In this document: positions 1 to 64,000 of the stretch, in pieces
Position numbering within the stretch: the first letter of the stretch is position 1
Layout: every line of letters begins with the position of its first letter
DNA from: Phycisphaerales bacterium
Lineage (GTDB): Bacteria > Planctomycetota > Phycisphaerae > Phycisphaerales > UBA1924
NCBI GenBank assembly: GCA_019744815.1
Contig: JAIEUA010000006.1
Span: 1 to 64,000, forward strand
Reading direction: 5' to 3'
Length of the DNA: 64,000 bases
Made by a program: the position numbers and the translations under genes
Notes under the pieces: model-generated
Told to the model about the DNA's origin: nothing
Seen by the model: the letters and a program-made list of their open reading frames with translations, nothing else
The model's database searches: none

Positions 1-16
1 CGGACCGGGTGAGCGC

Positions 17-54
17 CACCCATGTGTCCGAACACCCGTCACCCATGTCTCCGG
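17..54. repeat. Two direct copies of a CACCCATGT motif
   Basis: CACCCATGTGTCCG (17-30) and CACCCATGTCTCCGG (40-54) are direct copies 23 nt apart. Motifs of this kind are, from memory, often found at the ends of transposable elements, so this may be the edge of an element lying left of the window. No transposase is visible here, so the element itself is not supported. Confidence 0.35.
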
Positions 55-117
55 CCTAAACACGAAGCGGGGAGGGGAGGCGCACTTCGCCCAACTTCCA
101 CGCGTCCCACTCCGCGT

Positions 118-182
118 CCCCTCTTCCCCTCTTCCCCTCTTCTCCTCTTCCCCTCTTCTCCTGCTCTCCTGTTCCCCTTCCC
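118..182. repeat. Pyrimidine-rich degenerate array (family G)
   Basis: A 65-nt run of CCCCTCTTCCCCTCTTCTCC-like units lies directly upstream of the EamA gene. Its complement is built of GGGGAAGAG/GGAGCAG units, like the arrays inside dinG (19456-19500) and around glnK (35904-36002). Confidence 0.55.
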
Positions 183-202
183 ACACCGTCTCTCCCTTCT
201 AC

Positions 203-208
203 TACCCT
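203..208 (+). promoter_or_regulatory. TACCCT -10 box, 5 nt from GTG
   Basis: TACCCT ends 5 nt before the GTG at 214. This spacing predicts a leaderless transcript and supports that start. There is no clear -35 box. Confidence 0.4.
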
Positions 209-213
209 CCTCC

Positions 214-1251
214 GTGTCCACTCCTTCCCCCTCTCCCCGCCTCGGCTTCACCCTCATCCTGCTGACGCTCGCGTCGTGGACCGTCGTCCCGCTCTTTCTG
301 CGGCATTTCACCACCATGATCGACGGCTGGACCGCCAACGGCTGGCGCTACGGCTTCTCCGCGCTCCTCTGGCTCCCCGTCCTGCTCCTCGCCGTCCGCC
401 GCGGCACGTTTCCCACGCAGCTCTGGAAAGCCGCCCTTCTCCCCAGCTTCTTCAACGCCGTCGCCCAGATCGCCTTCGGCCTCGCACCCTATTTCGTCGA
501 GCCCGGCCTGATGGCCTTCAGCCTCCGGCTCCAGATCGTCTTCGTCACCCTCGGCGCCGCCTTCCTCTTCGCCGCCGAACGCAAGGTCATCCGCTCCACC
601 GGCTTCATCGTCGGCATCTCGATGGTCATCGCCGGCACCTTCGCCACCATTCTGCTCAGCCCCAAAGGCCTCGGCGGCGGCACCGGCTTTGGCATCGGCC
701 TCGCCATCTGCTCCGGCCTGCTCTACGCCTGCTACGCCCTCTCGGTCCGCGCCAAGCTCCACGGCACCAACCCGCTTCTGGCCTTCAGCGTCGTCAGCCA
801 GTACACCGCCATCGTGATGATCGCCTTCATGCTCGCCTTCGCCCGTGACAAGTCTGGCAACCCCGACTTCGGGATGCAGGTCTTCAGCCTCAGCGGCTAC
901 CAGTTCTTCCTGCTGGTGCTCTCCTCGGTCATCGGCATCGGCATCGGGCACACGCTGTACTTCAAGAGCCTGCAGATCCTCGGCCTCGCCGTCAGCGCCG
1001 GCGTCGTCCAGCTCCAGCCCATCACCGTCTCCATCGCCTCGATCTTCATCTTCAACGAGCATCTGACGTGGCAGCAGTGGTGCACCGGCGCCCTTGCCGT
1101 CGGCGGGGCCGCCGTCATGCTGACCACTCAGCACCGCGCCGCCAAACGCGCCAAGCAAGCCCCGATCGACGAACTCGACGACCTTCCCGTCGATGAAGAC
1201 GTCGCTCTGATTGCCCAAAGCAACGACCAAATCAACGCCCCAAGGCGCTAA
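214..1251 (+). CDS. EamA/RhaT-family transporter (DMT superfamily)
   Basis: A 345-residue inner-membrane protein with about ten hydrophobic helices in two EamA-like halves, the usual size and plan of drug/metabolite exporters of the DMT superfamily. The second half carries the family-like stretch GIGHTLYFKSLQILG followed by QLQPITVSIASIFIFNEHLTWQQ. The substrate cannot be told. The frame stays open further upstream but there encodes only low-complexity Pro/Ser/Leu from the pyrimidine array, so I start at GTG 214, preceded by TACCCT at 203. The C-terminal tail (about 35 residues) is charged and cytoplasmic. It appears monocistronic, followed by 386 bases of repeats. Confidence 0.85.
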   Translation: MSTPSPSPRLGFTLILLTLASWTVVPLFLRHFTTMIDGWTANGWRYGFSALLWLPVLLLAVRRGTFPTQLWKAALLPSFFNAVAQIAFGLAPYFVEPGLMAFSLRLQIVFVTLGAAFLFAAERKVIRSTGFIVGISMVIAGTFATILLSPKGLGGGTGFGIGLAICSGLLYACYALSVRAKLHGTNPLLAFSVVSQYTAIVMIAFMLAFARDKSGNPDFGMQVFSLSGYQFFLLVLSSVIGIGIGHTLYFKSLQILGLAVSAGVVQLQPITVSIASIFIFNEHLTWQQWCTGALAVGGAAVMLTTQHRAAKRAKQAPIDELDDLPVDEDVALIAQSNDQINAPRR

Positions 1252-1264
1252 CAACACACCCACC

Positions 1265-1330
1265 GCGCCTCCCCGCCCCGCGAAGCGGGGAGGGGTGGTC
1301 GAGCGCAGCGAGACCGGGGAGGGGTTCTGG
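1265..1330 (+). repeat. Palindromic repeat, family A subtype alpha
   Basis: CCTCCCCGC ... GCGGGGAGGGG forms a hairpin, followed by GAGCGCAGCGAGACCGGGGA. Copies: 59141-59200 (same strand sense) and 63118-63184 (inverted). Confidence 0.65.
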
Positions 1331-1360
1331 GCGTCCGGACGTCGCCGCGTTGACCTGCCC

Positions 1361-1430
1361 GCAATCCCCTCACCTGGTTCGACGCTTTGCGTCGAACCGT
1401 CCTCTCCCCGCAAGCGGGGAGAGGAGGCGC
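1361..1430 (+). repeat. Palindromic repeat, family A subtype beta
   Basis: The unit reads CCCCTCACCTG, a TTCGACGC/GCGTCGAA hairpin, then CCTCTCCCCGC ... GCGGGGAGAGG. Inverted copies lie at 62299-62369 and 63014-63084. Together with the alpha unit at 1265 it forms a composite element of about 165 bp. Confidence 0.65.
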
Positions 1431-1470
1431 TACTGATGCGAGGTGGAATTGGACATCGGTTGTTCCAGAC

Positions 1471-1563
1471 GCACCAGTCGCGCGGCTCCGAGCAGCCGCG
1501 GACTGGTGGCACCCAAGACAGAAGGTGCCATCAGTCCGCCGGCTCGGCGGCGCGACTGATGCC
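1471..1563. repeat. Inverted-pair repeat, family B
   Basis: Unit B (1471-1514, CACCAGTCGCGCGGCTCCGA...) is followed after 9 nt by its approximate reverse complement B' (1524-1563, GGTGCCATCAGTCCGCCGG...). The same two units, in the order B'-loop-B, occur at 26411-26525 and 46515-46628. Confidence 0.7.
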
Positions 1564-1637
1564 GTCCGGGGCCATCACCTCCGGTCACAGCAGTCGCGCC
1601 CCGAATCCCTCGTCCACGGCACCACGAACCCATCCCC

Positions 1638-2021
1638 GTGTCCGCACTCCCCACCAAACCCTGCACCCTCTGCGGCCGCGTCATCACCTGGCGCAAGAAA
1701 TGGGAACGCGACTGGGACACGGTGAAGTTCTGCTCTGACGCCTGCCGCCGCGCCTCCAAAAGCAACGACCAACAAACGATCGCCCGCGCCCTCGAGCAAG
1801 CCATCCTCGCGCTCCTCGCCGAGCGACCGAGATCCGCCACGATCTGTCCCAGCGAAGCCGCCCGCCGCGTCCGTCCCGACGACTGGCGCGAGTGGATGGA
1901 ACCCGCAAGGCAAGCCGCCCGTCGCCTCGTGGATCAGGGTCGCATCGAGATCACACAAGCCGGCCGCGTCGTTGATCCCAGCACGGCGAAGGGCCCGATC
2001 CGCCTGCGTTTGGCCCGCTAG
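1638..2021 (+). CDS. DUF2256/DUF3253-type zinc-ribbon protein
   Basis: A 127-residue soluble protein starting at GTG. Residues 9-36 carry four cysteines (C9, C12, C32, C36; CTLCGR ... FCSDACR) as in the small DUF2256 domain, which probably binds zinc. Residues 43-127 look like DUF3253, a winged-helix-like domain ([28 protein letters not shown]). The two-domain fusion is, from memory, a known arrangement; its function is unknown. The gene converges on ispE with only 4 nt between the stops. Upstream are family A and B repeats rather than a recognisable promoter. Confidence 0.75.
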
Positions 2022-2025
2022 CCGA

Positions 2026-3000
2026 TCAGCCCAAGAGCGTGGTTGCCATCACGCGGGTGCGGGCGTCCAGCACTCGACGGAGCGACTCCGCCACGCGCTC
2101 GCCCGACCCCGGATCGGTCAGCACGAACAGTGTGCTCCCGCTGCCGGTGACGTGCACGGGGGCCGCGACGCGTTCGCACGCGGCGTGGATGTCGCGGAGC
2201 TGCGGCGCCACCCGCATCGCCGGCTCGGCCAGGTCGTTGAACAGCCGCGTCGACAGCGAGCCCGCCGGCGCGCCGCTGCGGGCCAACGCCGCCGCCTGAC
2301 CGGCCCGGAACACAAACCTTGGCTTCTGTTCCAGCCACTGATCAAACGCCTTGTACACCGCCGGAGTCGGGCACGCGAGCGGTGGCAGGATGAGCACCAC
2401 GTCGCCGTCGACGCTCGAGTCGACCCGCTCGATCTGATCGCCAAAGCCGCTGACCACCGCGCTCCGGCTCGCCCCACCCCGCGGCGTCTCGTCGATGAAG
2501 AAGGACACATCCGATCCGATCGTCCCGGCGATCGCACGCAGCTCGTCGATCGGAAGTGGGCGTTGCAGCTGCTGATTCGCCAGCAGCAGCGCGGCCGCCG
2601 CGTCGCTCGAGCCGCCGCCCAGCCCGCCGCCCGTCGGCACTCGCTTGATCAGCTCCAGCTCAAACCCGGGCGAAGTTTCGCCGCGCTCCGCGCCCCGTTC
2701 CGCGACGCGTGCCGCCAGAGCTCGGAGCGCCCGCACCGCCAGGTCTTTCTCCACCGGCCAGTCCACCACGCCCAGCGCCGGGTCCTCGAACCGGATCGTC
2801 GCACGGCACGCGCCCGCATTCCCGGTCAGCCTCACCCTCACCACATCCCCTAACCCGACGCATCGGAACCAGGAGTCAATCCGGTGCCATCCCCCGCGCC
2901 GGTTGGGCGTGCCGTCCGCCAGCACCCGGGCCTCCGGGGCCGCCACCGCCAAACAGAGATTGATCTTCGCGTACGCGATCGCTTCCAGCATCCGCGGCAT
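2026..3000 (-). CDS. ispE: 4-diphosphocytidyl-2-C-methyl-D-erythritol kinase
   Basis: IspE phosphorylates CDP-methylerythritol in the non-mevalonate (MEP) isoprenoid pathway in the cytoplasm. The 324-residue product has the GHMP-kinase hallmarks: AKINLCL at residues 11-17, the ATP-binding loop PTGGGLGGGSSDAAAAL at 122-138 (D133), and GSDVSFF from 163. The first 60 residues hold an extra loop around RVLADGTPNRRG compared with typical 280-300 residue IspE. I start at ATG 3000; a second in-frame ATG at 2991 is also possible. The frame is open further upstream but encodes nothing family-like. The gene is divergent from the Ser/Thr kinase gene and no other MEP-pathway gene is present. Confidence 0.9.
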   Translation of the reverse strand: MPRMLEAIAYAKINLCLAVAAPEARVLADGTPNRRGGWHRIDSWFRCVGLGDVVRVRLTGNAGACRATIRFEDPALGVVDWPVEKDLAVRALRALAARVAERGAERGETSPGFELELIKRVPTGGGLGGGSSDAAAALLLANQQLQRPLPIDELRAIAGTIGSDVSFFIDETPRGGASRSAVVSGFGDQIERVDSSVDGDVVLILPPLACPTPAVYKAFDQWLEQKPRFVFRAGQAAALARSGAPAGSLSTRLFNDLAEPAMRVAPQLRDIHAACERVAAPVHVTGSGSTLFVLTDPGSGERVAESLRRVLDARTRVMATTLLG

Positions 3001-3347
3001 CGTTGGCCCGACGCCTCCCGGCTGGCGGGGCGGTTTCCCCCTTCCTGAACCTCCCCGGCTTGGCAGCAACCCCCGGGGCCGGCGTGCGTATGGAAGATCA
3101 GGCCGCCGAAGGACTTGGCCTGCGGGGGTTTCACATGCTTCCAGCGCACGGACACAGCGCCCGAGTTTCACCGGGTCCGTTCCACGAGACCGGACGCGGC
3201 TCCGCGCCCATGCCGGTCGATCCGCACGCCGCGGGGAACCTTTCCCGCAGCCCGAACGAGCCATCCCGAGCCCCAGATTCTCCCGCAAGACCCTTCCAGA
3301 AATCGGCAACCCCGCCAAACCCCGCTACGCTTCAGGCCGATAACGCG
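3001..3347. other. Gene-free divergent region ispE / Ser-Thr kinase
   Basis: 347 bases between two divergent starts. A TACGCT hexamer at 3326-3331 is a possible -10 box for the kinase, giving a short leader. The stretch is open in several frames but has no codon pattern or family signal, and I see no RNA structure. Confidence 0.5.
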
Positions 3348-4988
3348 ATGGCCGGTTCTGCCGCGATCCTCCGGGATGGCGGTACGAACGGGGGCACAAA
3401 CGGCGGCAAGAACGGCGGCTTGGGTGGGGGGGCGTCTGCCGGGGTTCCGGCGGCGAACGGACATGCAGGAAGCAGCCTCGGCAAGCAGATGCCGGGTCGG
3501 AATGGGCTACTACGAGTGAACGGCGACGACGGCATCCCCCTCAAGAAAGACCCCTCGGACACCAACCCTCTGGGTGGTTCCCGTGGGCCGGGCAACTCGC
3601 CCGGTACCACGCCCGGGACGTCGCCGGGTGATACCGCCCGGATGGGTTCTAAGTCCGGCGACCCGGGTGCTACGCCTCCCATCACCGTCCGCGACCCCGG
3701 CCCGGCTCCCACCGTGCAGGCCATCGAGACCGCGCTGCAGGAAGTCGCCAAGGGCGGCACCAACGTCGACACCCTTGTCGCCCGCATGGTCGTCGACGCC
3801 GGCCTCGCCACCAACGAAGAAGTCGAACACTGCTTGGCGCTCTCGCGTCAGAACGCGACCGAGGAGCAGAACCAGCAGTCACTGATGCACATCCTGGTCA
3901 ACAACCGCTACGCGACCGAGCGCCAGCTCGCACGGCTCAAGCAGCAGCTCGAGGCCGAGCGGAGCGGGCAGCAGATCGCCGGCTACAAGTTCCAGGGCAA
4001 ATTGGGCGCGGGCGCGATGGCGACGGTGCACAAGGCCAAGCAGATCAGCCTGGACCGCACGGTGGCGATCAAGATCCTGCCCCGCAAGTTCAGCAACAAC
4101 CCGCAGTTCATCGAGCGGTTTTACGCCGAGGGACGGGCGGCCGCCGCGCTGAATCACCCCAACATTGTCCAGGCCTACGACGTCGGCAAGTCGGGCGAGT
4201 TCCACTACTTCGTGATGGAGTTTGTGGACGGGCGAACGGTGTTTGACGACATCGCCAAGCACAAGCGGTACAACGAGGCCGACGCGATCGACATCATCAT
4301 CCAGATCGCCGAGGCGTTGCAGCACGCCCACGAGAAGGGTCTGATCCACCGCGACGTGAAGCCCAAGAACCTCATGCTCACCAAAGAGGGCATGGCGAAG
4401 CTGGCCGACATGGGTCTCGCGCGGGCGATGAACGACAAGGAGATGGCCGAGGCCGAGGCGGGCAAGGCGTTTGGCACGCCGTACTACATCAGCCCGGAGC
4501 AGATCCGCGGCGAGGTGAACATCACCCCGGCGGCGGACATCTACTCGCTGGGCGCGACGCTGTACCACATGGTGACGGGCAACGTGCCGTTCGACGGCAA
4601 GAACCCCTCGGCGGTGATGCACAAGCACCTAAAGGCCGAGCTGGTGCCGCCGGATCATGTGAACCCGAAGCTCTCCGCGGGGATCTCCGAGGTCATCGAG
4701 ATGATGATGGCCAAGGACCCGAAGGCTCGGTACAAGAGCTGCAAGGACCTTTTGATCGATCTGCGGGCGGTGCGGAAGAAAGAGAACCCGCCGATCGCGC
4801 ACAAGGACGTCTTGCCGCAGGAAGACATCGCGGCGTTGCAGGCGCTGGAGGCCTCGGCGAGCTCGGAGATCGCGGAAGACAAGTCGGTGGCGCGGCGTGG
4901 GCCGAACCCGATGCTGGTGTGGGGGCTGATCATCAGCCTGGTGCTGAGCGTTGGGTTCAACATTGTGCTGGTGATGACGAGGACGTAA
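3348..4988 (+). CDS. Membrane-anchored serine/threonine protein kinase
   Basis: A 546-residue Hanks-type (PknB-like) kinase. In order: a Gly/Asn/Pro/Ser-rich low-complexity N-terminus (about 1-110), a helical segment (about 115-205; DTLVARMVVDAGLATNEEVE) resembling the N-terminal domain of GspE/PilB-type proteins, the kinase domain (about 212-470), and one C-terminal membrane helix (about 522-542). Kinase motifs: glycine loop GKLGAGAMATV from G217, catalytic K242 in VAIK, H334-R335-D336 with VKPKN, SPEQ. The metal-binding DFG reads D354-M355-G356. I chose ATG 3348 because upstream translation is repetitive and lies in the divergent region. The topology puts the kinase domain in the cytoplasm with almost nothing outside, so it probably senses cytoplasmic or partner signals. 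Confidence 0.88.
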   Translation: MAGSAAILRDGGTNGGTNGGKNGGLGGGASAGVPAANGHAGSSLGKQMPGRNGLLRVNGDDGIPLKKDPSDTNPLGGSRGPGNSPGTTPGTSPGDTARMGSKSGDPGATPPITVRDPGPAPTVQAIETALQEVAKGGTNVDTLVARMVVDAGLATNEEVEHCLALSRQNATEEQNQQSLMHILVNNRYATERQLARLKQQLEAERSGQQIAGYKFQGKLGAGAMATVHKAKQISLDRTVAIKILPRKFSNNPQFIERFYAEGRAAAALNHPNIVQAYDVGKSGEFHYFVMEFVDGRTVFDDIAKHKRYNEADAIDIIIQIAEALQHAHEKGLIHRDVKPKNLMLTKEGMAKLADMGLARAMNDKEMAEAEAGKAFGTPYYISPEQIRGEVNITPAADIYSLGATLYHMVTGNVPFDGKNPSAVMHKHLKAELVPPDHVNPKLSAGISEVIEMMMAKDPKARYKSCKDLLIDLRAVRKKENPPIAHKDVLPQEDIAALQALEASASSEIAEDKSVARRGPNPMLVWGLIISLVLSVGFNIVLVMTRT

Positions 4989-5226
4989 GGCGTGCGGTGA
5001 AGCACGAGTCCCTCGTCCCTTTCTTCATGAATCCGGTCGATTGGAGGAACTATCCCCGTGGATGGTCCGGGCGATCGGTCGCATACTGCATCCTGGAGAG
5101 TGATCGCTGACGCCGCGTGTCGACGAGCTTTCCAAGTTCGGACGCGGGGAGTCTGTGCATCGGTGCCGGGGCTTCGGCCCGCGGTGTCGAATGCTCGCGA
5201 AGGGAGACTCTGCGAGGGCGCGGGTT

Positions 5227-6108
5227 ATGACGCTCCACGAGTTCATCGCATCGGTGTCGCCGCTCTTTCCCGGAGCGGACGCGGTGACACAGACGGTCGC
5301 GCTGGCGGGCGTGGCGGGTTTGGTGCTGACGCCGGCGGAGCGGCTGGCGCCGGCGGCGATGCAGCCGCTGGTGCGAAGGCAGGGCCTGGGGCTGGATGTC
5401 ATCTACTGGTTCTGCACACCGATCCTGACGCGGTTTCTGACGGCGCTCGTGATGTGCGCGATTTTGTTCATTGCCGCGTGGTGCGTCGGTTTGGAACGAG
5501 TCTCGCCCGACATTCTGATCGACGGCTTTGGTCCGCTGGCCCGACAGCCGGTGTGGCTGCAGTGCGTGGAGGTGTTGATCCTCGCGGACTTTGTGGACTA
5601 CTGGACGCACCGGACGCTGCACCGCGGGCCGCTGTGGCGGATCCACGCGATCCATCACTCGCCGCGGGAGATGAACTGGATGTCGTCGTCGCGGGTGCAT
5701 CCGTTGAACGACTTGATGACGCGGTCGTGCCAGTTACTGCCGATCCTGGGGCTGGGCTTCTCGGCGATGTCGGTGATCAGCGTGGTGCCGCTGGTGGCGT
5801 TCTACGTCATGTTCCTGCACGCCAACCTGCGATGGGACTTCGGGCCGCTGCGCTGGGTGCTGGTGAGCCCGGCGTATCACCGCTGGCACCACACGGCGGA
5901 CGAGGAGGGCATCGACAAGAACTTCGCCGGGATCTTCCCGGTGTGGGATGTGCTGTTCGGGACGGCGTACTTCCCAAGGTGGCTGCCGCGGACGTACGGG
6001 CTGCGGGGGGAGCAGCTCGAAGAGTCGTTCCTGGCCCACGTGCTGTACCCGTTCCGCTCGAGCGGCGGGCAGGCCGCGGACGGGGGAGCGGGGAAGACGG
6101 GTGCGTGA
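5227..6108 (+). CDS. Sterol desaturase / fatty acid hydroxylase family protein
   Basis: A 293-residue membrane di-iron enzyme. The three histidine clusters of the superfamily are intact: H128-RTL-H132, H140-AI-H143-H144, and H218-RW-H221-H222. Hydrophobic helices lie at about 20-38, 55-90, 108-125 and 170-200. Enzymes of this family hydroxylate or desaturate lipid substrates with O2 (sterols, carotenoids, ether lipids); the substrate cannot be told. I start at ATG 5227, which gives a normal family N-terminus; the upstream Arg/Cys-rich extension is unlikely. It sits 238 nt after the kinase and ends 7 nt before the convergent next gene. Confidence 0.85.
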   Translation: MTLHEFIASVSPLFPGADAVTQTVALAGVAGLVLTPAERLAPAAMQPLVRRQGLGLDVIYWFCTPILTRFLTALVMCAILFIAAWCVGLERVSPDILIDGFGPLARQPVWLQCVEVLILADFVDYWTHRTLHRGPLWRIHAIHHSPREMNWMSSSRVHPLNDLMTRSCQLLPILGLGFSAMSVISVVPLVAFYVMFLHANLRWDFGPLRWVLVSPAYHRWHHTADEEGIDKNFAGIFPVWDVLFGTAYFPRWLPRTYGLRGEQLEESFLAHVLYPFRSSGGQAADGGAGKTGA

Positions 6109-6115
6109 GGCGTGG

Positions 6116-6862
6116 TTAGGCGACTCTGCTTGAGTGCTCAAGAAGCTGCCGGAGGCGGGATTGGACCTTGGTGCACAAGCGGATCTGAAGGATCAGCGCC
6201 GCGATCGGCGCGATCACGGTGAAGAAGAGAAGGAAGAGCACAGGCGAGAGCCAGACCAGCAACTTGGCTCGCGCTGCGATGAGCGGGTCGCGCAGACGGA
6301 TGCCGAGTTGCTCGAGATAGAGCATGTAGAACACGGTTTGGGCGAACATGACGACGATGGAGATCGCGTTGAGTATGAACTCCGCGATGTCGCGCGGGCC
6401 CGGGGGCGGAGGCGGGTACGTCGGCGGGGTGGAGATCGACCCGAAAGAAGCGATGGCAAAGGCAAAGCCCACCACCGTGATGCCGACTCCGACCCACAAG
6501 AAGACCCGGAGGACGCGCCGATAGCGCTCGAACGCCTCGTTCCACACCCCGCGTGGATCGGGCGTCGTCAGGAGGTACTCGCTCACCGACCACGCGATGC
6601 TGAACAGCAGCGTGCAGACCATGAACAGAGCCTCGGTGACGGAGATCGCGCCGTTCGAGACGCTTGGCATGAGAGCGATCATGATCGCGAACGCGACCAT
6701 CCAGATCAACACCAGAACCATGGAAGCCCCGATCACGATCAGTTGCAGCGTGATCCCGCGATAGAGCGATCGGATGTACTCCGGCGGGGCGGCGTCCAGG
6801 AAGGCGTCGGAATCTGCCTCAGGCGGAAGTTGGACAGGCCCCGGATCCCCTTGGTTGCTCAT
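6116..6862 (-). CDS. Hypothetical membrane protein
   Basis: 248 residues, family not recognised. Five hydrophobic segments are visible, at about 38-68, 78-98, 118-140, 165-185 and 205-228, so this is a polytopic inner-membrane protein. A proline-rich loop (TPPTYPPPPPGPRD) separates helices 3 and 4. The N-terminus (QGDPGPVQLPPEADSD) is acidic and presumably cytoplasmic. The start is supported by TATGCT 6 nt upstream. Convergent with the sterol-desaturase-like gene. Confidence 0.7.
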   Translation of the reverse strand: MSNQGDPGPVQLPPEADSDAFLDAAPPEYIRSLYRGITLQLIVIGASMVLVLIWMVAFAIMIALMPSVSNGAISVTEALFMVCTLLFSIAWSVSEYLLTTPDPRGVWNEAFERYRRVLRVFLWVGVGITVVGFAFAIASFGSISTPPTYPPPPPGPRDIAEFILNAISIVVMFAQTVFYMLYLEQLGIRLRDPLIAARAKLLVWLSPVLFLLFFTVIAPIAALILQIRLCTKVQSRLRQLLEHSSRVA

Positions 6863-7172
6863 GCGCTGAGCATACGAAAAGGTGGAGGTGGCTTGGGCGC
6901 CCGGAAGGCGGCGCCGGACCCGCCGGACTCCCCGTGTGGTTCAGAGGTCATGAAAAACGGGTGAAACCCAGCAAATTGTGGGTCCGGGGAGGACGTTCCA
7001 GGAGGCCGCCCGGAAGCCTCCCTCGCCCCTTCCCTACACTTGTACGATTGTCGCATCGCACCCGGTCGAGGGTGGCGGGCCGGGCGTGTGCCTCGGCTTG
7101 GTCGCTCCGGGCGTGTGCCGGATTGGAGTGTTTCCCATCGCATTCGGTCGATTCCAGCGCGAAGGCGGGCCC
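6863..7172. other. Gene-free region upstream of infC
   Basis: 310 bases. TACGAT at 7043-7048 is a possible -10 box for infC, giving a leader of about 115 nt. ACCCA/TGGGT flanks GCAAATTG in a small hairpin near 6966-6983. No known infC leader structure is recognised. Confidence 0.4.
6869..6874 (-). promoter_or_regulatory. TATGCT -10 box, 6 nt from ATG
   Basis: Read on the minus strand, TATGCT ends 6 nt before the ATG at 6862, predicting a leaderless transcript. No -35 consensus. Confidence 0.4.
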
Positions 7173-7841
<669 letters not shown>

Positions 7842-7850
7842 CGGGAAGAG

Positions 7851-8006
7851 GCGGAGAGACGCAGAGACGCAGAGACGGAGTGGGAGGCCGCTCGTTTCTC
7901 GGACGCTGTGGCGTGCGCACGCAGGCGATCGGAGTCAGTCGTGCATCGCCGCGTCGCCGCTGCTTTTCACATCTTTCCACTCTGTGTCGCCGTGCCTCTG
8001 TGGTAG
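7851..8006. repeat. Inverted-pair repeat, family D
   Basis: Left arm 7851-7882 (GAGACGCAGAGACGCAGAGA units) and right arm 7977-8006 (CCACTCTGTGTCGCCGTGCC...) are approximate reverse complements around a 94-nt loop. Single copies occur at 12576-12616 and 60745-60784. Confidence 0.65.
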
Positions 8007-8041
8007 AGTTTCTGACGCTTTGGTTCCACGGAGGAGCTCGC

Positions 8042-9784
8042 ATGCGCACGGCGTGGATGGTGTTTGCTTCGGTCGGTCTGGCTGCCAGCCTCTGCAACGC
8101 GGACGAGATCGCGACGGGCCCGCGGCTCGACGAAGGCGTGCTCGTCTACCCCGAAGGTGCAGGCGTCTCGCGTGCCATGACCGACGCCGAGCGGGCGTAT
8201 CTCGCGCTGCACCCGGAACTGGTGCAGACCAGCCCGTTTACCGACCGCGTCGGCGGCACCCGGCCGCCCGGACCGATCGCGTGCCCCGGTGAGTACGCCC
8301 CGGCCCAGGCGATCCTCATGTCTTGGGACGGCACCGCGGCCCAGAACAACATCCTCGCCACCATGGCGCGGCACATCACCACCACCGGCAACGCCGACGC
8401 CTACATGGTCGTCGACACCACCAGCGAACAGACGACGGTGACGACGGCGCTCAGCAACGCCGGCGCGAACATGAGCCGCGTGAAGTTCTTCGTCCGCACC
8501 ACCGACAGCATCTGGATCCGCGACTACGGCCCGCGGTTCATTTACGTTGGCAGCGATGCGCCCGGTCAGGGCAAAGTCCGCGGCATCGTCCATCACACCT
8601 ACAACCGGCCCACCCGCGTGAACGACAACGCGTTCAGCGGCTGGTTCGGCGCTTCGGGCCTGGGCACCCGCAAGCACCCGGTGTACGAACTCGGCATGAC
8701 CCACGGCGGCGGGAACTACCACCTCGACTCCGTCGGCCGCTCGTTCGCGACGCAGCTCATCCAGAACGAGAACCCCGGCCTGAGCGCGTCGGACATCATC
8801 ACCACATGGTCGGACTTCCAGGGCGTGAACACCACGATCCTGCCCGCTTTTCCGACCGCGGTCGATTCGACCCAGCACATCGACATGTGGATGCAGATCA
8901 TCGGCGACAACCGCGTGATCATCAGCGACTGGCCGAGCGACAGCGGCAGCACGCAGGATGTCATCTGCGACAACGCCGCGACGCTGCTGCAATCCAAGGG
9001 TTACACGGTCTTCCGAGTCCCTGCCCGCCTGCTCAGCGGCGTGCACTACACCTATGCCAACATGGTTGTGTGTAACGATCTCGTGCTGCTGCCGACGTAC
9101 GCGAACACCACGATGACCAACGCCGGGCACAACACCGCGGCCCTGAACGCCGTGCGTGCCGCGTTCGACTTCAACAACGACGGCACGCCCGACAAGACCA
9201 TCGTGCAGATCCCCAGCGACGCTCTCGCGACCTCCGCCGGCGTGATGCACTGCATCATGATGCACGTGCCCGCCGCCCCGGGCGGGCCCGGCATCAACGG
9301 CCAGAAGCCGACGGTGCACATCGCCAGCCTCCGCACGCCCACGGCGCTCACGCCGGGGCAGACCATCCCAATCGACTGGCTCACCGACGACGACAAGAAC
9401 ATCAGCACGCTGGACATCCACTTCAGCGCCAACGACGGCGCGCTCTTCCCGCTCGCGGTGGCGAAGGCCATCAGCGACAGCGGCACGCGGAACTGGACCG
9501 TCCCCAACATCCCGACCGCCAAGGGGCGGCTGCGGATCACCGTCCGCGACCTGGATGGCAACAGCGGCACCGACATCAACGACGCTCCGTTCACGATCAC
9601 CGGCACGCCCTGCCCGACCGACCTGAACCTCGACGGCGTGACCGACGATACCGATTTCGTGGTGTTCGCCGCGGCGTACGAGGAGCTGACCTCGGCGATC
9701 GGTGATTTCAACAACGACGGGTTCACGGACGACACGGACTTTGTGGTCTTTGCGGGTGGGTATGAGGCGCTGGTGTGTCCGTAA
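8042..9784 (+). CDS. Secreted agmatine-deiminase-family protein with dockerin-like tail
   Basis: 580 residues. A signal peptide (1-20, cut near NADE) precedes a domain of the agmatine deiminase/bacterial peptidylarginine deiminase family (about 80-415). Guanidino-modifying enzyme motifs are present: RDYGP at 160-164, HGGGNYH at 221-227, QHIDMW at 278-283, and C404 in SAGVMHC as the candidate nucleophile. A beta-rich domain follows (about 425-530), then two dockerin-like repeats (CPTDLNLDGVTDDTDF and GDFNNDGFTDDTDF, 535-580) that probably bind calcium or anchor the protein. Expected activity is hydrolysis of agmatine or peptidyl-arginine outside the cytoplasm; the choice is not clear. ATG 8042 follows GGAGG at good spacing; the open frame upstream is repeat-derived. 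Confidence 0.83.
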   Translation: MRTAWMVFASVGLAASLCNADEIATGPRLDEGVLVYPEGAGVSRAMTDAERAYLALHPELVQTSPFTDRVGGTRPPGPIACPGEYAPAQAILMSWDGTAAQNNILATMARHITTTGNADAYMVVDTTSEQTTVTTALSNAGANMSRVKFFVRTTDSIWIRDYGPRFIYVGSDAPGQGKVRGIVHHTYNRPTRVNDNAFSGWFGASGLGTRKHPVYELGMTHGGGNYHLDSVGRSFATQLIQNENPGLSASDIITTWSDFQGVNTTILPAFPTAVDSTQHIDMWMQIIGDNRVIISDWPSDSGSTQDVICDNAATLLQSKGYTVFRVPARLLSGVHYTYANMVVCNDLVLLPTYANTTMTNAGHNTAALNAVRAAFDFNNDGTPDKTIVQIPSDALATSAGVMHCIMMHVPAAPGGPGINGQKPTVHIASLRTPTALTPGQTIPIDWLTDDDKNISTLDIHFSANDGALFPLAVAKAISDSGTRNWTVPNIPTAKGRLRITVRDLDGNSGTDINDAPFTITGTPCPTDLNLDGVTDDTDFVVFAAAYEELTSAIGDFNNDGFTDDTDFVVFAGGYEALVCP

Positions 9785-9815
9785 GCGTGATAAAGCGGGA
9801 ATCTGAGCCGCTCGA

Positions 9816-9821
9816 TACGCT
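9816..9821 (+). promoter_or_regulatory. TACGCT -10 box, 6 nt from GTG
   Basis: TACGCT ends 6 nt before the GTG at 9828; predicts a leaderless transcript. Confidence 0.4.
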
Positions 9822-9827
9822 CTGATT

Positions 9828-11330
9828 GTGCCATCGTCTCCTGAAACATCTCAGGTCGCGCCGGACGTGGTGGTGCCGTATGTCGCGGAGATTGATGGCA
9901 GTATCTACTTTCCCGGCGTCACGTTCAACGAAGACGAGAGTGTTGCGTTTGTGATTGGAACGGCGGTCGACGGGCCGCGGTGGAAGTGGTGGAGCCGCCA
10001 CGAACCCGACGTAATGGCGGCGGCGTTGATCGGGCTCGCGGCGTGGTGCGCGATCGCGTTGTTGCGAGTGCGTCGTCGCCCGCGGGAGGCGGGGCGCTGG
10101 TACTGCCGAGCGTGCAACTACGACCTGGGTGCGGTGGTCTCGCCGAAGCATCGGGGATCGATCGTCGCCCGATGCCCGGAGTGTGGTGTTGCCGACGCCG
10201 CGAACAGGGCGGTCGTGGGGCGCAGTCGGTGGCGACGCGCGGGGATCCTTTGTCTGTGTTTCGCCCTGATCGCGCCGGTGCTGAGTTGGAGACTTGCAGT
10301 CGGCGTGGTCCCTGCGAAGAAGGGATTGGAAGCATGGCCTCACGCTGTATTTCTGACACGCTGGCCCGGCTGGCCCTTGGCACGCCGGAAGGTCGAGAAT
10401 CGCTATCTGGATCGGATTCGACGGATCGATCTCGTGAGCGGCCGAGAGACCGGGCGAGTGCTAACGCCGCCTACGCGAGGCAGACCCTCGCCTCACAGCG
10501 ATGCGTGGTGCTGGCTCGGGCCCGGCGTGTCGGCGGGGCGGAGCATCGACCTAATGATCGCTCCGTTCGCATGGCGGCCTGTGCAGCGCATCGAGATCGG
10601 CGACGCGAGCGCGAGCGCCGCCGAACTTGTCGGGTTCACCTCGGATGGGCACGAGGCGTTGGTGGTATCACACGGCGTGATTCCAGAACAGCCGCGGCTT
10701 GATGTATCACAGCGGTTGCGATCGGTCAACGTGCCTGTGCGGCTGCTGGGCGTGCATCTCACGACGCACAAAGTCCGTGAGATCGCAGCGATCGAGGTAT
10801 CGGTTCATGCTTTGGGGTGGACATCGCCGGCGGTCGCCGCGGCGGCCGATGGTCTGGGTGCGGGTGGAGGCGACGCGTGGGCGATGGTTCACACGGCGGA
10901 GATCGGCTCAACGACGCTGTACCGTAGCGACGCCGAACCTCGGCGTGTGGAGAACCCTCCAGTGACGGTTCAGGGTTCGACCCAGGGATTGGTCTTCACG
11001 CTTGAGCACGGTCGATTCGTGATGCGCCGCGAGACGAGCATGGACGGATGGCCTGTCATGGCGATCGACCGCGACGGGGTTGCGACGGCACTCCCGCCGC
11101 GGATCGCGCAAGCCGACATCTCGTACACGCGCGACCGGGGGTTTCGCCTGCTCAACCACGGCCCGCCACTGGTCCTCGACGCGCTCCGAACGGGGTGGGT
11201 CCTGCACAGCCACAACACTTCGCGCCGCGAGCGCTGGCTGTATGTGACGTCGTGGAACGGCGATCCAAATGCACCGATGGGTGAAATTCGGCTTTGGAAG
11301 ACCCGATTTCTTGACGGGGCGTTGAGATGA
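9828..11330 (+). CDS. Hypothetical zinc-ribbon membrane protein
   Basis: 500 residues, family not recognised. Membrane helices at about 62-81 and 137-158 flank a cytoplasmic zinc ribbon (C93-x2-C96 ... C116-x2-C119; CRACNYDL ... RCPECG). The C-terminal 330 residues have beta-rich, propeller-like character (repeated short strands with Gly-Trp and Ser-Arg turns) and would lie outside. The same CxxCxYD ribbon beside a helix recurs in the three paralogs at 41517-46450. The start is GTG with TACGCT 6 nt upstream. Function unknown. Confidence 0.7.
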   Translation: MPSSPETSQVAPDVVVPYVAEIDGSIYFPGVTFNEDESVAFVIGTAVDGPRWKWWSRHEPDVMAAALIGLAAWCAIALLRVRRRPREAGRWYCRACNYDLGAVVSPKHRGSIVARCPECGVADAANRAVVGRSRWRRAGILCLCFALIAPVLSWRLAVGVVPAKKGLEAWPHAVFLTRWPGWPLARRKVENRYLDRIRRIDLVSGRETGRVLTPPTRGRPSPHSDAWCWLGPGVSAGRSIDLMIAPFAWRPVQRIEIGDASASAAELVGFTSDGHEALVVSHGVIPEQPRLDVSQRLRSVNVPVRLLGVHLTTHKVREIAAIEVSVHALGWTSPAVAAAADGLGAGGGDAWAMVHTAEIGSTTLYRSDAEPRRVENPPVTVQGSTQGLVFTLEHGRFVMRRETSMDGWPVMAIDRDGVATALPPRIAQADISYTRDRGFRLLNHGPPLVLDALRTGWVLHSHNTSRRERWLYVTSWNGDPNAPMGEIRLWKTRFLDGALR

Positions 11331-11444
11331 GACTCCGTTTTGTGGTCGCTTCTTTGCTCGTCCCACGTTGTCACGGCGTTCGGGATACTGTGAACACCGC
11401 CGTTCTCGTCGTTACTCGCAAGCACACGCTGGAGAGATCATTCG

Positions 11445-12572
11445 ATGCCCGTCAAGACCAAAGTCGCCAGCCGGAAATCTGCTCGCGTCCCAGCATCACC
11501 CACCGGCCCGCTCGTCACCCGCGCCTACGGCTCCACCTCCGCGACCGCGCCGCTCGGCGATCTCACCATCGAACGTCGGGCCCCGGGACCCAAGGACGTC
11601 TTGATCGACATCCAGTACTGCGGCGTGTGCCACTCTGATCTGCACACCGCTCGCAACGAGTGGAAGGGCACCGTCTATCCCTGCGTGCCCGGTCACGAGA
11701 TGGTCGGCAAGGTCATCGCCGTCGGCGCGAAGGTGAAGAAGTTCAAGGTCGGCCAGACGGTGGGCGTGGGCTGCATGTTGGACTCGTGCCGCAAGTGTCA
11801 CGGGTGTAAGAAGGGCGAGGAGCAGTACTGCGACGGCCCGTGCACCTTCTCGTACAACAGCCCGGATCCCAAGCACCCGACCACACCGGGCACGATGACC
11901 TATGGCGGATACTCGACGCAGATCACCGTCGATCAGGATTTCGTGCTGTCGATCCCCAAGGGGCTCGACCCCGCCGCCGCGGCGCCGCTGCTGTGCGCCG
12001 GCATCACAACGTACTCGCCGCTGCACCACTGGGGCGTGAAGAAGGGGCAGAAGGTCGGCATCGTCGGCCTCGGCGGCCTCGGGCACATGGGCGTCAAGAT
12101 CGCTCGGGCCATGGGCGCGCACGTCGTGCTGTTCACGACTTCACCCAATAAGGTGAAGGACGCCAAGCGGCTCGGCGCTCATGAGGTCGTGATCTCCAAA
12201 GACCCCGCGGCGATGAACGCGCACGCCAACTCGTTCGACTTCATCCTCGACACCGTCTCGGCCAACCACGACCTCGACGCGTACCTGACGCTGCTCAAGC
12301 TCGACGGCGCGATGTGCCTGGTCGGCGCGCCCGAGCACCCGCACCCGTCGCCCACGGTCTTCAACCTGATCTTCAAACGCCGCACCCTCGCCGGCTCGCT
12401 CATCGGCGGCATCCGCGAGACGCAGGAGATGCTGAACTTCTGCGGCAAGCACAAGATCGTCAGCGACATCGAGATCATCCCGATGCAGAAGATCAACCAG
12501 GCCTACGAGCGCATGCTCAAGAACGACGTGAAGTACCGCTTCGTCATCGACATGGCGTCGCTGAAGCGGTAA
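11445..12572 (+). CDS. Zinc-dependent NAD(P) alcohol dehydrogenase
   Basis: A 375-residue medium-chain dehydrogenase of the YahK/cinnamyl-alcohol type, oxidising alcohols or reducing aldehydes with NAD(P)(H). Catalytic zinc ligands: C62 in GVCHSDLH and H84 in GHE. Structural zinc: C115, C118, C121, C129 (CRKCHGCKKGEEQYC). The Rossmann loop reads GLGGLGHMGVKIA. About 25 basic residues precede the domain and are not typical, so a later start is conceivable, but GGAGAG stands 8 nt before ATG 11445. No pathway partner lies nearby. Confidence 0.9.
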   Translation: MPVKTKVASRKSARVPASPTGPLVTRAYGSTSATAPLGDLTIERRAPGPKDVLIDIQYCGVCHSDLHTARNEWKGTVYPCVPGHEMVGKVIAVGAKVKKFKVGQTVGVGCMLDSCRKCHGCKKGEEQYCDGPCTFSYNSPDPKHPTTPGTMTYGGYSTQITVDQDFVLSIPKGLDPAAAAPLLCAGITTYSPLHHWGVKKGQKVGIVGLGGLGHMGVKIARAMGAHVVLFTTSPNKVKDAKRLGAHEVVISKDPAAMNAHANSFDFILDTVSANHDLDAYLTLLKLDGAMCLVGAPEHPHPSPTVFNLIFKRRTLAGSLIGGIRETQEMLNFCGKHKIVSDIEIIPMQKINQAYERMLKNDVKYRFVIDMASLKR

Positions 12573-12575
12573 GGC

Positions 12576-12616
12576 ATTCACCACAGAGACGCAGAGGCAC
12601 AGAGAGCGGCGGTTGG
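12576..12616 (+). repeat. Family D repeat, single copy
   Basis: ATTCACCACAGAGACGCAGA... ending GTTGG, right after the dehydrogenase stop. It matches 60745-60784 at about 36 of 41 positions. Confidence 0.65.
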
Positions 12617-12631
12617 GTTCGGAAATGGTTG

Positions 12632-12682
12632 CGCGCCTCCCCGCTCCGCTATCCCACAGCATGGCGGCGGGGAGGGTTGTCG
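12632..12682 (+). repeat. Degenerate family A repeat
   Basis: GCGCCTCCCCGCTCC ... GGCGGCGGGGAGGG, a family A hairpin whose middle is replaced. It lies between the convergent ends of the dehydrogenase and the giant secreted protein. Confidence 0.5.
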
Positions 12683-12698
12683 CGTGCTCGTGTCGCGA

Positions 12699-15600
12699 TC
12701 ACGACGGGCAGAGCGTCGCGTTGTAGGCGACGGCGAAGATCATGAAGTCCTCGTCATTGGCTACCCCGTCGCGGTTGAGATCGGCGGGGCAGGCGACGGG
12801 CATGGCTGGATCGCTGCAGAGCACGAGGTCGTACGCGAGGGCGAAAACGTTGAAGTCGCGGTCGTCGACGATGCCGTCGGCGTTGAGATCGCCGGGGCAT
12901 ACGGTGAGCAGAGCGGGTGCGCTGGCCGCGCTGCCGCAGGTGTTCTCGACGATGCAGCGGTAGAGTCCGGCATCGGCGGGGGCGGCGTGGAGGATGCGAA
13001 TCTGGTTCGTGGCGGAGCCTTCGATCGTGGAGCCCGCGGCGGTGGGACCGTCGGCGAGGGTCACGCCGTTGCGTTGCCAGCGGTAGGTGCTGTTGGCAGG
13101 GCCAGCGACGACGGTGAACTCGGCGTCGGGCTGGGCGTTGGCGTCGAGGGGCTGGGTGAGGATCGTCGGCGCGGCGCCCGAGGCATTGGTGGCGACAAGA
13201 TCAAGGTTGTCGGGTGGGCCGCCGCGGAGCTGCGTGGTGACACCCAGGCCCGCGGCGTTGGCGGCGAAGCAAACCGATGAGAAGCCGCCCGTGATGGTCG
13301 GAGCGGTGACGACGGACTCGACGCGATCGCTTGCTGTGGGCATGTACGGCGGCACGAACGAGCCGGTGAGCGATCCCGCGAGCGCGACGGAAGCGGCCGA
13401 TGTGACGCGTCCGCTGTTGCTGAGGCTGGCGATGCCGATGTTGACTCGAGCCCCGGGCAGAAGAGTGATGGGCGCGCCGATGGCGAGCGTGCTGCTGGGC
13501 GCGAGGTCGAGGAGGCCGGAGATCTGCAACACGCCGGCGGGCGGGTTGGAGCCGAGGTAGTTGTTGTCGAGCCGCAGCGTGCCGTCGATGCGATTGAGCG
13601 ACCAGAGCGGGCCGAAGGAGGCGGCCGTGCCGCGGAGCGTGACCTCGGTGTCGGCCCCGAGGATGTAGGGCACGCGGGATCCGAAGGTGATGGAGCCGGA
13701 GTCGCAGATCCAGCGGCCGCCGCTGAGGGTGCGGGTGGACGTGTTCCAGTTGCCGAACTGAAGAGCGATGATCTGGATGGAGCCGCCTTGGGCCCGAGCG
13801 ACGCCCTGCACGCTGAGAGTCCCCTCGCTGTTGATCTGGAGCGTTCGTCCCGGGCGATCGGCGGAGAGGGTGCCTTTGGAGATCAGACTGGCGGTGGGCT
13901 GGAGCACGATCTGAGCCGTGGTGTTCGCGGTTGAAGTCGGATCGAGTCCGATCGTCACCCCGGGTTCGATCGTGGTTGGTCCGAATCCGACCGCAAAGAA
14001 AGCGCCGCTGGTGCCGACGGTGTCGGCCAGGATCGACCCGGCGCCGTCGATCGTGACGGAACCGCTGGTGTTGAAAGCGGAGGAGCCGCAGGTGTATCGG
14101 ACACGCACAACAGCGTTGTTGGCGAGGGTGAGTCGGTCACGGATGCTCAGTGTGGCGCACCCGTTGATGGACGCGTCGCCGGCGATGGTGCAGCGAGTCA
14201 GGACGGCACCGATGCCGTTGAATTGAATGGACACACCCGGGGCGGCCTCGAAGCGAATGGCGGTCGCGGAGACGTTGTTGAGCGAGATGTTGCCGGTGCC
14301 GGTCGTTGCCCGAATGATCGGCGCGGTGATTGCGCCCGAAAGCGTGAGCGTGTTTCCCGATCCGGTGACTGTTCCCCAGCCGGCAACTGGGATGGGGTTG
14401 AGCGACCACTGGGTGTTGCGGAAGTCAAAGAGACCGGTGTTGGTCCAGGTGCCCGAGAGCGTGAGTGTCGCGGAATCGGCTTCGAGGATGCCGAGATTGT
14501 TCCACACGCCCGTGATGGTTCCTTCCGAGTTTGGGCGGAAGCGGAGCGTTCCTGCGTTGGTGAACGGGCCAGAAAGGACGGTGGAGCCGTCCGCGAATTC
14601 GAGCTCACCCTGGTTGAGAAAGTCCCCGGCGATCTGGCCCAACCAGCCGCGGCGGATGCGGATGCGGCCTTGATTAATGATCTTGGCGCCGGGATTCACT
14701 AACAGATAGGTATAGGACGGGAAGACAACCGGAGGCATGTCGATCTCGATGCCGGGTTCGATGGTCAGCGTGCCCTGCGCGAGCTTGAGGATTCGGTCGA
14801 AGGTGCGGCGTTCGAGCGAGATGCGACCGTGGCCGCGGATGGCGAAGTTCCCCGGGCCGCCCTTGGTCGCGTAGTACAGGCCGTCGCCGTAGCAGGAGTT
14901 GGGATCACCGGAGAGGGAGATGGTGGCGCCGTTGAGAAGGGTGAGATCGCGATCGACGAAGAGCGGGGCGCAAGTCTGAGTGACGAGGTCACCGTCAACC
15001 GTGCAGTTGTCGAGGCTGATGGCGCCGAAGCAGCGGAATTTGGCGCCGTCGCGGGCGCGAAGGGTGGTGTTGACAAACGAAGCATTGTTGAAGGTGATGT
15101 CGCCCGTGGAAGCGTCGGCGACGAACACGTTGCCGGGTGGGGTGCCGAAGTAGGTGTATCGGATGCCCGTTCCGCCGTAGGAGCCGAGGCTGCTGTACGT
15201 GCCGCCGATGGTCCACGACACGTTGTTGAACTGGAAGGTTCCGGCGTTTGTCCAGGTGCCGCTGAGCGTGATCGGTCCGTCGGACACCGAGACGATGGAG
15301 TTGTTCGTCCAGGTTCCGGCAAGAGTCAGCGACCCGCCGCCTGTCACAGAGATGGGCGCGTTGATCGAGAACGATCCTTGCAGCGAGAGCGAGGCGCCGG
15401 CTACGAAGTGGAGTGGTTTGTCAATCGAGAACGTGCCGCTGAGGCTGAGCGAAGCGCCGGGGGTGACATCGATCGTACCGAAGCCTGCGTTCTTTGCCGT
15501 CACGGCGAGGCTGCCCGCCAGAGCGCGGAGAACCCCAAGATTGACGAAGTCCGGGCCGCCAACGGTGAGAGTGGCGAGGGGCGAGCGTACGGTGCAGGTC

Positions 15601-18600
15601 GAGTGCAAGGTCAGGGAGCCGGGGGTCTCGCTGACGATCTGAGCGGTGGTCGCGGCGGTCCCGGAATCGACGACGAACTCGATGCCAGAGCCGATGACCA
15701 GCGGGCACTGCGCGATGAACGCCCCGTTGGCAAGCAGCACTAAACCGGAGCCGGATACGGACTGGGCGGCACCCGAGAAGACGAAGTTGCGCGTGCCGAA
15801 GCAGAACGGTCCGAGGGGGAAAGAGATGGTGGCGTCATCGAGGGCGAGGCCGCCGGTGATCTGGACGGTGCTGCAGGATTCATGAACCACGGCACCGGTG
15901 AGCGAGCAAGCGTTGAGGGTCACGGGCCCGCGGAACACCATGCGATGATCGGGGGCGGCGCGAAGAGCGACCCCGTTGAGCGTCACGCCGCTCAGACCGA
16001 AATCGCCCTTGAGATCTTCGGTGGTGTACGAAGTCCCGAGGTACGTTCCGGACAACAAGAGCAGCCCGCCGCTGCGATCAAAGGTGCCGGGGGGACCGTA
16101 CGTTCCTTGTGTCCAGAGTGTGCCGCTGGAAGTGGCGAGAGCGCCGGGAGAGGACCAGTTCGGGACTTTGATTGACAGCGTGCCATCGACGGCATCGAGA
16201 CGACCGTGGTTGGTGAGTGTGGAGCCGGCGGCACCGAGGATCTCAAGGGTGCAACCGGGTCGACGCGAGGCAATGCTCCCGTGATTGACGATCGCGGCGT
16301 TGGTTGCCAAGGAGATCCACGCGGTTTCGGTGCCGGCTCCGTCGGCAGCGGTTGCGATGGTGATGCCGGAGGCGATCGTGAGTGCGGTGTCGGGAGGCAC
16401 GTCGATCTTGCCCCAGGCTATAAGCCGGTCGAACAGGATCTCGCCTTCGCCGTCCAGCAGAGGCGTGGCGCCGAGGAACGTGATGACCGGTCCCCCGCTG
16501 CCACCCCGGCCTTGAACGATGAGACGGGAACCATTGCGGAACGTCATCTTTTCTTCGATGGTGACGGTCGTCGAGTTGGTGAACATGGAGACACCGTCGA
16601 GCAGGCAACGGCGCATGGTGACCCGGTCACCCGAGCAGTTGAAGGACGCGCCGCCGCTGGCGCGGAACGTGACATCCGAGTACACCCCGGTGGAGAGCGT
16701 GACGGGTCCGGTGGCGGCGTTGGCTTCGATGGTGCCGCCGCTGGCGCCGGAAAGGTTGATCGTCCCGCCGTTGTTGGTGACGGAGCCGAGACCCGCAAAG
16801 GTTCCTCCGGCGAAGAGCGAGCCGCCGGAGAGCCGGAACTGTCCCAGGTTGGTCCAGGAGACACTCCGGAAAACAACGCTGCCCGCGAGGATCTCAATGA
16901 TTGCGTGATTCTCGTAACGGCCGAGACCATCGATACGCAAGGTGTGGACCGGATCATCGACAATGACGGGACCCTTGGTGATCAGGGCCGCGTTCTGTGC
17001 GATGCTCATGGTGAGGTCGTTGCCACGGACACGGATCGTGACGCCCGACTCAATCGTGAGTTCGCAGCCCGAACTGACGCTAAGCCAGTTGGTGCTGCCC
17101 ACGTACTGGCTGCTTGGTTCCACGATGATCTCACCCTGCCCGGTCAGCGATTGAGGCGTTCCTTCGAACCTGAGCGCATTGCCGCACTGTGATCCGGGCA
17201 GGCGGATGGTGGCGTTGCTCAATCGCAGACCGGAGCGCACCGTGAGAGCGAACGCGGTGCAACCCACGTTTGGTCGGTCCCATCGAACCAGATTGCAGGC
17301 CAGCTCGGAGTCGACCAGCGTGAGGCTGCCGTTCGCGAAGAGCGGGGCAATTCCGTCGGTTTCAAGGCGTGTGCCGGTGCCAACAAAGCCGTCGAAGGTG
17401 ACCAGACCCATCGAAGGCGGGAAGTGGAGCGGCCCGCCCGAGTGCGATCCGCCCACGGTGAGCGAGCCGCCGACGCGTTCGATGTGGCCGAAGGAGTCGA
17501 AGGCACCCTTGAGCTGCACGGTGGAGCCATTCGCGAGAATAGAACCCTGGTTGAGCCAGGGTGCCGTCACCACCAGCGAGGACTTGGTGCCGGTCTCGAT
17601 GACCCCGTCGTTGACAAAGAGGCCCGTCCCGCCCACGGAGATCAGGTTGTCGGAAAGACCGCTGAGAACATTGCGGCTGCGGAACGTCCCCTGCACGGCG
17701 GCGAGGCACTGACTGAATCGGGTGAGCACGAGCGGGGCGTCCATCGTGAGCGACGCCTGCGTCTCAACCGTGATGGACAGGTCGCGTGCCTTGGTGCTGG
17801 AGCCGATCGGGATCTTCACGTCCGGGCCGATGGAAAGAGAGGCTCCGCTGACCACACGGATCGAAAGGTCGCGTGGATCTTCAGGGTTGCCGAGTGTGCC
17901 GGAACCGGCAATCGAGCAATCGCCGCCCTGAGCGACCAGCCGCAGCGAATCGTCGAAGTTGCCGCGGAACAAGGCGCCGGGCGCGAGCGTGAGGTCTCCT
18001 TCAAGGAAGATCGTGACCGCGTCGGTTCGTACCCCGTCGGCGAGAGCGACGTTGCGCAGGGTGACGCTGGAGACCAGCACGATCTCCGCGGCGGGCGAGG
18101 TGCGGAGCGTGCAATTCTCGATCCGAGCGCCCTTGAGGAGGATCGTTCCGGTAGTGGAGGTGGCCGCGAGCTCGTTGCCGGTGTACAAGCCTGTCAGGGT
18201 GAGCGTCCCGCCTGTGCGGTTGATGACTCCCAGGGAAGAACTCGCGCCGCCAAGTTCGAGCGATCCGGGGCCCGAGATGTCAAAGGTGCCGGCGTTCGTC
18301 CACGGGACATTGATCGCGAGGGAGCCGCTGGCCACCTCGCAGCGGCCGAAGTTCTCGAACGTCGCGGCACCCGTGAGCTCGAGGCGCGTGGCTGCGGCAC
18401 CCACGCCGAACGTGCCGCGGTTGCGGAGGACCGAGCCGTTTCCCAGAGCGACCGGCACGACCGTGCCGAAGTACGCGTTCTCGTGCCGGATGAACGCGCA
18501 GGTGTCGATCTCAAGCACTGCGTTGTTGCCGACACGGATGCCGCCCGCACCTAAGCCGGCGGACACGATGCGGACGCCGCCATTGCCTCGGATCGTGTGG

Positions 18601-18956
18601 CTGGTGCCCAGGAAACGGAGGCCGGCGCAGCCGCCGCCGTTGTCGATGGTCAGGGTGGCAGCGTTGTTGAGAGTGAGGTCGCCGGTTAAGGTGACAGAGA
18701 CGCATCCGTCCGCGATGATCGAACGGGTCGTAGAAATGCTGCGCACCGCGACGGTTCCGCTGATTTGAATGGTGCCGGAGCCATTCGCGATCACACAGTC
18801 GTTGGTTGGACCCGGAACGACGGAGGGGGACCAGTTGGCCGCGAACGTGAACGAGGTGTTGTCGCCGGCACCTGTCCAAGTGATGACCTGGGCTCCGCAC
18901 CAACAGGTTGTAAATGACAACAGCGCGAACGCCGCCCACCTCAAAAGTGCATTCAT
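12699..18956 (-). CDS. Giant secreted repeat protein with Ig-like and dockerin-like C-terminus
   Basis: 2085 residues. A signal peptide (about 1-22) is followed by about 1900 residues of irregular repeats rich in Gly, Thr, Ser and Asn, with recurring patterns such as GGTLTLTG, TNAGTF, LSGTWTN and SLGVINRTGG, typical of right-handed beta-helix or autotransporter-like passenger regions. Residues about 1932-2019 form an Ig-like domain (YRWQRNGVTL ... DAGLYRCIVENTCG). The last 66 residues carry two dockerin-like units (CPGDLNADGIVDDRDF and CPADLNRDGVANDEDF). No autotransporter barrel is present, so it is probably released or held at the surface. The frame is open above 18956 but the signal peptide fixes ATG 18956. 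It may be an adhesin or envelope protein; function unproven. Confidence 0.85.
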   Translation of the reverse strand: MNALLRWAAFALLSFTTCWCGAQVITWTGAGDNTSFTFAANWSPSVVPGPTNDCVIANGSGTIQISGTVAVRSISTTRSIIADGCVSVTLTGDLTLNNAATLTIDNGGGCAGLRFLGTSHTIRGNGGVRIVSAGLGAGGIRVGNNAVLEIDTCAFIRHENAYFGTVVPVALGNGSVLRNRGTFGVGAAATRLELTGAATFENFGRCEVASGSLAINVPWTNAGTFDISGPGSLELGGASSSLGVINRTGGTLTLTGLYTGNELAATSTTGTILLKGARIENCTLRTSPAAEIVLVSSVTLRNVALADGVRTDAVTIFLEGDLTLAPGALFRGNFDDSLRLVAQGGDCSIAGSGTLGNPEDPRDLSIRVVSGASLSIGPDVKIPIGSSTKARDLSITVETQASLTMDAPLVLTRFSQCLAAVQGTFRSRNVLSGLSDNLISVGGTGLFVNDGVIETGTKSSLVVTAPWLNQGSILANGSTVQLKGAFDSFGHIERVGGSLTVGGSHSGGPLHFPPSMGLVTFDGFVGTGTRLETDGIAPLFANGSLTLVDSELACNLVRWDRPNVGCTAFALTVRSGLRLSNATIRLPGSQCGNALRFEGTPQSLTGQGEIIVEPSSQYVGSTNWLSVSSGCELTIESGVTIRVRGNDLTMSIAQNAALITKGPVIVDDPVHTLRIDGLGRYENHAIIEILAGSVVFRSVSWTNLGQFRLSGGSLFAGGTFAGLGSVTNNGGTINLSGASGGTIEANAATGPVTLSTGVYSDVTFRASGGASFNCSGDRVTMRRCLLDGVSMFTNSTTVTIEEKMTFRNGSRLIVQGRGGSGGPVITFLGATPLLDGEGEILFDRLIAWGKIDVPPDTALTIASGITIATAADGAGTETAWISLATNAAIVNHGSIASRRPGCTLEILGAAGSTLTNHGRLDAVDGTLSIKVPNWSSPGALATSSGTLWTQGTYGPPGTFDRSGGLLLLSGTYLGTSYTTEDLKGDFGLSGVTLNGVALRAAPDHRMVFRGPVTLNACSLTGAVVHESCSTVQITGGLALDDATISFPLGPFCFGTRNFVFSGAAQSVSGSGLVLLANGAFIAQCPLVIGSGIEFVVDSGTAATTAQIVSETPGSLTLHSTCTVRSPLATLTVGGPDFVNLGVLRALAGSLAVTAKNAGFGTIDVTPGASLSLSGTFSIDKPLHFVAGASLSLQGSFSINAPISVTGGGSLTLAGTWTNNSIVSVSDGPITLSGTWTNAGTFQFNNVSWTIGGTYSSLGSYGGTGIRYTYFGTPPGNVFVADASTGDITFNNASFVNTTLRARDGAKFRCFGAISLDNCTVDGDLVTQTCAPLFVDRDLTLLNGATISLSGDPNSCYGDGLYYATKGGPGNFAIRGHGRISLERRTFDRILKLAQGTLTIEPGIEIDMPPVVFPSYTYLLVNPGAKIINQGRIRIRRGWLGQIAGDFLNQGELEFADGSTVLSGPFTNAGTLRFRPNSEGTITGVWNNLGILEADSATLTLSGTWTNTGLFDFRNTQWSLNPIPVAGWGTVTGSGNTLTLSGAITAPIIRATTGTGNISLNNVSATAIRFEAAPGVSIQFNGIGAVLTRCTIAGDASINGCATLSIRDRLTLANNAVVRVRYTCGSSAFNTSGSVTIDGAGSILADTVGTSGAFFAVGFGPTTIEPGVTIGLDPTSTANTTAQIVLQPTASLISKGTLSADRPGRTLQINSEGTLSVQGVARAQGGSIQIIALQFGNWNTSTRTLSGGRWICDSGSITFGSRVPYILGADTEVTLRGTAASFGPLWSLNRIDGTLRLDNNYLGSNPPAGVLQISGLLDLAPSSTLAIGAPITLLPGARVNIGIASLSNSGRVTSAASVALAGSLTGSFVPPYMPTASDRVESVVTAPTITGGFSSVCFAANAAGLGVTTQLRGGPPDNLDLVATNASGAAPTILTQPLDANAQPDAEFTVVAGPANSTYRWQRNGVTLADGPTAAGSTIEGSATNQIRILHAAPADAGLYRCIVENTCGSAASAPALLTVCPGDLNADGIVDDRDFNVFALAYDLVLCSDPAMPVACPADLNRDGVANDEDFMIFAVAYNATLCPS

Positions 18957-18962
18957 TGCAAC

Positions 18963-18979
18963 GACTCCGTAACGGAGTC
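18963..18979. promoter_or_regulatory. Perfect hairpin in the leader of the giant secreted protein
   Basis: GACTCCG/CGGAGTC pair around a 3-nt loop just upstream of ATG 18956, overlapping the predicted transcription start. It could affect translation or be an operator. Confidence 0.4.
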
Positions 18980-18981
18980 TA
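18976..18981 (-). promoter_or_regulatory. TAGACT -10 box for the giant secreted protein
   Basis: Minus-strand TAGACT 19 nt upstream of ATG 18956. No clear -35 box. It overlaps the hairpin at 18963-18979. Confidence 0.35.
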
Positions 18982-19149
18982 ACACGACTCAAGGCATTCG
19001 ATGGGAATCGTCTCGTGCTGCGGATGTTCGAAGCCTTCAAGAGAGGTGTTCTCGGACGCCTGGGGCTGCTGGCGGGGCCAAGGAAGGGGTGCGAGTGGCC
19101 GCGATTCGTACGCAGGAACGTGGGCCTAAGGGTTTCACTACCATCGCCC

Positions 19150-21576
19150 GTGCTCGATGATGTCCGCCGCATCTTCGCCAAGGATGGCCCGATCGCGACC
19201 GCGATCGGCGGCCACTTCGAGCCGCGGCCGCAGCAGATCGAGATGGCCCTTGCCGTCGCTCGCACAATGCAAAGCAAGTCGCACCTGCTCGCCGAAGCCG
19301 GCACGGGCGTCGGCAAGTCGTTCGCCTATCTCGTGCCCGCGATGCTTCGGTGCCTGCACGGCGAGACCGTCGTCGTCGCCACCAACACGATCTCGCTCCA
19401 AGAGCAGTTGATTCATAAGGATGTGCCGCTGCTGCGTGAGATGGTGGAAGGGATGGGAGGGGGGCAGGGGAGCAGTGGGGAAGGGGAGCAGGGGGAAAGA
19501 CAGCCAAACGTGCAGTGGGAGGGTGATCCCGACGACGAGCGCGCGATCAGCACCAAGCCCTCGGTGCGGCCGGTGCTCGTGAAAGGCCGCGGCAACTACG
19601 TCAGCATCCGGCGGCTCAAGCTCGCCAGCGAGCGGCAGGACAAGATGATGGCCGATCCCGCGGCACGCCGGTCGCTGCACGTCATCGAGGACTGGGCCCG
19701 CGAAACGCTCGATGGCACACTCAGCACGCTGCCGGCGCTCGAGCGCATGGGCGTGTGGGACAAGGTGCAATCCGACAGCGGCAACTGCATGGGCCGCAAG
19801 TGCTCGAACTATGACCGCTGCTTCTATCAAACCGCTCGCGCGAAGATGGAAGGGGCGAACCTGCTCATCACCAACCACGCGCTGTTCTTCGCGGATCTGG
19901 CGATGCGGGTGCAGGACATCGGGTTCCTGCCGCGGTACGACCATGTGATCCTCGACGAGGCTCACTGCGTGGAGGATGTGGCCAGCGAGCACTTCGGGCG
20001 GAACCTGGCCGAGGGTCGGGTGATGCACCTGCTCACGACGCTCTGCCATCCGCGCACCGGAAAGGGGTACTTGCCGCAGATCGCGCTCATCGCCGGCGAT
20101 CCGGCGGCCGTCGAGCGGGCGATGCAGCTCGCGATCATGGCTCAGAACGAGACCCGCGCGTTCTTCGAGGCCGTGCTGCGGGCGACGAGGAGTTCCGACA
20201 GCGGCTCGGGGTTCGCGGGCGCGTTCGGGAATGGGGGTGGGGCCGGCGGGCGCCTGCGCGTGCCCGGCGCGGTGGACAACACCATCACGCCGATCTTCAA
20301 GGACCTGGCGCTGCGGCTCACGACCTTGCGCGACCTCGTGAAGAACGAGCCCGACAAGTTTGAGCTGAACGCGTACGCCCAGCGGGCCCAGATGATCGCC
20401 GAGGATGCGCACGTGCTGGTGGAGCAGTCGTTGTCTGGCTGTGCGTACTGGGTCGAGACCAGCGGCGACGACGGCGCGGGTTTCCAGAAAGTCACGCTCG
20501 CTTGCGCTCCCGTCGAAGTCGCCGCGCTGCTGAAGGAACATCTCTTCAGCAAGGACCACAGCGTGGTGCTCACCAGCGCGACGCTCGCGACCAAGACGGC
20601 AGTGCCTTCACGAACCCCACGCGCAAGCGTGGGGCCACAGCCGCGTGCGAAGGCCGCTGCCTCAAACGGATCGGCCGACGGCCCGCGTTTCGTGCCCGAT
20701 GGTCAGGAAGACCGGCCGGAGGCCGGTCCCACTGGCGCTCCGGACCGGCTGGAAGCCGGTCCCACTGAGATGGGAGACCGGCTGGAAGCCGGTCCTACTG
20801 GTCGCGGCAAGGACTCCGACGCTTTCTCGCACGCGCGCGATCGTCTCGGCGCGGACGGCGCCGACACGCTGCAGGTCGGCAGCCCGTTCGACTACGCGAA
20901 TCAGGTCGAGATGATCGTGGATCTGAGTCCGCCGAGCGAGCAGGCGTTTGATCCGTTCGACTCCGGCGACACCGAAGCGCCACTCGCGCGGCGTGACTGG
21001 CGGGCGGGCAAGGCCAAGAGCCCGGTCGATGATCCGCGTCACATCGCCGAGCGGGTGGTGCATCACGTCCGCGAAACCGACGGCGGCGCGTTCGTGCTCT
21101 TCACCAGCCTTTCCACTCTTCGTCAGGTGGCGCGTCTGGTCCGCGAGCCGCTGTCGCGCCTTGGCCATCCGGTGCTCGCCCAGACCGTCGACGGCTCACG
21201 CACCGCGATCCTCGAGCAGTTCCGCCAGAACGAGCGCAGCGTGCTGCTCGGTGCGGCCAGCTTCTGGCAGGGTGTCGACGTCCGCGGCCGCGGGCTGCGG
21301 AATGTGATCATCACCAAGCTTCCATTCGATCCGCCGGACCGCCCGCTGACGCAGGCCCGGCACGAGCTCATCGCCTCCCGCGGCGGTGACTCGTTCCGAC
21401 AGGACACCATGCCTCGTGCGATCATCCGCTTCAAGCAAGGCTTCGGCCGCTTGATCCGAAGCGCGAGCGACAAGGGCCGCGTCGTGGTGCTCGATCCGCG
21501 GCTGGTCCGTTCGGGTTATGGGCGGAAATTCCTGGACGCGTTGCCCCCCGGCGTGCGGCTGCAGACGCTGGAATAG
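19150..21576 (+). CDS. dinG: DinG-type superfamily 2 DNA helicase
   Basis: 808 residues from GTG 19150, an XPD/DinG-type 5'-3' helicase. Walker A GTGVGKS at 51-57; Walker B DEAH at 269-272; C-terminal motif with SFWQGVDVRG and QGFGRLIR. In the iron-sulphur region C213-x4-C218-x5-C224 remain, but the first cysteine of the usual four is replaced by Ser (S152 in GRGNYVSIRRL). Two insertions interrupt conserved regions: residues about 103-117 (Gly/Glu, family G repeat) and about 486-552 (families H and E). The start is uncertain: the frame continues to GTG 19015, but homology begins near VLDDVRRI at 19150. Confidence 0.87.
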   Translation: MLDDVRRIFAKDGPIATAIGGHFEPRPQQIEMALAVARTMQSKSHLLAEAGTGVGKSFAYLVPAMLRCLHGETVVVATNTISLQEQLIHKDVPLLREMVEGMGGGQGSSGEGEQGERQPNVQWEGDPDDERAISTKPSVRPVLVKGRGNYVSIRRLKLASERQDKMMADPAARRSLHVIEDWARETLDGTLSTLPALERMGVWDKVQSDSGNCMGRKCSNYDRCFYQTARAKMEGANLLITNHALFFADLAMRVQDIGFLPRYDHVILDEAHCVEDVASEHFGRNLAEGRVMHLLTTLCHPRTGKGYLPQIALIAGDPAAVERAMQLAIMAQNETRAFFEAVLRATRSSDSGSGFAGAFGNGGGAGGRLRVPGAVDNTITPIFKDLALRLTTLRDLVKNEPDKFELNAYAQRAQMIAEDAHVLVEQSLSGCAYWVETSGDDGAGFQKVTLACAPVEVAALLKEHLFSKDHSVVLTSATLATKTAVPSRTPRASVGPQPRAKAAASNGSADGPRFVPDGQEDRPEAGPTGAPDRLEAGPTEMGDRLEAGPTGRGKDSDAFSHARDRLGADGADTLQVGSPFDYANQVEMIVDLSPPSEQAFDPFDSGDTEAPLARRDWRAGKAKSPVDDPRHIAERVVHHVRETDGGAFVLFTSLSTLRQVARLVREPLSRLGHPVLAQTVDGSRTAILEQFRQNERSVLLGAASFWQGVDVRGRGLRNVIITKLPFDPPDRPLTQARHELIASRGGDSFRQDTMPRAIIRFKQGFGRLIRSASDKGRVVVLDPRLVRSGYGRKFLDALPPGVRLQTLE
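19456..19500 (+). repeat. Family G array inside dinG
   Basis: GGGGCAGGGGAGCAGTGGGG units kept in frame, coding Gly/Ser/Glu/Gln at dinG residues 103-117. It is the purine-strand version of the arrays at 118-182 and 35904-36002. Confidence 0.6.
20611..20634 (+). repeat. Family H hairpin inside dinG
   Basis: CCCCACGC and GCGTGGGG pair around GCAA-type loop bases. It is kept in frame within dinG, at the start of the 486-552 insertion. Confidence 0.5.
20709..20802 (+). repeat. Three tandem family E units inside dinG
   Basis: GACCGGCCGGAGGCCGGTCC, GACCGGCTGGAAGCCGGTCC and GACCGGCTGGAAGCCGGTCC, at about 20710, 20743 and 20776, each palindromic and followed by (C/T)ACTG. They code three (D/E)R(L/P)EAGPT units. 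Copies outside genes: 34718-34741 and 35459-35483. Confidence 0.7.
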
Positions 21577-21730
21577 CCGGTTCCGGGGCCTTGGCCGAGT
21601 CGAATCGGCGCGTCCTCTCCATTTTTCTAGCCGCGATCTCGCTCCGCGTCGCACTGCGACACGGGGTGGTGTGATTCCCGTTCACAACGCGGCCCGGGCG
21701 AACGTCCCGACGGCCCAAGGAGAAAGTGCC

Positions 21731-23365
21731 ATGCAGCTCGTCACGCGTCGCTCGAATCTGGTTGCTCGTTCGGTTCGTTCGCTCTTGATCGCCGCCGGTG
21801 TCGCGGCCGCGATCACCGCCGGTGGTGTGTCGGCGTCGGCCGCCAACGTGGGCACGGCGTTCTCCTATCAGGGTCGTCTGCTCGACGCCGGCGCGCCCGC
21901 CAACGGCACGTACGACATCCAGGTGCTGCTGTTCGATGCCGCCGCCGCGGGTGCGCAGGTCGGCGCGACCCAGACGCTCAACGACGTGGTCGTCAGCAAC
22001 GGTGTCTTCTCCGCGTCGGTGGACTTCGGCGCTCAGATGAACGGCAGCGCTCGCTGGGTGGAGCTCCGCGTCCGCCCGGGCAACTCCGTCGGCGCGTACA
22101 CCCCGATCCTGCCCCGCACCGCGCTCGAGGCCACGCCCTACGCCCAGGGCCTGCGCCTGCCGGTCAGCGAGACCGCTGCGGCGGGCGGCACCATGCTGAG
22201 CTTCACCAACACCAGCGCCAGCGGCTCGGTGATGGGCTTGACAAGCGTCGGAGCCAGCGGCAATTACCCGTTTGGCTTCTTCCAGCCCGTTCTGTGGGCT
22301 GATACCAGCGACGGCAACGGCATGTTCTCCCTGACCAGCGCTGCGGGCGCGTACGCCATCTACGCGGTCTCCAGCGGAAGCGGTGGTCGCGCCGTCGTCG
22401 CTCGAAACACCGGCGCCTTGGGCCAAGTCTCGACCATGAATATCACCGACGCGGCCAACACGTCGAACGCCCTCGAGGTCCAGACCGTCGGCACCGGCCG
22501 GGCCGGTTGGTTCAACAACACCAACTCGGCCGCCACGCTCCCGACGCTGTACGCCAAGAACATCGCCACCGGCGACAGCATCCCCAACGGCTCGCAGGAA
22601 AACGGCATCGCCATCAAGGGCGAGTCCACTGGTGGATTTGGCATCGGCGTCATGGGCAAGGGCGTGAATGCCGGCGTGTTCGGCTACTCCGGCACGACCG
22701 GCGCCGCGGGCGTCTGGGGCACGACCGACGGCGGCGGCGGCAGCATCTCGACCGGCGTCCGGGGTGATGGCAATGGTGCCGGCACCAGCGGCGTCGCGGG
22801 CTTCAACAACTTCGGCAACGCAATCTACGGCCAATCCTCTGGCGGCAGCGGCAAGGCCGGCTTCTTCTCCGGTGACGTTCTCATCACCGGCAGCCTCCAG
22901 GTCAACGGCGCCAAGAACTTCAAGATCGATCACCCGCTCGATCCCGCCAACAAGTACCTCGTCCACGCCGCCGTCGAGAGCAGCGAGATGAAGAACATCT
23001 ACGACGGCATCGCGGTCATCAGCCCCGACGGCACCGCGACCGTCACCCTCCCCAGCTACTTCGGCGCCCTCAACGTCGAATACCGCTACCAGCTCACCTG
23101 CATCGGCGCCAACGCCCCGGTCTACATCGCCGAGGAGATCAGCAAGAACCAGTTCAAGATCGCCGGCGGCAAGCCCGGCATGAAGGTCTCGTGGCAGGTC
23201 ACCGGCGTCCGCAACGACGCGGCCGCGGTCTCCAACCCGATCAAGGTCGAGCTCGACAAGGTCGGCAGCGAGGTCGGCAAGTACATCAACCCCGAGGCCT
23301 TCGGCCAGCCCATCACCAAGTCGGTCGACTCGATGGCGGGCGCCAAGGTCCCCGCGGTGAACTGA
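21731..23365 (+). CDS. Secreted fibre-like protein
   Basis: 544 residues with a twin-Arg-like basic N-terminus and signal peptide (1-37, cut after SASA). The N-domain (AFSYQGRLLDAGAPANGTYD) is a beta module I associate with secreted planctomycete proteins. The middle (about 150-400) is Gly/Ser/Thr/Asn-rich with GVxG and GIGVMGKG-type repeats like phage or adhesin fibre stalks. The C-terminal 170 residues begin KNFKIDHPLDPANKYL, similar to trimeric fibre tips found beside phage-like and surface proteins. AAGGAG stands 7 nt before ATG 21731. Its role is unknown, but likely extracellular attachment or structure. It is followed by a strong terminator and is monocistronic. Confidence 0.8.
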   Translation: MQLVTRRSNLVARSVRSLLIAAGVAAAITAGGVSASAANVGTAFSYQGRLLDAGAPANGTYDIQVLLFDAAAAGAQVGATQTLNDVVVSNGVFSASVDFGAQMNGSARWVELRVRPGNSVGAYTPILPRTALEATPYAQGLRLPVSETAAAGGTMLSFTNTSASGSVMGLTSVGASGNYPFGFFQPVLWADTSDGNGMFSLTSAAGAYAIYAVSSGSGGRAVVARNTGALGQVSTMNITDAANTSNALEVQTVGTGRAGWFNNTNSAATLPTLYAKNIATGDSIPNGSQENGIAIKGESTGGFGIGVMGKGVNAGVFGYSGTTGAAGVWGTTDGGGGSISTGVRGDGNGAGTSGVAGFNNFGNAIYGQSSGGSGKAGFFSGDVLITGSLQVNGAKNFKIDHPLDPANKYLVHAAVESSEMKNIYDGIAVISPDGTATVTLPSYFGALNVEYRYQLTCIGANAPVYIAEEISKNQFKIAGGKPGMKVSWQVTGVRNDAAAVSNPIKVELDKVGSEVGKYINPEAFGQPITKSVDSMAGAKVPAVN

Positions 23366-23421
23366 ATCGGACACAGCCCAAGAGCGGGCGACTCCCGCGA
23401 GTTGCCCAGCAAGTTTCAACG

Positions 23422-23461
23422 AGAGCCCCCGGCACGACTCCCGCCGGGGGCTCTTGTTTTT
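23422..23461 (+). terminator. Rho-independent terminator
   Basis: A 12-bp stem (AGAGCCCCCGGC/GCCGGGGGCTCT) around a 9-nt loop, followed by TGTTTTT. It closes the fibre-like gene. Confidence 0.9.
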
Positions 23462-23474
23462 GCCCCACAACTCC

Positions 23475-23503
23475 CGGGGGCGGGGCCTTCCAGGCCCCGC
23501 GCG
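23475..23503 (+). repeat. Palindromic repeat, family F
   Basis: CGGGGGCGGGGCC-TT-CCAGGCCCCGCGCG. An inverted copy at 35504-35531 differs at about one of 26 positions. Confidence 0.65.
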
Positions 23504-23511
23504 TTCTTCGC

Positions 23512-23517
23512 TACCCT
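23512..23517 (+). promoter_or_regulatory. TACCCT -10 box, 7 nt from TTG
   Basis: TACCCT ends 7 nt before the proposed TTG start at 23525. Weak by itself, but it agrees with the leaderless pattern elsewhere in the window. Confidence 0.3.
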
Positions 23518-23524
23518 CTTCCTC

Positions 23525-25117
23525 TTGCTCGACAGCGCTCCGTCATCGCTTCCCTCCTCCCGCGTCCTGGTCTGGATCGACGCCAAGCGCTGGTGGCTCT
23601 TCGCGCTGGCCGCGGCGTTGCACCTGGCTTCCTTCAACGGCCTGTGGCGCCCCGTGCCCGACTCGGCCACGTATCTCACCGCCGCTCGAAGCTTCGCCGC
23701 GGGTCAGGGTTTGGTCGAGAACGAGCAGCCCTACTCGCACGGCCTCGCGGGCTTCCCCACCATGCTGGGGTACATCGAACGCCTCGCCGGCGACGCGGCC
23801 TGGCCCAAGCTGCTCGGCGTTCACGCGATGGGCTTGCTCAGCCTCGTGTTCTGCTTCTTGACGTTCCGCCGCCACGCCGGACGCCCGATCGCCGTGCTGG
23901 TCACGTTCCTGTTCGCCATCAACTCGGTCTTCCTCCGCCACAACGCCGAGCTGCTCGCCGACATCCCGTTCCTGCTGGGGAGCGCGATGGCCCTCTGGGG
24001 CTACGAGCTCACCTTCGCGAATCACGCGACGGACTCCGGTCGGCGCCGCTGGTTGTTCGCCTCGGTCTTCCTGATCGCGGGCGTCATGCTCATGGCCTCG
24101 ATGCGGATCGTGGTCGTGGTGTCGTTTGTGGCGCTGGTGATCGATGTCCTGTGGCGCACCCGAGCGACCCGGGCCAAGTGGGCCGCTCTCGCCATGTGCC
24201 TGGCCGTCGCCGCCATCGCCGTCGTGGTCCGCCTCGCCGATCCGCGGATGAAGGACGGCTTCTACTTGCTCCCCAAAGAGAAGTACCTGCTGACCTTCAT
24301 CACCGAGCTGGGGCACCGCTTCGATCGCGTGGTCGAGTTCAACGTCGCCGAGCTCTTCTTTCGTGTGACGCCCGGCGCCCTGCTCGGCAATCGGATCGGG
24401 CTCGCGCCTATCGACCTTGTGATCTCGCTGCTCGTGATCGTCGCGGGTGTCCGGCTCCTCCGCCGCCGGGTCGTCTGGGGCGCGCTGGTCGCCCTCTCGT
24501 TCCTCCAGTGGCTGCTCTTTTATCCCGATTCGCGGTACTTTCTGCCTGTTCTGCCGCTCCTGATCCTGGGCTGGTGGGACCTCACCGCCGCCCTTGCCGA
24601 TCGCCTCTCCCGCCCACGCGGGGCCGCGCTCGCCGGCGCGTGGGTGGTGCTCCTGCTCGCCCCGAACCTCGTCCGCGGCATCGGCTTCGCCATCGAGCAG
24701 CACCGCTCTCCCTTCCTCGATCACTACCAACGCGCCCGCTACGCCAACATGCCCGAACTCGCGGAGCAGATCCGTCTCAAGCTCCCGGCCGACTGCGTTG
24801 TCATCGCCGACGAGATGCTCGCCGCCCCGCTTCATTACTGGTCGGGACGCCGCACCGTCGCCGCGATTCCCGAGTTGGTCCCCGCGATGGTCCCGGCGAG
24901 TCGCCCGATCTATGTGCTGCTGCCCTGGGAAGGACGTCTGCGCCAGACCATCGACGCCACCGGCTGGCGTCTGGGTGACCCGGTGCTCGAGCTGCCCCGC
25001 GGGCCGCAGTCTTTCGGGCACCAGTCTTCTGGGCCCCAGTCCGCTGGTCAGCAGCCGTGGCAGATCGTGCCCGTGCTGCTCAATCCCGAGCCAGCACCAG
25101 CGATCGGCACTCGCTGA
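23525..25117 (+). CDS. GT39-like polytopic membrane glycosyltransferase
   Basis: About 530 residues with 9-11 membrane helices. The plan is that of lipid-linked-sugar glycosyltransferases (PMT/ArnT/GT39-like): an acidic residue in the first periplasmic loop (D46 in RPVPDSATYL), then a helix bundle and a soluble C-terminal domain (about 400-530). The acceptor and sugar are unknown. The frame is open from 23402, but that part lies under a terminator and the family F repeat. The first membrane helix needs a start before residue 23, so I use TTG 23525. The last 38 nt overlap the convergent HAD gene. Confidence 0.75.
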   Translation: MLDSAPSSLPSSRVLVWIDAKRWWLFALAAALHLASFNGLWRPVPDSATYLTAARSFAAGQGLVENEQPYSHGLAGFPTMLGYIERLAGDAAWPKLLGVHAMGLLSLVFCFLTFRRHAGRPIAVLVTFLFAINSVFLRHNAELLADIPFLLGSAMALWGYELTFANHATDSGRRRWLFASVFLIAGVMLMASMRIVVVVSFVALVIDVLWRTRATRAKWAALAMCLAVAAIAVVVRLADPRMKDGFYLLPKEKYLLTFITELGHRFDRVVEFNVAELFFRVTPGALLGNRIGLAPIDLVISLLVIVAGVRLLRRRVVWGALVALSFLQWLLFYPDSRYFLPVLPLLILGWWDLTAALADRLSRPRGAALAGAWVVLLLAPNLVRGIGFAIEQHRSPFLDHYQRARYANMPELAEQIRLKLPADCVVIADEMLAAPLHYWSGRRTVAAIPELVPAMVPASRPIYVLLPWEGRLRQTIDATGWRLGDPVLELPRGPQSFGHQSSGPQSAGQQPWQIVPVLLNPEPAPAIGTR

Positions 25118-25628
25118 GCGATGCCACACAGTGATCGACCCGGATCTGCTTCGCCTTCGCTTCCGCGAGCATCGCATCGCGCTCCTCAGGCGGCGCGAGC
25201 AGGATCGTCGCGCAGCCCGCGGCGGCCCCCGCCGCACAGTCACGCAGCGCATCGCCGATCATCACGCTCTTCGCGAGGTCGATCGCAGGAAAGTCCCGCT
25301 TTGCGTCGTGGAACATCCCCGGCGCCGGCTTGGCCCTGGGCCCGCTGCCTGTGGGGGCGTAGTAGATCGCATCGAGCCGCACACCGAACGGCAGCAGCAG
25401 TGATGCCATGTACGCATGGATGCGATCGACATCGGCCGCGCTCAGCCGCCCGATCTCAACACCGCGCTGGTTGCTGATGACGATGAGCCGAAGCCCCGCC
25501 CGCTGCCACGCCGCGAGCGTCTCGCCAACGCCCGGCAGCAGCACAAAGTCCTCCTCGCGCGACACCCAGTCGCCGACGATGCGGCGATTGATCGTCCCGT
25601 CGCGATCGAGAAAGACGGTGGAGAACAA
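25080..25628 (-). CDS. HAD-IIIA phosphatase, GmhB/histidinol-phosphatase type
   Basis: About 182 residues. The nucleophile motif is FLDRDGTINRR (D8, D10), then VISNQRGVEIGRL, a KPAPGMFHDA motif III, and IGDALRDCAAG. Size and motifs fit D-glycero-manno-heptose bisphosphate phosphatase (GmhB). The divergent neighbour is the isomerase GmhA, which strengthens a role in ADP-heptose synthesis, but histidinol-phosphate phosphatase is possible. I start at TTG 25628; an ATG at 25676 would add 16 residues coded by the family C repeat (ISFGALALWSFGPL), which look like repeat translation rather than protein. Confidence 0.8.
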   Translation of the reverse strand: MFSTVFLDRDGTINRRIVGDWVSREEDFVLLPGVGETLAAWQRAGLRLIVISNQRGVEIGRLSAADVDRIHAYMASLLLPFGVRLDAIYYAPTGSGPRAKPAPGMFHDAKRDFPAIDLAKSVMIGDALRDCAAGAAAGCATILLAPPEERDAMLAEAKAKQIRVDHCVASLSECRSLVLARD

Positions 25629-25720
25629 AGGGCCAAAGCTCCAAAGGGCCAAAGCGCCAAATGAAATCAAACGCATGTCATCTTTGGCCATTTGGAGCTT
25701 TGGCCCTTTGGCCATTTGTC
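25625..25720. repeat. Inverted-pair repeat, family C
   Basis: Left arm (25625-25663, GGGCCAAAGCTCCAAAGGGC...) and right arm (25678-25720, TTTGGCCATTTGGAGCTTTG...) are near reverse complements around a loop of about 14 nt, forming a potential long hairpin or cruciform. It fills the divergent HAD/gmhA region. The second locus is 40377-40499. Confidence 0.75.
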
Positions 25721-25740
25721 CCCCCGCCCCTGACTTCCCC

Positions 25741-25746
25741 TAAACT
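25741..25746 (+). promoter_or_regulatory. TAAACT -10 box, 6 nt from GTG
   Basis: TAAACT ends 6 nt before the gmhA GTG, just after the family C hairpin; predicts a leaderless transcript. Confidence 0.45.
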
Positions 25747-25752
25747 CACCGC

Positions 25753-26400
25753 GTGACCCCCAAGCCCGCTTCCACCCCTACCCGCACCTTGGCCCACGAC
25801 ACCGAATCGATCACGCAGCTGGTGCGTGACGATCTCCACGTCGCGGCCCGCACGCTCGAGGCGTTCCTGAGCGTCGACGCCAACGTCCGCCGCATTGCCG
25901 AGGCCTCGGCCATGATCTACGAGGCGATCCGCAGTGGGAACAAGATCCTGGCCATCGGCAACGGCGGCTCCTGCGCCGACGCCGCCCACTTCTGCGAGGA
26001 ACTCTCCGGCCGCTTCCGCGACGAACGCCCCGCCCTCCCCGCCATCGCCTGCAACGACGCCGGGCACATCACCTGCACCGCCAACGACTACGGCTACGAC
26101 GCCGTCTTCTCCCGCTGGGTCGAGGCCCTCGGCCACAGCGGCGACGTGCTCATCGCCCTCTCCACCAGCGGCAACTCCCCCAACGTCATCCGCGCCATGG
26201 ACGCCGCCAGCGAACGCGGGCTGAAAACCATCTGCCTCCTCGGCAAAGGCGGCGGCAAACTCGCCGGCCGTGCTGACCTGGAATGGATTGTCGCCCCCGC
26301 GGTCGGCGATGTGCTGCACGCTGACCGCATCCAGGAGATCCACATGCTCATCCTGCACAACCTGGTGCGGGCGATCGAGCTGCGGATGTTCGGGAAATAG
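25753..26400 (+). CDS. gmhA: Phosphoheptose isomerase
   Basis: 215 residues. A SIS-domain sugar isomerase converting sedoheptulose 7-phosphate to D-glycero-manno-heptose 7-phosphate, the first step of ADP-heptose synthesis for the outer-membrane core. The active-site loop GNGGSCADAAHFCEEL (69-84) has H79 and E83; the C-terminal helix IQEIHMLILH has Q194 and H202; together these match the zinc/active-site set of GmhA. STSGNSPNV (137-145) is the SIS phosphate site. GTG start with TAAACT 6 nt upstream. Divergent from the HAD phosphatase, so two steps of one pathway meet here. Confidence 0.88.
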   Translation: MTPKPASTPTRTLAHDTESITQLVRDDLHVAARTLEAFLSVDANVRRIAEASAMIYEAIRSGNKILAIGNGGSCADAAHFCEELSGRFRDERPALPAIACNDAGHITCTANDYGYDAVFSRWVEALGHSGDVLIALSTSGNSPNVIRAMDAASERGLKTICLLGKGGGKLAGRADLEWIVAPAVGDVLHADRIQEIHMLILHNLVRAIELRMFGK

Positions 26401-26410
26401 GCGCCGCATT

Positions 26411-26525
26411 GGTGCCATCAGTCCGCCGGCTTTGCGGCGCGACTGATGCTCGGGCTCGAAGACACTGCGTTCGCTCCGGACTGCACCAGTCGCCCGGCTC
26501 CGAGCAGCCGCGGACTGGTGGCACC
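26411..26525. repeat. Inverted-pair repeat, family B
   Basis: B' (26411-26450) and B (26483-26525) are approximate reverse complements around a 32-nt loop. The pair fills the space between the convergent stops of gmhA and the lipoprotein gene. Confidence 0.7.
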
Positions 26526-26539
26526 AAGCCCGCCGCTCG

Positions 26540-27481
26540 TCACGGCACCCTGACCAAAAAGCTCGGCCGCAGCTGCTCCGTCGGCCTCCCCTGCGAGTCC
26601 GTTCCCTTCTCCTTCACGCCCCCGCCGTTCACCAGGCCGTTGGGGAACTTCTGCTGCAGCTCCCGCAGCCCCTTGCCAGCGCCGGGGCGCAGGCTGAAGC
26701 CCTCGTCCACTTCCTGCTGGGTGAACAGACCGACCGTCACCGTGCTGCCCGCGTTGTCGTGGTAGTAGTATGCGTCCACGCCGTCCCTTCGGAGCGTCCG
26801 CACCGCGTCCTCCGCGGCCTTTCGGCACTCCTTCAGCTCGCTCGCCGTCGCCCGCCCCGAGGGGTTGGTGTAGATGTTGATCTGCAGCGTGTACTCGACG
26901 TCACGTCCGAACCGCTGCCGCACGTTGCGCAGGTCCCATTCAGGGATCGACCCCTTCACCGCCGTGGCCTGCGGCGGGACCAGGTACGCCGTCGCGTAGG
27001 GGCGCTGCCCGTCCACCACAATCTCTTTCACTCTCTTCAGAAGTGCCTGAGCTTCCGGGTCGCTCGGTGATTCAAAGTTCCCCGCCACCACCACCGCCCC
27101 CTCGCCGCGGCTGCGCACCGTCGCCTCCGGCACGCCCGACGACCGGACGCTCTTGAGCACGCTCTGCGTCGCCCGCGCGTCCAGGTCCGTCTTGAGCGAC
27201 ATCAGCAGCACGGACCAGCCGCCCGCGTCCTCCTTGGCGTCGCCCGAGGCAGCGCCGGAGCCATCCAAGGTGGTCGCCGACGGACGCCGATCGGGGAAGA
27301 GTTCCTTCCCCTGTTCGCGCAGCCCCGAATCAACCGGCTTCTCAGCCGATTTCGACGCGCAGCCCGCCAGGACGAGAGCCAGCGCGCCTGCCCCGAGCAG
27401 CGATCTCGCCACCCCGAAGCGTGAGCCCCAAGGCCGGTTGCCGAAGGTCGCGTGTTCGTGATATTCGTAGAATGTTCGCAT
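26540..27481 (-). CDS. Hypothetical lipoprotein
   Basis: 313 residues. A lipobox LVLAGC (cysteine near residue 41) follows the hydrophobic stretch SLLGAGALALVLA; the 23 residues before it are unusual, so GTG 27412 (giving a standard lipoprotein signal peptide) is a good alternative start. After a linker, two segments (about 90-185 and 215-275) resemble SPOR-like alpha/beta folds (GGWSVLLMSLKTD ... AVVVAGNFESPSDPEAQALL; KAAEDAVRTLRRDGVDAYYYHD), a fold that binds denuded peptidoglycan. This is only a resemblance. Expected to be anchored in a cell-envelope membrane. Confidence 0.68.
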   Translation of the reverse strand: MRTFYEYHEHATFGNRPWGSRFGVARSLLGAGALALVLAGCASKSAEKPVDSGLREQGKELFPDRRPSATTLDGSGAASGDAKEDAGGWSVLLMSLKTDLDARATQSVLKSVRSSGVPEATVRSRGEGAVVVAGNFESPSDPEAQALLKRVKEIVVDGQRPYATAYLVPPQATAVKGSIPEWDLRNVRQRFGRDVEYTLQINIYTNPSGRATASELKECRKAAEDAVRTLRRDGVDAYYYHDNAGSTVTVGLFTQQEVDEGFSLRPGAGKGLRELQQKFPNGLVNGGGVKEKGTDSQGRPTEQLRPSFLVRVP

Positions 27482-27889
27482 TTTGGCTACTCGGCGTGTT
27501 ATCGGATGCTATTCGGTATCAAACGGCAACTTCGGCGCGGCGAACCCCACATTTTTTTCGCGCAAGCTCCACCCCGACCGGCGGCAAGATCTTGCGAAAA
27601 AAGGACTTCCCAAAGCTTGACCCGAACACCCAACTTTGAAGATCTTCTCCCACGGCCGTCGATACATCACGCATCTTCGGTGCGTGAGGGCCTCGGCGAA
27701 ACTCCGAGACCCGAACAAGAAGATGCTCCGTCGACGCTGTGGGTCGGCGTGGGGCAGGGTCACGAGCGGCTCGCGGTGTGCGGGCACCCGGTGGGAGACC
27801 GGGCAGTGCTCGAACGACTCTCACAACCTTGGTGGAGGTTGTGCCCCTCGCAGAGCTGATCCGCGGCGGCGACGACAAGGAGTTGGACG
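27482..27889. other. Gene-free region between lipoprotein and flgM
   Basis: 408 bases, the least GC-rich stretch nearby. TTTTTTCGCGCAAG (27554-) and CTTGCGAAAAAA (27592-) form an imperfect inverted repeat. No sigma-28 or sigma-54 consensus could be recognised. No coding signal seen. Confidence 0.45.
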
Positions 27890-28237
27890 TTGGACGCACA
27901 ATCACGAGTTGGTGGTGTGGGTGGTGGTGGAGGGGTACCGGCAGCCGCCGCGAACAAGGCCCAGGCGGCCTCGGTGGTGGGACGGTACGCGGGCACGGCC
28001 GGTCCACGGCCGACGACCGGCGCCGGGGTGCAGCGGGCGGGAGATCAGGTGGATTTCTCTTCCGTCAGCCGCAGCGTCGCCCCCTTCATCGAGAAGCTCA
28101 AGAAGGGACCGCAGATCCGCGAAGCCGTGGTGGCTCAGGTTCGCAAGGAGATCGCCGAGGGTTCCTACGACACGCCTCAGAAGATGGACGAAGCCCTCGA
28201 CGGCATGATCGACGACGTTCTCGAGGACCAGCCGTAA
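27890..28237 (+). CDS. flgM: Anti-sigma-28 factor
   Basis: 115 residues. FlgM binds the flagellar sigma factor FliA and holds it inactive until the hook is complete. The C-terminal half (about 50-115) has the FlgM pattern: DFSSVSRSVAPFIEKLKKG then REAVVAQVRKEIAEGSYDT and a terminal helix. The first 45 residues are Gly/Ala-rich and disordered, as expected for FlgM. TTG 27890 is chosen because AAGGAG at 27877-27882 stands 7 nt away. No other flagellar gene is in the window, so the partner sigma factor and flagellum must lie elsewhere. It ends at a good terminator. Confidence 0.82.
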   Translation: MDAQSRVGGVGGGGGVPAAAANKAQAASVVGRYAGTAGPRPTTGAGVQRAGDQVDFSSVSRSVAPFIEKLKKGPQIREAVVAQVRKEIAEGSYDTPQKMDEALDGMIDDVLEDQP

Positions 28238-28270
28238 GCCGGTCCCGACTCAATCCATGAGAGAGAGCCG

Positions 28271-28306
28271 CACCCGGCGTTGAGAGACGCCGGGTGTTTG
28301 GTTTTT
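28271..28306 (+). terminator. Rho-independent terminator
   Basis: A 10-bp stem CACCCGGCGT/ACGCCGGGTG with a 6-nt loop, then TTTGGTTTTT. It closes flgM. Confidence 0.9.
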
Positions 28307-28313
28307 GGCGCAG

Positions 28314-28319
28314 TAGACT
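28314..28319 (+). promoter_or_regulatory. TAGACT -10 box, 5 nt from ATG
   Basis: TAGACT lies between the flgM terminator and ATG 28325, with 5 nt to the start; predicts a leaderless transcript. The terminator and promoter are so close that this is a convincing independent promoter. Confidence 0.5.
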
Positions 28320-28324
28320 CGCCC

Positions 28325-28729
28325 ATGCACATCGCCCAGTTCGTCATCACCGTCAAGGACTACGACGAGGCCATCCGCTTCTACGTCGACGTGCTCGGCT
28401 TTGAGCTCCTCGAAGACACCCCGATGGGCAACGCCAAGCGATGGGTCCGAGTGGGCCCGCCGGCCGCAAGCGGCCGCGGCTGCGACATTCTGCTCGCGCG
28501 TGCCGTGGGAGACGCCCAGCTCGCCACCGTCGGCAATCAGACCGGCGGGAGGGTCTTCATCTTCCTCCACACCGACAACTTCGCCGCCGACTACGAGCGC
28601 CTCAAGTCCAAGGGCGTCACCTTCCTCGGCGAGCCCCGACGCGAGGACTATGGCGACGTCGTCGTCTTCCAAGACCTCTACGGCAACAAGTTCGATCTCA
28701 TCGGCCCGCACGCCGCATCTCGCGCCTGA
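28325..28729 (+). CDS. VOC-family (glyoxalase-like) protein
   Basis: 134 residues, one vicinal-oxygen-chelate domain: HIAQFVITVKDYDEAIRFYVDVLGFELLED at the start and DPYGNxFDL-like QDLYGNKFDLIGP at the end. Metal-ligand candidates are H2, H83 (FLHTDN) and E-type residues near the C-terminus. The family includes glyoxalases, dioxygenases and antibiotic-resistance proteins; the substrate is unknown. 15 nt separate it from the next gene. Confidence 0.85.
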   Translation: MHIAQFVITVKDYDEAIRFYVDVLGFELLEDTPMGNAKRWVRVGPPAASGRGCDILLARAVGDAQLATVGNQTGGRVFIFLHTDNFAADYERLKSKGVTFLGEPRREDYGDVVVFQDLYGNKFDLIGPHAASRA

Positions 28730-28733
28730 CGGC

Positions 28734-28739
28734 TACGCT
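28734..28739 (+). promoter_or_regulatory. TACGCT -10 box, 5 nt from ATG
   Basis: TACGCT ends 5 nt before ATG 28745, so the NTF2-like gene may also have its own leaderless promoter. Confidence 0.4.
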
Positions 28740-28744
28740 CGCGC

Positions 28745-29146
28745 ATGACTCTCACCCGCGCCGTCGCCGAGGACTTCGCCCGCCGCTGGTACGCCGCGTG
28801 GAACGCGCATGATCTGAACGCCATCCTCGCGTGCTACGAGCCGACGATCCGGCACTCGTCGCCGTTCATCAAGAAGTACAACGACGCGATCGGCAAAGGC
28901 GATGAGCCGTTCATCACCGGCCTCGCCGACCTCGGCGGCTACTTCGGCCGCGCCCTCGAACGCAACAAGACGCTCCGCTTCGAACCCAAAGAACTCGCCG
29001 TGGGGCTCGAGTCCGTCATCCTGACGTACCGGCGTCACAGCCACGACACGCCGCCGGAGGGCGAGCTGTCAATGGAGATCTTCTTCCTCAAGATCGGGAC
29101 CGACGGCAAGGCGCGGATCGAGCGGTCGGTGTCGCACTACGGCTGA
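28745..29146 (+). CDS. SnoaL/NTF2-like fold protein
   Basis: 133 residues with the NTF2-like pattern: FARRWYAAWNAHDLNAILACYEPTIRHSSPF, a helix, then strands ending FFLKIGTDGKARIERSVSHYG. The family holds small hydrolases, isomerases and binding proteins; the role is unknown. It follows the VOC gene by 15 nt on the same strand, yet has its own TACGCT box. Confidence 0.78.
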   Translation: MTLTRAVAEDFARRWYAAWNAHDLNAILACYEPTIRHSSPFIKKYNDAIGKGDEPFITGLADLGGYFGRALERNKTLRFEPKELAVGLESVILTYRRHSHDTPPEGELSMEIFFLKIGTDGKARIERSVSHYG

Positions 29147-29165
29147 GTCTTCAAACGGGCGTCGC

Positions 29166-29711
29166 TCACCGCGTCAGCTCAACGCGGTTGCGCTCGAACT
29201 CCGGCTCATCGCCGGTGCGCACCAGCTTCACGATCCGCAGCGAGCGCTCGTCGATGGTGTAGACGAACCGCAGCAGTGCTGGCTTGTTGTTGTCCTTGGA
29301 TTCCTGCTCGGTCACAATCTTGACACCGCCGCCGGGCAGCGCGGCACGCTCGACCACCCGCTCCTCGCCCAGCATCGTGCCGTCGGCGTTAAGGGCGATC
29401 AGCTCGTTGGCGTTCGCGTGCGGCTCCTTGGGGTACCCGCGGCGGAAGTCCCACCGCGGCGTTTCCGAGCCTTCCACCCGCGCGACATCCAGCGTGGTCT
29501 CGATCGCCGTCGGCTTGTTGGTCTGATAGTCCCGATAGATCAACGAGCCCTTCCAGGTCGTCCCGGTCAACCGATCCAGGTCCGCTGCCTCGACCCTCGC
29601 TGCTCCCGACGCCCCGGACGCGCACCCGCCGACCAACGACATCGAAAAGGCCGCCAAAACCAGCAAGAGGCTCACCAGCACGCGATCGGGAGAGCAGAAA
29701 AGATGTTGCAT
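29166..29711 (-). CDS. Hypothetical lipoprotein
   Basis: 181 residues, family not recognised. Signal peptide with lipobox SLVGGC (cysteine at about residue 30), then a beta-rich domain (GTTWKGSLIYRDYQTNKPTA ... LLRFVYTIDERSLRIVKLVR) of the kind seen in lipocalin-like or secretion-associated lipoproteins. I start at ATG 29711, which places the signal peptide at the N-terminus; the longer frame to 29786 overlaps the next gene. Convergent with the NTF2-like gene, divergent from the YdeI-like gene. Confidence 0.7.
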   Translation of the reverse strand: MQHLFCSPDRVLVSLLLVLAAFSMSLVGGCASGASGAARVEAADLDRLTGTTWKGSLIYRDYQTNKPTAIETTLDVARVEGSETPRWDFRRGYPKEPHANANELIALNADGTMLGEERVVERAALPGGGVKIVTEQESKDNNKPALLRFVYTIDERSLRIVKLVRTGDEPEFERNRVELTR

Positions 29712-29748
29712 CGGTTTCGATCCTGGCTTGAGCGTGGAGGCATCGGTC

Positions 29749-30375
29749 ATGGCCGCGGCGAAGAAGTTCGGAAAGTCCAAGTCCACGGATGCAAAGTCCC
29801 GCGCCCCGTCCCTCTACTTTCCCGACCGGTCCTCTCTGCGCCGGTGGCTCGCCGCCAACCACGCGGCGCACCCGCCGATCTGGCTCGTCTACGACAAAAA
29901 GCACGCGAAGGGCGAACGCACGCTCACCTACGACGACATCGTCGAAGAAGCCCTCTGCTTCGGCTGGATCGACAGCGTCGCGCGCAGCGTCGATGCCAAA
30001 CGCGCCAGTCTGTACTTCTCGCCTCGGAAGCCCAAGAGCACGTGGTCCGCGGTCAACAAGAAGCGATTGCCGCGGCTGATGGAAGAAGGCCTGATGCACC
30101 CGGCCGGTCAGGCGAAGATCGACGCCGCCAAGAAAGACGGGAGCTGGACCACGCTCGACGCGATCGAGAAGCTGGTCGTGCCGCCGGATCTGGCGGCCGC
30201 GTTCAAGAAAAGCCCGAAAGCCAAGTCCAACTTCGACGCCTTCCCGCCCGGGGCTCGCAAGCAGATCCTGTACTGGGTCACGTCGGCGAAGCGAGAAGAA
30301 ACACGGTCGGACCGGGTGACGCGAGCGGTGGCGGCGCTCCTCGCGAACGAGCGAACGCCGTGGGTGAAGAAGTAG
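29749..30375 (+). CDS. YdeI/OmpD-associated family protein
   Basis: 208 residues. The YdeI domain is seen as LRRWLAANHAAHPPIWLVYDKKHA, EALCFGWIDSVARSVD, SLYFSPRKPKSTWSAVNKKR, and the C-terminal FPPGARKQILYWVTSAKREETRSDRV. Family members have been linked to resistance to antimicrobial peptides and envelope stress, but the biochemical role is unknown. GGAGG at 29736-29740 lies 8 nt before ATG 29749, so this start is preferred over TTG 29728. Confidence 0.85.
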   Translation: MAAAKKFGKSKSTDAKSRAPSLYFPDRSSLRRWLAANHAAHPPIWLVYDKKHAKGERTLTYDDIVEEALCFGWIDSVARSVDAKRASLYFSPRKPKSTWSAVNKKRLPRLMEEGLMHPAGQAKIDAAKKDGSWTTLDAIEKLVVPPDLAAAFKKSPKAKSNFDAFPPGARKQILYWVTSAKREETRSDRVTRAVAALLANERTPWVKK

Positions 30376-30378
30376 CCC

Positions 30379-31197
30379 CTACAGCTCGTCGGCGAAGCGG
30401 TGTTCGCTGCGGACGAAGGTGATCATCCCCACCGCCAGCGCGACGACGGCCGTCGCGCACGAGACGCTCAGCGCGAACGGATCGATGGGGAAACTCTCGC
30501 CCAGCAACGCCCAGCGGAACCCGCCGATGACGCCGACGAGCGGGTTCAGGGCGTACAGCGTCTGGTACTTCTCGGGCACGTTGCTGGTGAGGTAGCCCAC
30601 GGGCGAGAGGTACATGCTGAGCTGCACCGCGACCGGCACGGCGTGGAGCACATCGCGATACCGCACCGCAACCACCGCGAGCCAAAGACCCACGCCGCCC
30701 GAGATCCCCAGCGCGAGAACGATGAACAGCGGCAGGGTGAGGATCCGCCAGGTGGGCCAGACGCCGAAGGCCAGCATGAGGGCGAGCATAATCGCCAGCG
30801 AGATGGCGAGATCGACCAGGGTTGACAGCGTTGTGCCCGCGGGCAGCAGCAGCCGCGGGAAGTAGATCTTGCCGACGAGATTGCCGTTGCCGATGATGCA
30901 CGCGCTGAACGCCCCCACGATGGCGGCGGCGAACTGCCAGCAGAGCAAGCCGCTGAGGACCACCAGCGGGTACGCGATGCCCCCGCCGTCGAGCTTGGCG
31001 AAGAGCGAAAAGACCGCGGTCAGCACACCCATGAACGCGAGCGGACGGATGACGGCCCACAGCAGGCCCAGCACCGTCTGCTTGTAGCGGATCGAGATAT
31101 CACGCCACGCCAGGTTGTACGCGAGCTGGCGAAACGCCCACGCCTCGCGCCAGTACTGGCCCGGTTGAAGCGTGCGTTCGATCACGAGTCGTTTCAT
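30379..31197 (-). CDS. ABC-2 type polysaccharide export permease
   Basis: 272 residues, six membrane helices, Wzm/KpsM/TagG-like. It begins with an amphipathic stretch (YWREAWAFRQLAYNLAWRDISIRYKQTVLGLLW), then six hydrophobic segments, with YFPRLLLPAGTTLSTLVDL between TM2 and TM3 and SPVGYLTSNVPEKYQTLYALNPLVGVI before TM5-6. Such permeases export undecaprenyl-linked O-antigen or capsule with an ATPase partner. No ATPase gene lies next to it. Upstream on the same strand, 243 nt away, is a glycosyltransferase, fitting a surface polysaccharide role. Confidence 0.87.
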   Translation of the reverse strand: MKRLVIERTLQPGQYWREAWAFRQLAYNLAWRDISIRYKQTVLGLLWAVIRPLAFMGVLTAVFSLFAKLDGGGIAYPLVVLSGLLCWQFAAAIVGAFSACIIGNGNLVGKIYFPRLLLPAGTTLSTLVDLAISLAIMLALMLAFGVWPTWRILTLPLFIVLALGISGGVGLWLAVVAVRYRDVLHAVPVAVQLSMYLSPVGYLTSNVPEKYQTLYALNPLVGVIGGFRWALLGESFPIDPFALSVSCATAVVALAVGMITFVRSEHRFADEL

Positions 31198-31440
31198 GCG
31201 TGGCTCATGGTAGACGGAAGCTCAGCAGCGCTTGGGACTGGGGCATCGTGACGGGGTCGGGGTGATCTGGACGCTGAGGCTGACGAGTCCGCGAGGAAGC
31301 CTCGGATCGGGCGTGAGGGGGGGACGTGCGCGACGGAGGTTGCAGTCGAATTCGACGATTCTGCCGCACCCCGTCCGAGGCTTCGTCGCCGAGCCTCCTC
31401 AGTCTCGGCGTCTTTCGATCCATGAACCAATCTCGCGGCG
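31198..31440 (-). promoter_or_regulatory. Nested inverted repeats before the permease
   Basis: 243 nt with no gene. GAAGCCTCGGA (31296-31306) pairs with TCCGAGGCTTC (31374-31384); between them is the 12-bp palindrome GTCGAATTCGAC (31345-31356). A local hairpin GAGGCT/AGCCTC also encloses TCC-GCGA-GGA (31276-31303). Possible structured leader or operator; no known RNA family recognised. Confidence 0.4.
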
Positions 31441-32649
31441 CTATCGCAGCGCGCCGATGAGGTAGCTCTCGAGTCGTTCCACGACGCGGTCGATGGTGAG
31501 ATCGTTCTTGACGCGGGCCGCGGCGCGTCGGGCGTCGAGCATCCACTGCACGTCGGCGAGCTTGCCCAGGCCGGCAAGCCAGGCTTCAGGGGAGTCGCCG
31601 CGGACCACGACGCCGGGCTTGTGCAGGCCGCTGTCCGCCAGGTCGCTGCCCGGGGCGTGCTCGTGGGCGACAACCGGCAGCTCGGCGCGGATGGCCTCGC
31701 TCACGAAACGTCCGGTGCCCAGGCCCGGTTCTCCGAAGGCCGCCACCGCGGCGTCGGCCGCGGCCAGCAGCGGACGCATGTCAACGTGCGAACCGGCATG
31801 GACGATGAGATCCGCCACGCCCGCGGCCCGGGCGGCGCGGTCGATCGTGTGCGCGGAACGCCCGGTGACGATCAGACGCATCTGCACGCGGGGCGTGGGC
31901 TTGTCGGCGAGCGAGAACGCACGGCTCGGCGTGGCGCTGCGGGTCAGCGTGGCAAACGCCTGCATGAACGCGGCTGCGGAGTCACGCCGCGTGTGCGTGC
32001 CGCTGAGCAGCAAGACCGTGTCGTTGGCGCCGATGCCCAGGCGTTCGCGGGTGGTGCGCCGCACGTTCCCTCGGGCGGCGCCCTCGAACGGCTCGACCCG
32101 GGCCGCGTAGCCGAGGGAGCGCAGGCTCGAGCCCGGCGCGTGAGGCCCGATCGACAGAGGCTGCACGCGATGGCGCGGCGCGTCTTGCAGGGCGCGTCGC
32201 TCGGCGAGCAGCTCGTGAATCAGCCACGGATGGTGCGACAACTCGAGCAACGCCGCGAACGGGTGGTGCATGGTGAAGAGGTCGCGGGCGATATCGCGGG
32301 AGCGCCGGTCGATGGGGAGCCAGACGTCGCCACAGATGATCGGGGTGAGCGAGAGCGCGACGCTGTTGGGGCGCTTCCGCCGGAGCCGACGCGCAAAGGT
32401 GCGGAAAGCAAAGGGCTCGGCCCCGAAGTGCTTGCGGGTGGGGCGGTGGACGACGAGGGAGAGATCGCGAAACGTGTCGATGTCGTCGCAGCCGTCGACG
32501 CAAACCTCGACCCGATGGCCGCGGGAAACCAAGCCGCGGGCGATGTCGGGAACCCAGGCGGATTCGGCCCAGGGGAGGCGACGGACAAAGCCGGCGAAGA
32601 GAAGGACGTCGAGGGTGCGCGGCGAGGGGATGGAAGCGGGAACGGGCAC
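31441..32649 (-). CDS. Glycosyltransferase, GT4-like
   Basis: 402 residues with a GT-B plan: an N-terminal Rossmann-like half (TLDVLLFAGFVRRLPWAESAWVPDIARGL ... HRVEVCVDG) and a C-terminal half with LLLSGTHTRRDSAAAF, RLIVTGRSA and VSEAIRAELPVVAHEHAPGS, which corresponds to the nucleotide-sugar binding region. Donor and acceptor unknown; cytoplasmic or membrane-associated. GTG 32649 is chosen because TACTCT lies 5 nt upstream and the domain begins there. Probably transcribed with the ABC-2 permease. Confidence 0.75.
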   Translation of the reverse strand: MPVPASIPSPRTLDVLLFAGFVRRLPWAESAWVPDIARGLVSRGHRVEVCVDGCDDIDTFRDLSLVVHRPTRKHFGAEPFAFRTFARRLRRKRPNSVALSLTPIICGDVWLPIDRRSRDIARDLFTMHHPFAALLELSHHPWLIHELLAERRALQDAPRHRVQPLSIGPHAPGSSLRSLGYAARVEPFEGAARGNVRRTTRERLGIGANDTVLLLSGTHTRRDSAAAFMQAFATLTRSATPSRAFSLADKPTPRVQMRLIVTGRSAHTIDRAARAAGVADLIVHAGSHVDMRPLLAAADAAVAAFGEPGLGTGRFVSEAIRAELPVVAHEHAPGSDLADSGLHKPGVVVRGDSPEAWLAGLGKLADVQWMLDARRAAARVKNDLTIDRVVERLESYLIGALR

Positions 32650-32654
32650 AACGG

Positions 32655-32660
32655 AGAGTA
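32655..32660 (-). promoter_or_regulatory. TACTCT -10 box, 5 nt from GTG
   Basis: Minus-strand TACTCT ends 5 nt before the glycosyltransferase GTG at 32649; predicts a leaderless transcript. Confidence 0.4.
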
Positions 32661-32697
32661 GCAAATGACAGATGGCCGATAGCCCATCGCGGACGGC

Positions 32698-32725
32698 CAA
32701 CAGAAAACCCCACACAAGTGGGGTT
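32698..32725 (-). terminator. Rho-independent terminator on the minus strand
   Basis: An 8-bp stem AACCCCAC/GTGGGGTT with a 4-nt loop, followed on the minus strand by TTCTGTT. It lies about 90 nt after the PEP-CTERM gene stop. Confidence 0.75.
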
Positions 32726-32754
32726 GCGGGAGCACGCTGGTTTGCGGTTGTCTC

Positions 32755-32784
32755 GTGCGAACTTCCGCCGTGCGAACTTCCGCC
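32755..32784. repeat. 15-bp tandem duplication
   Basis: GTGCGAACTTCCGCC occurs twice head to tail, between the PEP-CTERM gene stop and its terminator. Confidence 0.7.
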
Positions 32785-32816
32785 GTCGCGACAAAGGCCG
32801 TCGGCGAGGTCGACGT

Positions 32817-33527
32817 TCAATGCTGGTCGGAGCGCCGACGCCGGCGAGCCACGAAGACTCCGAGGGCGAGCATCGGTGCGGCGGTGGTCGGCGCGGGGAT
32901 GACGAAGGTGAACGAGCTTTCGGTGCCTTGACCGGGAACGCCGGGAGAAGCCCGCTCGCCGCGGTCCATGATCGAGATGCGGTAGTCACCGGCAGGAAGG
33001 AGGCCGCTCCAGTTCACGAGCGTCGGTGCGAAATTGACATCAAGATTGTTGGTGGCCGCGACGCTGCGGTTGTAGATCGATCCGGCGGTGAGCGAATCGA
33101 GCTTCAGCAGGACGCTGCCGCTCCAGATGCGCTGGAGGCTGCCGACGAGGGTGAAGTTGGCCGCGGAAGTGAGTGTGAACGTGAATTGGAAGCTCGAGGT
33201 GGTGTAGTAGCCGGAATAGCCCGACCCGGCGGGTCCTTGGCGGCTGCCCTGAGCGTCGGTTGTGCTGACGTACGTCGCTCCGGTCGCGGAGAGCGACGAT
33301 GACTGATAGAACTTGGAGGTGAATGGGCGAGGGACGGAGAACGGATCGAGTGTGTTCGTCGAACCCAGGAGTTGGTTCGGAATCGCCGGCGGGTTCAGGT
33401 TGTCCTCGGAAATCTTCCGGACTTCGGAAGTGCGCGATGTGACCTGGTACGCCGCGGAGGCGTTGGTCACCAGCCCGATCGAAGCGGCAGCGATAGCGAG
33501 CCCTGCACCAGCAAATCGATTCAACAT
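32817..33527 (-). CDS. Secreted PEP-CTERM-like protein
   Basis: 236 residues: signal peptide (1-26, NRFAGAGLAIAAASIG...ASA), a beta-rich body (SLSATGATYVSTTD; FQFTFTLTSAANFTLVGSLQR), and a C-terminal sorting tail of Pro-Ala-Pro, a hydrophobic stretch (PMLALGVFVA) and RRRRR. Tails of this sort are cut or held by an exosortase-like system; the exosortase is not in this window. ATG 33527 follows GGAGG at ideal distance. Function of the body unknown. Confidence 0.78.
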   Translation of the reverse strand: MLNRFAGAGLAIAAASIGLVTNASAAYQVTSRTSEVRKISEDNLNPPAIPNQLLGSTNTLDPFSVPRPFTSKFYQSSSLSATGATYVSTTDAQGSRQGPAGSGYSGYYTTSSFQFTFTLTSAANFTLVGSLQRIWSGSVLLKLDSLTAGSIYNRSVAATNNLDVNFAPTLVNWSGLLPAGDYRISIMDRGERASPGVPGQGTESSFTFVIPAPTTAAPMLALGVFVARRRRRSDQH

Positions 33528-34030
33528 AGCGACAGCCTCCAGGATCCCACGAGAACAGTGGACCCACGAGTTCCCCGACAATTCTGCCACCGGGATCTGG
33601 AATCGCAAACCAATATGTGATGACAGGTCCCGAAATTGATGTGAAGAAAACATAAGAAGGCGGGTGTTGCGGGTCGGCGCTGTAGGAAACCCGTCTTCAA
33701 CGGGTCGACCCGTGCACCTTCGGGGGTGTGGATCCGCAGCGTTGAGGAACTGGGGCCCGCCCGGTGAGGGGGCCGGCCGCCGTCAGAAGGTGCCGAAGGC
33801 GAGGGCTCGGCGTCGGAGCGCACGGGCCGCGTGCGGCGGCGTCGATGTTGACACGTCATGCATCGGGCGGTGCCTCAGCTAGCAAGACGGCGGAGCCGCG
33901 TTGCCCGACCGTTGGCGTCGGGGGCCGACGATGCCGGTCACGCGTCGCGGGGCGATCGAGCCCGACACCCCGCGGAGTACCGCCTGGCCCGGGATGCACG
34001 ACGCGGCACGCAGGATCGTTCCGTCAACTC
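33528..34030. other. Gene-free region, nothing firm
   Basis: 503 bases. The left third (33528-33660) is less GC-rich and must hold the PEP-CTERM promoter, though no clear -10/-35 pair stands out. ACCCGT/ACGGGT pair in a small hairpin near 33690. The rest is very GC-rich, open in several frames, and has no family signal. Confidence 0.4.
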
Positions 34031-34378
34031 CTACCCACGCGGCTCCTTGGTGAGCCGCGCGGCCACGATCAGTCCGTGCACCGCCACAGCCGCGGTGAAG
34101 CCAAAGAGCGCCGAGAGATTGATCGCGGCGGCCGTCCCCGTCGTGACGCCGAGCGCGTAGAGGGTCACGCTGATCACGGTCACCGCGGCCCCGGTCACCA
34201 TGAGCCACACGCCAGCGACGCGGTTCACCGGGTACCAGACGCCGGGATCGTCGAGCGTGGCCGGAATGCGAAAGCCGTACAACTCGTTGGGCGGCACCTT
34301 CCCTCGCCAGAGAGGAACCCCCAGCGCCGCGAGAAAGATCGCCGAAACCACGAAGACGGCGCAGATCAGAAGCTCCAT
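34031..34378 (-). CDS. SdpI-family membrane protein
   Basis: 115 residues, three membrane helices (about 1-20, 50-70, 80-103). The SdpI motif PPNELYGFRIPATLDDPGVW followed by NRVAGVW is clear. SdpI gives immunity to the SdpC toxin in Bacillus and also senses it; distant members are common single membrane proteins of unknown role. No toxin gene is seen nearby. Confidence 0.82.
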   Translation of the reverse strand: MELLICAVFVVSAIFLAALGVPLWRGKVPPNELYGFRIPATLDDPGVWYPVNRVAGVWLMVTGAAVTVISVTLYALGVTTGTAAAINLSALFGFTAAVAVHGLIVAARLTKEPRG

Positions 34379-34737
34379 CGCGTTCGACTCCGCGCGGCTC
34401 CCGCCGCGAACGCGTTACCTTCATCCGCGGCTTCGGTTGCGTTCAGCACCACGCCTGTCGCCGCTCGCGGCGCGGGCGATGGTCGGCCGTTGGCGATGCG
34501 CGAGATTCGTTCTTTCCGGGATTGCAGCGACTCGAACAGCACTCGGTGCTTGTGGTCGGTAGGTCTGAAGTTGACGTGCGATTCGCCGAGATGTTTCCAC
34601 AAAGCCCACCCTCTTGCCTGCACGGGTTCAAGCCGCAGCGGTCGGTGTCCCACCAGCCGCGAAGATGACGCAAGGTGTAGGAGCGGCTCGTGGGGTATTT
34701 GGTGCGGGGAGGTGTGGCGACGGGCCGGAGGCCGGCC
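34379..34737. other. Gene-free region with one family E copy
   Basis: 359 bases between two minus-strand genes. The only structure seen is GACGGGCCGGAGGCCGGCC (34719-34737, family E). Open frames here have no family signal. Confidence 0.4.
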
Positions 34738-34741
34738 TTAC
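34718..34741 (+). repeat. Family E unit
   Basis: CGACGGGCCGGAGGCCGGCC-TTAC, palindromic, at the 3' end of the hypothetical gene at 34738. Confidence 0.5.
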
Positions 34742-35214
34742 TTCTCCCGAAGAGCCTCGAGGAGTCCGTTCTGTAGGACAATCTGATTGAAAGTGTCTCG
34801 CAGCGATTCTTCGTTTGGGGTTGGCCTGGTGCGCACGAGGACTTCCAGCAGCGCTTGGCGCGGTTCGCCGGTTTCCTTCGACGCGGCGAAGGACACCCTG
34901 CTGTAGAGGCTGAAAAGCATGTTCTTGTCGGTGTACGCGAATGGGCGGTGCTGGGGGGTCGGATGGAACCCCGGCCACCCGGCTCGCAGCTTGTTCATCA
35001 CGGCGACGAGTTGCTCGACGTTGTGCTGCCGGTCGGAGGAATTGCGACGGATCCGAGCGATGTAGTGTGACGAGACATCCGAGATGTGATCCTCTTGTTG
35101 CAGTACGAGCGGATTCCTTCGATGGAGATACGCATCGAGTTGTGCGATGCCCACGAACACCGCAATCACGGCGAGGAGCGCGAAGAGAATGGCTCGCCAG
35201 GGTTCTTTTGGCAT
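34738..35214 (-). CDS. Hypothetical membrane-anchored protein
   Basis: 158 residues, family not recognised. One N-terminal membrane helix (WRAILFALLAVIAVFVGIAQLDAY, about 5-28), then a mostly helical, charged periplasmic or cytoplasmic domain. I start at ATG 35214, with TACAAT as -10 box 16 nt upstream. The longer open frame upstream runs through repeats and is not protein-like. Confidence 0.6.
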   Translation of the reverse strand: MPKEPWRAILFALLAVIAVFVGIAQLDAYLHRRNPLVLQQEDHISDVSSHYIARIRRNSSDRQHNVEQLVAVMNKLRAGWPGFHPTPQHRPFAYTDKNMLFSLYSRVSFAASKETGEPRQALLEVLVRTRPTPNEESLRDTFNQIVLQNGLLEALREK

Positions 35215-35230
35215 CGGCGGTCTCGGGTTA

Positions 35231-35236
35231 ATTGTA
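35231..35236 (-). promoter_or_regulatory. TACAAT -10 box
   Basis: Minus-strand TACAAT 16 nt upstream of ATG 35214. Confidence 0.4.
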
Positions 35237-35458
35237 GAGAAAGGCTCGCCTGTTTGGGTTCTTTGCACCGCTTCTGGCGGGTTCTGTGGGGAGGGTGTGC
35301 GCGCAAAAGGCGAAGCGATTCTCGCCGCTTCATGGCCCGATCGGGGTGACGGTGCGCACCCGGTGTCCCCGACGCGCGCTTTGGACGCGCAGCCTAGCGG
35401 GGCTTGATCGTGCTTCGGCGCGTGCGGCGGCCCAGCGTGCACTTCTGGAGCGTCTGTT

Positions 35459-35483
35459 GACCGGCCGGAGGCCGGTCCCACTG
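35459..35483 (+). repeat. Family E unit
   Basis: GACCGGCCGGAGGCCGGTCC followed by CACTGG, identical in its core to the first unit inside dinG. Confidence 0.65.
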
Positions 35484-35503
35484 GTGTGATTGTGAGGGTT
35501 GGT

Positions 35504-35531
35504 GCGCGGGGCCTGGACGGCCCCGCCCCCG
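35504..35531 (-). repeat. Palindromic repeat, family F (inverted copy)
   Basis: The reverse complement of the 23475-23503 unit, with about one difference in 26 nt. Confidence 0.65.
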
Positions 35532-35546
35532 AACTCTCCCTGTGAC

Positions 35547-35903
35547 TCAGATCGCGCTGCCGCCGCGTTCGCCGGTGCGGATGCGGACGACTTGTTCGAG
35601 CGGCAGAACGAAGATCTTGCCGTCGCCGACTTCGCCGTTGGGGGAGCGGGCGGCGGCGACGATGGCGTCGATCGCGCGGTCCACGTACGCATCGTTGACG
35701 CCGATGGTGATCTGGGTGCGTTGGGCCATGCGGGTGCGGACCTGCTGGCCACGGAAGTACTCGGTCTCACCGACGGCGCGGCCGTGGCCGTCGACGCTGG
35801 CGACGGTGAGGCGGTAGTTGTCACCCTCGTCGAGGGTCTTCTGAAGCGCGTCCTGCACAGCCTGGAGGCGCTCGGGACGGATGATGGCGATGATGAGTTT
35901 CAT
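35547..35903 (-). CDS. glnK: PII nitrogen regulatory protein
   Basis: 118 residues. PII trimers sense 2-oxoglutarate, ATP/ADP and glutamine state and block AmtB. MKLIIAIIRPERL at the start and the C-terminal GDGKIFVLPLEQVVRIRTGE (94-113) are typical. The T-loop is unusual: GRAVGETEYFRGQQVRTRMA (41-60) has Val55 where enteric PII has the uridylylated Tyr51, and Phe50 where it has Tyr46. Start ATG 35903. The gene follows amt on the same strand after 99 nt filled by a family G inverted pair. glnK rather than glnB is chosen because of the amt link. Confidence 0.9.
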   Translation of the reverse strand: MKLIIAIIRPERLQAVQDALQKTLDEGDNYRLTVASVDGHGRAVGETEYFRGQQVRTRMAQRTQITIGVNDAYVDRAIDAIVAAARSPNGEVGDGKIFVLPLEQVVRIRTGERGGSAI

Positions 35904-36002
35904 GGGAGAGTGGGGCAGTGGAGGAGTGGGGCAGTGGGGCAGTTGGGAGGCGGGCGGTGGCTGTATCTGCTCCACTGCTCCACTTCCCCACTGCTCCACT
36001 TC
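35904..36002. repeat. Inverted-pair repeat, family G, between amt and glnK
   Basis: Left arm 35904-35947 (GAGTGGGGCAGTGGAGGAGT...) and right arm 35968-36002 (GCTCCACTGCTCCACTTCCC...) are approximate reverse complements around a 20-nt loop. It occupies the whole spacer, so it could form an mRNA hairpin separating expression of glnK from amt. Confidence 0.7.
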
Positions 36003-37334
36003 TTAGAGGTGATACCCGCGTTCGCCGTGGATGGTGATGTCGAGGCCGTCGCGTTCCTGCTGGTCGGTGACGCGGAGGCCGACGAGTGCCTTGACGATGG
36101 TGCCGATGATAAAAGTGCCGACGACGGCCATGGCGATCCCGACGCCGGCGCCGAGAGCCTGCTTGCCGAGCTGGGTCAGGCCGTCGCCCATGACCAGGCC
36201 CTTGACGGGCGTGAAGCAGAAGATGCCGGTGGCGAGCGCGCCCCACAGGCCGCCGATGCCGTGGACGCCGAAGGCGTCGAGCGAGTCGTCCTTCTTGTGC
36301 CAGGCCTTGAGCTGCACGGCGAAGAAGCAGACGACCGAGCCGATCGACCCGATCACGATCGCGTACAGCGGCGTGACGTGACCCGCGGCGGGTGTGATGG
36401 CGACGAGGCCAGCGACGATGCCAGAGGCGACACCGAGCGAGGTGGGCTTGCCGGTGTGACGCCACTCAAGGAGCATCCATACCAGTGCCGCGGCCGCGGC
36501 AGCGGTCTGCGTGGTGGTGAAAGCCAGCACGGCGATGCTGCCCGCAACCGGGCTCTGCACCGCAACGGCGGAGCCGGCGTTGAAGCCAAACCAGCCGAAC
36601 CAGAGCAGGCCCGCGCCGGTGAGCGTGAGCACCAGGCTGTTGGGCATGATGGCGCCGTCGGGATAGTCGCGGCGGTTGCCGACCATCATCGCGAGGATGA
36701 GCGCCGAGAAGCCCGAGGCGATGTGGACGACGGTGCCGCCGGCGAAGTCGAGCACGCCGAGCTTGAACAGCCAGCCACCCTCGGCCCAGACCATGTGAGC
36801 GAGCGGGCAGTAGACGAACGTGGCCCAGAGCACGATGAAGAGGATGTACGCCCGGAACGAGAACCGCTCGGCGACGGCGCCCGAGATGAGCGCCGGCGTG
36901 ATGATCGCGAACTTGCCCTGGAACATGGCGAAGACGAGCTCGGGCACGCCCTTGTCGGCGAAGAGCTTGTCGTACGAGAGACCCTGAAAGGCGACATAGT
37001 CCCAGCTCCAGCCGATGATGCCCAGATCGCCGACCGACTTGCCGAAGGCGAGCGAGTAGCCGATCAGAATCCAGTGCAGCCCGATGACCGCCATCGCCAC
37101 GAAGGAATGGAGCATGGTGGTGAGGACGTTCTTGCGTCGCACCATGCCGGCGTAAAAGAGCGCGAGGCCCGGGACCATGAGCAGCACCATGGCCGAGGAC
37201 ATGAGCATCCACGCGGTGCTGCCGGAGTCGATCACTTGTTGGGGCGCGGCGGCGGCAGAAGGAGCGGCGGCTTGAGCCAGATCGGTGGCTTGGGTGAGAG
37301 CGAGGAAGGAGAGTGAAGCCACGGCGCTGAGCAT
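36003..37334 (-). CDS. amt: Ammonium transporter (Amt family)
   Basis: 443 residues, a signal-peptide-like N-terminus (1-24) and 11 membrane helices. Amt trimers move ammonium into the cell. The signature DFAGGTVVHIASGFSAL with the first pore His and FGVHGIGGLWGALATG with the second are intact. GGAGG precedes the ATG. Minus-strand TTGACC at 37400-37405 may be a -35 box, but no matching -10 is clear. The order amt then glnK is the reverse of the common glnK-amtB. Confidence 0.93.
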   Translation of the reverse strand: MLSAVASLSFLALTQATDLAQAAAPSAAAAPQQVIDSGSTAWMLMSSAMVLLMVPGLALFYAGMVRRKNVLTTMLHSFVAMAVIGLHWILIGYSLAFGKSVGDLGIIGWSWDYVAFQGLSYDKLFADKGVPELVFAMFQGKFAIITPALISGAVAERFSFRAYILFIVLWATFVYCPLAHMVWAEGGWLFKLGVLDFAGGTVVHIASGFSALILAMMVGNRRDYPDGAIMPNSLVLTLTGAGLLWFGWFGFNAGSAVAVQSPVAGSIAVLAFTTTQTAAAAAALVWMLLEWRHTGKPTSLGVASGIVAGLVAITPAAGHVTPLYAIVIGSIGSVVCFFAVQLKAWHKKDDSLDAFGVHGIGGLWGALATGIFCFTPVKGLVMGDGLTQLGKQALGAGVGIAMAVVGTFIIGTIVKALVGLRVTDQQERDGLDITIHGERGYHL

Positions 37335-37495
37335 GAGTCCTCCGGCGGGGTGGGGGGCGAGGGAACGCGAAGGCGGATCGTGACAGAATCTTCACGCACG
37401 GTCAAGGGGTAGAGGCGGGTCGAGAACGATGTAAATGAGGGTGGAACGGTTACAAGCGGGGCCGTGTGGACGAGCCGCGAAAACCGCGGGCTTGC

Positions 37496-37501
37496 TACGC
37501 T
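37496..37501 (+). promoter_or_regulatory. TACGCT -10 box, 6 nt from ATG
   Basis: TACGCT ends 6 nt before ATG 37508; predicts a leaderless transcript. Confidence 0.45.
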
Positions 37502-37507
37502 GTGGCG

Positions 37508-38179
37508 ATGCTGCGGTCCTTGATCGTTTCTTCGCTGGCGGTGGTGGTGGCGTGCGGGCTTGGCGGCTGCGCCGGCGCCGGCAATCCCGAGTTCCGTGTC
37601 GCGGCGACCGACTACGACGTGACGTTCGACGCGGCCCGGGATGTGCTGGCGGAATACCGCTTCACGCTCTCGCGGGTCGACGCGCGGGCGGGTGTGATCA
37701 CCGCCGGGCCCAAGACCACCGCGGGTCTCTTCACGCCCTGGGACACCGAGCAGAGCCGCTTCAGCCAGGAGTGGGAGGACACGCTGAACAAGCAGCAGCG
37801 GCGGGTGGAGATCACGTTTACGCCGACGGAGGCCGTGTCGACCGACCCGGCTGCGGAGGCCGGGGTGATCGCCGATGCTCGGCGCAACGAGATACCGACC
37901 ACGGGCGCTCGCCGGCTCGATGCGGACTTGCTGGAATCGCGACGCGACACCGTGGCCCGGGTGGTGGTGGTGGTCGAGCGAATCCACACCTACGGCGTGC
38001 GCCCCAACACGCGCTCGGTCTACCTGATCAGCGGGACGACCGACCCGACCCTGCCCTTCCCGGGTTCGTTCGAGGAGGCGTTCTCGGATGATCCGCCGCT
38101 CGCCGCACGCCTAGCACGAAAGATCGAGGCTCGGGCGGCGGAGATGCTCCGGAAGCGAGCGATCGCCCAAGCGGAATAA
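37508..38179 (+). CDS. Hypothetical lipoprotein
   Basis: 223 residues, family not recognised. Signal peptide with lipobox GLGGC (cysteine at about residue 22), then an alpha/beta domain (FRVAATDYDVTFDAARDVLAEYRFTLSRVD ... GVITAGPKTTAG) that resembles small envelope proteins with repeated helix-strand units. Short C-terminal helix rich in Ala/Arg. Start supported by TACGCT 6 nt upstream. Divergent from amt. Confidence 0.7.
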   Translation: MLRSLIVSSLAVVVACGLGGCAGAGNPEFRVAATDYDVTFDAARDVLAEYRFTLSRVDARAGVITAGPKTTAGLFTPWDTEQSRFSQEWEDTLNKQQRRVEITFTPTEAVSTDPAAEAGVIADARRNEIPTTGARRLDADLLESRRDTVARVVVVVERIHTYGVRPNTRSVYLISGTTDPTLPFPGSFEEAFSDDPPLAARLARKIEARAAEMLRKRAIAQAE

Positions 38180-38197
38180 CAGAACGAAGCCGAGTCC

Positions 38198-38983
38198 TTA
38201 CGCCTGCGACTCTTGCCGCAGAGGCGGGAGATGTCCTAACGCGCGGGCGACGAGCTCGCCGCGGCTGCTCGCCCCGAGCTTTCGGTGCAGGCTCTTCACA
38301 TGGTCGTGGATGGTGTGGGCGCTCTTGCCGGTTTCCTCGGCGATCTCGCGGACGCTCTGCCCACGGACGATGTGCTCCAGGGTCTCACGCTCGCGATCGC
38401 TGATCCACTCGATGGGCTGCGCGGGGTCGCCGCCGAGCGCCAGCTGGGAGCGCCGGACCAAGGCGAGCAGCAGCACCATGATGAAGGAGAGGTCGCCGAT
38501 GATGGCCGACTCGCTCGCGGCCTCGGCGGCGCCGAAGATCCAGAGCAGGCGACCCGGCTCGGCGCTGGTGATCAGGCCCACGCCGAGCACCAACCCGATC
38601 ATCCCGTGCGAGGCGACGACCTTCATGAGCGGCGATCGAAGCCACGAGTCGGAGCGCGAGAGCTCGGCGGACGTGACCGCGGCGAGCTCGGACCGGCCGT
38701 CACGACGCGGGCAGATCGGCGGGGTTCGCAGCAGGGACTGCTGGATGGCGAGGCCCGCCGTTTGGTCCTGAGAGTGGACGGCGACCGTCTCGAGACGCTC
38801 CACTTTGTCGGTCCCGCTGCCGACGCCGACGGCGAAGGCGGCTCGTCGGCTCTTGGGCGTGATCACCTTGGCCAGGGTCTCGGCTCCCCGCTCGCACCAG
38901 TCTCGGCTGGGAACCGCGGGCAGCGAAGAGACGGTTTCGAGAGCGTCCACAATCGCCGTCGCGCGGCTGGTCTCGGTAGTCAT
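38198..38983 (-). CDS. LuxR/GerE-type transcriptional regulator
   Basis: 261 residues. The C-terminal GerE helix-turn-helix (about 193-255: ISDRERETLEHIVRGQSVREIAEETGKSAHTIHDHVKSLHRKL) binds DNA. The N-terminal 140 residues have no clear receiver phosphorylation site and no autoinducer-domain signature; two hydrophobic stretches (about 125-142 and 155-175) suggest a membrane-associated or buried sensor part. ATG 38983 is chosen since the domain-like sequence begins there; upstream sequence is not protein-like. Convergent with the lipoprotein gene. Confidence 0.78.
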   Translation of the reverse strand: MTTETSRATAIVDALETVSSLPAVPSRDWCERGAETLAKVITPKSRRAAFAVGVGSGTDKVERLETVAVHSQDQTAGLAIQQSLLRTPPICPRRDGRSELAAVTSAELSRSDSWLRSPLMKVVASHGMIGLVLGVGLITSAEPGRLLWIFGAAEAASESAIIGDLSFIMVLLLALVRRSQLALGGDPAQPIEWISDRERETLEHIVRGQSVREIAEETGKSAHTIHDHVKSLHRKLGASSRGELVARALGHLPPLRQESQA

Positions 38984-39482
38984 CGGAGCGTCCTGTGAGC
39001 AAAGAGGCGGAGGCGGATTCCTCACACAATAGCCCGGAATCGGCCGTTGAATGGTTCTGCTTGTGTTTGGGTCAAGCGTGTCCAAGAGCCTGGGAAGCGG
39101 GGCGAGGTGGTCCGGGAATGGAGGATCGCGGACCACAAAAAGGTTCGTCTGCGCAACTTTCGCGGGGGAAATCGGCTGTGCGGGTGGTGCGGGCTTGGTT
39201 CGTGAGGCACATTTAGGGTGGTCAGAGGCCGCGACTTGCAGTCCCGCTGCGCGATGTGGTGCGCGCGGGCGTCAGGGGCTTACTTGTTGTGGTACGTCCG
39301 CAGCCGGGAAACCGGCGGCGGGATCGGTGTGTTCACAGGCCTCGCGGCGCGTGCCGAGAGGCTGTTGTGGGCACGCAGTGGTGTAGCCGCTCGTGGCTCC
39401 CTCGGGAGCGGCGGGCGCGACATCTGCTGGACGCAGCGAGCCGGTGCTCGTCACCGCTTGAGCTGCGCGAGATGGGAGAGCG
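38984..39482. other. Gene-free region, nothing firm
   Basis: 499 bases between the divergent LuxR-type gene and the gene at 39483. GC-rich with several short inverted repeats (for example GCCGGGAAACCGGC near 39305). It does not match tRNA, tmRNA, RNase P or SRP RNA by eye. A long leader or a small RNA is possible. Confidence 0.35.
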
Positions 39483-40124
39483 ATGAGCGCACTGTCTCGA
39501 CAACCCGATTCACCCCTGCTGGTCGCCGACTGGCAGCCGGACGTGACGCAGCTCCTCGACGAGCACCATCTCGTCGCTAGCAGCGAATTCCCGCCCCGGC
39601 GGCTGCAGTTCGCAACGAGTTTGACGCAGTTCCTTGGAATGCAGCGGGACACCGAAGTTTGCTCGTTCTACGGGCGCTTCATCACCGACCTCGATTCCTT
39701 CTGTTACCAGCTCGAACGCGCCGTGCCCGGGCCGCTGCTGGATCGCCGCATCGACGGCCCCGGCGGCGTCGCGGCCCTGCTCCGCAACCGCATGATCGTC
39801 CGCGGCAAGCCCGCGACCAAGTTCCGGTACTACATCTGGCACGACGCCGATCTCCTGCTGCGTTCCGAGCCCTTGGTGTTCGCCAAGCTGGTCGACGCGT
39901 TCGCCGGGATCGCGGCCGAGTCGGAGTACGTGTCGGATGACCTGCTGCTGATCCATCGCTCGATCTTCGTGGGCGGTCCGCTCCTGGCGGACGTGGCCAA
40001 GGACGAGCGCGGTCCGTTCCGTTCCTGGCTCGTCGACGAGTTCGGCGAGCCGTTCTGGAGGGTCGTGACCGGGGTCGAGAACCCCGCGTTCATGACGTAC
40101 TCGATCGATTCACTGGCGAAATAG
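39483..40124 (+). CDS. Hypothetical protein
   Basis: 213 residues, soluble, family not recognised. Conserved-looking features: FYGRFITDLDSFCYQLERAVPG, RRIDGPGGVAALLR, then RYYIWHDADLLLRSEP and YVSDDLLLIHRSIFVGG. The aromatic-rich WHDAD stretch and regular alpha/beta spacing argue for a real folded protein. GGGAG stands before ATG 39483. No neighbour hints at its job. Confidence 0.65.
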   Translation: MSALSRQPDSPLLVADWQPDVTQLLDEHHLVASSEFPPRRLQFATSLTQFLGMQRDTEVCSFYGRFITDLDSFCYQLERAVPGPLLDRRIDGPGGVAALLRNRMIVRGKPATKFRYYIWHDADLLLRSEPLVFAKLVDAFAGIAAESEYVSDDLLLIHRSIFVGGPLLADVAKDERGPFRSWLVDEFGEPFWRVVTGVENPAFMTYSIDSLAK

Positions 40125-40376
40125 CGCCAGTGGTTTGTGAAACGAGCCCGCGGCACACACGCCGCGCGGTCTCGAACCCAGTCGCCACAAGCGACGCCAC
40201 TTCGGCTCATGCCGAGGACTCGAGGGGAGCTGCGGAGGGCAGCTTCCTACCGCCCGAGTCTTCGGACAACAGCATGGAGAGAGGCGCCGACGGCACCCTG
40301 CGATTTTACGTGTTTCCGCCCGGGGTGCACACGAGAGCAGATTCATAGCCTGCCCTCGCGTCGGCGCGCGCTGAAA

Positions 40377-40499
40377 GAGCCAAAGGGCCAAAGGGCCAAA
40401 GAGCCAAAGCTCCAAAGGGCCAAATCAAGGCACGGCGAGACGCGTGCTTCCGAACTGCCTTTCTTTGGCCATTTGGCAATTTGGCCCTTTGGCCATTGC
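40377..40499. repeat. Inverted-pair repeat, family C
   Basis: Left arm 40377-40427 (GGGCCAAAGGGCCAAAGAGC...) and right arm 40459-40499 (TTTGGCCATTTGGCAATTTG...) around a 31-nt loop, just upstream of rsmD. Same family as 25625-25720, but the loop differs. Confidence 0.75.
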
Positions 40500-40521
40500 T
40501 CCAACCTCGTCCAAACTCAAC

Positions 40522-40527
40522 TAGACT
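40522..40527 (+). promoter_or_regulatory. TAGACT -10 box, 6 nt from ATG
   Basis: TAGACT ends 6 nt before the rsmD ATG; predicts a leaderless transcript, right after the family C hairpin. Confidence 0.45.
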
Positions 40528-40533
40528 CCCCGT

Positions 40534-41520
40534 ATGCGCATCATCGCCGGTGAGTTCCGCTCCCGGAAACTGTTCACGCCGCCCGACGCGGAGATCACCC
40601 GGCCCATCCCCGACCGGGTGAAGGAATCGGTGTTCATGCTGCTGCGTGGGCACATCGAGGGCAACGCGGTCTTCGACGGCTTCGCCGGCACGGGCGCGAT
40701 CGGGCTCGAGGCCCTGAGCCGCGGGGCCAAAGAGGTCGTCTTCGTCGAACAGAACCGGCAGATCGCCCAGATCCTCCGCAAGAACATCGATCACTTCGGC
40801 GTCGGCTCGCGCAGCGCGGTCGTGATCGGCGACACCTTGGGCATGGGCGCCATCGCCCGCTGCCCGAGCCCGGTGCAGGTGGTGTTCCTCGACCCGCCAT
40901 ACCCGCTCGTGCGTGATCCTCTGGGTTGGCGCCGGATCACCGGCGCGATGCAGCAACTGGCCCAGAACCTCAGCAAGGACGGGTTCGTGGTGCTGCGCAC
41001 CCCCTGGCCTTTCTTCCTCGATGTGCCCGAAGAAGGACCGGACCCGGCCGAACTCGGCCCGAGCGGCACGCGCCAGGGCAAGTGGCTGAAGAAACGCAAG
41101 AAGGACGAGCCCCACGTCAAGAAGGGTGCGTGGCACGAGGCGATGGAGCTGGAGTCACGCCGCGGCGTCAAGAAGCGCGGCACGCCCGATGTGAGCGGCG
41201 GCAGCGGAGGGAGCGGCGCGGCCCGCAACACCGCGACCCCGGGCGGCCGTCCACCCAAGGTCTCGCGCGGCGGCAAGCTGAACGAAGCCGCATTCGAGGC
41301 CGAGCTCGACAGTTCAGGCGGCCCCTTCGACGCCGCGTGGGAAGAACTCGACCTCGACGAGTTCGGCAACGTGATCGAAACGCAAACCCCCGAAGAGATC
41401 GCCGCCGCCGCGGCCAAGCCCGCGAAGCAGCCCGTCGACCTGAAGATCGATGGGCTCAAGGGCCCCGAGACCCACGCCTACGGCACGACGGCGGTGCATT
41501 TGTATGTGAGGGGGAGTTAG
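40534..41520 (+). CDS. rsmD: 16S rRNA m2G966 methyltransferase, RsmD family, with an insertion
   Basis: 328 residues against about 190 in typical RsmD. N-terminus MRIIAGEFRSRKL, then TRPIPDRVKESVF (22-34), SAM motif I FDGFAGTGAIGLEALSRGA (47-65), VEQNRQI, and the catalytic DPPY at 120-123 are all standard. Residues about 165-310 form an insertion: a Lys/Arg-rich part (KWLKKRKKDEPHVKKG), a Gly/Ser linker, and an acidic Glu/Asp segment, before the final strand THAYGTTAVHLYVR. The enzyme methylates G966 of 16S rRNA during 30S assembly; the basic insertion could add RNA contacts. It overlaps the stop of the next gene by 4 nt. Confidence 0.87.
   Translation: MRIIAGEFRSRKLFTPPDAEITRPIPDRVKESVFMLLRGHIEGNAVFDGFAGTGAIGLEALSRGAKEVVFVEQNRQIAQILRKNIDHFGVGSRSAVVIGDTLGMGAIARCPSPVQVVFLDPPYPLVRDPLGWRRITGAMQQLAQNLSKDGFVVLRTPWPFFLDVPEEGPDPAELGPSGTRQGKWLKKRKKDEPHVKKGAWHEAMELESRRGVKKRGTPDVSGGSGGSGAARNTATPGGRPPKVSRGGKLNEAAFEAELDSSGGPFDAAWEELDLDEFGNVIETQTPEEIAAAAAKPAKQPVDLKIDGLKGPETHAYGTTAVHLYVRGS
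41486..41513 (+). repeat. 28-bp direct repeat, copy 1 (3' end of rsmD)
   Basis: 28 nt starting CGACGGCGGTGCATTTGTAT, within the last codons of rsmD. It is identical to 43181-43208. Confidence 0.9.
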
Positions 41521-43121
41521 TCGGTGGGGCGCACGGTCGCGAGCCCGGCCAAGCAGTGCGTGCGCTGCGGTTCCGAGAGATTCTCGTAGAACGTTCGTGC
41601 CGCGGCGATCACATCGCGAGGGGCGGAACCCCGCTCGACATACGCCTCCAGAGCGAGGTAGCCGGCAGAGCTCTCCATCGTGATCTGTTTGAGCAGCAGC
41701 TTGTGAATCCCCGGCTGCGCGTCCGCGCCGATCTTGATCAGGTGCTGCGCGGATCGACCAACGTCGAACCAGTTGTCGTTGACGCCGGCGTCAACCGACG
41801 CGGCGAGCCCTTCGAGGCTGAGTTGTTCGGGCAGCACGTCCATGCGTGCGAACTCGAGCATGACCGTGACCTCGAAGCACCGCTTGTCGCGGTCCTTCTC
41901 GGTCTCAAGGAACTGGACCAGCGCGAGCGTTTCGCGGCGGACGGCCTCGTCGTCAGCGGTCAGGATCGCGCGCGTGATCTTGGCGGCCCGACGCACAGAC
42001 GGATTAGTCGCATAAGTCGCGGATTGGAGAGCGTCGAGAAGCTGCTGATCGGGGATTCCGGCCCGTGCCGCGGCGGCACAGCTGAGTACCGCCGCGTAGC
42101 CCTCGTTTCCGGTGATTCCGCGTGTGAGGCGGCGGACCATGGACGCGTCTGGGTTGTCCATTCGTGCAAGGTGCATGGGCACAAGCGGGTCGGGGTACAT
42201 GGGATTCGCGGTGACCCGGTCGAAGACGATCCGGCGAGAGTGCTGGGTGATGTTGGCCTCGGCAAGACTCATGGCGAGCGCGGCCTTCCTGGTGAAGTGA
42301 ATCCGCTTGCTGTCCAGGAAGGGCACAAGTGAGTCCATCGGATGATCGGATTGCGCGAGCCAGTAGATGGCCCGCTCATCAACGAGCACGAAGGTATCCT
42401 CGTTGCTGAGCAGCGTGAACACCGCAGGTGCCCACTTGCGGTCGAGACCGAGCTCGATGTTCGCAAACTTGTCCATCGACCACAGCGGCTGCCCGCGCTT
42501 CGGATCGACGAACCGATGCATGAAGGCATCCACCAGCCACGCCGGGCGGTTGGGCGCGTTCAGCCCCAAGAACAACGCCTGATCGAGAACCGTGCCGTTG
42601 TCGCTTTCCGCGATGACCCGAGCGCAGGACCGCATGACGAGCCATTCCTGCCAGGACCAAAGGTGCTTCGGGCTGACCAAGTTGTCGAGGATGAGGTAGC
42701 CTTGGGCGTTGGGCAGCGCCCACCACGCGCCGGGCTGCTTGGCCGATGCGATATTCCATTCGAGCAACCACGGCCAACCCGCGGCGACCGCCGTGCGCGG
42801 GACGAACGCCAGCCAGCCCATGCCCAAGGGGCTGAGCCGCTGATACTCCGGCCACTTGAACGGCACCCAACTCGACGATGCAACCAGAACCCCAACCGCG
42901 ATCCGGCGCCAACGCCGACGCGGGCGAAAGCAGCGCAACTCCATCGCGGCTTCGTGCCCGCACTCCGGACACTTCATCCCCGTCGTCGCCGACATGTCAT
43001 ACCCACACCTCGGACACCGCCGCGTCCCCTTCCCAGGGTCGCGCCAGCCGAAGCGCCAGGCGATGAAGACGCCCGCGAGTGCAAGCAGCCATCCAAAGAT
43101 CGTGAAGATCCACACCGCCAT
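41517..43121 (-). CDS. Zinc-ribbon membrane protein, paralog 1
   Basis: 534 residues, family not recognised. One N-terminal membrane helix (3-23), a zinc ribbon (C36, C39, C51, C54; RRCPRCGYDMSATTGMKCPECG), a second hydrophobic stretch (about 72-90), then about 430 residues of helices reminiscent of HEAT-like repeats. The first 55 residues are nearly identical to those of the paralogs at 43220 and 44846, while the rest has diverged strongly. TACCCT lies 6 nt before ATG 43121, so it may have its own promoter even though the two paralogs lie upstream on the same strand. Function unknown. Confidence 0.72.
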   Translation of the reverse strand: MAVWIFTIFGWLLALAGVFIAWRFGWRDPGKGTRRCPRCGYDMSATTGMKCPECGHEAAMELRCFRPRRRWRRIAVGVLVASSSWVPFKWPEYQRLSPLGMGWLAFVPRTAVAAGWPWLLEWNIASAKQPGAWWALPNAQGYLILDNLVSPKHLWSWQEWLVMRSCARVIAESDNGTVLDQALFLGLNAPNRPAWLVDAFMHRFVDPKRGQPLWSMDKFANIELGLDRKWAPAVFTLLSNEDTFVLVDERAIYWLAQSDHPMDSLVPFLDSKRIHFTRKAALAMSLAEANITQHSRRIVFDRVTANPMYPDPLVPMHLARMDNPDASMVRRLTRGITGNEGYAAVLSCAAAARAGIPDQQLLDALQSATYATNPSVRRAAKITRAILTADDEAVRRETLALVQFLETEKDRDKRCFEVTVMLEFARMDVLPEQLSLEGLAASVDAGVNDNWFDVGRSAQHLIKIGADAQPGIHKLLLKQITMESSAGYLALEAYVERGSAPRDVIAAARTFYENLSEPQRTHCLAGLATVRPTD

Positions 43122-43127
43122 AGTCGA

Positions 43128-43133
43128 AGGGTA
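43128..43133 (-). promoter_or_regulatory. TACCCT -10 box, 6 nt from ATG
   Basis: Minus-strand TACCCT ends 6 nt before ATG 43121 of paralog 1. Confidence 0.35.
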
Positions 43134-43180
43134 ACAGAAGGGTCTTTGGGGCCGCAACTCCGGCGAACATGGGATTGCAG

Positions 43181-43208
43181 CGACGGCGGTGCATTTGTAT
43201 GTGAGGGG
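43181..43208 (+). repeat. 28-bp direct repeat, copy 2
   Basis: 28 nt identical to the 3' end of rsmD (41486-41513). It lies in the spacer between paralog 1 and paralog 2, where it codes nothing. It looks like a scar of duplication of the 41486-43181 segment. Confidence 0.9.
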
Positions 43209-43219
43209 CTGAGCGAATC

Positions 43220-44842
43220 TCACCGCAGGCCGAACTTGTCCGAGAGTCGTCGGTACGTCGCCTCCACAACCGGAGAGGCGTAACGCGGCGGCGACGGAGT
43301 GCTGCTCCACGCGCGGTAGTTGTCCGAGAGCCGACGACCTTGCTCGGTTGTCAGCGATCCGATATTCTCGAGGGCCCGGAGCGAGCGCTCCACCACGAAG
43401 CCCGGCGCGGTCGGCAGTATGGTGTCGATGATCGCGTCGAGGGTTGGACTCGCCGCGGGCCCGAGGCGAGCCGCGGCGTCGATGGCCGTCAGCAGAGAGC
43501 CGGGCGAGCTGTTCGGCGTGATGCCCGGCGTCGCGAGCTCGATCCAGTATGCGATGCCCTCCGCCCGCTGCTGGACCGGGATGTCGATACCCAGAATGAG
43601 CAGGCAGACGTGATAGCGAAGAGGCACAGTTTCGTAGTCTTTGTCGTTGCTCACGGCCATCGCGGCCTTCCAGAGCTCGTACGCCTCGGGCCCGAAGCCG
43701 CGGATCGACAGGGCCGCGATCTGGCCGCACGCGGGGAAGGTGGGATACGACGTCGCCATCGCGTACTGATCGAGCGCGGGGAGGAACGCCTCACCCTCCG
43801 GGCCGCACGCGGCCTCCAGCATCGACCAGTCACCGACGCACTGCAGATCCAGCCGTTCGAGCATGCGTTTGGAGAGAAACGGCGCGAGAGACCGCTTGGC
43901 GGTGGGTAGGTCCAGAGCCGCAAGGGTTCCGTAACTGGCGAATGGCCAGGTCGGCGCGAGCGCGGCGCTGACGACCATCGCGGCGTCCTCGTCCCGCAGC
44001 ATCTTGTTCTGCCAAAGGAACTCCAAAGCTCGTTCGGATCGGCTGCCCTCGCGATTCACGCGCTCGATGGCAACCTCTCGGAGTTCCGCATCAGGGCATC
44101 CCCACGCGGCGAGATGCTCAAGCGACACGAGTCGCGAGCCCGCTTCCTTGCCGCTGCGCATCTTCTCCGCCAGCTTCCGCGCCAGCGGCACCATCCGAGG
44201 GTCCGCGAAGGGCGGCATGCTCCCGGCTCCGTGCATCACCAGCACCGCGGCCTTGGGATCGTCCAAGAGCTCGACCAGCACATCGGCGAGCACCCCCGAC
44301 TGATCCCCCGCATACCGAGACAAGAACGAGAACTGCTCCAGCCACTTCTTCCGCCGCTCCGGGTCCGTGAGACAGCGGCGGTACATGTGTGCAAAGGCGT
44401 ACCGCTCCACACGGTCGAACGGCTGAACCTTGGAAAGATTGTCCAAGAGCCGGTAGGCCGGCGTCGGCTTGCTGCGGGTCAGCGTCGGGTACCAGTCCAG
44501 CACCTCTGGCAACGCCGCCAGCGTCAGCACGCGTGGCGCGAACCCGATCGGTCCGAACGCCGAGTACAGCGGCCATTTCATCACCGGATACGACGTCACC
44601 GCACACACGCAGCCCGCGGCGAGCCACCGCCATCTTCGGTGGGCGCCAAAGAGCCTTGACTCACGTCTTGCCTCATGCCCACACTCCGAGCACCGAAGCC
44701 CGCCGGTCGCGGTCATGTCATACCCACACCTCGGACACCGCCGCGTCCCTTTCTCAGGGTCGCGCCAGCCGAAGCGCCAGGCGATGAAGACTCCCGCGAG
44801 CACGAGCAGCCATGCGAGGATGGTGAAGATCCAGGCGGTCAT
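43220..44842 (-). CDS. Zinc-ribbon membrane protein, paralog 2
   Basis: 540 residues, same plan as its neighbours: membrane helix 3-23, zinc ribbon C36/C39/C51/C54 (RRCPRCGYDMTATGGLRCSECG), short hydrophobic region, then a helical domain (about 100-540) with HEAT-like helix pairs such as DAELREVAIERVNREG and SRSERALEFLWQNKML. It starts 3 nt after the stop of paralog 3, so the two are almost certainly co-transcribed. No enzyme motif seen. Confidence 0.72.
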   Translation of the reverse strand: MTAWIFTILAWLLVLAGVFIAWRFGWRDPEKGTRRCPRCGYDMTATGGLRCSECGHEARRESRLFGAHRRWRWLAAGCVCAVTSYPVMKWPLYSAFGPIGFAPRVLTLAALPEVLDWYPTLTRSKPTPAYRLLDNLSKVQPFDRVERYAFAHMYRRCLTDPERRKKWLEQFSFLSRYAGDQSGVLADVLVELLDDPKAAVLVMHGAGSMPPFADPRMVPLARKLAEKMRSGKEAGSRLVSLEHLAAWGCPDAELREVAIERVNREGSRSERALEFLWQNKMLRDEDAAMVVSAALAPTWPFASYGTLAALDLPTAKRSLAPFLSKRMLERLDLQCVGDWSMLEAACGPEGEAFLPALDQYAMATSYPTFPACGQIAALSIRGFGPEAYELWKAAMAVSNDKDYETVPLRYHVCLLILGIDIPVQQRAEGIAYWIELATPGITPNSSPGSLLTAIDAAARLGPAASPTLDAIIDTILPTAPGFVVERSLRALENIGSLTTEQGRRLSDNYRAWSSTPSPPRYASPVVEATYRRLSDKFGLR

Positions 44843-44845
44843 GGG

Positions 44846-46450
44846 CTAGTTCCTCGCGGCCGTGGGTCGGACGGAGCGGAGCTGCTTCTCGCGACGCTCG
44901 CGGATCACGCCCTTGGATTCCGCGATCTTCTCCCGAATGGCATCGATGATGGGATGCGGGCAGGTGCCGCGTCGGACGTACCAGTCCCACGCCTGCCAAC
45001 CGAATGTTTGACCCGTCTGGATCGCCGCCTCTATCTCGCGCACCGTCTCGGGATCGTCGGCACCCAGCGAGAGCAGCAAGGGGACGGCGGCTGCCGAGTC
45101 GCCAAGAACGTGCCCGTTTCCCTGGATGACTCCGATCGACCACAAGGCGTCGCGGCGGACCGCCCTTGGCCAGCACTCGCCGCGGGCAAACTCGTACAGC
45201 GACGCGATCAGCCCCATGCGGTCGCTGGCATTCGTCGTTTCCGATGCGCGACACTCGGCGATGATCGCCGAAACACCGTCCAGATCATCGTCCAGTGTCG
45301 CCAGCGCCAGGCGTGCCGCAAACCGCGATTCGCGAACCCGATCGCTCGCTCGAGCGGCCAGCAGCGAACGCACCTCCGGCGTCACCAGCCGCAGCTCCAC
45401 GACGACGCCCGCCGCGCGAGCGAAGGGCATGGTCTCGAGCGCGGCCAACGCCTGCTGGATCTGGGGCAGGTAGGTGGAGGCCGCGGGCCCGGATTGGCGA
45501 ATGAGTTCGCACAACGTGTACAGATTGGGTTTCGGGCTCTGCATCGACCGCTCGATGAGCGCCCGTGCCGCGTCGGGTGTGAGCGCCGCGTAGGCGAAGG
45601 AGGCGACGACCTCGTCGAACACAGGTTGGATCGTGGCGCTCGCCGCGTAGGCCGTGGCGAGCTTGCTCAGATCCGCTCCGTCGTGGCGGAGCCATGTCAA
45701 CAAATCGGTGTCCATCCCGATCCGGGTCGGATCGGCCTCCAGCGCCGGAAGCACCAGCGACGATGATCCCGCTGGAAACGCCATCGGCCCAAGAAGCCAA
45801 GCCGGACGGAATCGCAATCCCCACGAACGCGGCGAACGAATGAACCCGGAGAGATATGCCTCTGCGGTCGAGTCGCCCAGGTCTCCAGCGGCAAACAACA
45901 GTCGGGTGGCGACGCGGAAGCGATCCACCGAATCGCTCTGCAGCAGGGCGCGCCGAATCGAGAACCCGAGAAGTGGCCGCTGCCAGCGCCAAAGCGATGT
46001 CGGCTGGATGATGTCCACCGCTGAGAACACGAACGGCGGCGTCGGTGACCGTCGGCGCGCGCCCTTGGCCGCGGGTGCAAGCGGCGTGTCGATGAGAACC
46101 GGCCAGGCAAGAACGAGCGCGCTGCGAGGCACAAACGCAATCGGACCGACGCCGAGCGATTGAAGCCGCTGATACTCCGGCCACTTGAACGGAAACCAGC
46201 TCACCAGCGCGACCATCGCACCGATCACGATCCAGCGGCGACGGATCCGCCGACGCCGCAGCCGCTTCTCTGACGCCTCCTCATGCCCGCACTCCGAGCA
46301 CCGAAGCCCGCTGGTCGCGGTCATGTCATACCCACACCTCGGACACCGCCGCGTTCCCTTCCCCGGGTCGCGCCAGCCGAAGCGCCAGGCGATGAAGGCT
46401 CCCGCGAGCACGAGCAGCCACCCAGAGATCGTGAAGATCCACACCGCCAT
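44846..46450 (-). CDS. Zinc-ribbon membrane protein, paralog 3
   Basis: 534 residues and first in the paralog operon. Membrane helix 3-23, zinc ribbon C36/C39/C51/C54, hydrophobic stretch about 70-88, then a helical repeat domain (ATRLLFAAGDLGDSTAEAYL; SKLATAYAASATIQPVFDEV). TAGTCT lies 6 nt before ATG 46450, so the operon may start leaderless. The zinc ribbon next to a helix suggests binding to a partner at the cytoplasmic face; function unknown. Confidence 0.72.
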   Translation of the reverse strand: MAVWIFTISGWLLVLAGAFIAWRFGWRDPGKGTRRCPRCGYDMTATSGLRCSECGHEEASEKRLRRRRIRRRWIVIGAMVALVSWFPFKWPEYQRLQSLGVGPIAFVPRSALVLAWPVLIDTPLAPAAKGARRRSPTPPFVFSAVDIIQPTSLWRWQRPLLGFSIRRALLQSDSVDRFRVATRLLFAAGDLGDSTAEAYLSGFIRSPRSWGLRFRPAWLLGPMAFPAGSSSLVLPALEADPTRIGMDTDLLTWLRHDGADLSKLATAYAASATIQPVFDEVVASFAYAALTPDAARALIERSMQSPKPNLYTLCELIRQSGPAASTYLPQIQQALAALETMPFARAAGVVVELRLVTPEVRSLLAARASDRVRESRFAARLALATLDDDLDGVSAIIAECRASETTNASDRMGLIASLYEFARGECWPRAVRRDALWSIGVIQGNGHVLGDSAAAVPLLLSLGADDPETVREIEAAIQTGQTFGWQAWDWYVRRGTCPHPIIDAIREKIAESKGVIRERREKQLRSVRPTAARN

Positions 46451-46456
46451 GCCTTC

Positions 46457-46462
46457 AGACTA
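46457..46462 (-). promoter_or_regulatory. TAGTCT -10 box, 6 nt from ATG
   Basis: Minus-strand TAGTCT ends 6 nt before ATG 46450. Confidence 0.4.
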
Positions 46463-46514
46463 CTGGATCGCGATACGCCAAGTTCGTCTGTGCACGAAGC
46501 GAGACCTTTACGGC

Positions 46515-46628
46515 GGTGCCCTCCGTCCGCCGGCTCGGCGGCGCGACTGATGCGGGTTGGGTGGGCGGGTGAGTATGTTCCAGGCGCATCAGTCGCGCGG
46601 CTCCGAGCAGCCGCGGACTGATGGCTCC
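46515..46628. repeat. Inverted-pair repeat, family B
   Basis: B' (46515-46553) and B (46584-46628) around a 30-nt loop, in the divergent region between paralog 3 and the GNAT gene. Confidence 0.7.
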
Positions 46629-46709
46629 GACGGATGGGGCCGGGAGTCCCAACCGCGCGGGCCGAAGCCCGCGGCTCAGAATGGGCTCGCTCCGCGCTTC
46701 GCGGCGCGG

Positions 46710-46715
46710 TACGCT
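46710..46715 (+). promoter_or_regulatory. TACGCT -10 box, 6 nt from ATG
   Basis: TACGCT ends 6 nt before ATG 46722; predicts a leaderless transcript. Confidence 0.45.
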
Positions 46716-46721
46716 GTCCTC

Positions 46722-47351
46722 ATGCACCAGAGGCCGCGGGATGTGATCGCCGTTCGACCCGCGACGGCGGCCGACATGACCGACGTCGCGCGCCTGCAGC
46801 TCGCCGCGTGGCACGCTGCGTATCGGCGGCTGCTCGCCGATGACTTCTTGGATGGCCTCACCATCGAGGGCATCGCCGGCTATCACGCCCGCCACTTCGA
46901 CTCGGCTCAGAACCCCAACCTCGATCGCTCGGCGTTCCTGGTCGCGGAGATGACCGTGCCTCCCGCCGAGGGCAAGAAGCGGCCCACCAAGACCATCGTC
47001 GGCATGGTCCGCGGCGGTCCGACCCGTGAGAAGTCCGCCGCCGGCGACCCAGTGCCCCCCGAGGTGCCCAAGAAGTACGTCATGGAGCTCTTCGCCATCC
47101 ACGTCGAGCCCGCCGCCCAGAGAAAAGGAGTGGGGCGGCAACTCTTCGGGGCGTTTGTCGAGGCCGCCAAGAAGAAGATGCCCGACGCCGGGTTGGTGCT
47201 GTGGGTCCTGAAGGACAACGGCAACGCCCGGGGTTTCTACCGGAAGCTCGGCGGATCCGTGGTCGGCGAGGGCGAGCTGACCCTCGGCGGGAAGAAGTAC
47301 CCGCAAGTGGCGTACGGCTGGCCGAAGTACCCGAACATCATGCAAACATAA
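46722..47351 (+). CDS. GNAT-family N-acetyltransferase
   Basis: 209 residues. The GNAT fold is seen as VIAVRPATAADMTDVARLQLAAWHAAYR at the N-terminus, ELFAIHVEPAAQRKGVGRQLF (acetyl-CoA loop Q/RxxGxG/A: QRKGVG) and LWVLKDNGNARGFYRKLGG. A polar insertion of about 30 residues (PPAEGKKRPTKTIVG...REKSAAGDP) sits before the acetyl-CoA motif. Substrate unknown. ATG 46722 is chosen from the -10 box 6 nt upstream; the longer frame runs through family B repeats. Confidence 0.85.
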   Translation: MHQRPRDVIAVRPATAADMTDVARLQLAAWHAAYRRLLADDFLDGLTIEGIAGYHARHFDSAQNPNLDRSAFLVAEMTVPPAEGKKRPTKTIVGMVRGGPTREKSAAGDPVPPEVPKKYVMELFAIHVEPAAQRKGVGRQLFGAFVEAAKKKMPDAGLVLWVLKDNGNARGFYRKLGGSVVGEGELTLGGKKYPQVAYGWPKYPNIMQT

Positions 47352-47659
47352 TTCTGTATGGATTATGATTGGGTCATGAGTTGATTGCGCCATTGTGGAG
47401 AACGGCGCGAAAGTTGGACAAAAAACTCAAGATGGGCTTGCGGGGGGCGGGACGGTTGATCTCGTGGGGGACTATACTGAAAGGTTCGGCACCCGCCGGA
47501 CATAGCGGTCAACGGGCAACTCGCGGCGAACTTTGGCTCCCTTACTGGCTCCCTCATACAACGGCGTGATCACTCGAGGCTTGTAATACAGGTCGGGGTA
47601 TAGCTCCCTGCGGTGATGTCGTCGCCGCGGTCGGTTATCAATCGCTCGAAAGGACTTCG
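47352..47659. other. rpoB upstream region
   Basis: 308 bases. TATACT at 47473-47478 is the best -10 candidate and would give a leader of about 175 nt. No rplL or other ribosomal gene precedes rpoB, so this region must hold the rpoBC promoter. No attenuator or L10-type leader could be recognised. Confidence 0.5.
47473..47478 (+). promoter_or_regulatory. TATACT -10 box, probable rpoBC promoter
   Basis: A good -10 hexamer in the rpoB upstream region. A TTGATC at 47456 is only 11 nt away and cannot be the -35 box. Confidence 0.45.
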
Positions 47660-51529
<3,870 letters not shown>

Positions 51530-51635
51530 AGCAGGATGAGGCACGCAGCGATTGGTACGAGTGAACAGGTAACGACAGTCGATCCAGTTCGAAACGGTCC
51601 GCGGCACCACAACGCCGCGAAAGGCGAGAAGACTC

Positions 51636-55964
<4,329 letters not shown>

Positions 55965-56321
55965 GTGCTCTCTGACATCCGCAGCAACCCCCAAGGCCCG
56001 GGCCCATCGCCCGGGCCTTTTCGTTGGCGCCGCCGAACGTCGATCGCGTCGACTCCCTCTGCGGATGGCCACGGGTCATGAGATCAAGCGACGCGCCGGC
56101 GCGAATGTCGGAAAACCGCGTGCAGAGCATGGACCCATCGAAGGGCATTTCCATAACCCAAACGCGACGGTCTCGATGGTCGTTATCACACCGGCACGAA
56201 GCCGGTGAAAACCCGCATTGTGCCGAATCTCGCGGCAGGCGTCGCAGATTGTGTTTGTACCTCCGCATCCGCGCGGTATGTTCCGTCCTAGCGCGGCGGG
56301 GACCGCGGACACGGAGGCCTC
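55965..56321. other. Spacer after rpoC
   Basis: 357 bases: the rpoC terminator at 55993-56022, a CACCGGC/GCCGGTG hairpin with ACGAA loop at 56189-56207, and the presumed promoter of the Cys-rich secreted gene (TATGTT near 56277). No gene seen. Confidence 0.5.
55993..56022 (+). terminator. Rho-independent terminator of rpoBC
   Basis: An 11-bp stem AAGGCCCGGGC/GCCCGGGCCTT with a 5-nt loop, followed by TTC. Confidence 0.88.
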
Positions 56322-57425
56322 ATGAACATCTCGTTGCGTCGTTTGGTGACCGGTGTCGTGGCATGCTGCGCGGTGAGCGGCCTGGCGAACTCCTCGGCCC
56401 ACGCCGACGAGATCGCGCGACGCCTCAGCCCGCACGCCTTCGAGACCCCGGGCTGGGACTTCATCCCGGCGTACACCGAGTCCACCAACCTCGTGAGCGC
56501 GATCGTGGCCCTGGCCAAGCCCGGCACGACCGTCGGCGACAACCTGCACACCGTTCTGTTCATGCGGACGCCCACGGGATGGGACGCCTACTCCTGGCTC
56601 GCCGCCTCCCCGGTGGCCGCGCTCTCCACCTCCAAGTTCATCCTCAACATCCCCGACGAAGACAACGACCTGTTCCGGCGCCCCGACCTGGTGGAACTCT
56701 TCAACGAGGACGCCCCGCGACCCCCGCTGCCCTATCTCGCCGGCATGCTCACCAACGACCCACTCTTCGGAGTCGTTCAGAACAGCGCCACGCCGGAGGC
56801 CCTGATCGACATGCTCGTGTCGATCGGTTACCCCGCGGCGGCGCTGCGACCGACGGAGTACAGCGCGGAGATCCCGAACTGCCCCCAAGAAATGCGGATG
56901 CTCAGCTCAATGGCAGAGACCATCGACTGGGCCGGAGCGGGCCAGTACGCGCCCGAGGCGCAGATCGAGGCCCTCACCGTCGGCATGGCGGTCAACCTCG
57001 CCCCCTGCGTCGATCCCGATCCCGAGCCGACGTGCGAAGCGGGGCAGATCACCCCGTGGGTCACGTCGCTGTCGCCCCAGGACTGCAAGTGGGTGCTGAC
57101 CGGCATCCGCTCCGAGCCCAGGATCGACAACAACTGGCGCTGGTCCTGCATCTACGAACAGCGGAAGTACTTCATCGAGTACCGCACCGCGAAGTTCAGG
57201 AAGGCCGACTGCACCGAAGTGACCTGCTCGCAGCGACGCACCGGCTACGCCTCGGGCGATGTGATCTACTGCTTGGTCACCAAGCCCGATCCCACCCCGA
57301 CGCCCACCTGCTCGCCCACCGCGACCTGCCCGCGTCCCGACCCGCCGGTGATCAACGTGTGCGCCGCCAAGTACGGCACGCAGTGGGACGAGTGGCAGAA
57401 CTTCCCGCCCGGCCCGTGCCCGTGA
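56322..57425 (+). CDS. Secreted Cys-rich hypothetical protein
   Basis: 367 residues. A signal peptide (1-28, cut after AHA). The first half (30-190) is a globular region (SPHAFETPGWDFIPAYTES; FMRTPTGWDAYSWLAASP). The second half (about 225-367) has 14 or more cysteines in short spacings (TCEAGQITPWVTSLSPQDCKW; KADCTEVTCSQRRTGY; TPTCSPTATCPRPDPP) and is likely disulphide-bonded outside the cell. GGAGG precedes ATG 56322. Family not recognised. Convergent with the Bfd-like gene. Confidence 0.72.
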   Translation: MNISLRRLVTGVVACCAVSGLANSSAHADEIARRLSPHAFETPGWDFIPAYTESTNLVSAIVALAKPGTTVGDNLHTVLFMRTPTGWDAYSWLAASPVAALSTSKFILNIPDEDNDLFRRPDLVELFNEDAPRPPLPYLAGMLTNDPLFGVVQNSATPEALIDMLVSIGYPAAALRPTEYSAEIPNCPQEMRMLSSMAETIDWAGAGQYAPEAQIEALTVGMAVNLAPCVDPDPEPTCEAGQITPWVTSLSPQDCKWVLTGIRSEPRIDNNWRWSCIYEQRKYFIEYRTAKFRKADCTEVTCSQRRTGYASGDVIYCLVTKPDPTPTPTCSPTATCPRPDPPVINVCAAKYGTQWDEWQNFPPGPCP

Positions 57426-57449
57426 ATCACGCGGCGCCCATCGGAAAGA

Positions 57450-57785
57450 TCAGGCCCGCGAATCCTCATTGGCGTGCGCACGGGCCAGACGCTCCGCGGC
57501 CTCGGGGTCGTGGGTGATCGGCTCGCCCCGCTCGTTCAGCTGCGTGATGAGGCGCTCCAGCGTGCTGCAGCGCACGCCCAGCTTCTTGAAGTCTTCGGGC
57601 AGCATCGGCGGCAGCTCGATCAGACCGGTCATCAGCATGACCCGGATGTACGGGATGCACAACCCGCAGCGTGAGCCGCAGCCGGTCGCCGCGTGCAGCT
57701 CCTGCAGACCACCGCCCGAGGCGTCAGCGATCGCCTTCAACGCGGCGAAGTCGGTGCGGTAGCAGATGCAACTTGAGACGCTCAT
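57450..57785 (-). CDS. Bfd-like [2Fe-2S] protein, second copy
   Basis: 111 residues. Cluster cysteines are C-x-C at 6-8 (SCICYRTDF) and C-x3-C-x2-C at about 37-44 (TGCGSRCGLCIPYIRVML), the plan of BFD-like [2Fe-2S] domains that pass electrons to or from partner oxidoreductases. The extra C-terminal half (PPMLPEDFKKLGVRCSTLERLITQ...) is helical and acidic. Start ATG 57785; the frame is open further but less likely. Lies 250 nt after the first Bfd-like gene on the same strand. Last gene of the riboswitch-led run. Confidence 0.78.
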   Translation of the reverse strand: MSVSSCICYRTDFAALKAIADASGGGLQELHAATGCGSRCGLCIPYIRVMLMTGLIELPPMLPEDFKKLGVRCSTLERLITQLNERGEPITHDPEAAERLARAHANEDSRA

Positions 57786-58035
57786 CGGAAGGTGTCCCCG
57801 GAACAACACAAGCATGCACGATCGGGGTGGGCTTTGTCAATCCCAATCGTGGTGTTCCCGCGCATTTCATCGGTGTTTCGCGAGCAGCAGCGCGACAGAT
57901 TGGATCGCGGGATCCGAAAATCGGCGAAACGGTCTCGGCGAGGCCCCACATCGGCAGCCTCACAGAGGACGCCAAGGTGCGGATTGCCAAGGGAAACCTG
58001 AGGATCTAGGGGAGCTGAGCAAGCTCGGGAATCTT

Positions 58036-58281
58036 TTACACCGCCGCCGTCGCGATGAACTTCTCGATCTGGAAGCTTGTCATGATGGGCAAGTTGGTGC
58101 GCCCGGTGGCGAGCACCACGCGGATGTACGGCACGCACATCCCGCAACCCGTCCCGCATCCCGTCTTCTTCGAGAGCGCATCGAGATCGCGGTGGCCCTG
58201 ATCGGCCAGCTCCTTGAGCCGCGAAAACGAGATGCTCTTGCAGACGCAGCGATCGACCACGTGGATGCTCCCCGGAAGCAC
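58036..58281 (-). CDS. Bfd-like [2Fe-2S] protein, first copy
   Basis: 81 residues with the same cysteine plan as the 57450 gene: CVC near the start (DRCVCKSISFSRL) and CGTGCGMCVPYIRVVLATG. GTG 58281 abuts the pseudopilin TGA directly; GTG 58260 (starting VVDRCVCK, closer to the family N-terminus) is an alternative. Being joined to the pseudopilin gene without a gap argues for co-expression. Electron transfer is expected; the partner is unknown. Confidence 0.78.
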   Translation of the reverse strand: MLPGSIHVVDRCVCKSISFSRLKELADQGHRDLDALSKKTGCGTGCGMCVPYIRVVLATGRTNLPIMTSFQIEKFIATAAV

Positions 58282-59223
58282 TCAGTTTATCGTCGCACGC
58301 CAGGCTTGCCAATCAGGCACGTACCACGGGTCCGGAGATTTCGAGAAACTCCCGACACCCAGCACCCGCCCGCGCGAATCGCGTCGGAGCAGATCGGAGC
58401 TCGTGCCCGACGCGCTCGCGCTCCCGTCCGCACGCACGCCCGCCGCGAGCGCACCGGCGCGTTGACGACCCGCGTGTCGGAATGCCGTCGTGGGACTGAG
58501 ATTGGTCGACCATCCCGACGACGGCGCGAACAGCAGCGGCGGATCCAGCAGCGCGCTCGACCGCGGCTGCGATGTCGCCGAAGTTCCCGCGAGAATCGTG
58601 TCCGCAAAGACCAGCAGCGACGAAGGCCGCACGATGTCCGCCGTCCGCCGCCACGGGCGCGAGCCGATCTGATCTCCCCATCCCGGGGTCATCAATGGCG
58701 TGAGGTAGTAGCCGTTGTAGCCGTAGGTCGTTGAGAACTTGAGGTGCTTGGTCTGGGGTGTGTACGTGCCCGAGGGCTGCTCCGGACACTCCAGCGCCCC
58801 CCGCTCGGCACGCGCCGCCGAGAAGAACGGCGTCAGCAGCCCGCTGGTCGGCACCCCCTCGGGCGTGCCCTCCGGCGCATCCGCTCCGAACCAGTAGACC
58901 ACCGGCCCAGACCCGATTTGCTCCTGCCGCCAGTACGCCGCGGGCGTCGCCAGATCGCGGTACGTGTTCGCGTACATCGTCCACGCCACACCGAGCTGAC
59001 GCTGATTCGACAGACACTTCGTGGTCCGCGACGCCGCGATCGCACCCCGCAGCGAAGGCAGCGCGAGCGCGATCAGCAGCGCGACGATGACGATGACAAT
59101 GAGCAGCTCGATCAGCGTGAAAGCGGAGACGCCGCGATCGCGCCTCCCCGCCCCGCGCCGCGGGGAGGGGTGGCCGAGGCTCGGCGAGGCCGGGGTGGGG
59201 TGCTTGAGGCCTCGGAGATTCAT
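58282..59223 (-). CDS. Type II secretion/pseudopilin-like protein (DUF1559-type)
   Basis: 313 residues. The prepilin motif SAFTLIELLIVIVIVALLIALALPSLRGA has cleavage expected before F35, with E39 as the usual +5 Glu, followed by a membrane helix and a globular domain typical of planctomycete DUF1559-like proteins (CLSNQRQLGVAWTMYAN; TAFRHAGRQRAGALAAGV). The 34-residue leader is too long and is coded by a family A repeat. ATG 59223 overlaps the upstream TGA (ATGA), supporting this start by coupling. Confidence 0.82.
   Translation of the reverse strand: MNLRGLKHPTPASPSLGHPSPRRGAGRRDRGVSAFTLIELLIVIVIVALLIALALPSLRGAIAASRTTKCLSNQRQLGVAWTMYANTYRDLATPAAYWRQEQIGSGPVVYWFGADAPEGTPEGVPTSGLLTPFFSAARAERGALECPEQPSGTYTPQTKHLKFSTTYGYNGYYLTPLMTPGWGDQIGSRPWRRTADIVRPSSLLVFADTILAGTSATSQPRSSALLDPPLLFAPSSGWSTNLSPTTAFRHAGRQRAGALAAGVRADGSASASGTSSDLLRRDSRGRVLGVGSFSKSPDPWYVPDWQAWRATIN
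59141..59200 (-). repeat. Family A alpha repeat inside a coding leader
   Basis: CCTCCCCGCC ... GCGGGGAGGGG, followed by GGCCGAGGCTCGGCGAGGCC, inside the pseudopilin leader. Read on the minus strand it codes HPTPASPSLGHPSPRRGA. Confidence 0.65.
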
Positions 59224-60788
59224 CGCCTTCCCTCCGTCTGCTCGGCTTCCTCGTTCGCGCGAATCGCACTGATCAGGAGCTCACGATCCGCGACGTTCAC
59301 CGTGCCATTCCCATCCACATCGCGCAAGCCGCGGCCCTGCTCCCACGCATAAACATCCTCGACATCCACGCGCCCATCACGGTTCACGTCGAGCAGCAGC
59401 GGCGCGGGTCCGAAGCTTCGAAGCCCGGTGGCGCCGATCGCGTACAGGTTGCCCCCCGCGATCGCGGGCGATCCGGTGATCGACGTCGCGCTCTGCAGCA
59501 CCGACACGGCGCTCGTCGAACCCGTCACGTTGCCAAGGTTCAGCACGCGGAGCACGTTGTCACCGCCGCCGACGACCAGACGCGTCCCAGCGCTCGACAT
59601 TGAGACGATCGGCTGCAGGTTCCACCCGCCGATGGGCGTGAACTCGCCGCTCTCGATGATCGCGTTGTTGTTGCTGTCGGTCCAGGTGCGGAGGTGGGTC
59701 GACCAGCTGAACGTGTTCGAGAAGGACGGCGAGAACCCAAAGACCTGCACCGACGGCAGCGAGCCGAAGCCCTGCACACCGGTCGAGAGCACGACGCGGC
59801 CGAGCGTGTCGCTCGGAAGCACAACCGGGATCGACGCCGTGCGATTGGCGGCGGTATTGCTCAGCAGCGCGCCGTTGTCGGCCCGCAAGCGAACGAGATT
59901 GCCGGAGCTGAGCCCGCCGAAGAACGCGTACGACGCGGCCAGGACCGTCGAGCCATCCACCGACACGCCGCCGAAGAAACCCGCGCCGCTCGGATTCACG
60001 AACCGCCACGTCAGGGCCGGCGTCTCGGTCGCATGGGCCGGGAATGCGAGCACCTCGCCGGGGTCGGTGGCAAACAGCCCGACCGCGGCGGTGATCACCC
60101 GCCCGCGTGCCGCGTCGTACGCCGGCGTGTTGCCCGACGACGCTCCGATCGGCGCCGACCAGATCACCTGCCCGAGCGTGAAGGGATTCCGGGTCGAGAA
60201 CGCGTCGAGGTTGATGCAGTGCAGCGAGGCCGAATCACCGAAGCCGTCGTAGTCGGTGACAAAGACCCGCGCCGGCGCGTGGAAGCTCCGCACCACCAGC
60301 GGCGACACGTTCACCAGCGGGTTGATGAACGAGGTTTCGAAGCGCGTCGCGCCGCTCGCGAGATCGAACGCCGCGAGCGTCGAGCCGCTGGCGACCAGCA
60401 CCGTGTTCGAGGCACTGTCGATGGTGGGGGAGGTGAGGCTCTCCAGCACCGGAGCGTCGATGGCGGCCGAGCGCTCGACCACGCCGCTGCTCCGGTTGAC
60501 CCAGAAGAGCTTCCACATCGTGCCGCCGTCGTTGATGAACCCCGCCGCTAGCACGTGCGTCGGCGAGACCGCGACGCCAGCCTTGGCCTGAAACGTAATC
60601 GGCCGCGACTGCTCGTCGAGCGAGCAGGTCCAGGTTTGCTGCGTGAGATCGGGAACGGGCTGCGTCGTGACCGACGTCCGCGCGGCGTTGCCGCCGAGCG
60701 TGGGCCAAGTCTGCTGTGCGCTCGTGTCACTCGCGATGAAGACATTCACCACAGAGGCACAGAGGCACAGAGAGAGGGGGTTGGTCAA
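59220..60788 (-). CDS. Secreted beta-propeller protein with dockerin-like tail
   Basis: About 522 residues. After a signal-like region (SLCLCASVVNVFIA ... SAQQ) comes a PQQ-type/quinoprotein-like propeller: strand-turn units such as LVASGSTLAAFDLASGATRFET, GRVITAAVGLF and RLVVGGGDNVLRVLNL. The tail has LLLDVNRDGRVDVEDVYAW and DVDGNGTVNVADREL, dockerin-like calcium loops. Start is uncertain: TTG 60788 gives a signal peptide coded by the family D repeat; GTG 60929 overlaps the previous stop by 7 nt but adds 47 Arg-rich residues. It resembles in fold only the surface propellers that bind ligands such as B12; this is inference. Confidence 0.75.
   Translation of the reverse strand: MTNPLSLCLCASVVNVFIASDTSAQQTWPTLGGNAARTSVTTQPVPDLTQQTWTCSLDEQSRPITFQAKAGVAVSPTHVLAAGFINDGGTMWKLFWVNRSSGVVERSAAIDAPVLESLTSPTIDSASNTVLVASGSTLAAFDLASGATRFETSFINPLVNVSPLVVRSFHAPARVFVTDYDGFGDSASLHCINLDAFSTRNPFTLGQVIWSAPIGASSGNTPAYDAARGRVITAAVGLFATDPGEVLAFPAHATETPALTWRFVNPSGAGFFGGVSVDGSTVLAASYAFFGGLSSGNLVRLRADNGALLSNTAANRTASIPVVLPSDTLGRVVLSTGVQGFGSLPSVQVFGFSPSFSNTFSWSTHLRTWTDSNNNAIIESGEFTPIGGWNLQPIVSMSSAGTRLVVGGGDNVLRVLNLGNVTGSTSAVSVLQSATSITGSPAIAGGNLYAIGATGLRSFGPAPLLLDVNRDGRVDVEDVYAWEQGRGLRDVDGNGTVNVADRELLISAIRANEEAEQTEGRR
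60745..60784 (+). repeat. Family D repeat at the start of the propeller gene
   Basis: ATTCACCACAGAGGCACAGA... ending GTTGG. Read on the minus strand it codes PLSLCLCASVV, the hydrophobic core of the propeller signal peptide. Near-copy of 12576-12616. Confidence 0.7.
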
Positions 60789-60922
60789 GGCAGACAGACG
60801 GGCGCGCGAGCGAGATGCTCGGCGTCCCACCAAAAGCGAGCCGGGGCGTCCCCGCCCCGGCGCACGAGATATCCATTCCCCGCTGGACGCGAGGGGTCGA
60901 GACCGGAATGACTCGCGTGGGC

Positions 60923-61714
60923 TCAGCACCCGCGACGCCTCCTCGGTGCGATCAGCGTCGCGATCACAAACAGCGACGCGGTGACAGGAGAAGGCACCGC
61001 CGCGATCGCGTCGATGTTGAGCGAGCCCGGGCTGTCGCTCAGGTTGGTGAGCCGCACGAAGCGGATGAAGTCGAGCCCGGTGGCCGAGAAGTCCACGCCC
61101 GTCCCGCCGCCGCTGCCGTTGTAGCCGGCGACGATCTGGGCGTAGGTCTTGCCGATCGGATCGAACGAGGGATCAACCGCCTTGGTGAAGTCCGTCGGCA
61201 CCGAGCCCGGCGAACTCTCGTAGGGCGACGCAAGATCGCTGTACCCCAGCGTCGCGTAGCCGCTGGTGGGGTTGGCGCCCGGCACGAGGAACCAGTCGGT
61301 GCCGTTCTTGGAGACCTCGATCGTCGCGTTCCGCGCTCCGAACTTGCTGCTCGCGAACCCGCCGCCGTCGGCGTAGAACCAGTTGCCGAAGACGATGAAG
61401 TCAACGCCGAACGGATTGCTCGGGTGGTTCTGCACGTCGTGGTCAAAGCCCAGCACCAGCGAGCCGCCCTTGCCGATGCTGACGAAATCGCCCGGATCAA
61501 ACGGCGGATTGAACGGCGTCACCGCACCGGGAAAACCGAACTGCACACCGGTGAACCGTGTCGGCGAACCGAGCGCCGCCGCCGGATCCGCGTACGTCGC
61601 GCTCCCGCCCACACCGGGCACGAAGCTGGACCACGAAGTGGCAAACGGCGACGCGACCGCCGCGGACGACGCAACAACACCGACGACGCCGGACAACACA
61701 ACCAAACGCAACAT
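60923..61714 (-). CDS. Secreted PEP-CTERM-like surface protein under riboswitch control
   Basis: 263 residues: signal peptide (1-22), a beta-rich domain (GKGGSLVLGFDHDVQNHPSN, DFIVFGNWFYADGGGF, ATIEVSKNGTDWFLVPGAN), and a C-terminal tail (PSPVTASLFVIATLIAPRRRR) of PEP-CTERM type. The body, a GGSLVLGFDH strand followed by a DFIVFGN strand and a Trp-containing strand, reminds me of cell-surface proteins in Bacteroidetes cobalamin loci; this is memory, not a search. ATG 61714 follows GGAGAG. First gene after the riboswitch, about 290 nt downstream. Confidence 0.78.
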   Translation of the reverse strand: MLRLVVLSGVVGVVASSAAVASPFATSWSSFVPGVGGSATYADPAAALGSPTRFTGVQFGFPGAVTPFNPPFDPGDFVSIGKGGSLVLGFDHDVQNHPSNPFGVDFIVFGNWFYADGGGFASSKFGARNATIEVSKNGTDWFLVPGANPTSGYATLGYSDLASPYESSPGSVPTDFTKAVDPSFDPIGKTYAQIVAGYNGSGGGTGVDFSATGLDFIRFVRLTNLSDSPGSLNIDAIAAVPSPVTASLFVIATLIAPRRRRGC

Positions 61715-62005
61715 GAGATCTCTCCATCCGATTTTCGTGCGGGAGCGCACGAAGACCGGCCACGTCACCCCGAGACGCGCGGGGCGTTCCTCGCCAAGGC
61801 GGCGGCCTTCACACGCACGCGTCGTCGGCGAGGAGTGGGGGATCGTGACAGCGCACGACGCCACTTCGCGGAACGAGCCTGCGCCGGAGCGATGGTTTCA
61901 GTGGGGGCACGCCGCGTGAGGACAACGCGAGCGCTTCCACCGACCGCCCCGATTCGCGAGGGCCGCCAGTCAACCGTCACGGGAACATCCCGTGCGGCGT
62001 CCATC
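61715..62005. other. Spacer between riboswitch and PEP-CTERM gene
   Basis: About 291 nt. Minus-strand CACGGGA/TCCCGTG (61977-61993) form a hairpin with a 3-nt loop right after the riboswitch, but no U-run follows, so the expression platform is not obvious. The rest has no gene and no further structure I can name. Confidence 0.5.
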
Positions 62006-62250
62006 GGCAGGTCTTCCGGCTTCGGGTACAGCGCTCCCCGCCTTCCCGCCGGTCCGCTCTGGAGAAGAGCGTCGGCAGTGGCCGGGCCAGCGGTCGAGTT
62101 CAGGCGAACCCGCTCGCAAGCCCCTGGAGAGCGCCAAGCCCGTCACGGCGGCGCGTCCGCGGTGGAATCGGCACAGGCCTAGGGCCTTTGCCTCACCACA
62201 CTTCCCTTTTCAGCCCGAGCCGTGCAGAACACGGTGCGGGCACCGAGGGA
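62006..62250 (-). ncRNA. Cobalamin riboswitch
   Basis: Read on the minus strand the conserved blocks occur in order: GGTGCC near 62244; GGGCTGAAAAGGGAAG (62216-62201), the P2 and GGGAA core; GATTCCACCGCGG (62169-62157); CCACTGCC (62081-62074); GGGAAGGCGGGGAGCG (62047-62032); GAAGCCGGAAGACCTGCC (62023-62006). This is the full cobalamin (adenosyl- or other corrinoid) aptamer pattern. It precedes the PEP-CTERM gene at 60923 on the same strand and would lower expression when B12 is plentiful. Confidence 0.9.
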
Positions 62251-62298
62251 CAACGGCAGCATAGCAAGTTCGATGCGGGTGTCAAACGAGGCCGCCGC

Positions 62299-62369
62299 GC
62301 CTCCTCTCCCCGCGTGCGGGGAGAGGACGACTCGATGCGAAGCGTCGAGTCAGGTGAGGGGAATTGGGT
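62299..62369 (-). repeat. Family A beta repeat (inverted copy)
   Basis: CGCCTCCTCTCCCCGC/GCGGGGAGAGG, a hairpin flanked by CGACTCGA and CAGGTGAGGGGA. It is the reverse complement of 1361-1430. Confidence 0.65.
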
Positions 62370-62391
62370 GTCCAAACGAGGAAAGGTCCTC

Positions 62392-62997
62392 TCACCCCAC
62401 CGCGTGAGCCGCCAAGCACACGGCGGTGGTTCGTTTGGCGCACACAGCCCACGGTGCCCCCAGAGTTTCGCTCAATCGCGCGGCGTACGCACGAGCCCTT
62501 GATTCCGTACGGAAAACGCCGACCGCTGTTCGAACGCTGCCTCCCTCGCCGCGGAGCCAAACGATGAAGCGATCACGCCGCCACTGGAGACGCCTCGGCT
62601 GCGGCCTGAACACGACAACGCCGCAGACGCCGACCTCGATCCGCAGTCGATCGCGTGCGATCCTGTGGAACCGCGGCCGTCGCGACGGCAAGCGGTGCTC
62701 CACCACAATCTCGTCGCGCTCGATTCGGTACCTCATCGACGTAAGGAATCCGCCAGCAATCGCGCGGACCAAGCGCGGACACATCCACAGGACGAAAAGC
62801 CAGCAGAGAGCCGCCCAGACGATCCAGCCGATGCCCCACCCACTCCACGGGAGCCAGACGAGCCCCACGGCGGTCGCGACGAGCCAAGAAGTCACAAGCG
62901 TTGCGCCAAGGAAGAAGCCCGCGTCGGGTCCCAGCGTCGCACGGTCGGCTCCCTTTGCAAACCGCACGTGATGTGGAGAGTCTTGCTGGATGAGCAC
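62392..62997 (-). CDS. Hypothetical membrane protein, bacterial-PH-like
   Basis: About 201 residues. Two membrane helices (about 25-45 and 52-72) precede a cytoplasmic beta-rich region (RYRIERDEIVVEHRLPSRRPRF ... LRIEVGVCGVVVFRPQ...) that resembles bacterial PH-like domains (bPH2). GTG 62997 is used because earlier codons are a family A repeat. It lies upstream of the riboswitch and ends 140 nt before it, so it is probably not controlled by it. Function unknown. Confidence 0.6.
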   Translation of the reverse strand: MLIQQDSPHHVRFAKGADRATLGPDAGFFLGATLVTSWLVATAVGLVWLPWSGWGIGWIVWAALCWLFVLWMCPRLVRAIAGGFLTSMRYRIERDEIVVEHRLPSRRPRFHRIARDRLRIEVGVCGVVVFRPQPRRLQWRRDRFIVWLRGEGGSVRTAVGVFRTESRARAYAARLSETLGAPWAVCAKRTTAVCLAAHAVG

Positions 62998-63013
62998 ACA
63001 GAAGTTCCCTGCC

Positions 63014-63184
63014 GCGCCTCCTCTCCCCGCTTGCGGGGAGAGGACGACTCGACGCAACGCGTCGAGTCAGGTGAGGGGATTGCGGGTGCCTTGTCGCAAC
63101 GAATCTCCGAGCGCGAAGCACCCCTCCCCGGTCTCGCCAAGCCTTGACCACCCCTCCCCGCGGCGCGGGGCGAGCTGGCGCGGC
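63014..63184 (-). repeat. Composite family A element (beta then alpha, inverted)
   Basis: Beta unit 63014-63084 and alpha unit 63118-63184 with a 33-nt spacer: the inverted counterpart of the 1265-1430 element. The arms are conserved, the spacers are unrelated. Confidence 0.65.
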
Positions 63185-63192
63185 GCTCGTCG

Positions 63193-64000
63193 TTACTTCT
63201 TCTCCGGCTTCTTCATGCCGGGGATCAGGTCGGTGACTTTCTTGGTCGCGTCTTCGACCACCTTGCCCGCCTCGCCGCCGAGCTTCTCGGTGACCTTCTT
63301 CACGGCGTCGCCGCCGATCTTCTCGATGGTGCCTTGAGCCTTCGCCGCGACCGACATCTGCAGGTTGTCGAGATTGCCCAATCCAGCGAGGCCGCCCTGG
63401 AGGTCGCCGAGGATGTCGGCGGGGAGGATGCCGCCGCCCTTGTCGGCCGCGGCCGCGAGCACCGCTTCCACGATGATCGAGGCGAGCTGGCTCATGGTCA
63501 CGCCCGTGCCGCCGACGCCGGTGCCGGTCTTGCCGACGTTGTTGAGCTTGATCTCGTCGATCGGGATGTTCACCTTGGTGAGATCGCCGGGGCCGCCGAT
63601 CAGATCCACGCTGATCTTGATATTGGTCAGCGAGAGCTCGTTGACGACGAACTTCTTGTCGCCGCCCGACGACGACCCGCCTGAACCACCCGAGCCGCCC
63701 GCTTGCTTGGCGACCTTCTTGATGTGATCGAGGATGACGTTGAAGTTGGCCGTGCCGCCGGACTTCTCGAGCGCGACGTTCAGACCATCGAGGCTGAGCT
63801 TGGGCAGCTCGACTACGGGCTTGCTGAGCGTGTTGAACGACACCGCGACGCCGCCCGAGCCGAGCGAGAGGAACGACGCGGACTTGTACCCGGGCGGGTT
63901 GGCGACGTTCAGCCCGTTCATGGAGAACGTGCCGCTGAGGAGGCCGACGTTGGCGGACTGGAGCGTGGTGTTGGTGCCCAGGGCGTACGTGCCGCCCTTC
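63193..64000 (-). CDS. AsmA-like protein, 5' end outside the window
   Basis: At least 268 residues; the frame is open to the window edge, so the N-terminus is missing. Pattern of the AsmA/TamB-like lipid-transport family: NPPGYKSASFLSLGSGGVAVSFNTLSKPVVELPKLSLDGLNV, then long strands, a Gly/Ser linker and a helical C-terminus (GEAGKVVEDATKKVTDLIPGMKK). AsmA-like proteins bridge the envelope and move phospholipids or assist outer-membrane assembly. The start shown is only the window border. Last gene of the minus-strand run, first in transcription. Confidence 0.75.
   Translation of the reverse strand, partial: KGGTYALGTNTTLQSANVGLLSGTFSMNGLNVANPPGYKSASFLSLGSGGVAVSFNTLSKPVVELPKLSLDGLNVALEKSGGTANFNVILDHIKKVAKQAGGSGGSGGSSSGGDKKFVVNELSLTNIKISVDLIGGPGDLTKVNIPIDEIKLNNVGKTGTGVGGTGVTMSQLASIIVEAVLAAAADKGGGILPADILGDLQGGLAGLGNLDNLQMSVAAKAQGTIEKIGGDAVKKVTEKLGGEAGKVVEDATKKVTDLIPGMKKPEKK

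Follow-up and report, generated by a model that had tools for sequence, protein, structure and literature searches.

In-frame REP elements in a linker of a planctomycete DinG-type helicase, and RAYT genes nested in rdgB and dinG

The gene of a DinG-type helicase from an uncultured Phycisphaerales bacterium contains, in frame, repeats that are dispersed over the rest of the genome. We propose that these inserts, which belong to two families here called E and H, are very probably REP elements that were mobilised by RAYT transposases and retained where they preserved the reading frame and hit a loop of the protein. The analysis started from a stretch of 64,000 nucleotides, hereafter the window, and was extended to the whole genome and to its relatives. 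What appears to be new is the repeated use of the same DinG loop by repeats and by RAYT cassettes, together with a cassette conserved in rdgB.

The open frame around dinG runs over positions 19015-21576 of the plus strand (853 aa from GTG 19015). Similarity to the DinG proteins of relatives starts near GTG 19150, in agreement with the start given by the codon model, and the residue numbers of a preliminary description of this DNA fit that start (101 for the start of the G-rich array, 489 for that of H, 521-551 for E). The protein matches the Pfam models Helicase_C_2 (5.6e-43) and DEAD (1.6e-9), and the top PDB match of its DinG model is E. coli DinG (6fwr, E 5.2e-39). The columns GTGVGKS and DE.H, which we take to be the Walker A motif and the DEAH box, are invariant across the DinG alignment. 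Altogether, the window protein is a DinG/XPD-like helicase, with a Walker A motif, a DEAH box, a C-terminal helicase domain and the DinG fold. Since it scores 498 bits with the NCBIfam YoaA model, for a cut-off of 680, and matches the NCBIfam DinG models strongly but likewise under their curated cut-offs, the gene is named DinG-type and not treated as an equivalog. E. coli DinG has four iron-sulphur cysteines, and a C.4.C.5.C cysteine triple is present in the window protein. The residue after GRGNYx (GRGNYVS at 19582-19620), presumably where E. coli DinG has its first Fe-S cysteine, is a serine in the window protein and in 35 of the 40 aligned DinG, and a cysteine in 5.

Repeats of three kinds lie in two linkers of this helicase (Table 1). 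Family E is represented by three units of 25 nt each, with a 33-nt spacing and all in frame. Its core has 10 matches in the window at up to 3 mismatches, some of which are a single palindrome counted on both strands, for 0.39 expected, and none of 100 shuffles reached 10. In the 4.11-Mb genome we found 127 matches with at most 1 mismatch, the reversed control giving 0. Other E-like palindromes of the window are located at 35459-35477 (exact), 28226-28244 and 34719-34737 (2 mismatches each). The core of the H palindrome is exact. As the chance test in the window alone is weak for H (6 of 100 shuffles contain one), we used the genome count instead, which gave 27 places within 1 mismatch and 0 for the control. 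The G-rich array of linker I, family G, is the weakest of the three and is in the window only weakly above chance: 3 matches were found for 0.79 expected, a number reached by 6 of 100 shuffles. The genome contains 205 matches against 45 in the control, and the self-match of the array peaks at period 8 (0.59, compared with 0.37-0.46 at other periods). Family G was ruled out as a hairpin repeat or REP, being a period-8 array with almost no C and no palindrome with a foot. The initial claim that three families had been absorbed in frame therefore stands for the E units and the H hairpin, while G is but a weaker G-rich array. The idea that dispersed repeats came to encode part of DinG is supported; the E and H repeats lie in an open frame that is coding on both flanks.

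Table 1. Location of the helicase gene, its linkers and repeats, and of related features in other loci. Unprefixed positions refer to the window.
Feature	Location	Strand	Remarks
DinG-type helicase gene	19150..21576	+	808 aa from GTG 19150, start by codon model
Linker I, 49 aa	19435..19581	+	median 13 aa in homologues measured
Family G, G-rich array in linker I	19450..19502	+	period about 8 nt; self-match, genome count
Linker II, 97 aa, TSATL to GSPFDY	20587..20877	+	median 25 aa in homologues measured
Family H palindrome	20610..20640	+	core 20615-20634; encodes RTPRASVGPQ; foot GTGG on minus strand
Family E REP unit 1	20710..20734	+	DRPEAGPT; foot GTGG on minus strand
Family E REP unit 2	20743..20767	+	DRLEAGPT; foot GTGG on minus strand
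Family E REP unit 3	20776..20800	+	DRLEAGPT; foot GTAG on minus strand
In-frame REPs, other genes	L059, L063, L065, L084		threonine synthase-like, CysS, Mrp-like, serine dehydratase
In-frame REPs, other genes	L087, L090, L111, L121		RibBA, HisF, Dus, matrixin
RAYT-bearing DinG loop	L170 4298-4991; L247-L252		after motif III

Read on the minus strand, E units 1 and 2 are CAGTGGGACC, unit 3 is CAGTAGGACC and H is TGTGGCCCCACGC, that is, a foot followed by a palindrome in each case. This is the layout of GT(A/G)G REPs in the accessible text of two articles (PMC3733652, PMC6006769). Six Y1_Tnp (RAYT) domains were found in the window genome. The one at C1:464544-464798 is enclosed by E palindromes, which form an inverted pair complementary at 25 of 25 positions. 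The RAYT at C9:97302-97619 is bordered on one side by an exact H and on the other by a diverged one, with long imperfect inverted arms (56 nt, 77% complementary). As an E pair and H-type palindromes each flank a RAYT, the genome probably encodes a cognate transposase for each family. Altogether, E and H are REP elements of the GT(A/G)G type: high-copy, dispersed, footed, RAYT-flanking and mostly intergenic.

The position of the repeats relative to genes was surveyed in 80 stretches around 100 of the 127 E matches and the 27 H places, which contain 99 repeat clusters. With coding calls from one codon model and a single threshold, 12 of the 99 clusters, in 11 genes, are traversed by an open frame that is coding to the left and to the right of the repeat. 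The repeats had been described as otherwise intergenic; this agrees with the 87 clusters not called intragenic and fails for the 12 in frame. The coding fraction of the window being 0.81 by the same codon model, REPs are strongly depleted from genes. Pfam matches were obtained for 10 of the 11 repeat-bearing genes, L113 having none, and comprise DinG, Ham1/RdgB, a PALP-family enzyme that we read as threonine synthase, cysteinyl-tRNA synthetase, an Mrp-type ATPase, serine dehydratase, RibBA, HisF, dihydrouridine synthase and a matrixin. E keeps to one codon register, that of DRxEAGP or QWDRxxAG, in 6 of the 7 genes that bear it (binomial p 0.007 for a chance of 1/3), and all five intragenic H copies have a single orientation. 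The E and H consensus sequences have no stop in any of the six frames, which eases their survival in frame. The register bias of E might nevertheless reflect selection on the peptide rather than tolerance.

The sequence TSATL, with which linker II begins, is presumably helicase motif III. Linker lengths were measured on DinG genes of named genomes. Of 80 loci, 79 could be translated, the contig of L171 stopping within the gene; linker I was delimited by its anchors in 63 of the 79, linker II in 55. Between the window genome and G005, a genome of the same genus, dN amounts to 0.21 in linker I, 0.19 around H and 0.013 in the E block, for 0.004-0.025 in three core blocks. The inserts were initially placed inside otherwise conserved regions; the linker comparison and these dN values put them instead in hypervariable loops that separate conserved blocks. 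The suggestion that they form surface loops fared better, within the limits of a model. In an AlphaFold2 prediction of the window DinG (40 sequences, mean pLDDT 85, pTM 0.86), residues 108-123 and 487-554 fall under pLDDT 50 and have no secondary structure; residues 352-363 and 605-616 are of low confidence too. The high variability of the linkers, together with the low pLDDT, thus indicates that the inserts are predicted disordered loops between conserved blocks. The E block differs from that of G005 at 4 of 108 nt, with a dS of 0.105 for 0.32-0.38 in the core. Judging from the sequences, this low divergence could hint at constraint, but 4 differences in 108 nt are too few and we do not claim it.

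A DinG match was found in 57 of the 61 genomes searched. Thirty DinG loci of relatives were taken, of which L009 is frame-broken and L011 ends before linker II, and the linkers were read where anchors were found. Linker II could be read in six of the eight genomes of the genus, G004 having no match and G003 being cut. Among the linkers read, the E block occurs in the window genome and G005 only, which goes against the refuting case of identical inserts in every DinG of distant phyla; the linkers vary among the other relatives too. G005 contains 146 E matches and the six other genomes of the genus 0, and any E match at all was seen in 6 of 41 genomes searched. In the DinG of G005 the E block is at the identical codon position, H is degenerate yet colinear at the matching place, and the G array, also at the matching place, is built of another 8-nt unit.

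Linker I of G001, G003, G006 and G007 carries a different dispersed palindrome, CCCCMACCCCCTCCC-NNN-GGGAGGGGG, for which these genomes contain 54, 8, 32 and 62 matches, respectively (at most 2 mismatches, control 0). A degenerate trace of it, judged by eye, is present in linker I of G002, and it also occurs in the window genome (21 matches), G005 (21), G004 (32) and G002 (2). As the relatives have other sequence in these loops, the data do not support a function of the inserted peptides that is conserved between species. An H-like sequence in the linker of a verrucomicrobial DinG (L161) was dropped, an 18-nt core with up to 5 mismatches being too loose a match. In another planctomycete DinG (L204 1674-1754), inverted 27-nt arms surround GGGGACAGTCCCC in linker II.

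We propose the following origin for the inserts. RAYT (TnpA-REP, HUH/Y1) transposases would have spread E and H to many places of the genome, and selection would have removed the copies that break genes. Some copies would have landed in dinG before the window genome and G005 diverged, and would have been retained there for two reasons, a length that did not shift the frame and a position in linker II. This exposed loop, just after motif III, could tolerate extra residues in any multiple of three bases. The E block of the window DinG would have been seeded by the RAYT that resides in rdgB (see below), and the G array of linker I is most likely the product of slippage of its 8-nt G-rich unit. 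The inserted peptides are most likely without function of their own, in a DinG protein that is presumably made and working.

One could also assume that E was inserted only once and was then duplicated in tandem, in place, to three units. Units 2 and 3 have indeed an identical palindrome and the 33-nt spacing occurs twice, but the 8-nt spacers between the units are dissimilar to each other, and direct E arrays elsewhere in the genome have other spacings (30 to 48 nt among the matches listed), so that we consider this scenario unlikely. One would also wonder whether the host has co-opted the inserts, the E/H peptides or the RNA/DNA hairpins regulating the helicase as a flexible tether, an mRNA structure or a binding site. 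Such a role would account for the almost identical E block of the window genome and G005, for the shared codon register of E and for the single orientation of intragenic H. We nevertheless find it quite improbable, for the E block is restricted to two genomes among the linkers read, the insert region is predicted to be disordered, H has decayed at the matching site in G005 and the loops of relatives contain other sequence. An artefact of assembly or frame, for which one could only invoke the draft state of both genomes (18 and about 50 contigs), is scarcely conceivable, as two genomes with 95% identical DinG have the block at the same codon and both its flanks are coding in one frame.

The E-flanked RAYT of the window genome lies in an open frame of 466 aa, both ends of which are RdgB (L125, G000:C1:463797-465194). 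In the family to which the window genome belongs, 97 of 150 genomes matched the RdgB-RAYT query at threshold, and in 19 of the 150 the N part of RdgB is joined to the RAYT with no internal stop (L217-L235). The C-terminal RdgB motif follows in the same frame in 15 of these 19; a stricter count, which requires N plus C motifs, gives 12 of 19, its N pattern not recognising the form of the window genome. For G166 and G100 the RdgB-RAYT alignment extends to residues 436 and 435 of 443, respectively, and the remaining two are G115, which lies at the end of a contig, and G024, in which the frame was lost before the C part.

The insertion site in RdgB is identical in the 16 sequences compared (16 of the 19, L233 and L234 being omitted and L230 missed). 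Distances between RAYTs correlate with those between RdgB parts (r 0.55, Mantel p 0.0005), as is expected if the cassette is mostly inherited with the gene. Hairpins were surveyed in the 17 frames recovered of 19, L229 and L230 yielding none. Matching hairpins stand on both sides of the nested RAYT in 10 frames, on one side in 3 and on neither in 2, while those of G115 and G024 have no clear interpretation; the stems differ between genera, on both arms. With its pair of E inverted around a RAYT and its GT(A/G)G feet, the arrangement of the window genome is similar to the REPtron, described in the accessible text of PMC6006769 and PMC3733652 as a Y1_Tnp (TnpA-REP, RAYT) gene between inverted REPs with GT(A/G)G feet. 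The REPtron of E, however, lies within the reading frame of a housekeeping gene.

A whole RAYT was also observed in DinG itself. In a Phycisphaerae MAG (L170, JAICIO010000124.1), linker II of DinG is 282 aa long and accommodates a RAYT, with one helicase domain on each side. This RAYT is flanked by inverted palindromes, whose pattern has 66 matches in the genome (at most 2 mismatches, control 0). A helicase-RAYT query gave some match in 44 of 298 genomes of the class, and a stop-free helicase-RAYT-helicase match in 6 of the 298, all of one other family and including the genome of L170; four further genomes of that family had a RAYT-only match. In all 6 RAYT-bearing DinG the HUH motif is found after SAT(L/M) and before SPF, i.e. 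in linker II, and hairpins with differing stems were found on both sides of the RAYT in the 4 examined. RAYTs nested in DinG and in RdgB share 38% identity over 108 aa.

A parallel can be drawn with the DinG of Humisphaera borealis, in which a 2025 review places a TnpA-like domain in motor domain 1, between beta6 and alpha8 (PMC11981726). In its accessible text the review suggests that such domains were incidentally acquired and does not mention REPs. This domain is presumably the same arrangement as the RAYT-bearing linker II. Our observations differ in that the RAYT recurs in several genomes of the class with hairpins at its sides, and in that the window DinG holds REPs without a transposase.

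A broader hypothesis, to which we give about even chances, is that some RAYTs of Phycisphaerae live inside genes, in frame, at a fixed site in rdgB or dinG, where they are sheltered and from where they seed REPs. The site would be rdgB in the family of the window genome and the dinG loop after motif III in another family. Nested RAYTs would have been kept over long divergence, often with REPs whose stems vary between genera. The transposase would be translated within a DNA-integrity protein and protected by the selection that acts on its host gene, and it could seed REPs such as those of the window DinG. If such gene-embedded RAYTs are real, they suggest a way in which a RAYT could persist for long, since its careless loss would break the host gene.

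Rickettsia palindromic elements (RPE) are palindromic repeats found in frame in likely functional genes. Their likeness to E and H concerns the mode of insertion only, and a direct association of the repeats with RAYT genes distinguishes the present case. RPE are mentioned in the accessible text of Di Nocera et al. (2013, PMC3733652), which reports GTAG-tagged REPs in ORFs, many of them for DNA synthesis or repair (uvrA, UvrD/Rep, Pol I, recBCD), as single, dimer or grouped inserts. The same text hypothesises mobilisation by RAYTs, includes families in Planctomycetes and does not name DinG. In-frame REPs in repair genes being known, the DinG inserts alone are not novel in kind. In comparison with these REPs, we observed two REP families and a G-rich array in one gene, relatives that carry other inserts in the same DinG loops, and an E-flanked RAYT that is itself in frame inside rdgB. 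In the open-licence PMC papers searched we found no report of a RAYT inside RdgB nor, the Humisphaera domain aside, of one DinG loop shared by unrelated repeats and whole RAYTs. Three loose observations are joined here, namely repeat-encoded peptides, REPs in repair genes and a transposase domain in one DinG, and the loops of DinG and RdgB can be regarded as natural, replicated insertion experiments. For annotation, it should be kept in mind that peptides such as DRLEAGPT and NPTRKRGA derive from repeats.

Finally, a G-quadruplex pattern is present in linker I (19450-19470 in the window) in 6 of the 7 DinG read in the genus, on the coding strand in 2 and on the opposite strand in 4. The linker I repeats differ among these DinG despite the common pattern, which could be a chance product of G-rich repeats. 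In E. coli, DinG deficiency has been reported to raise mutation of G-quadruplex repeats, according to the accessible text of PMC10530614.
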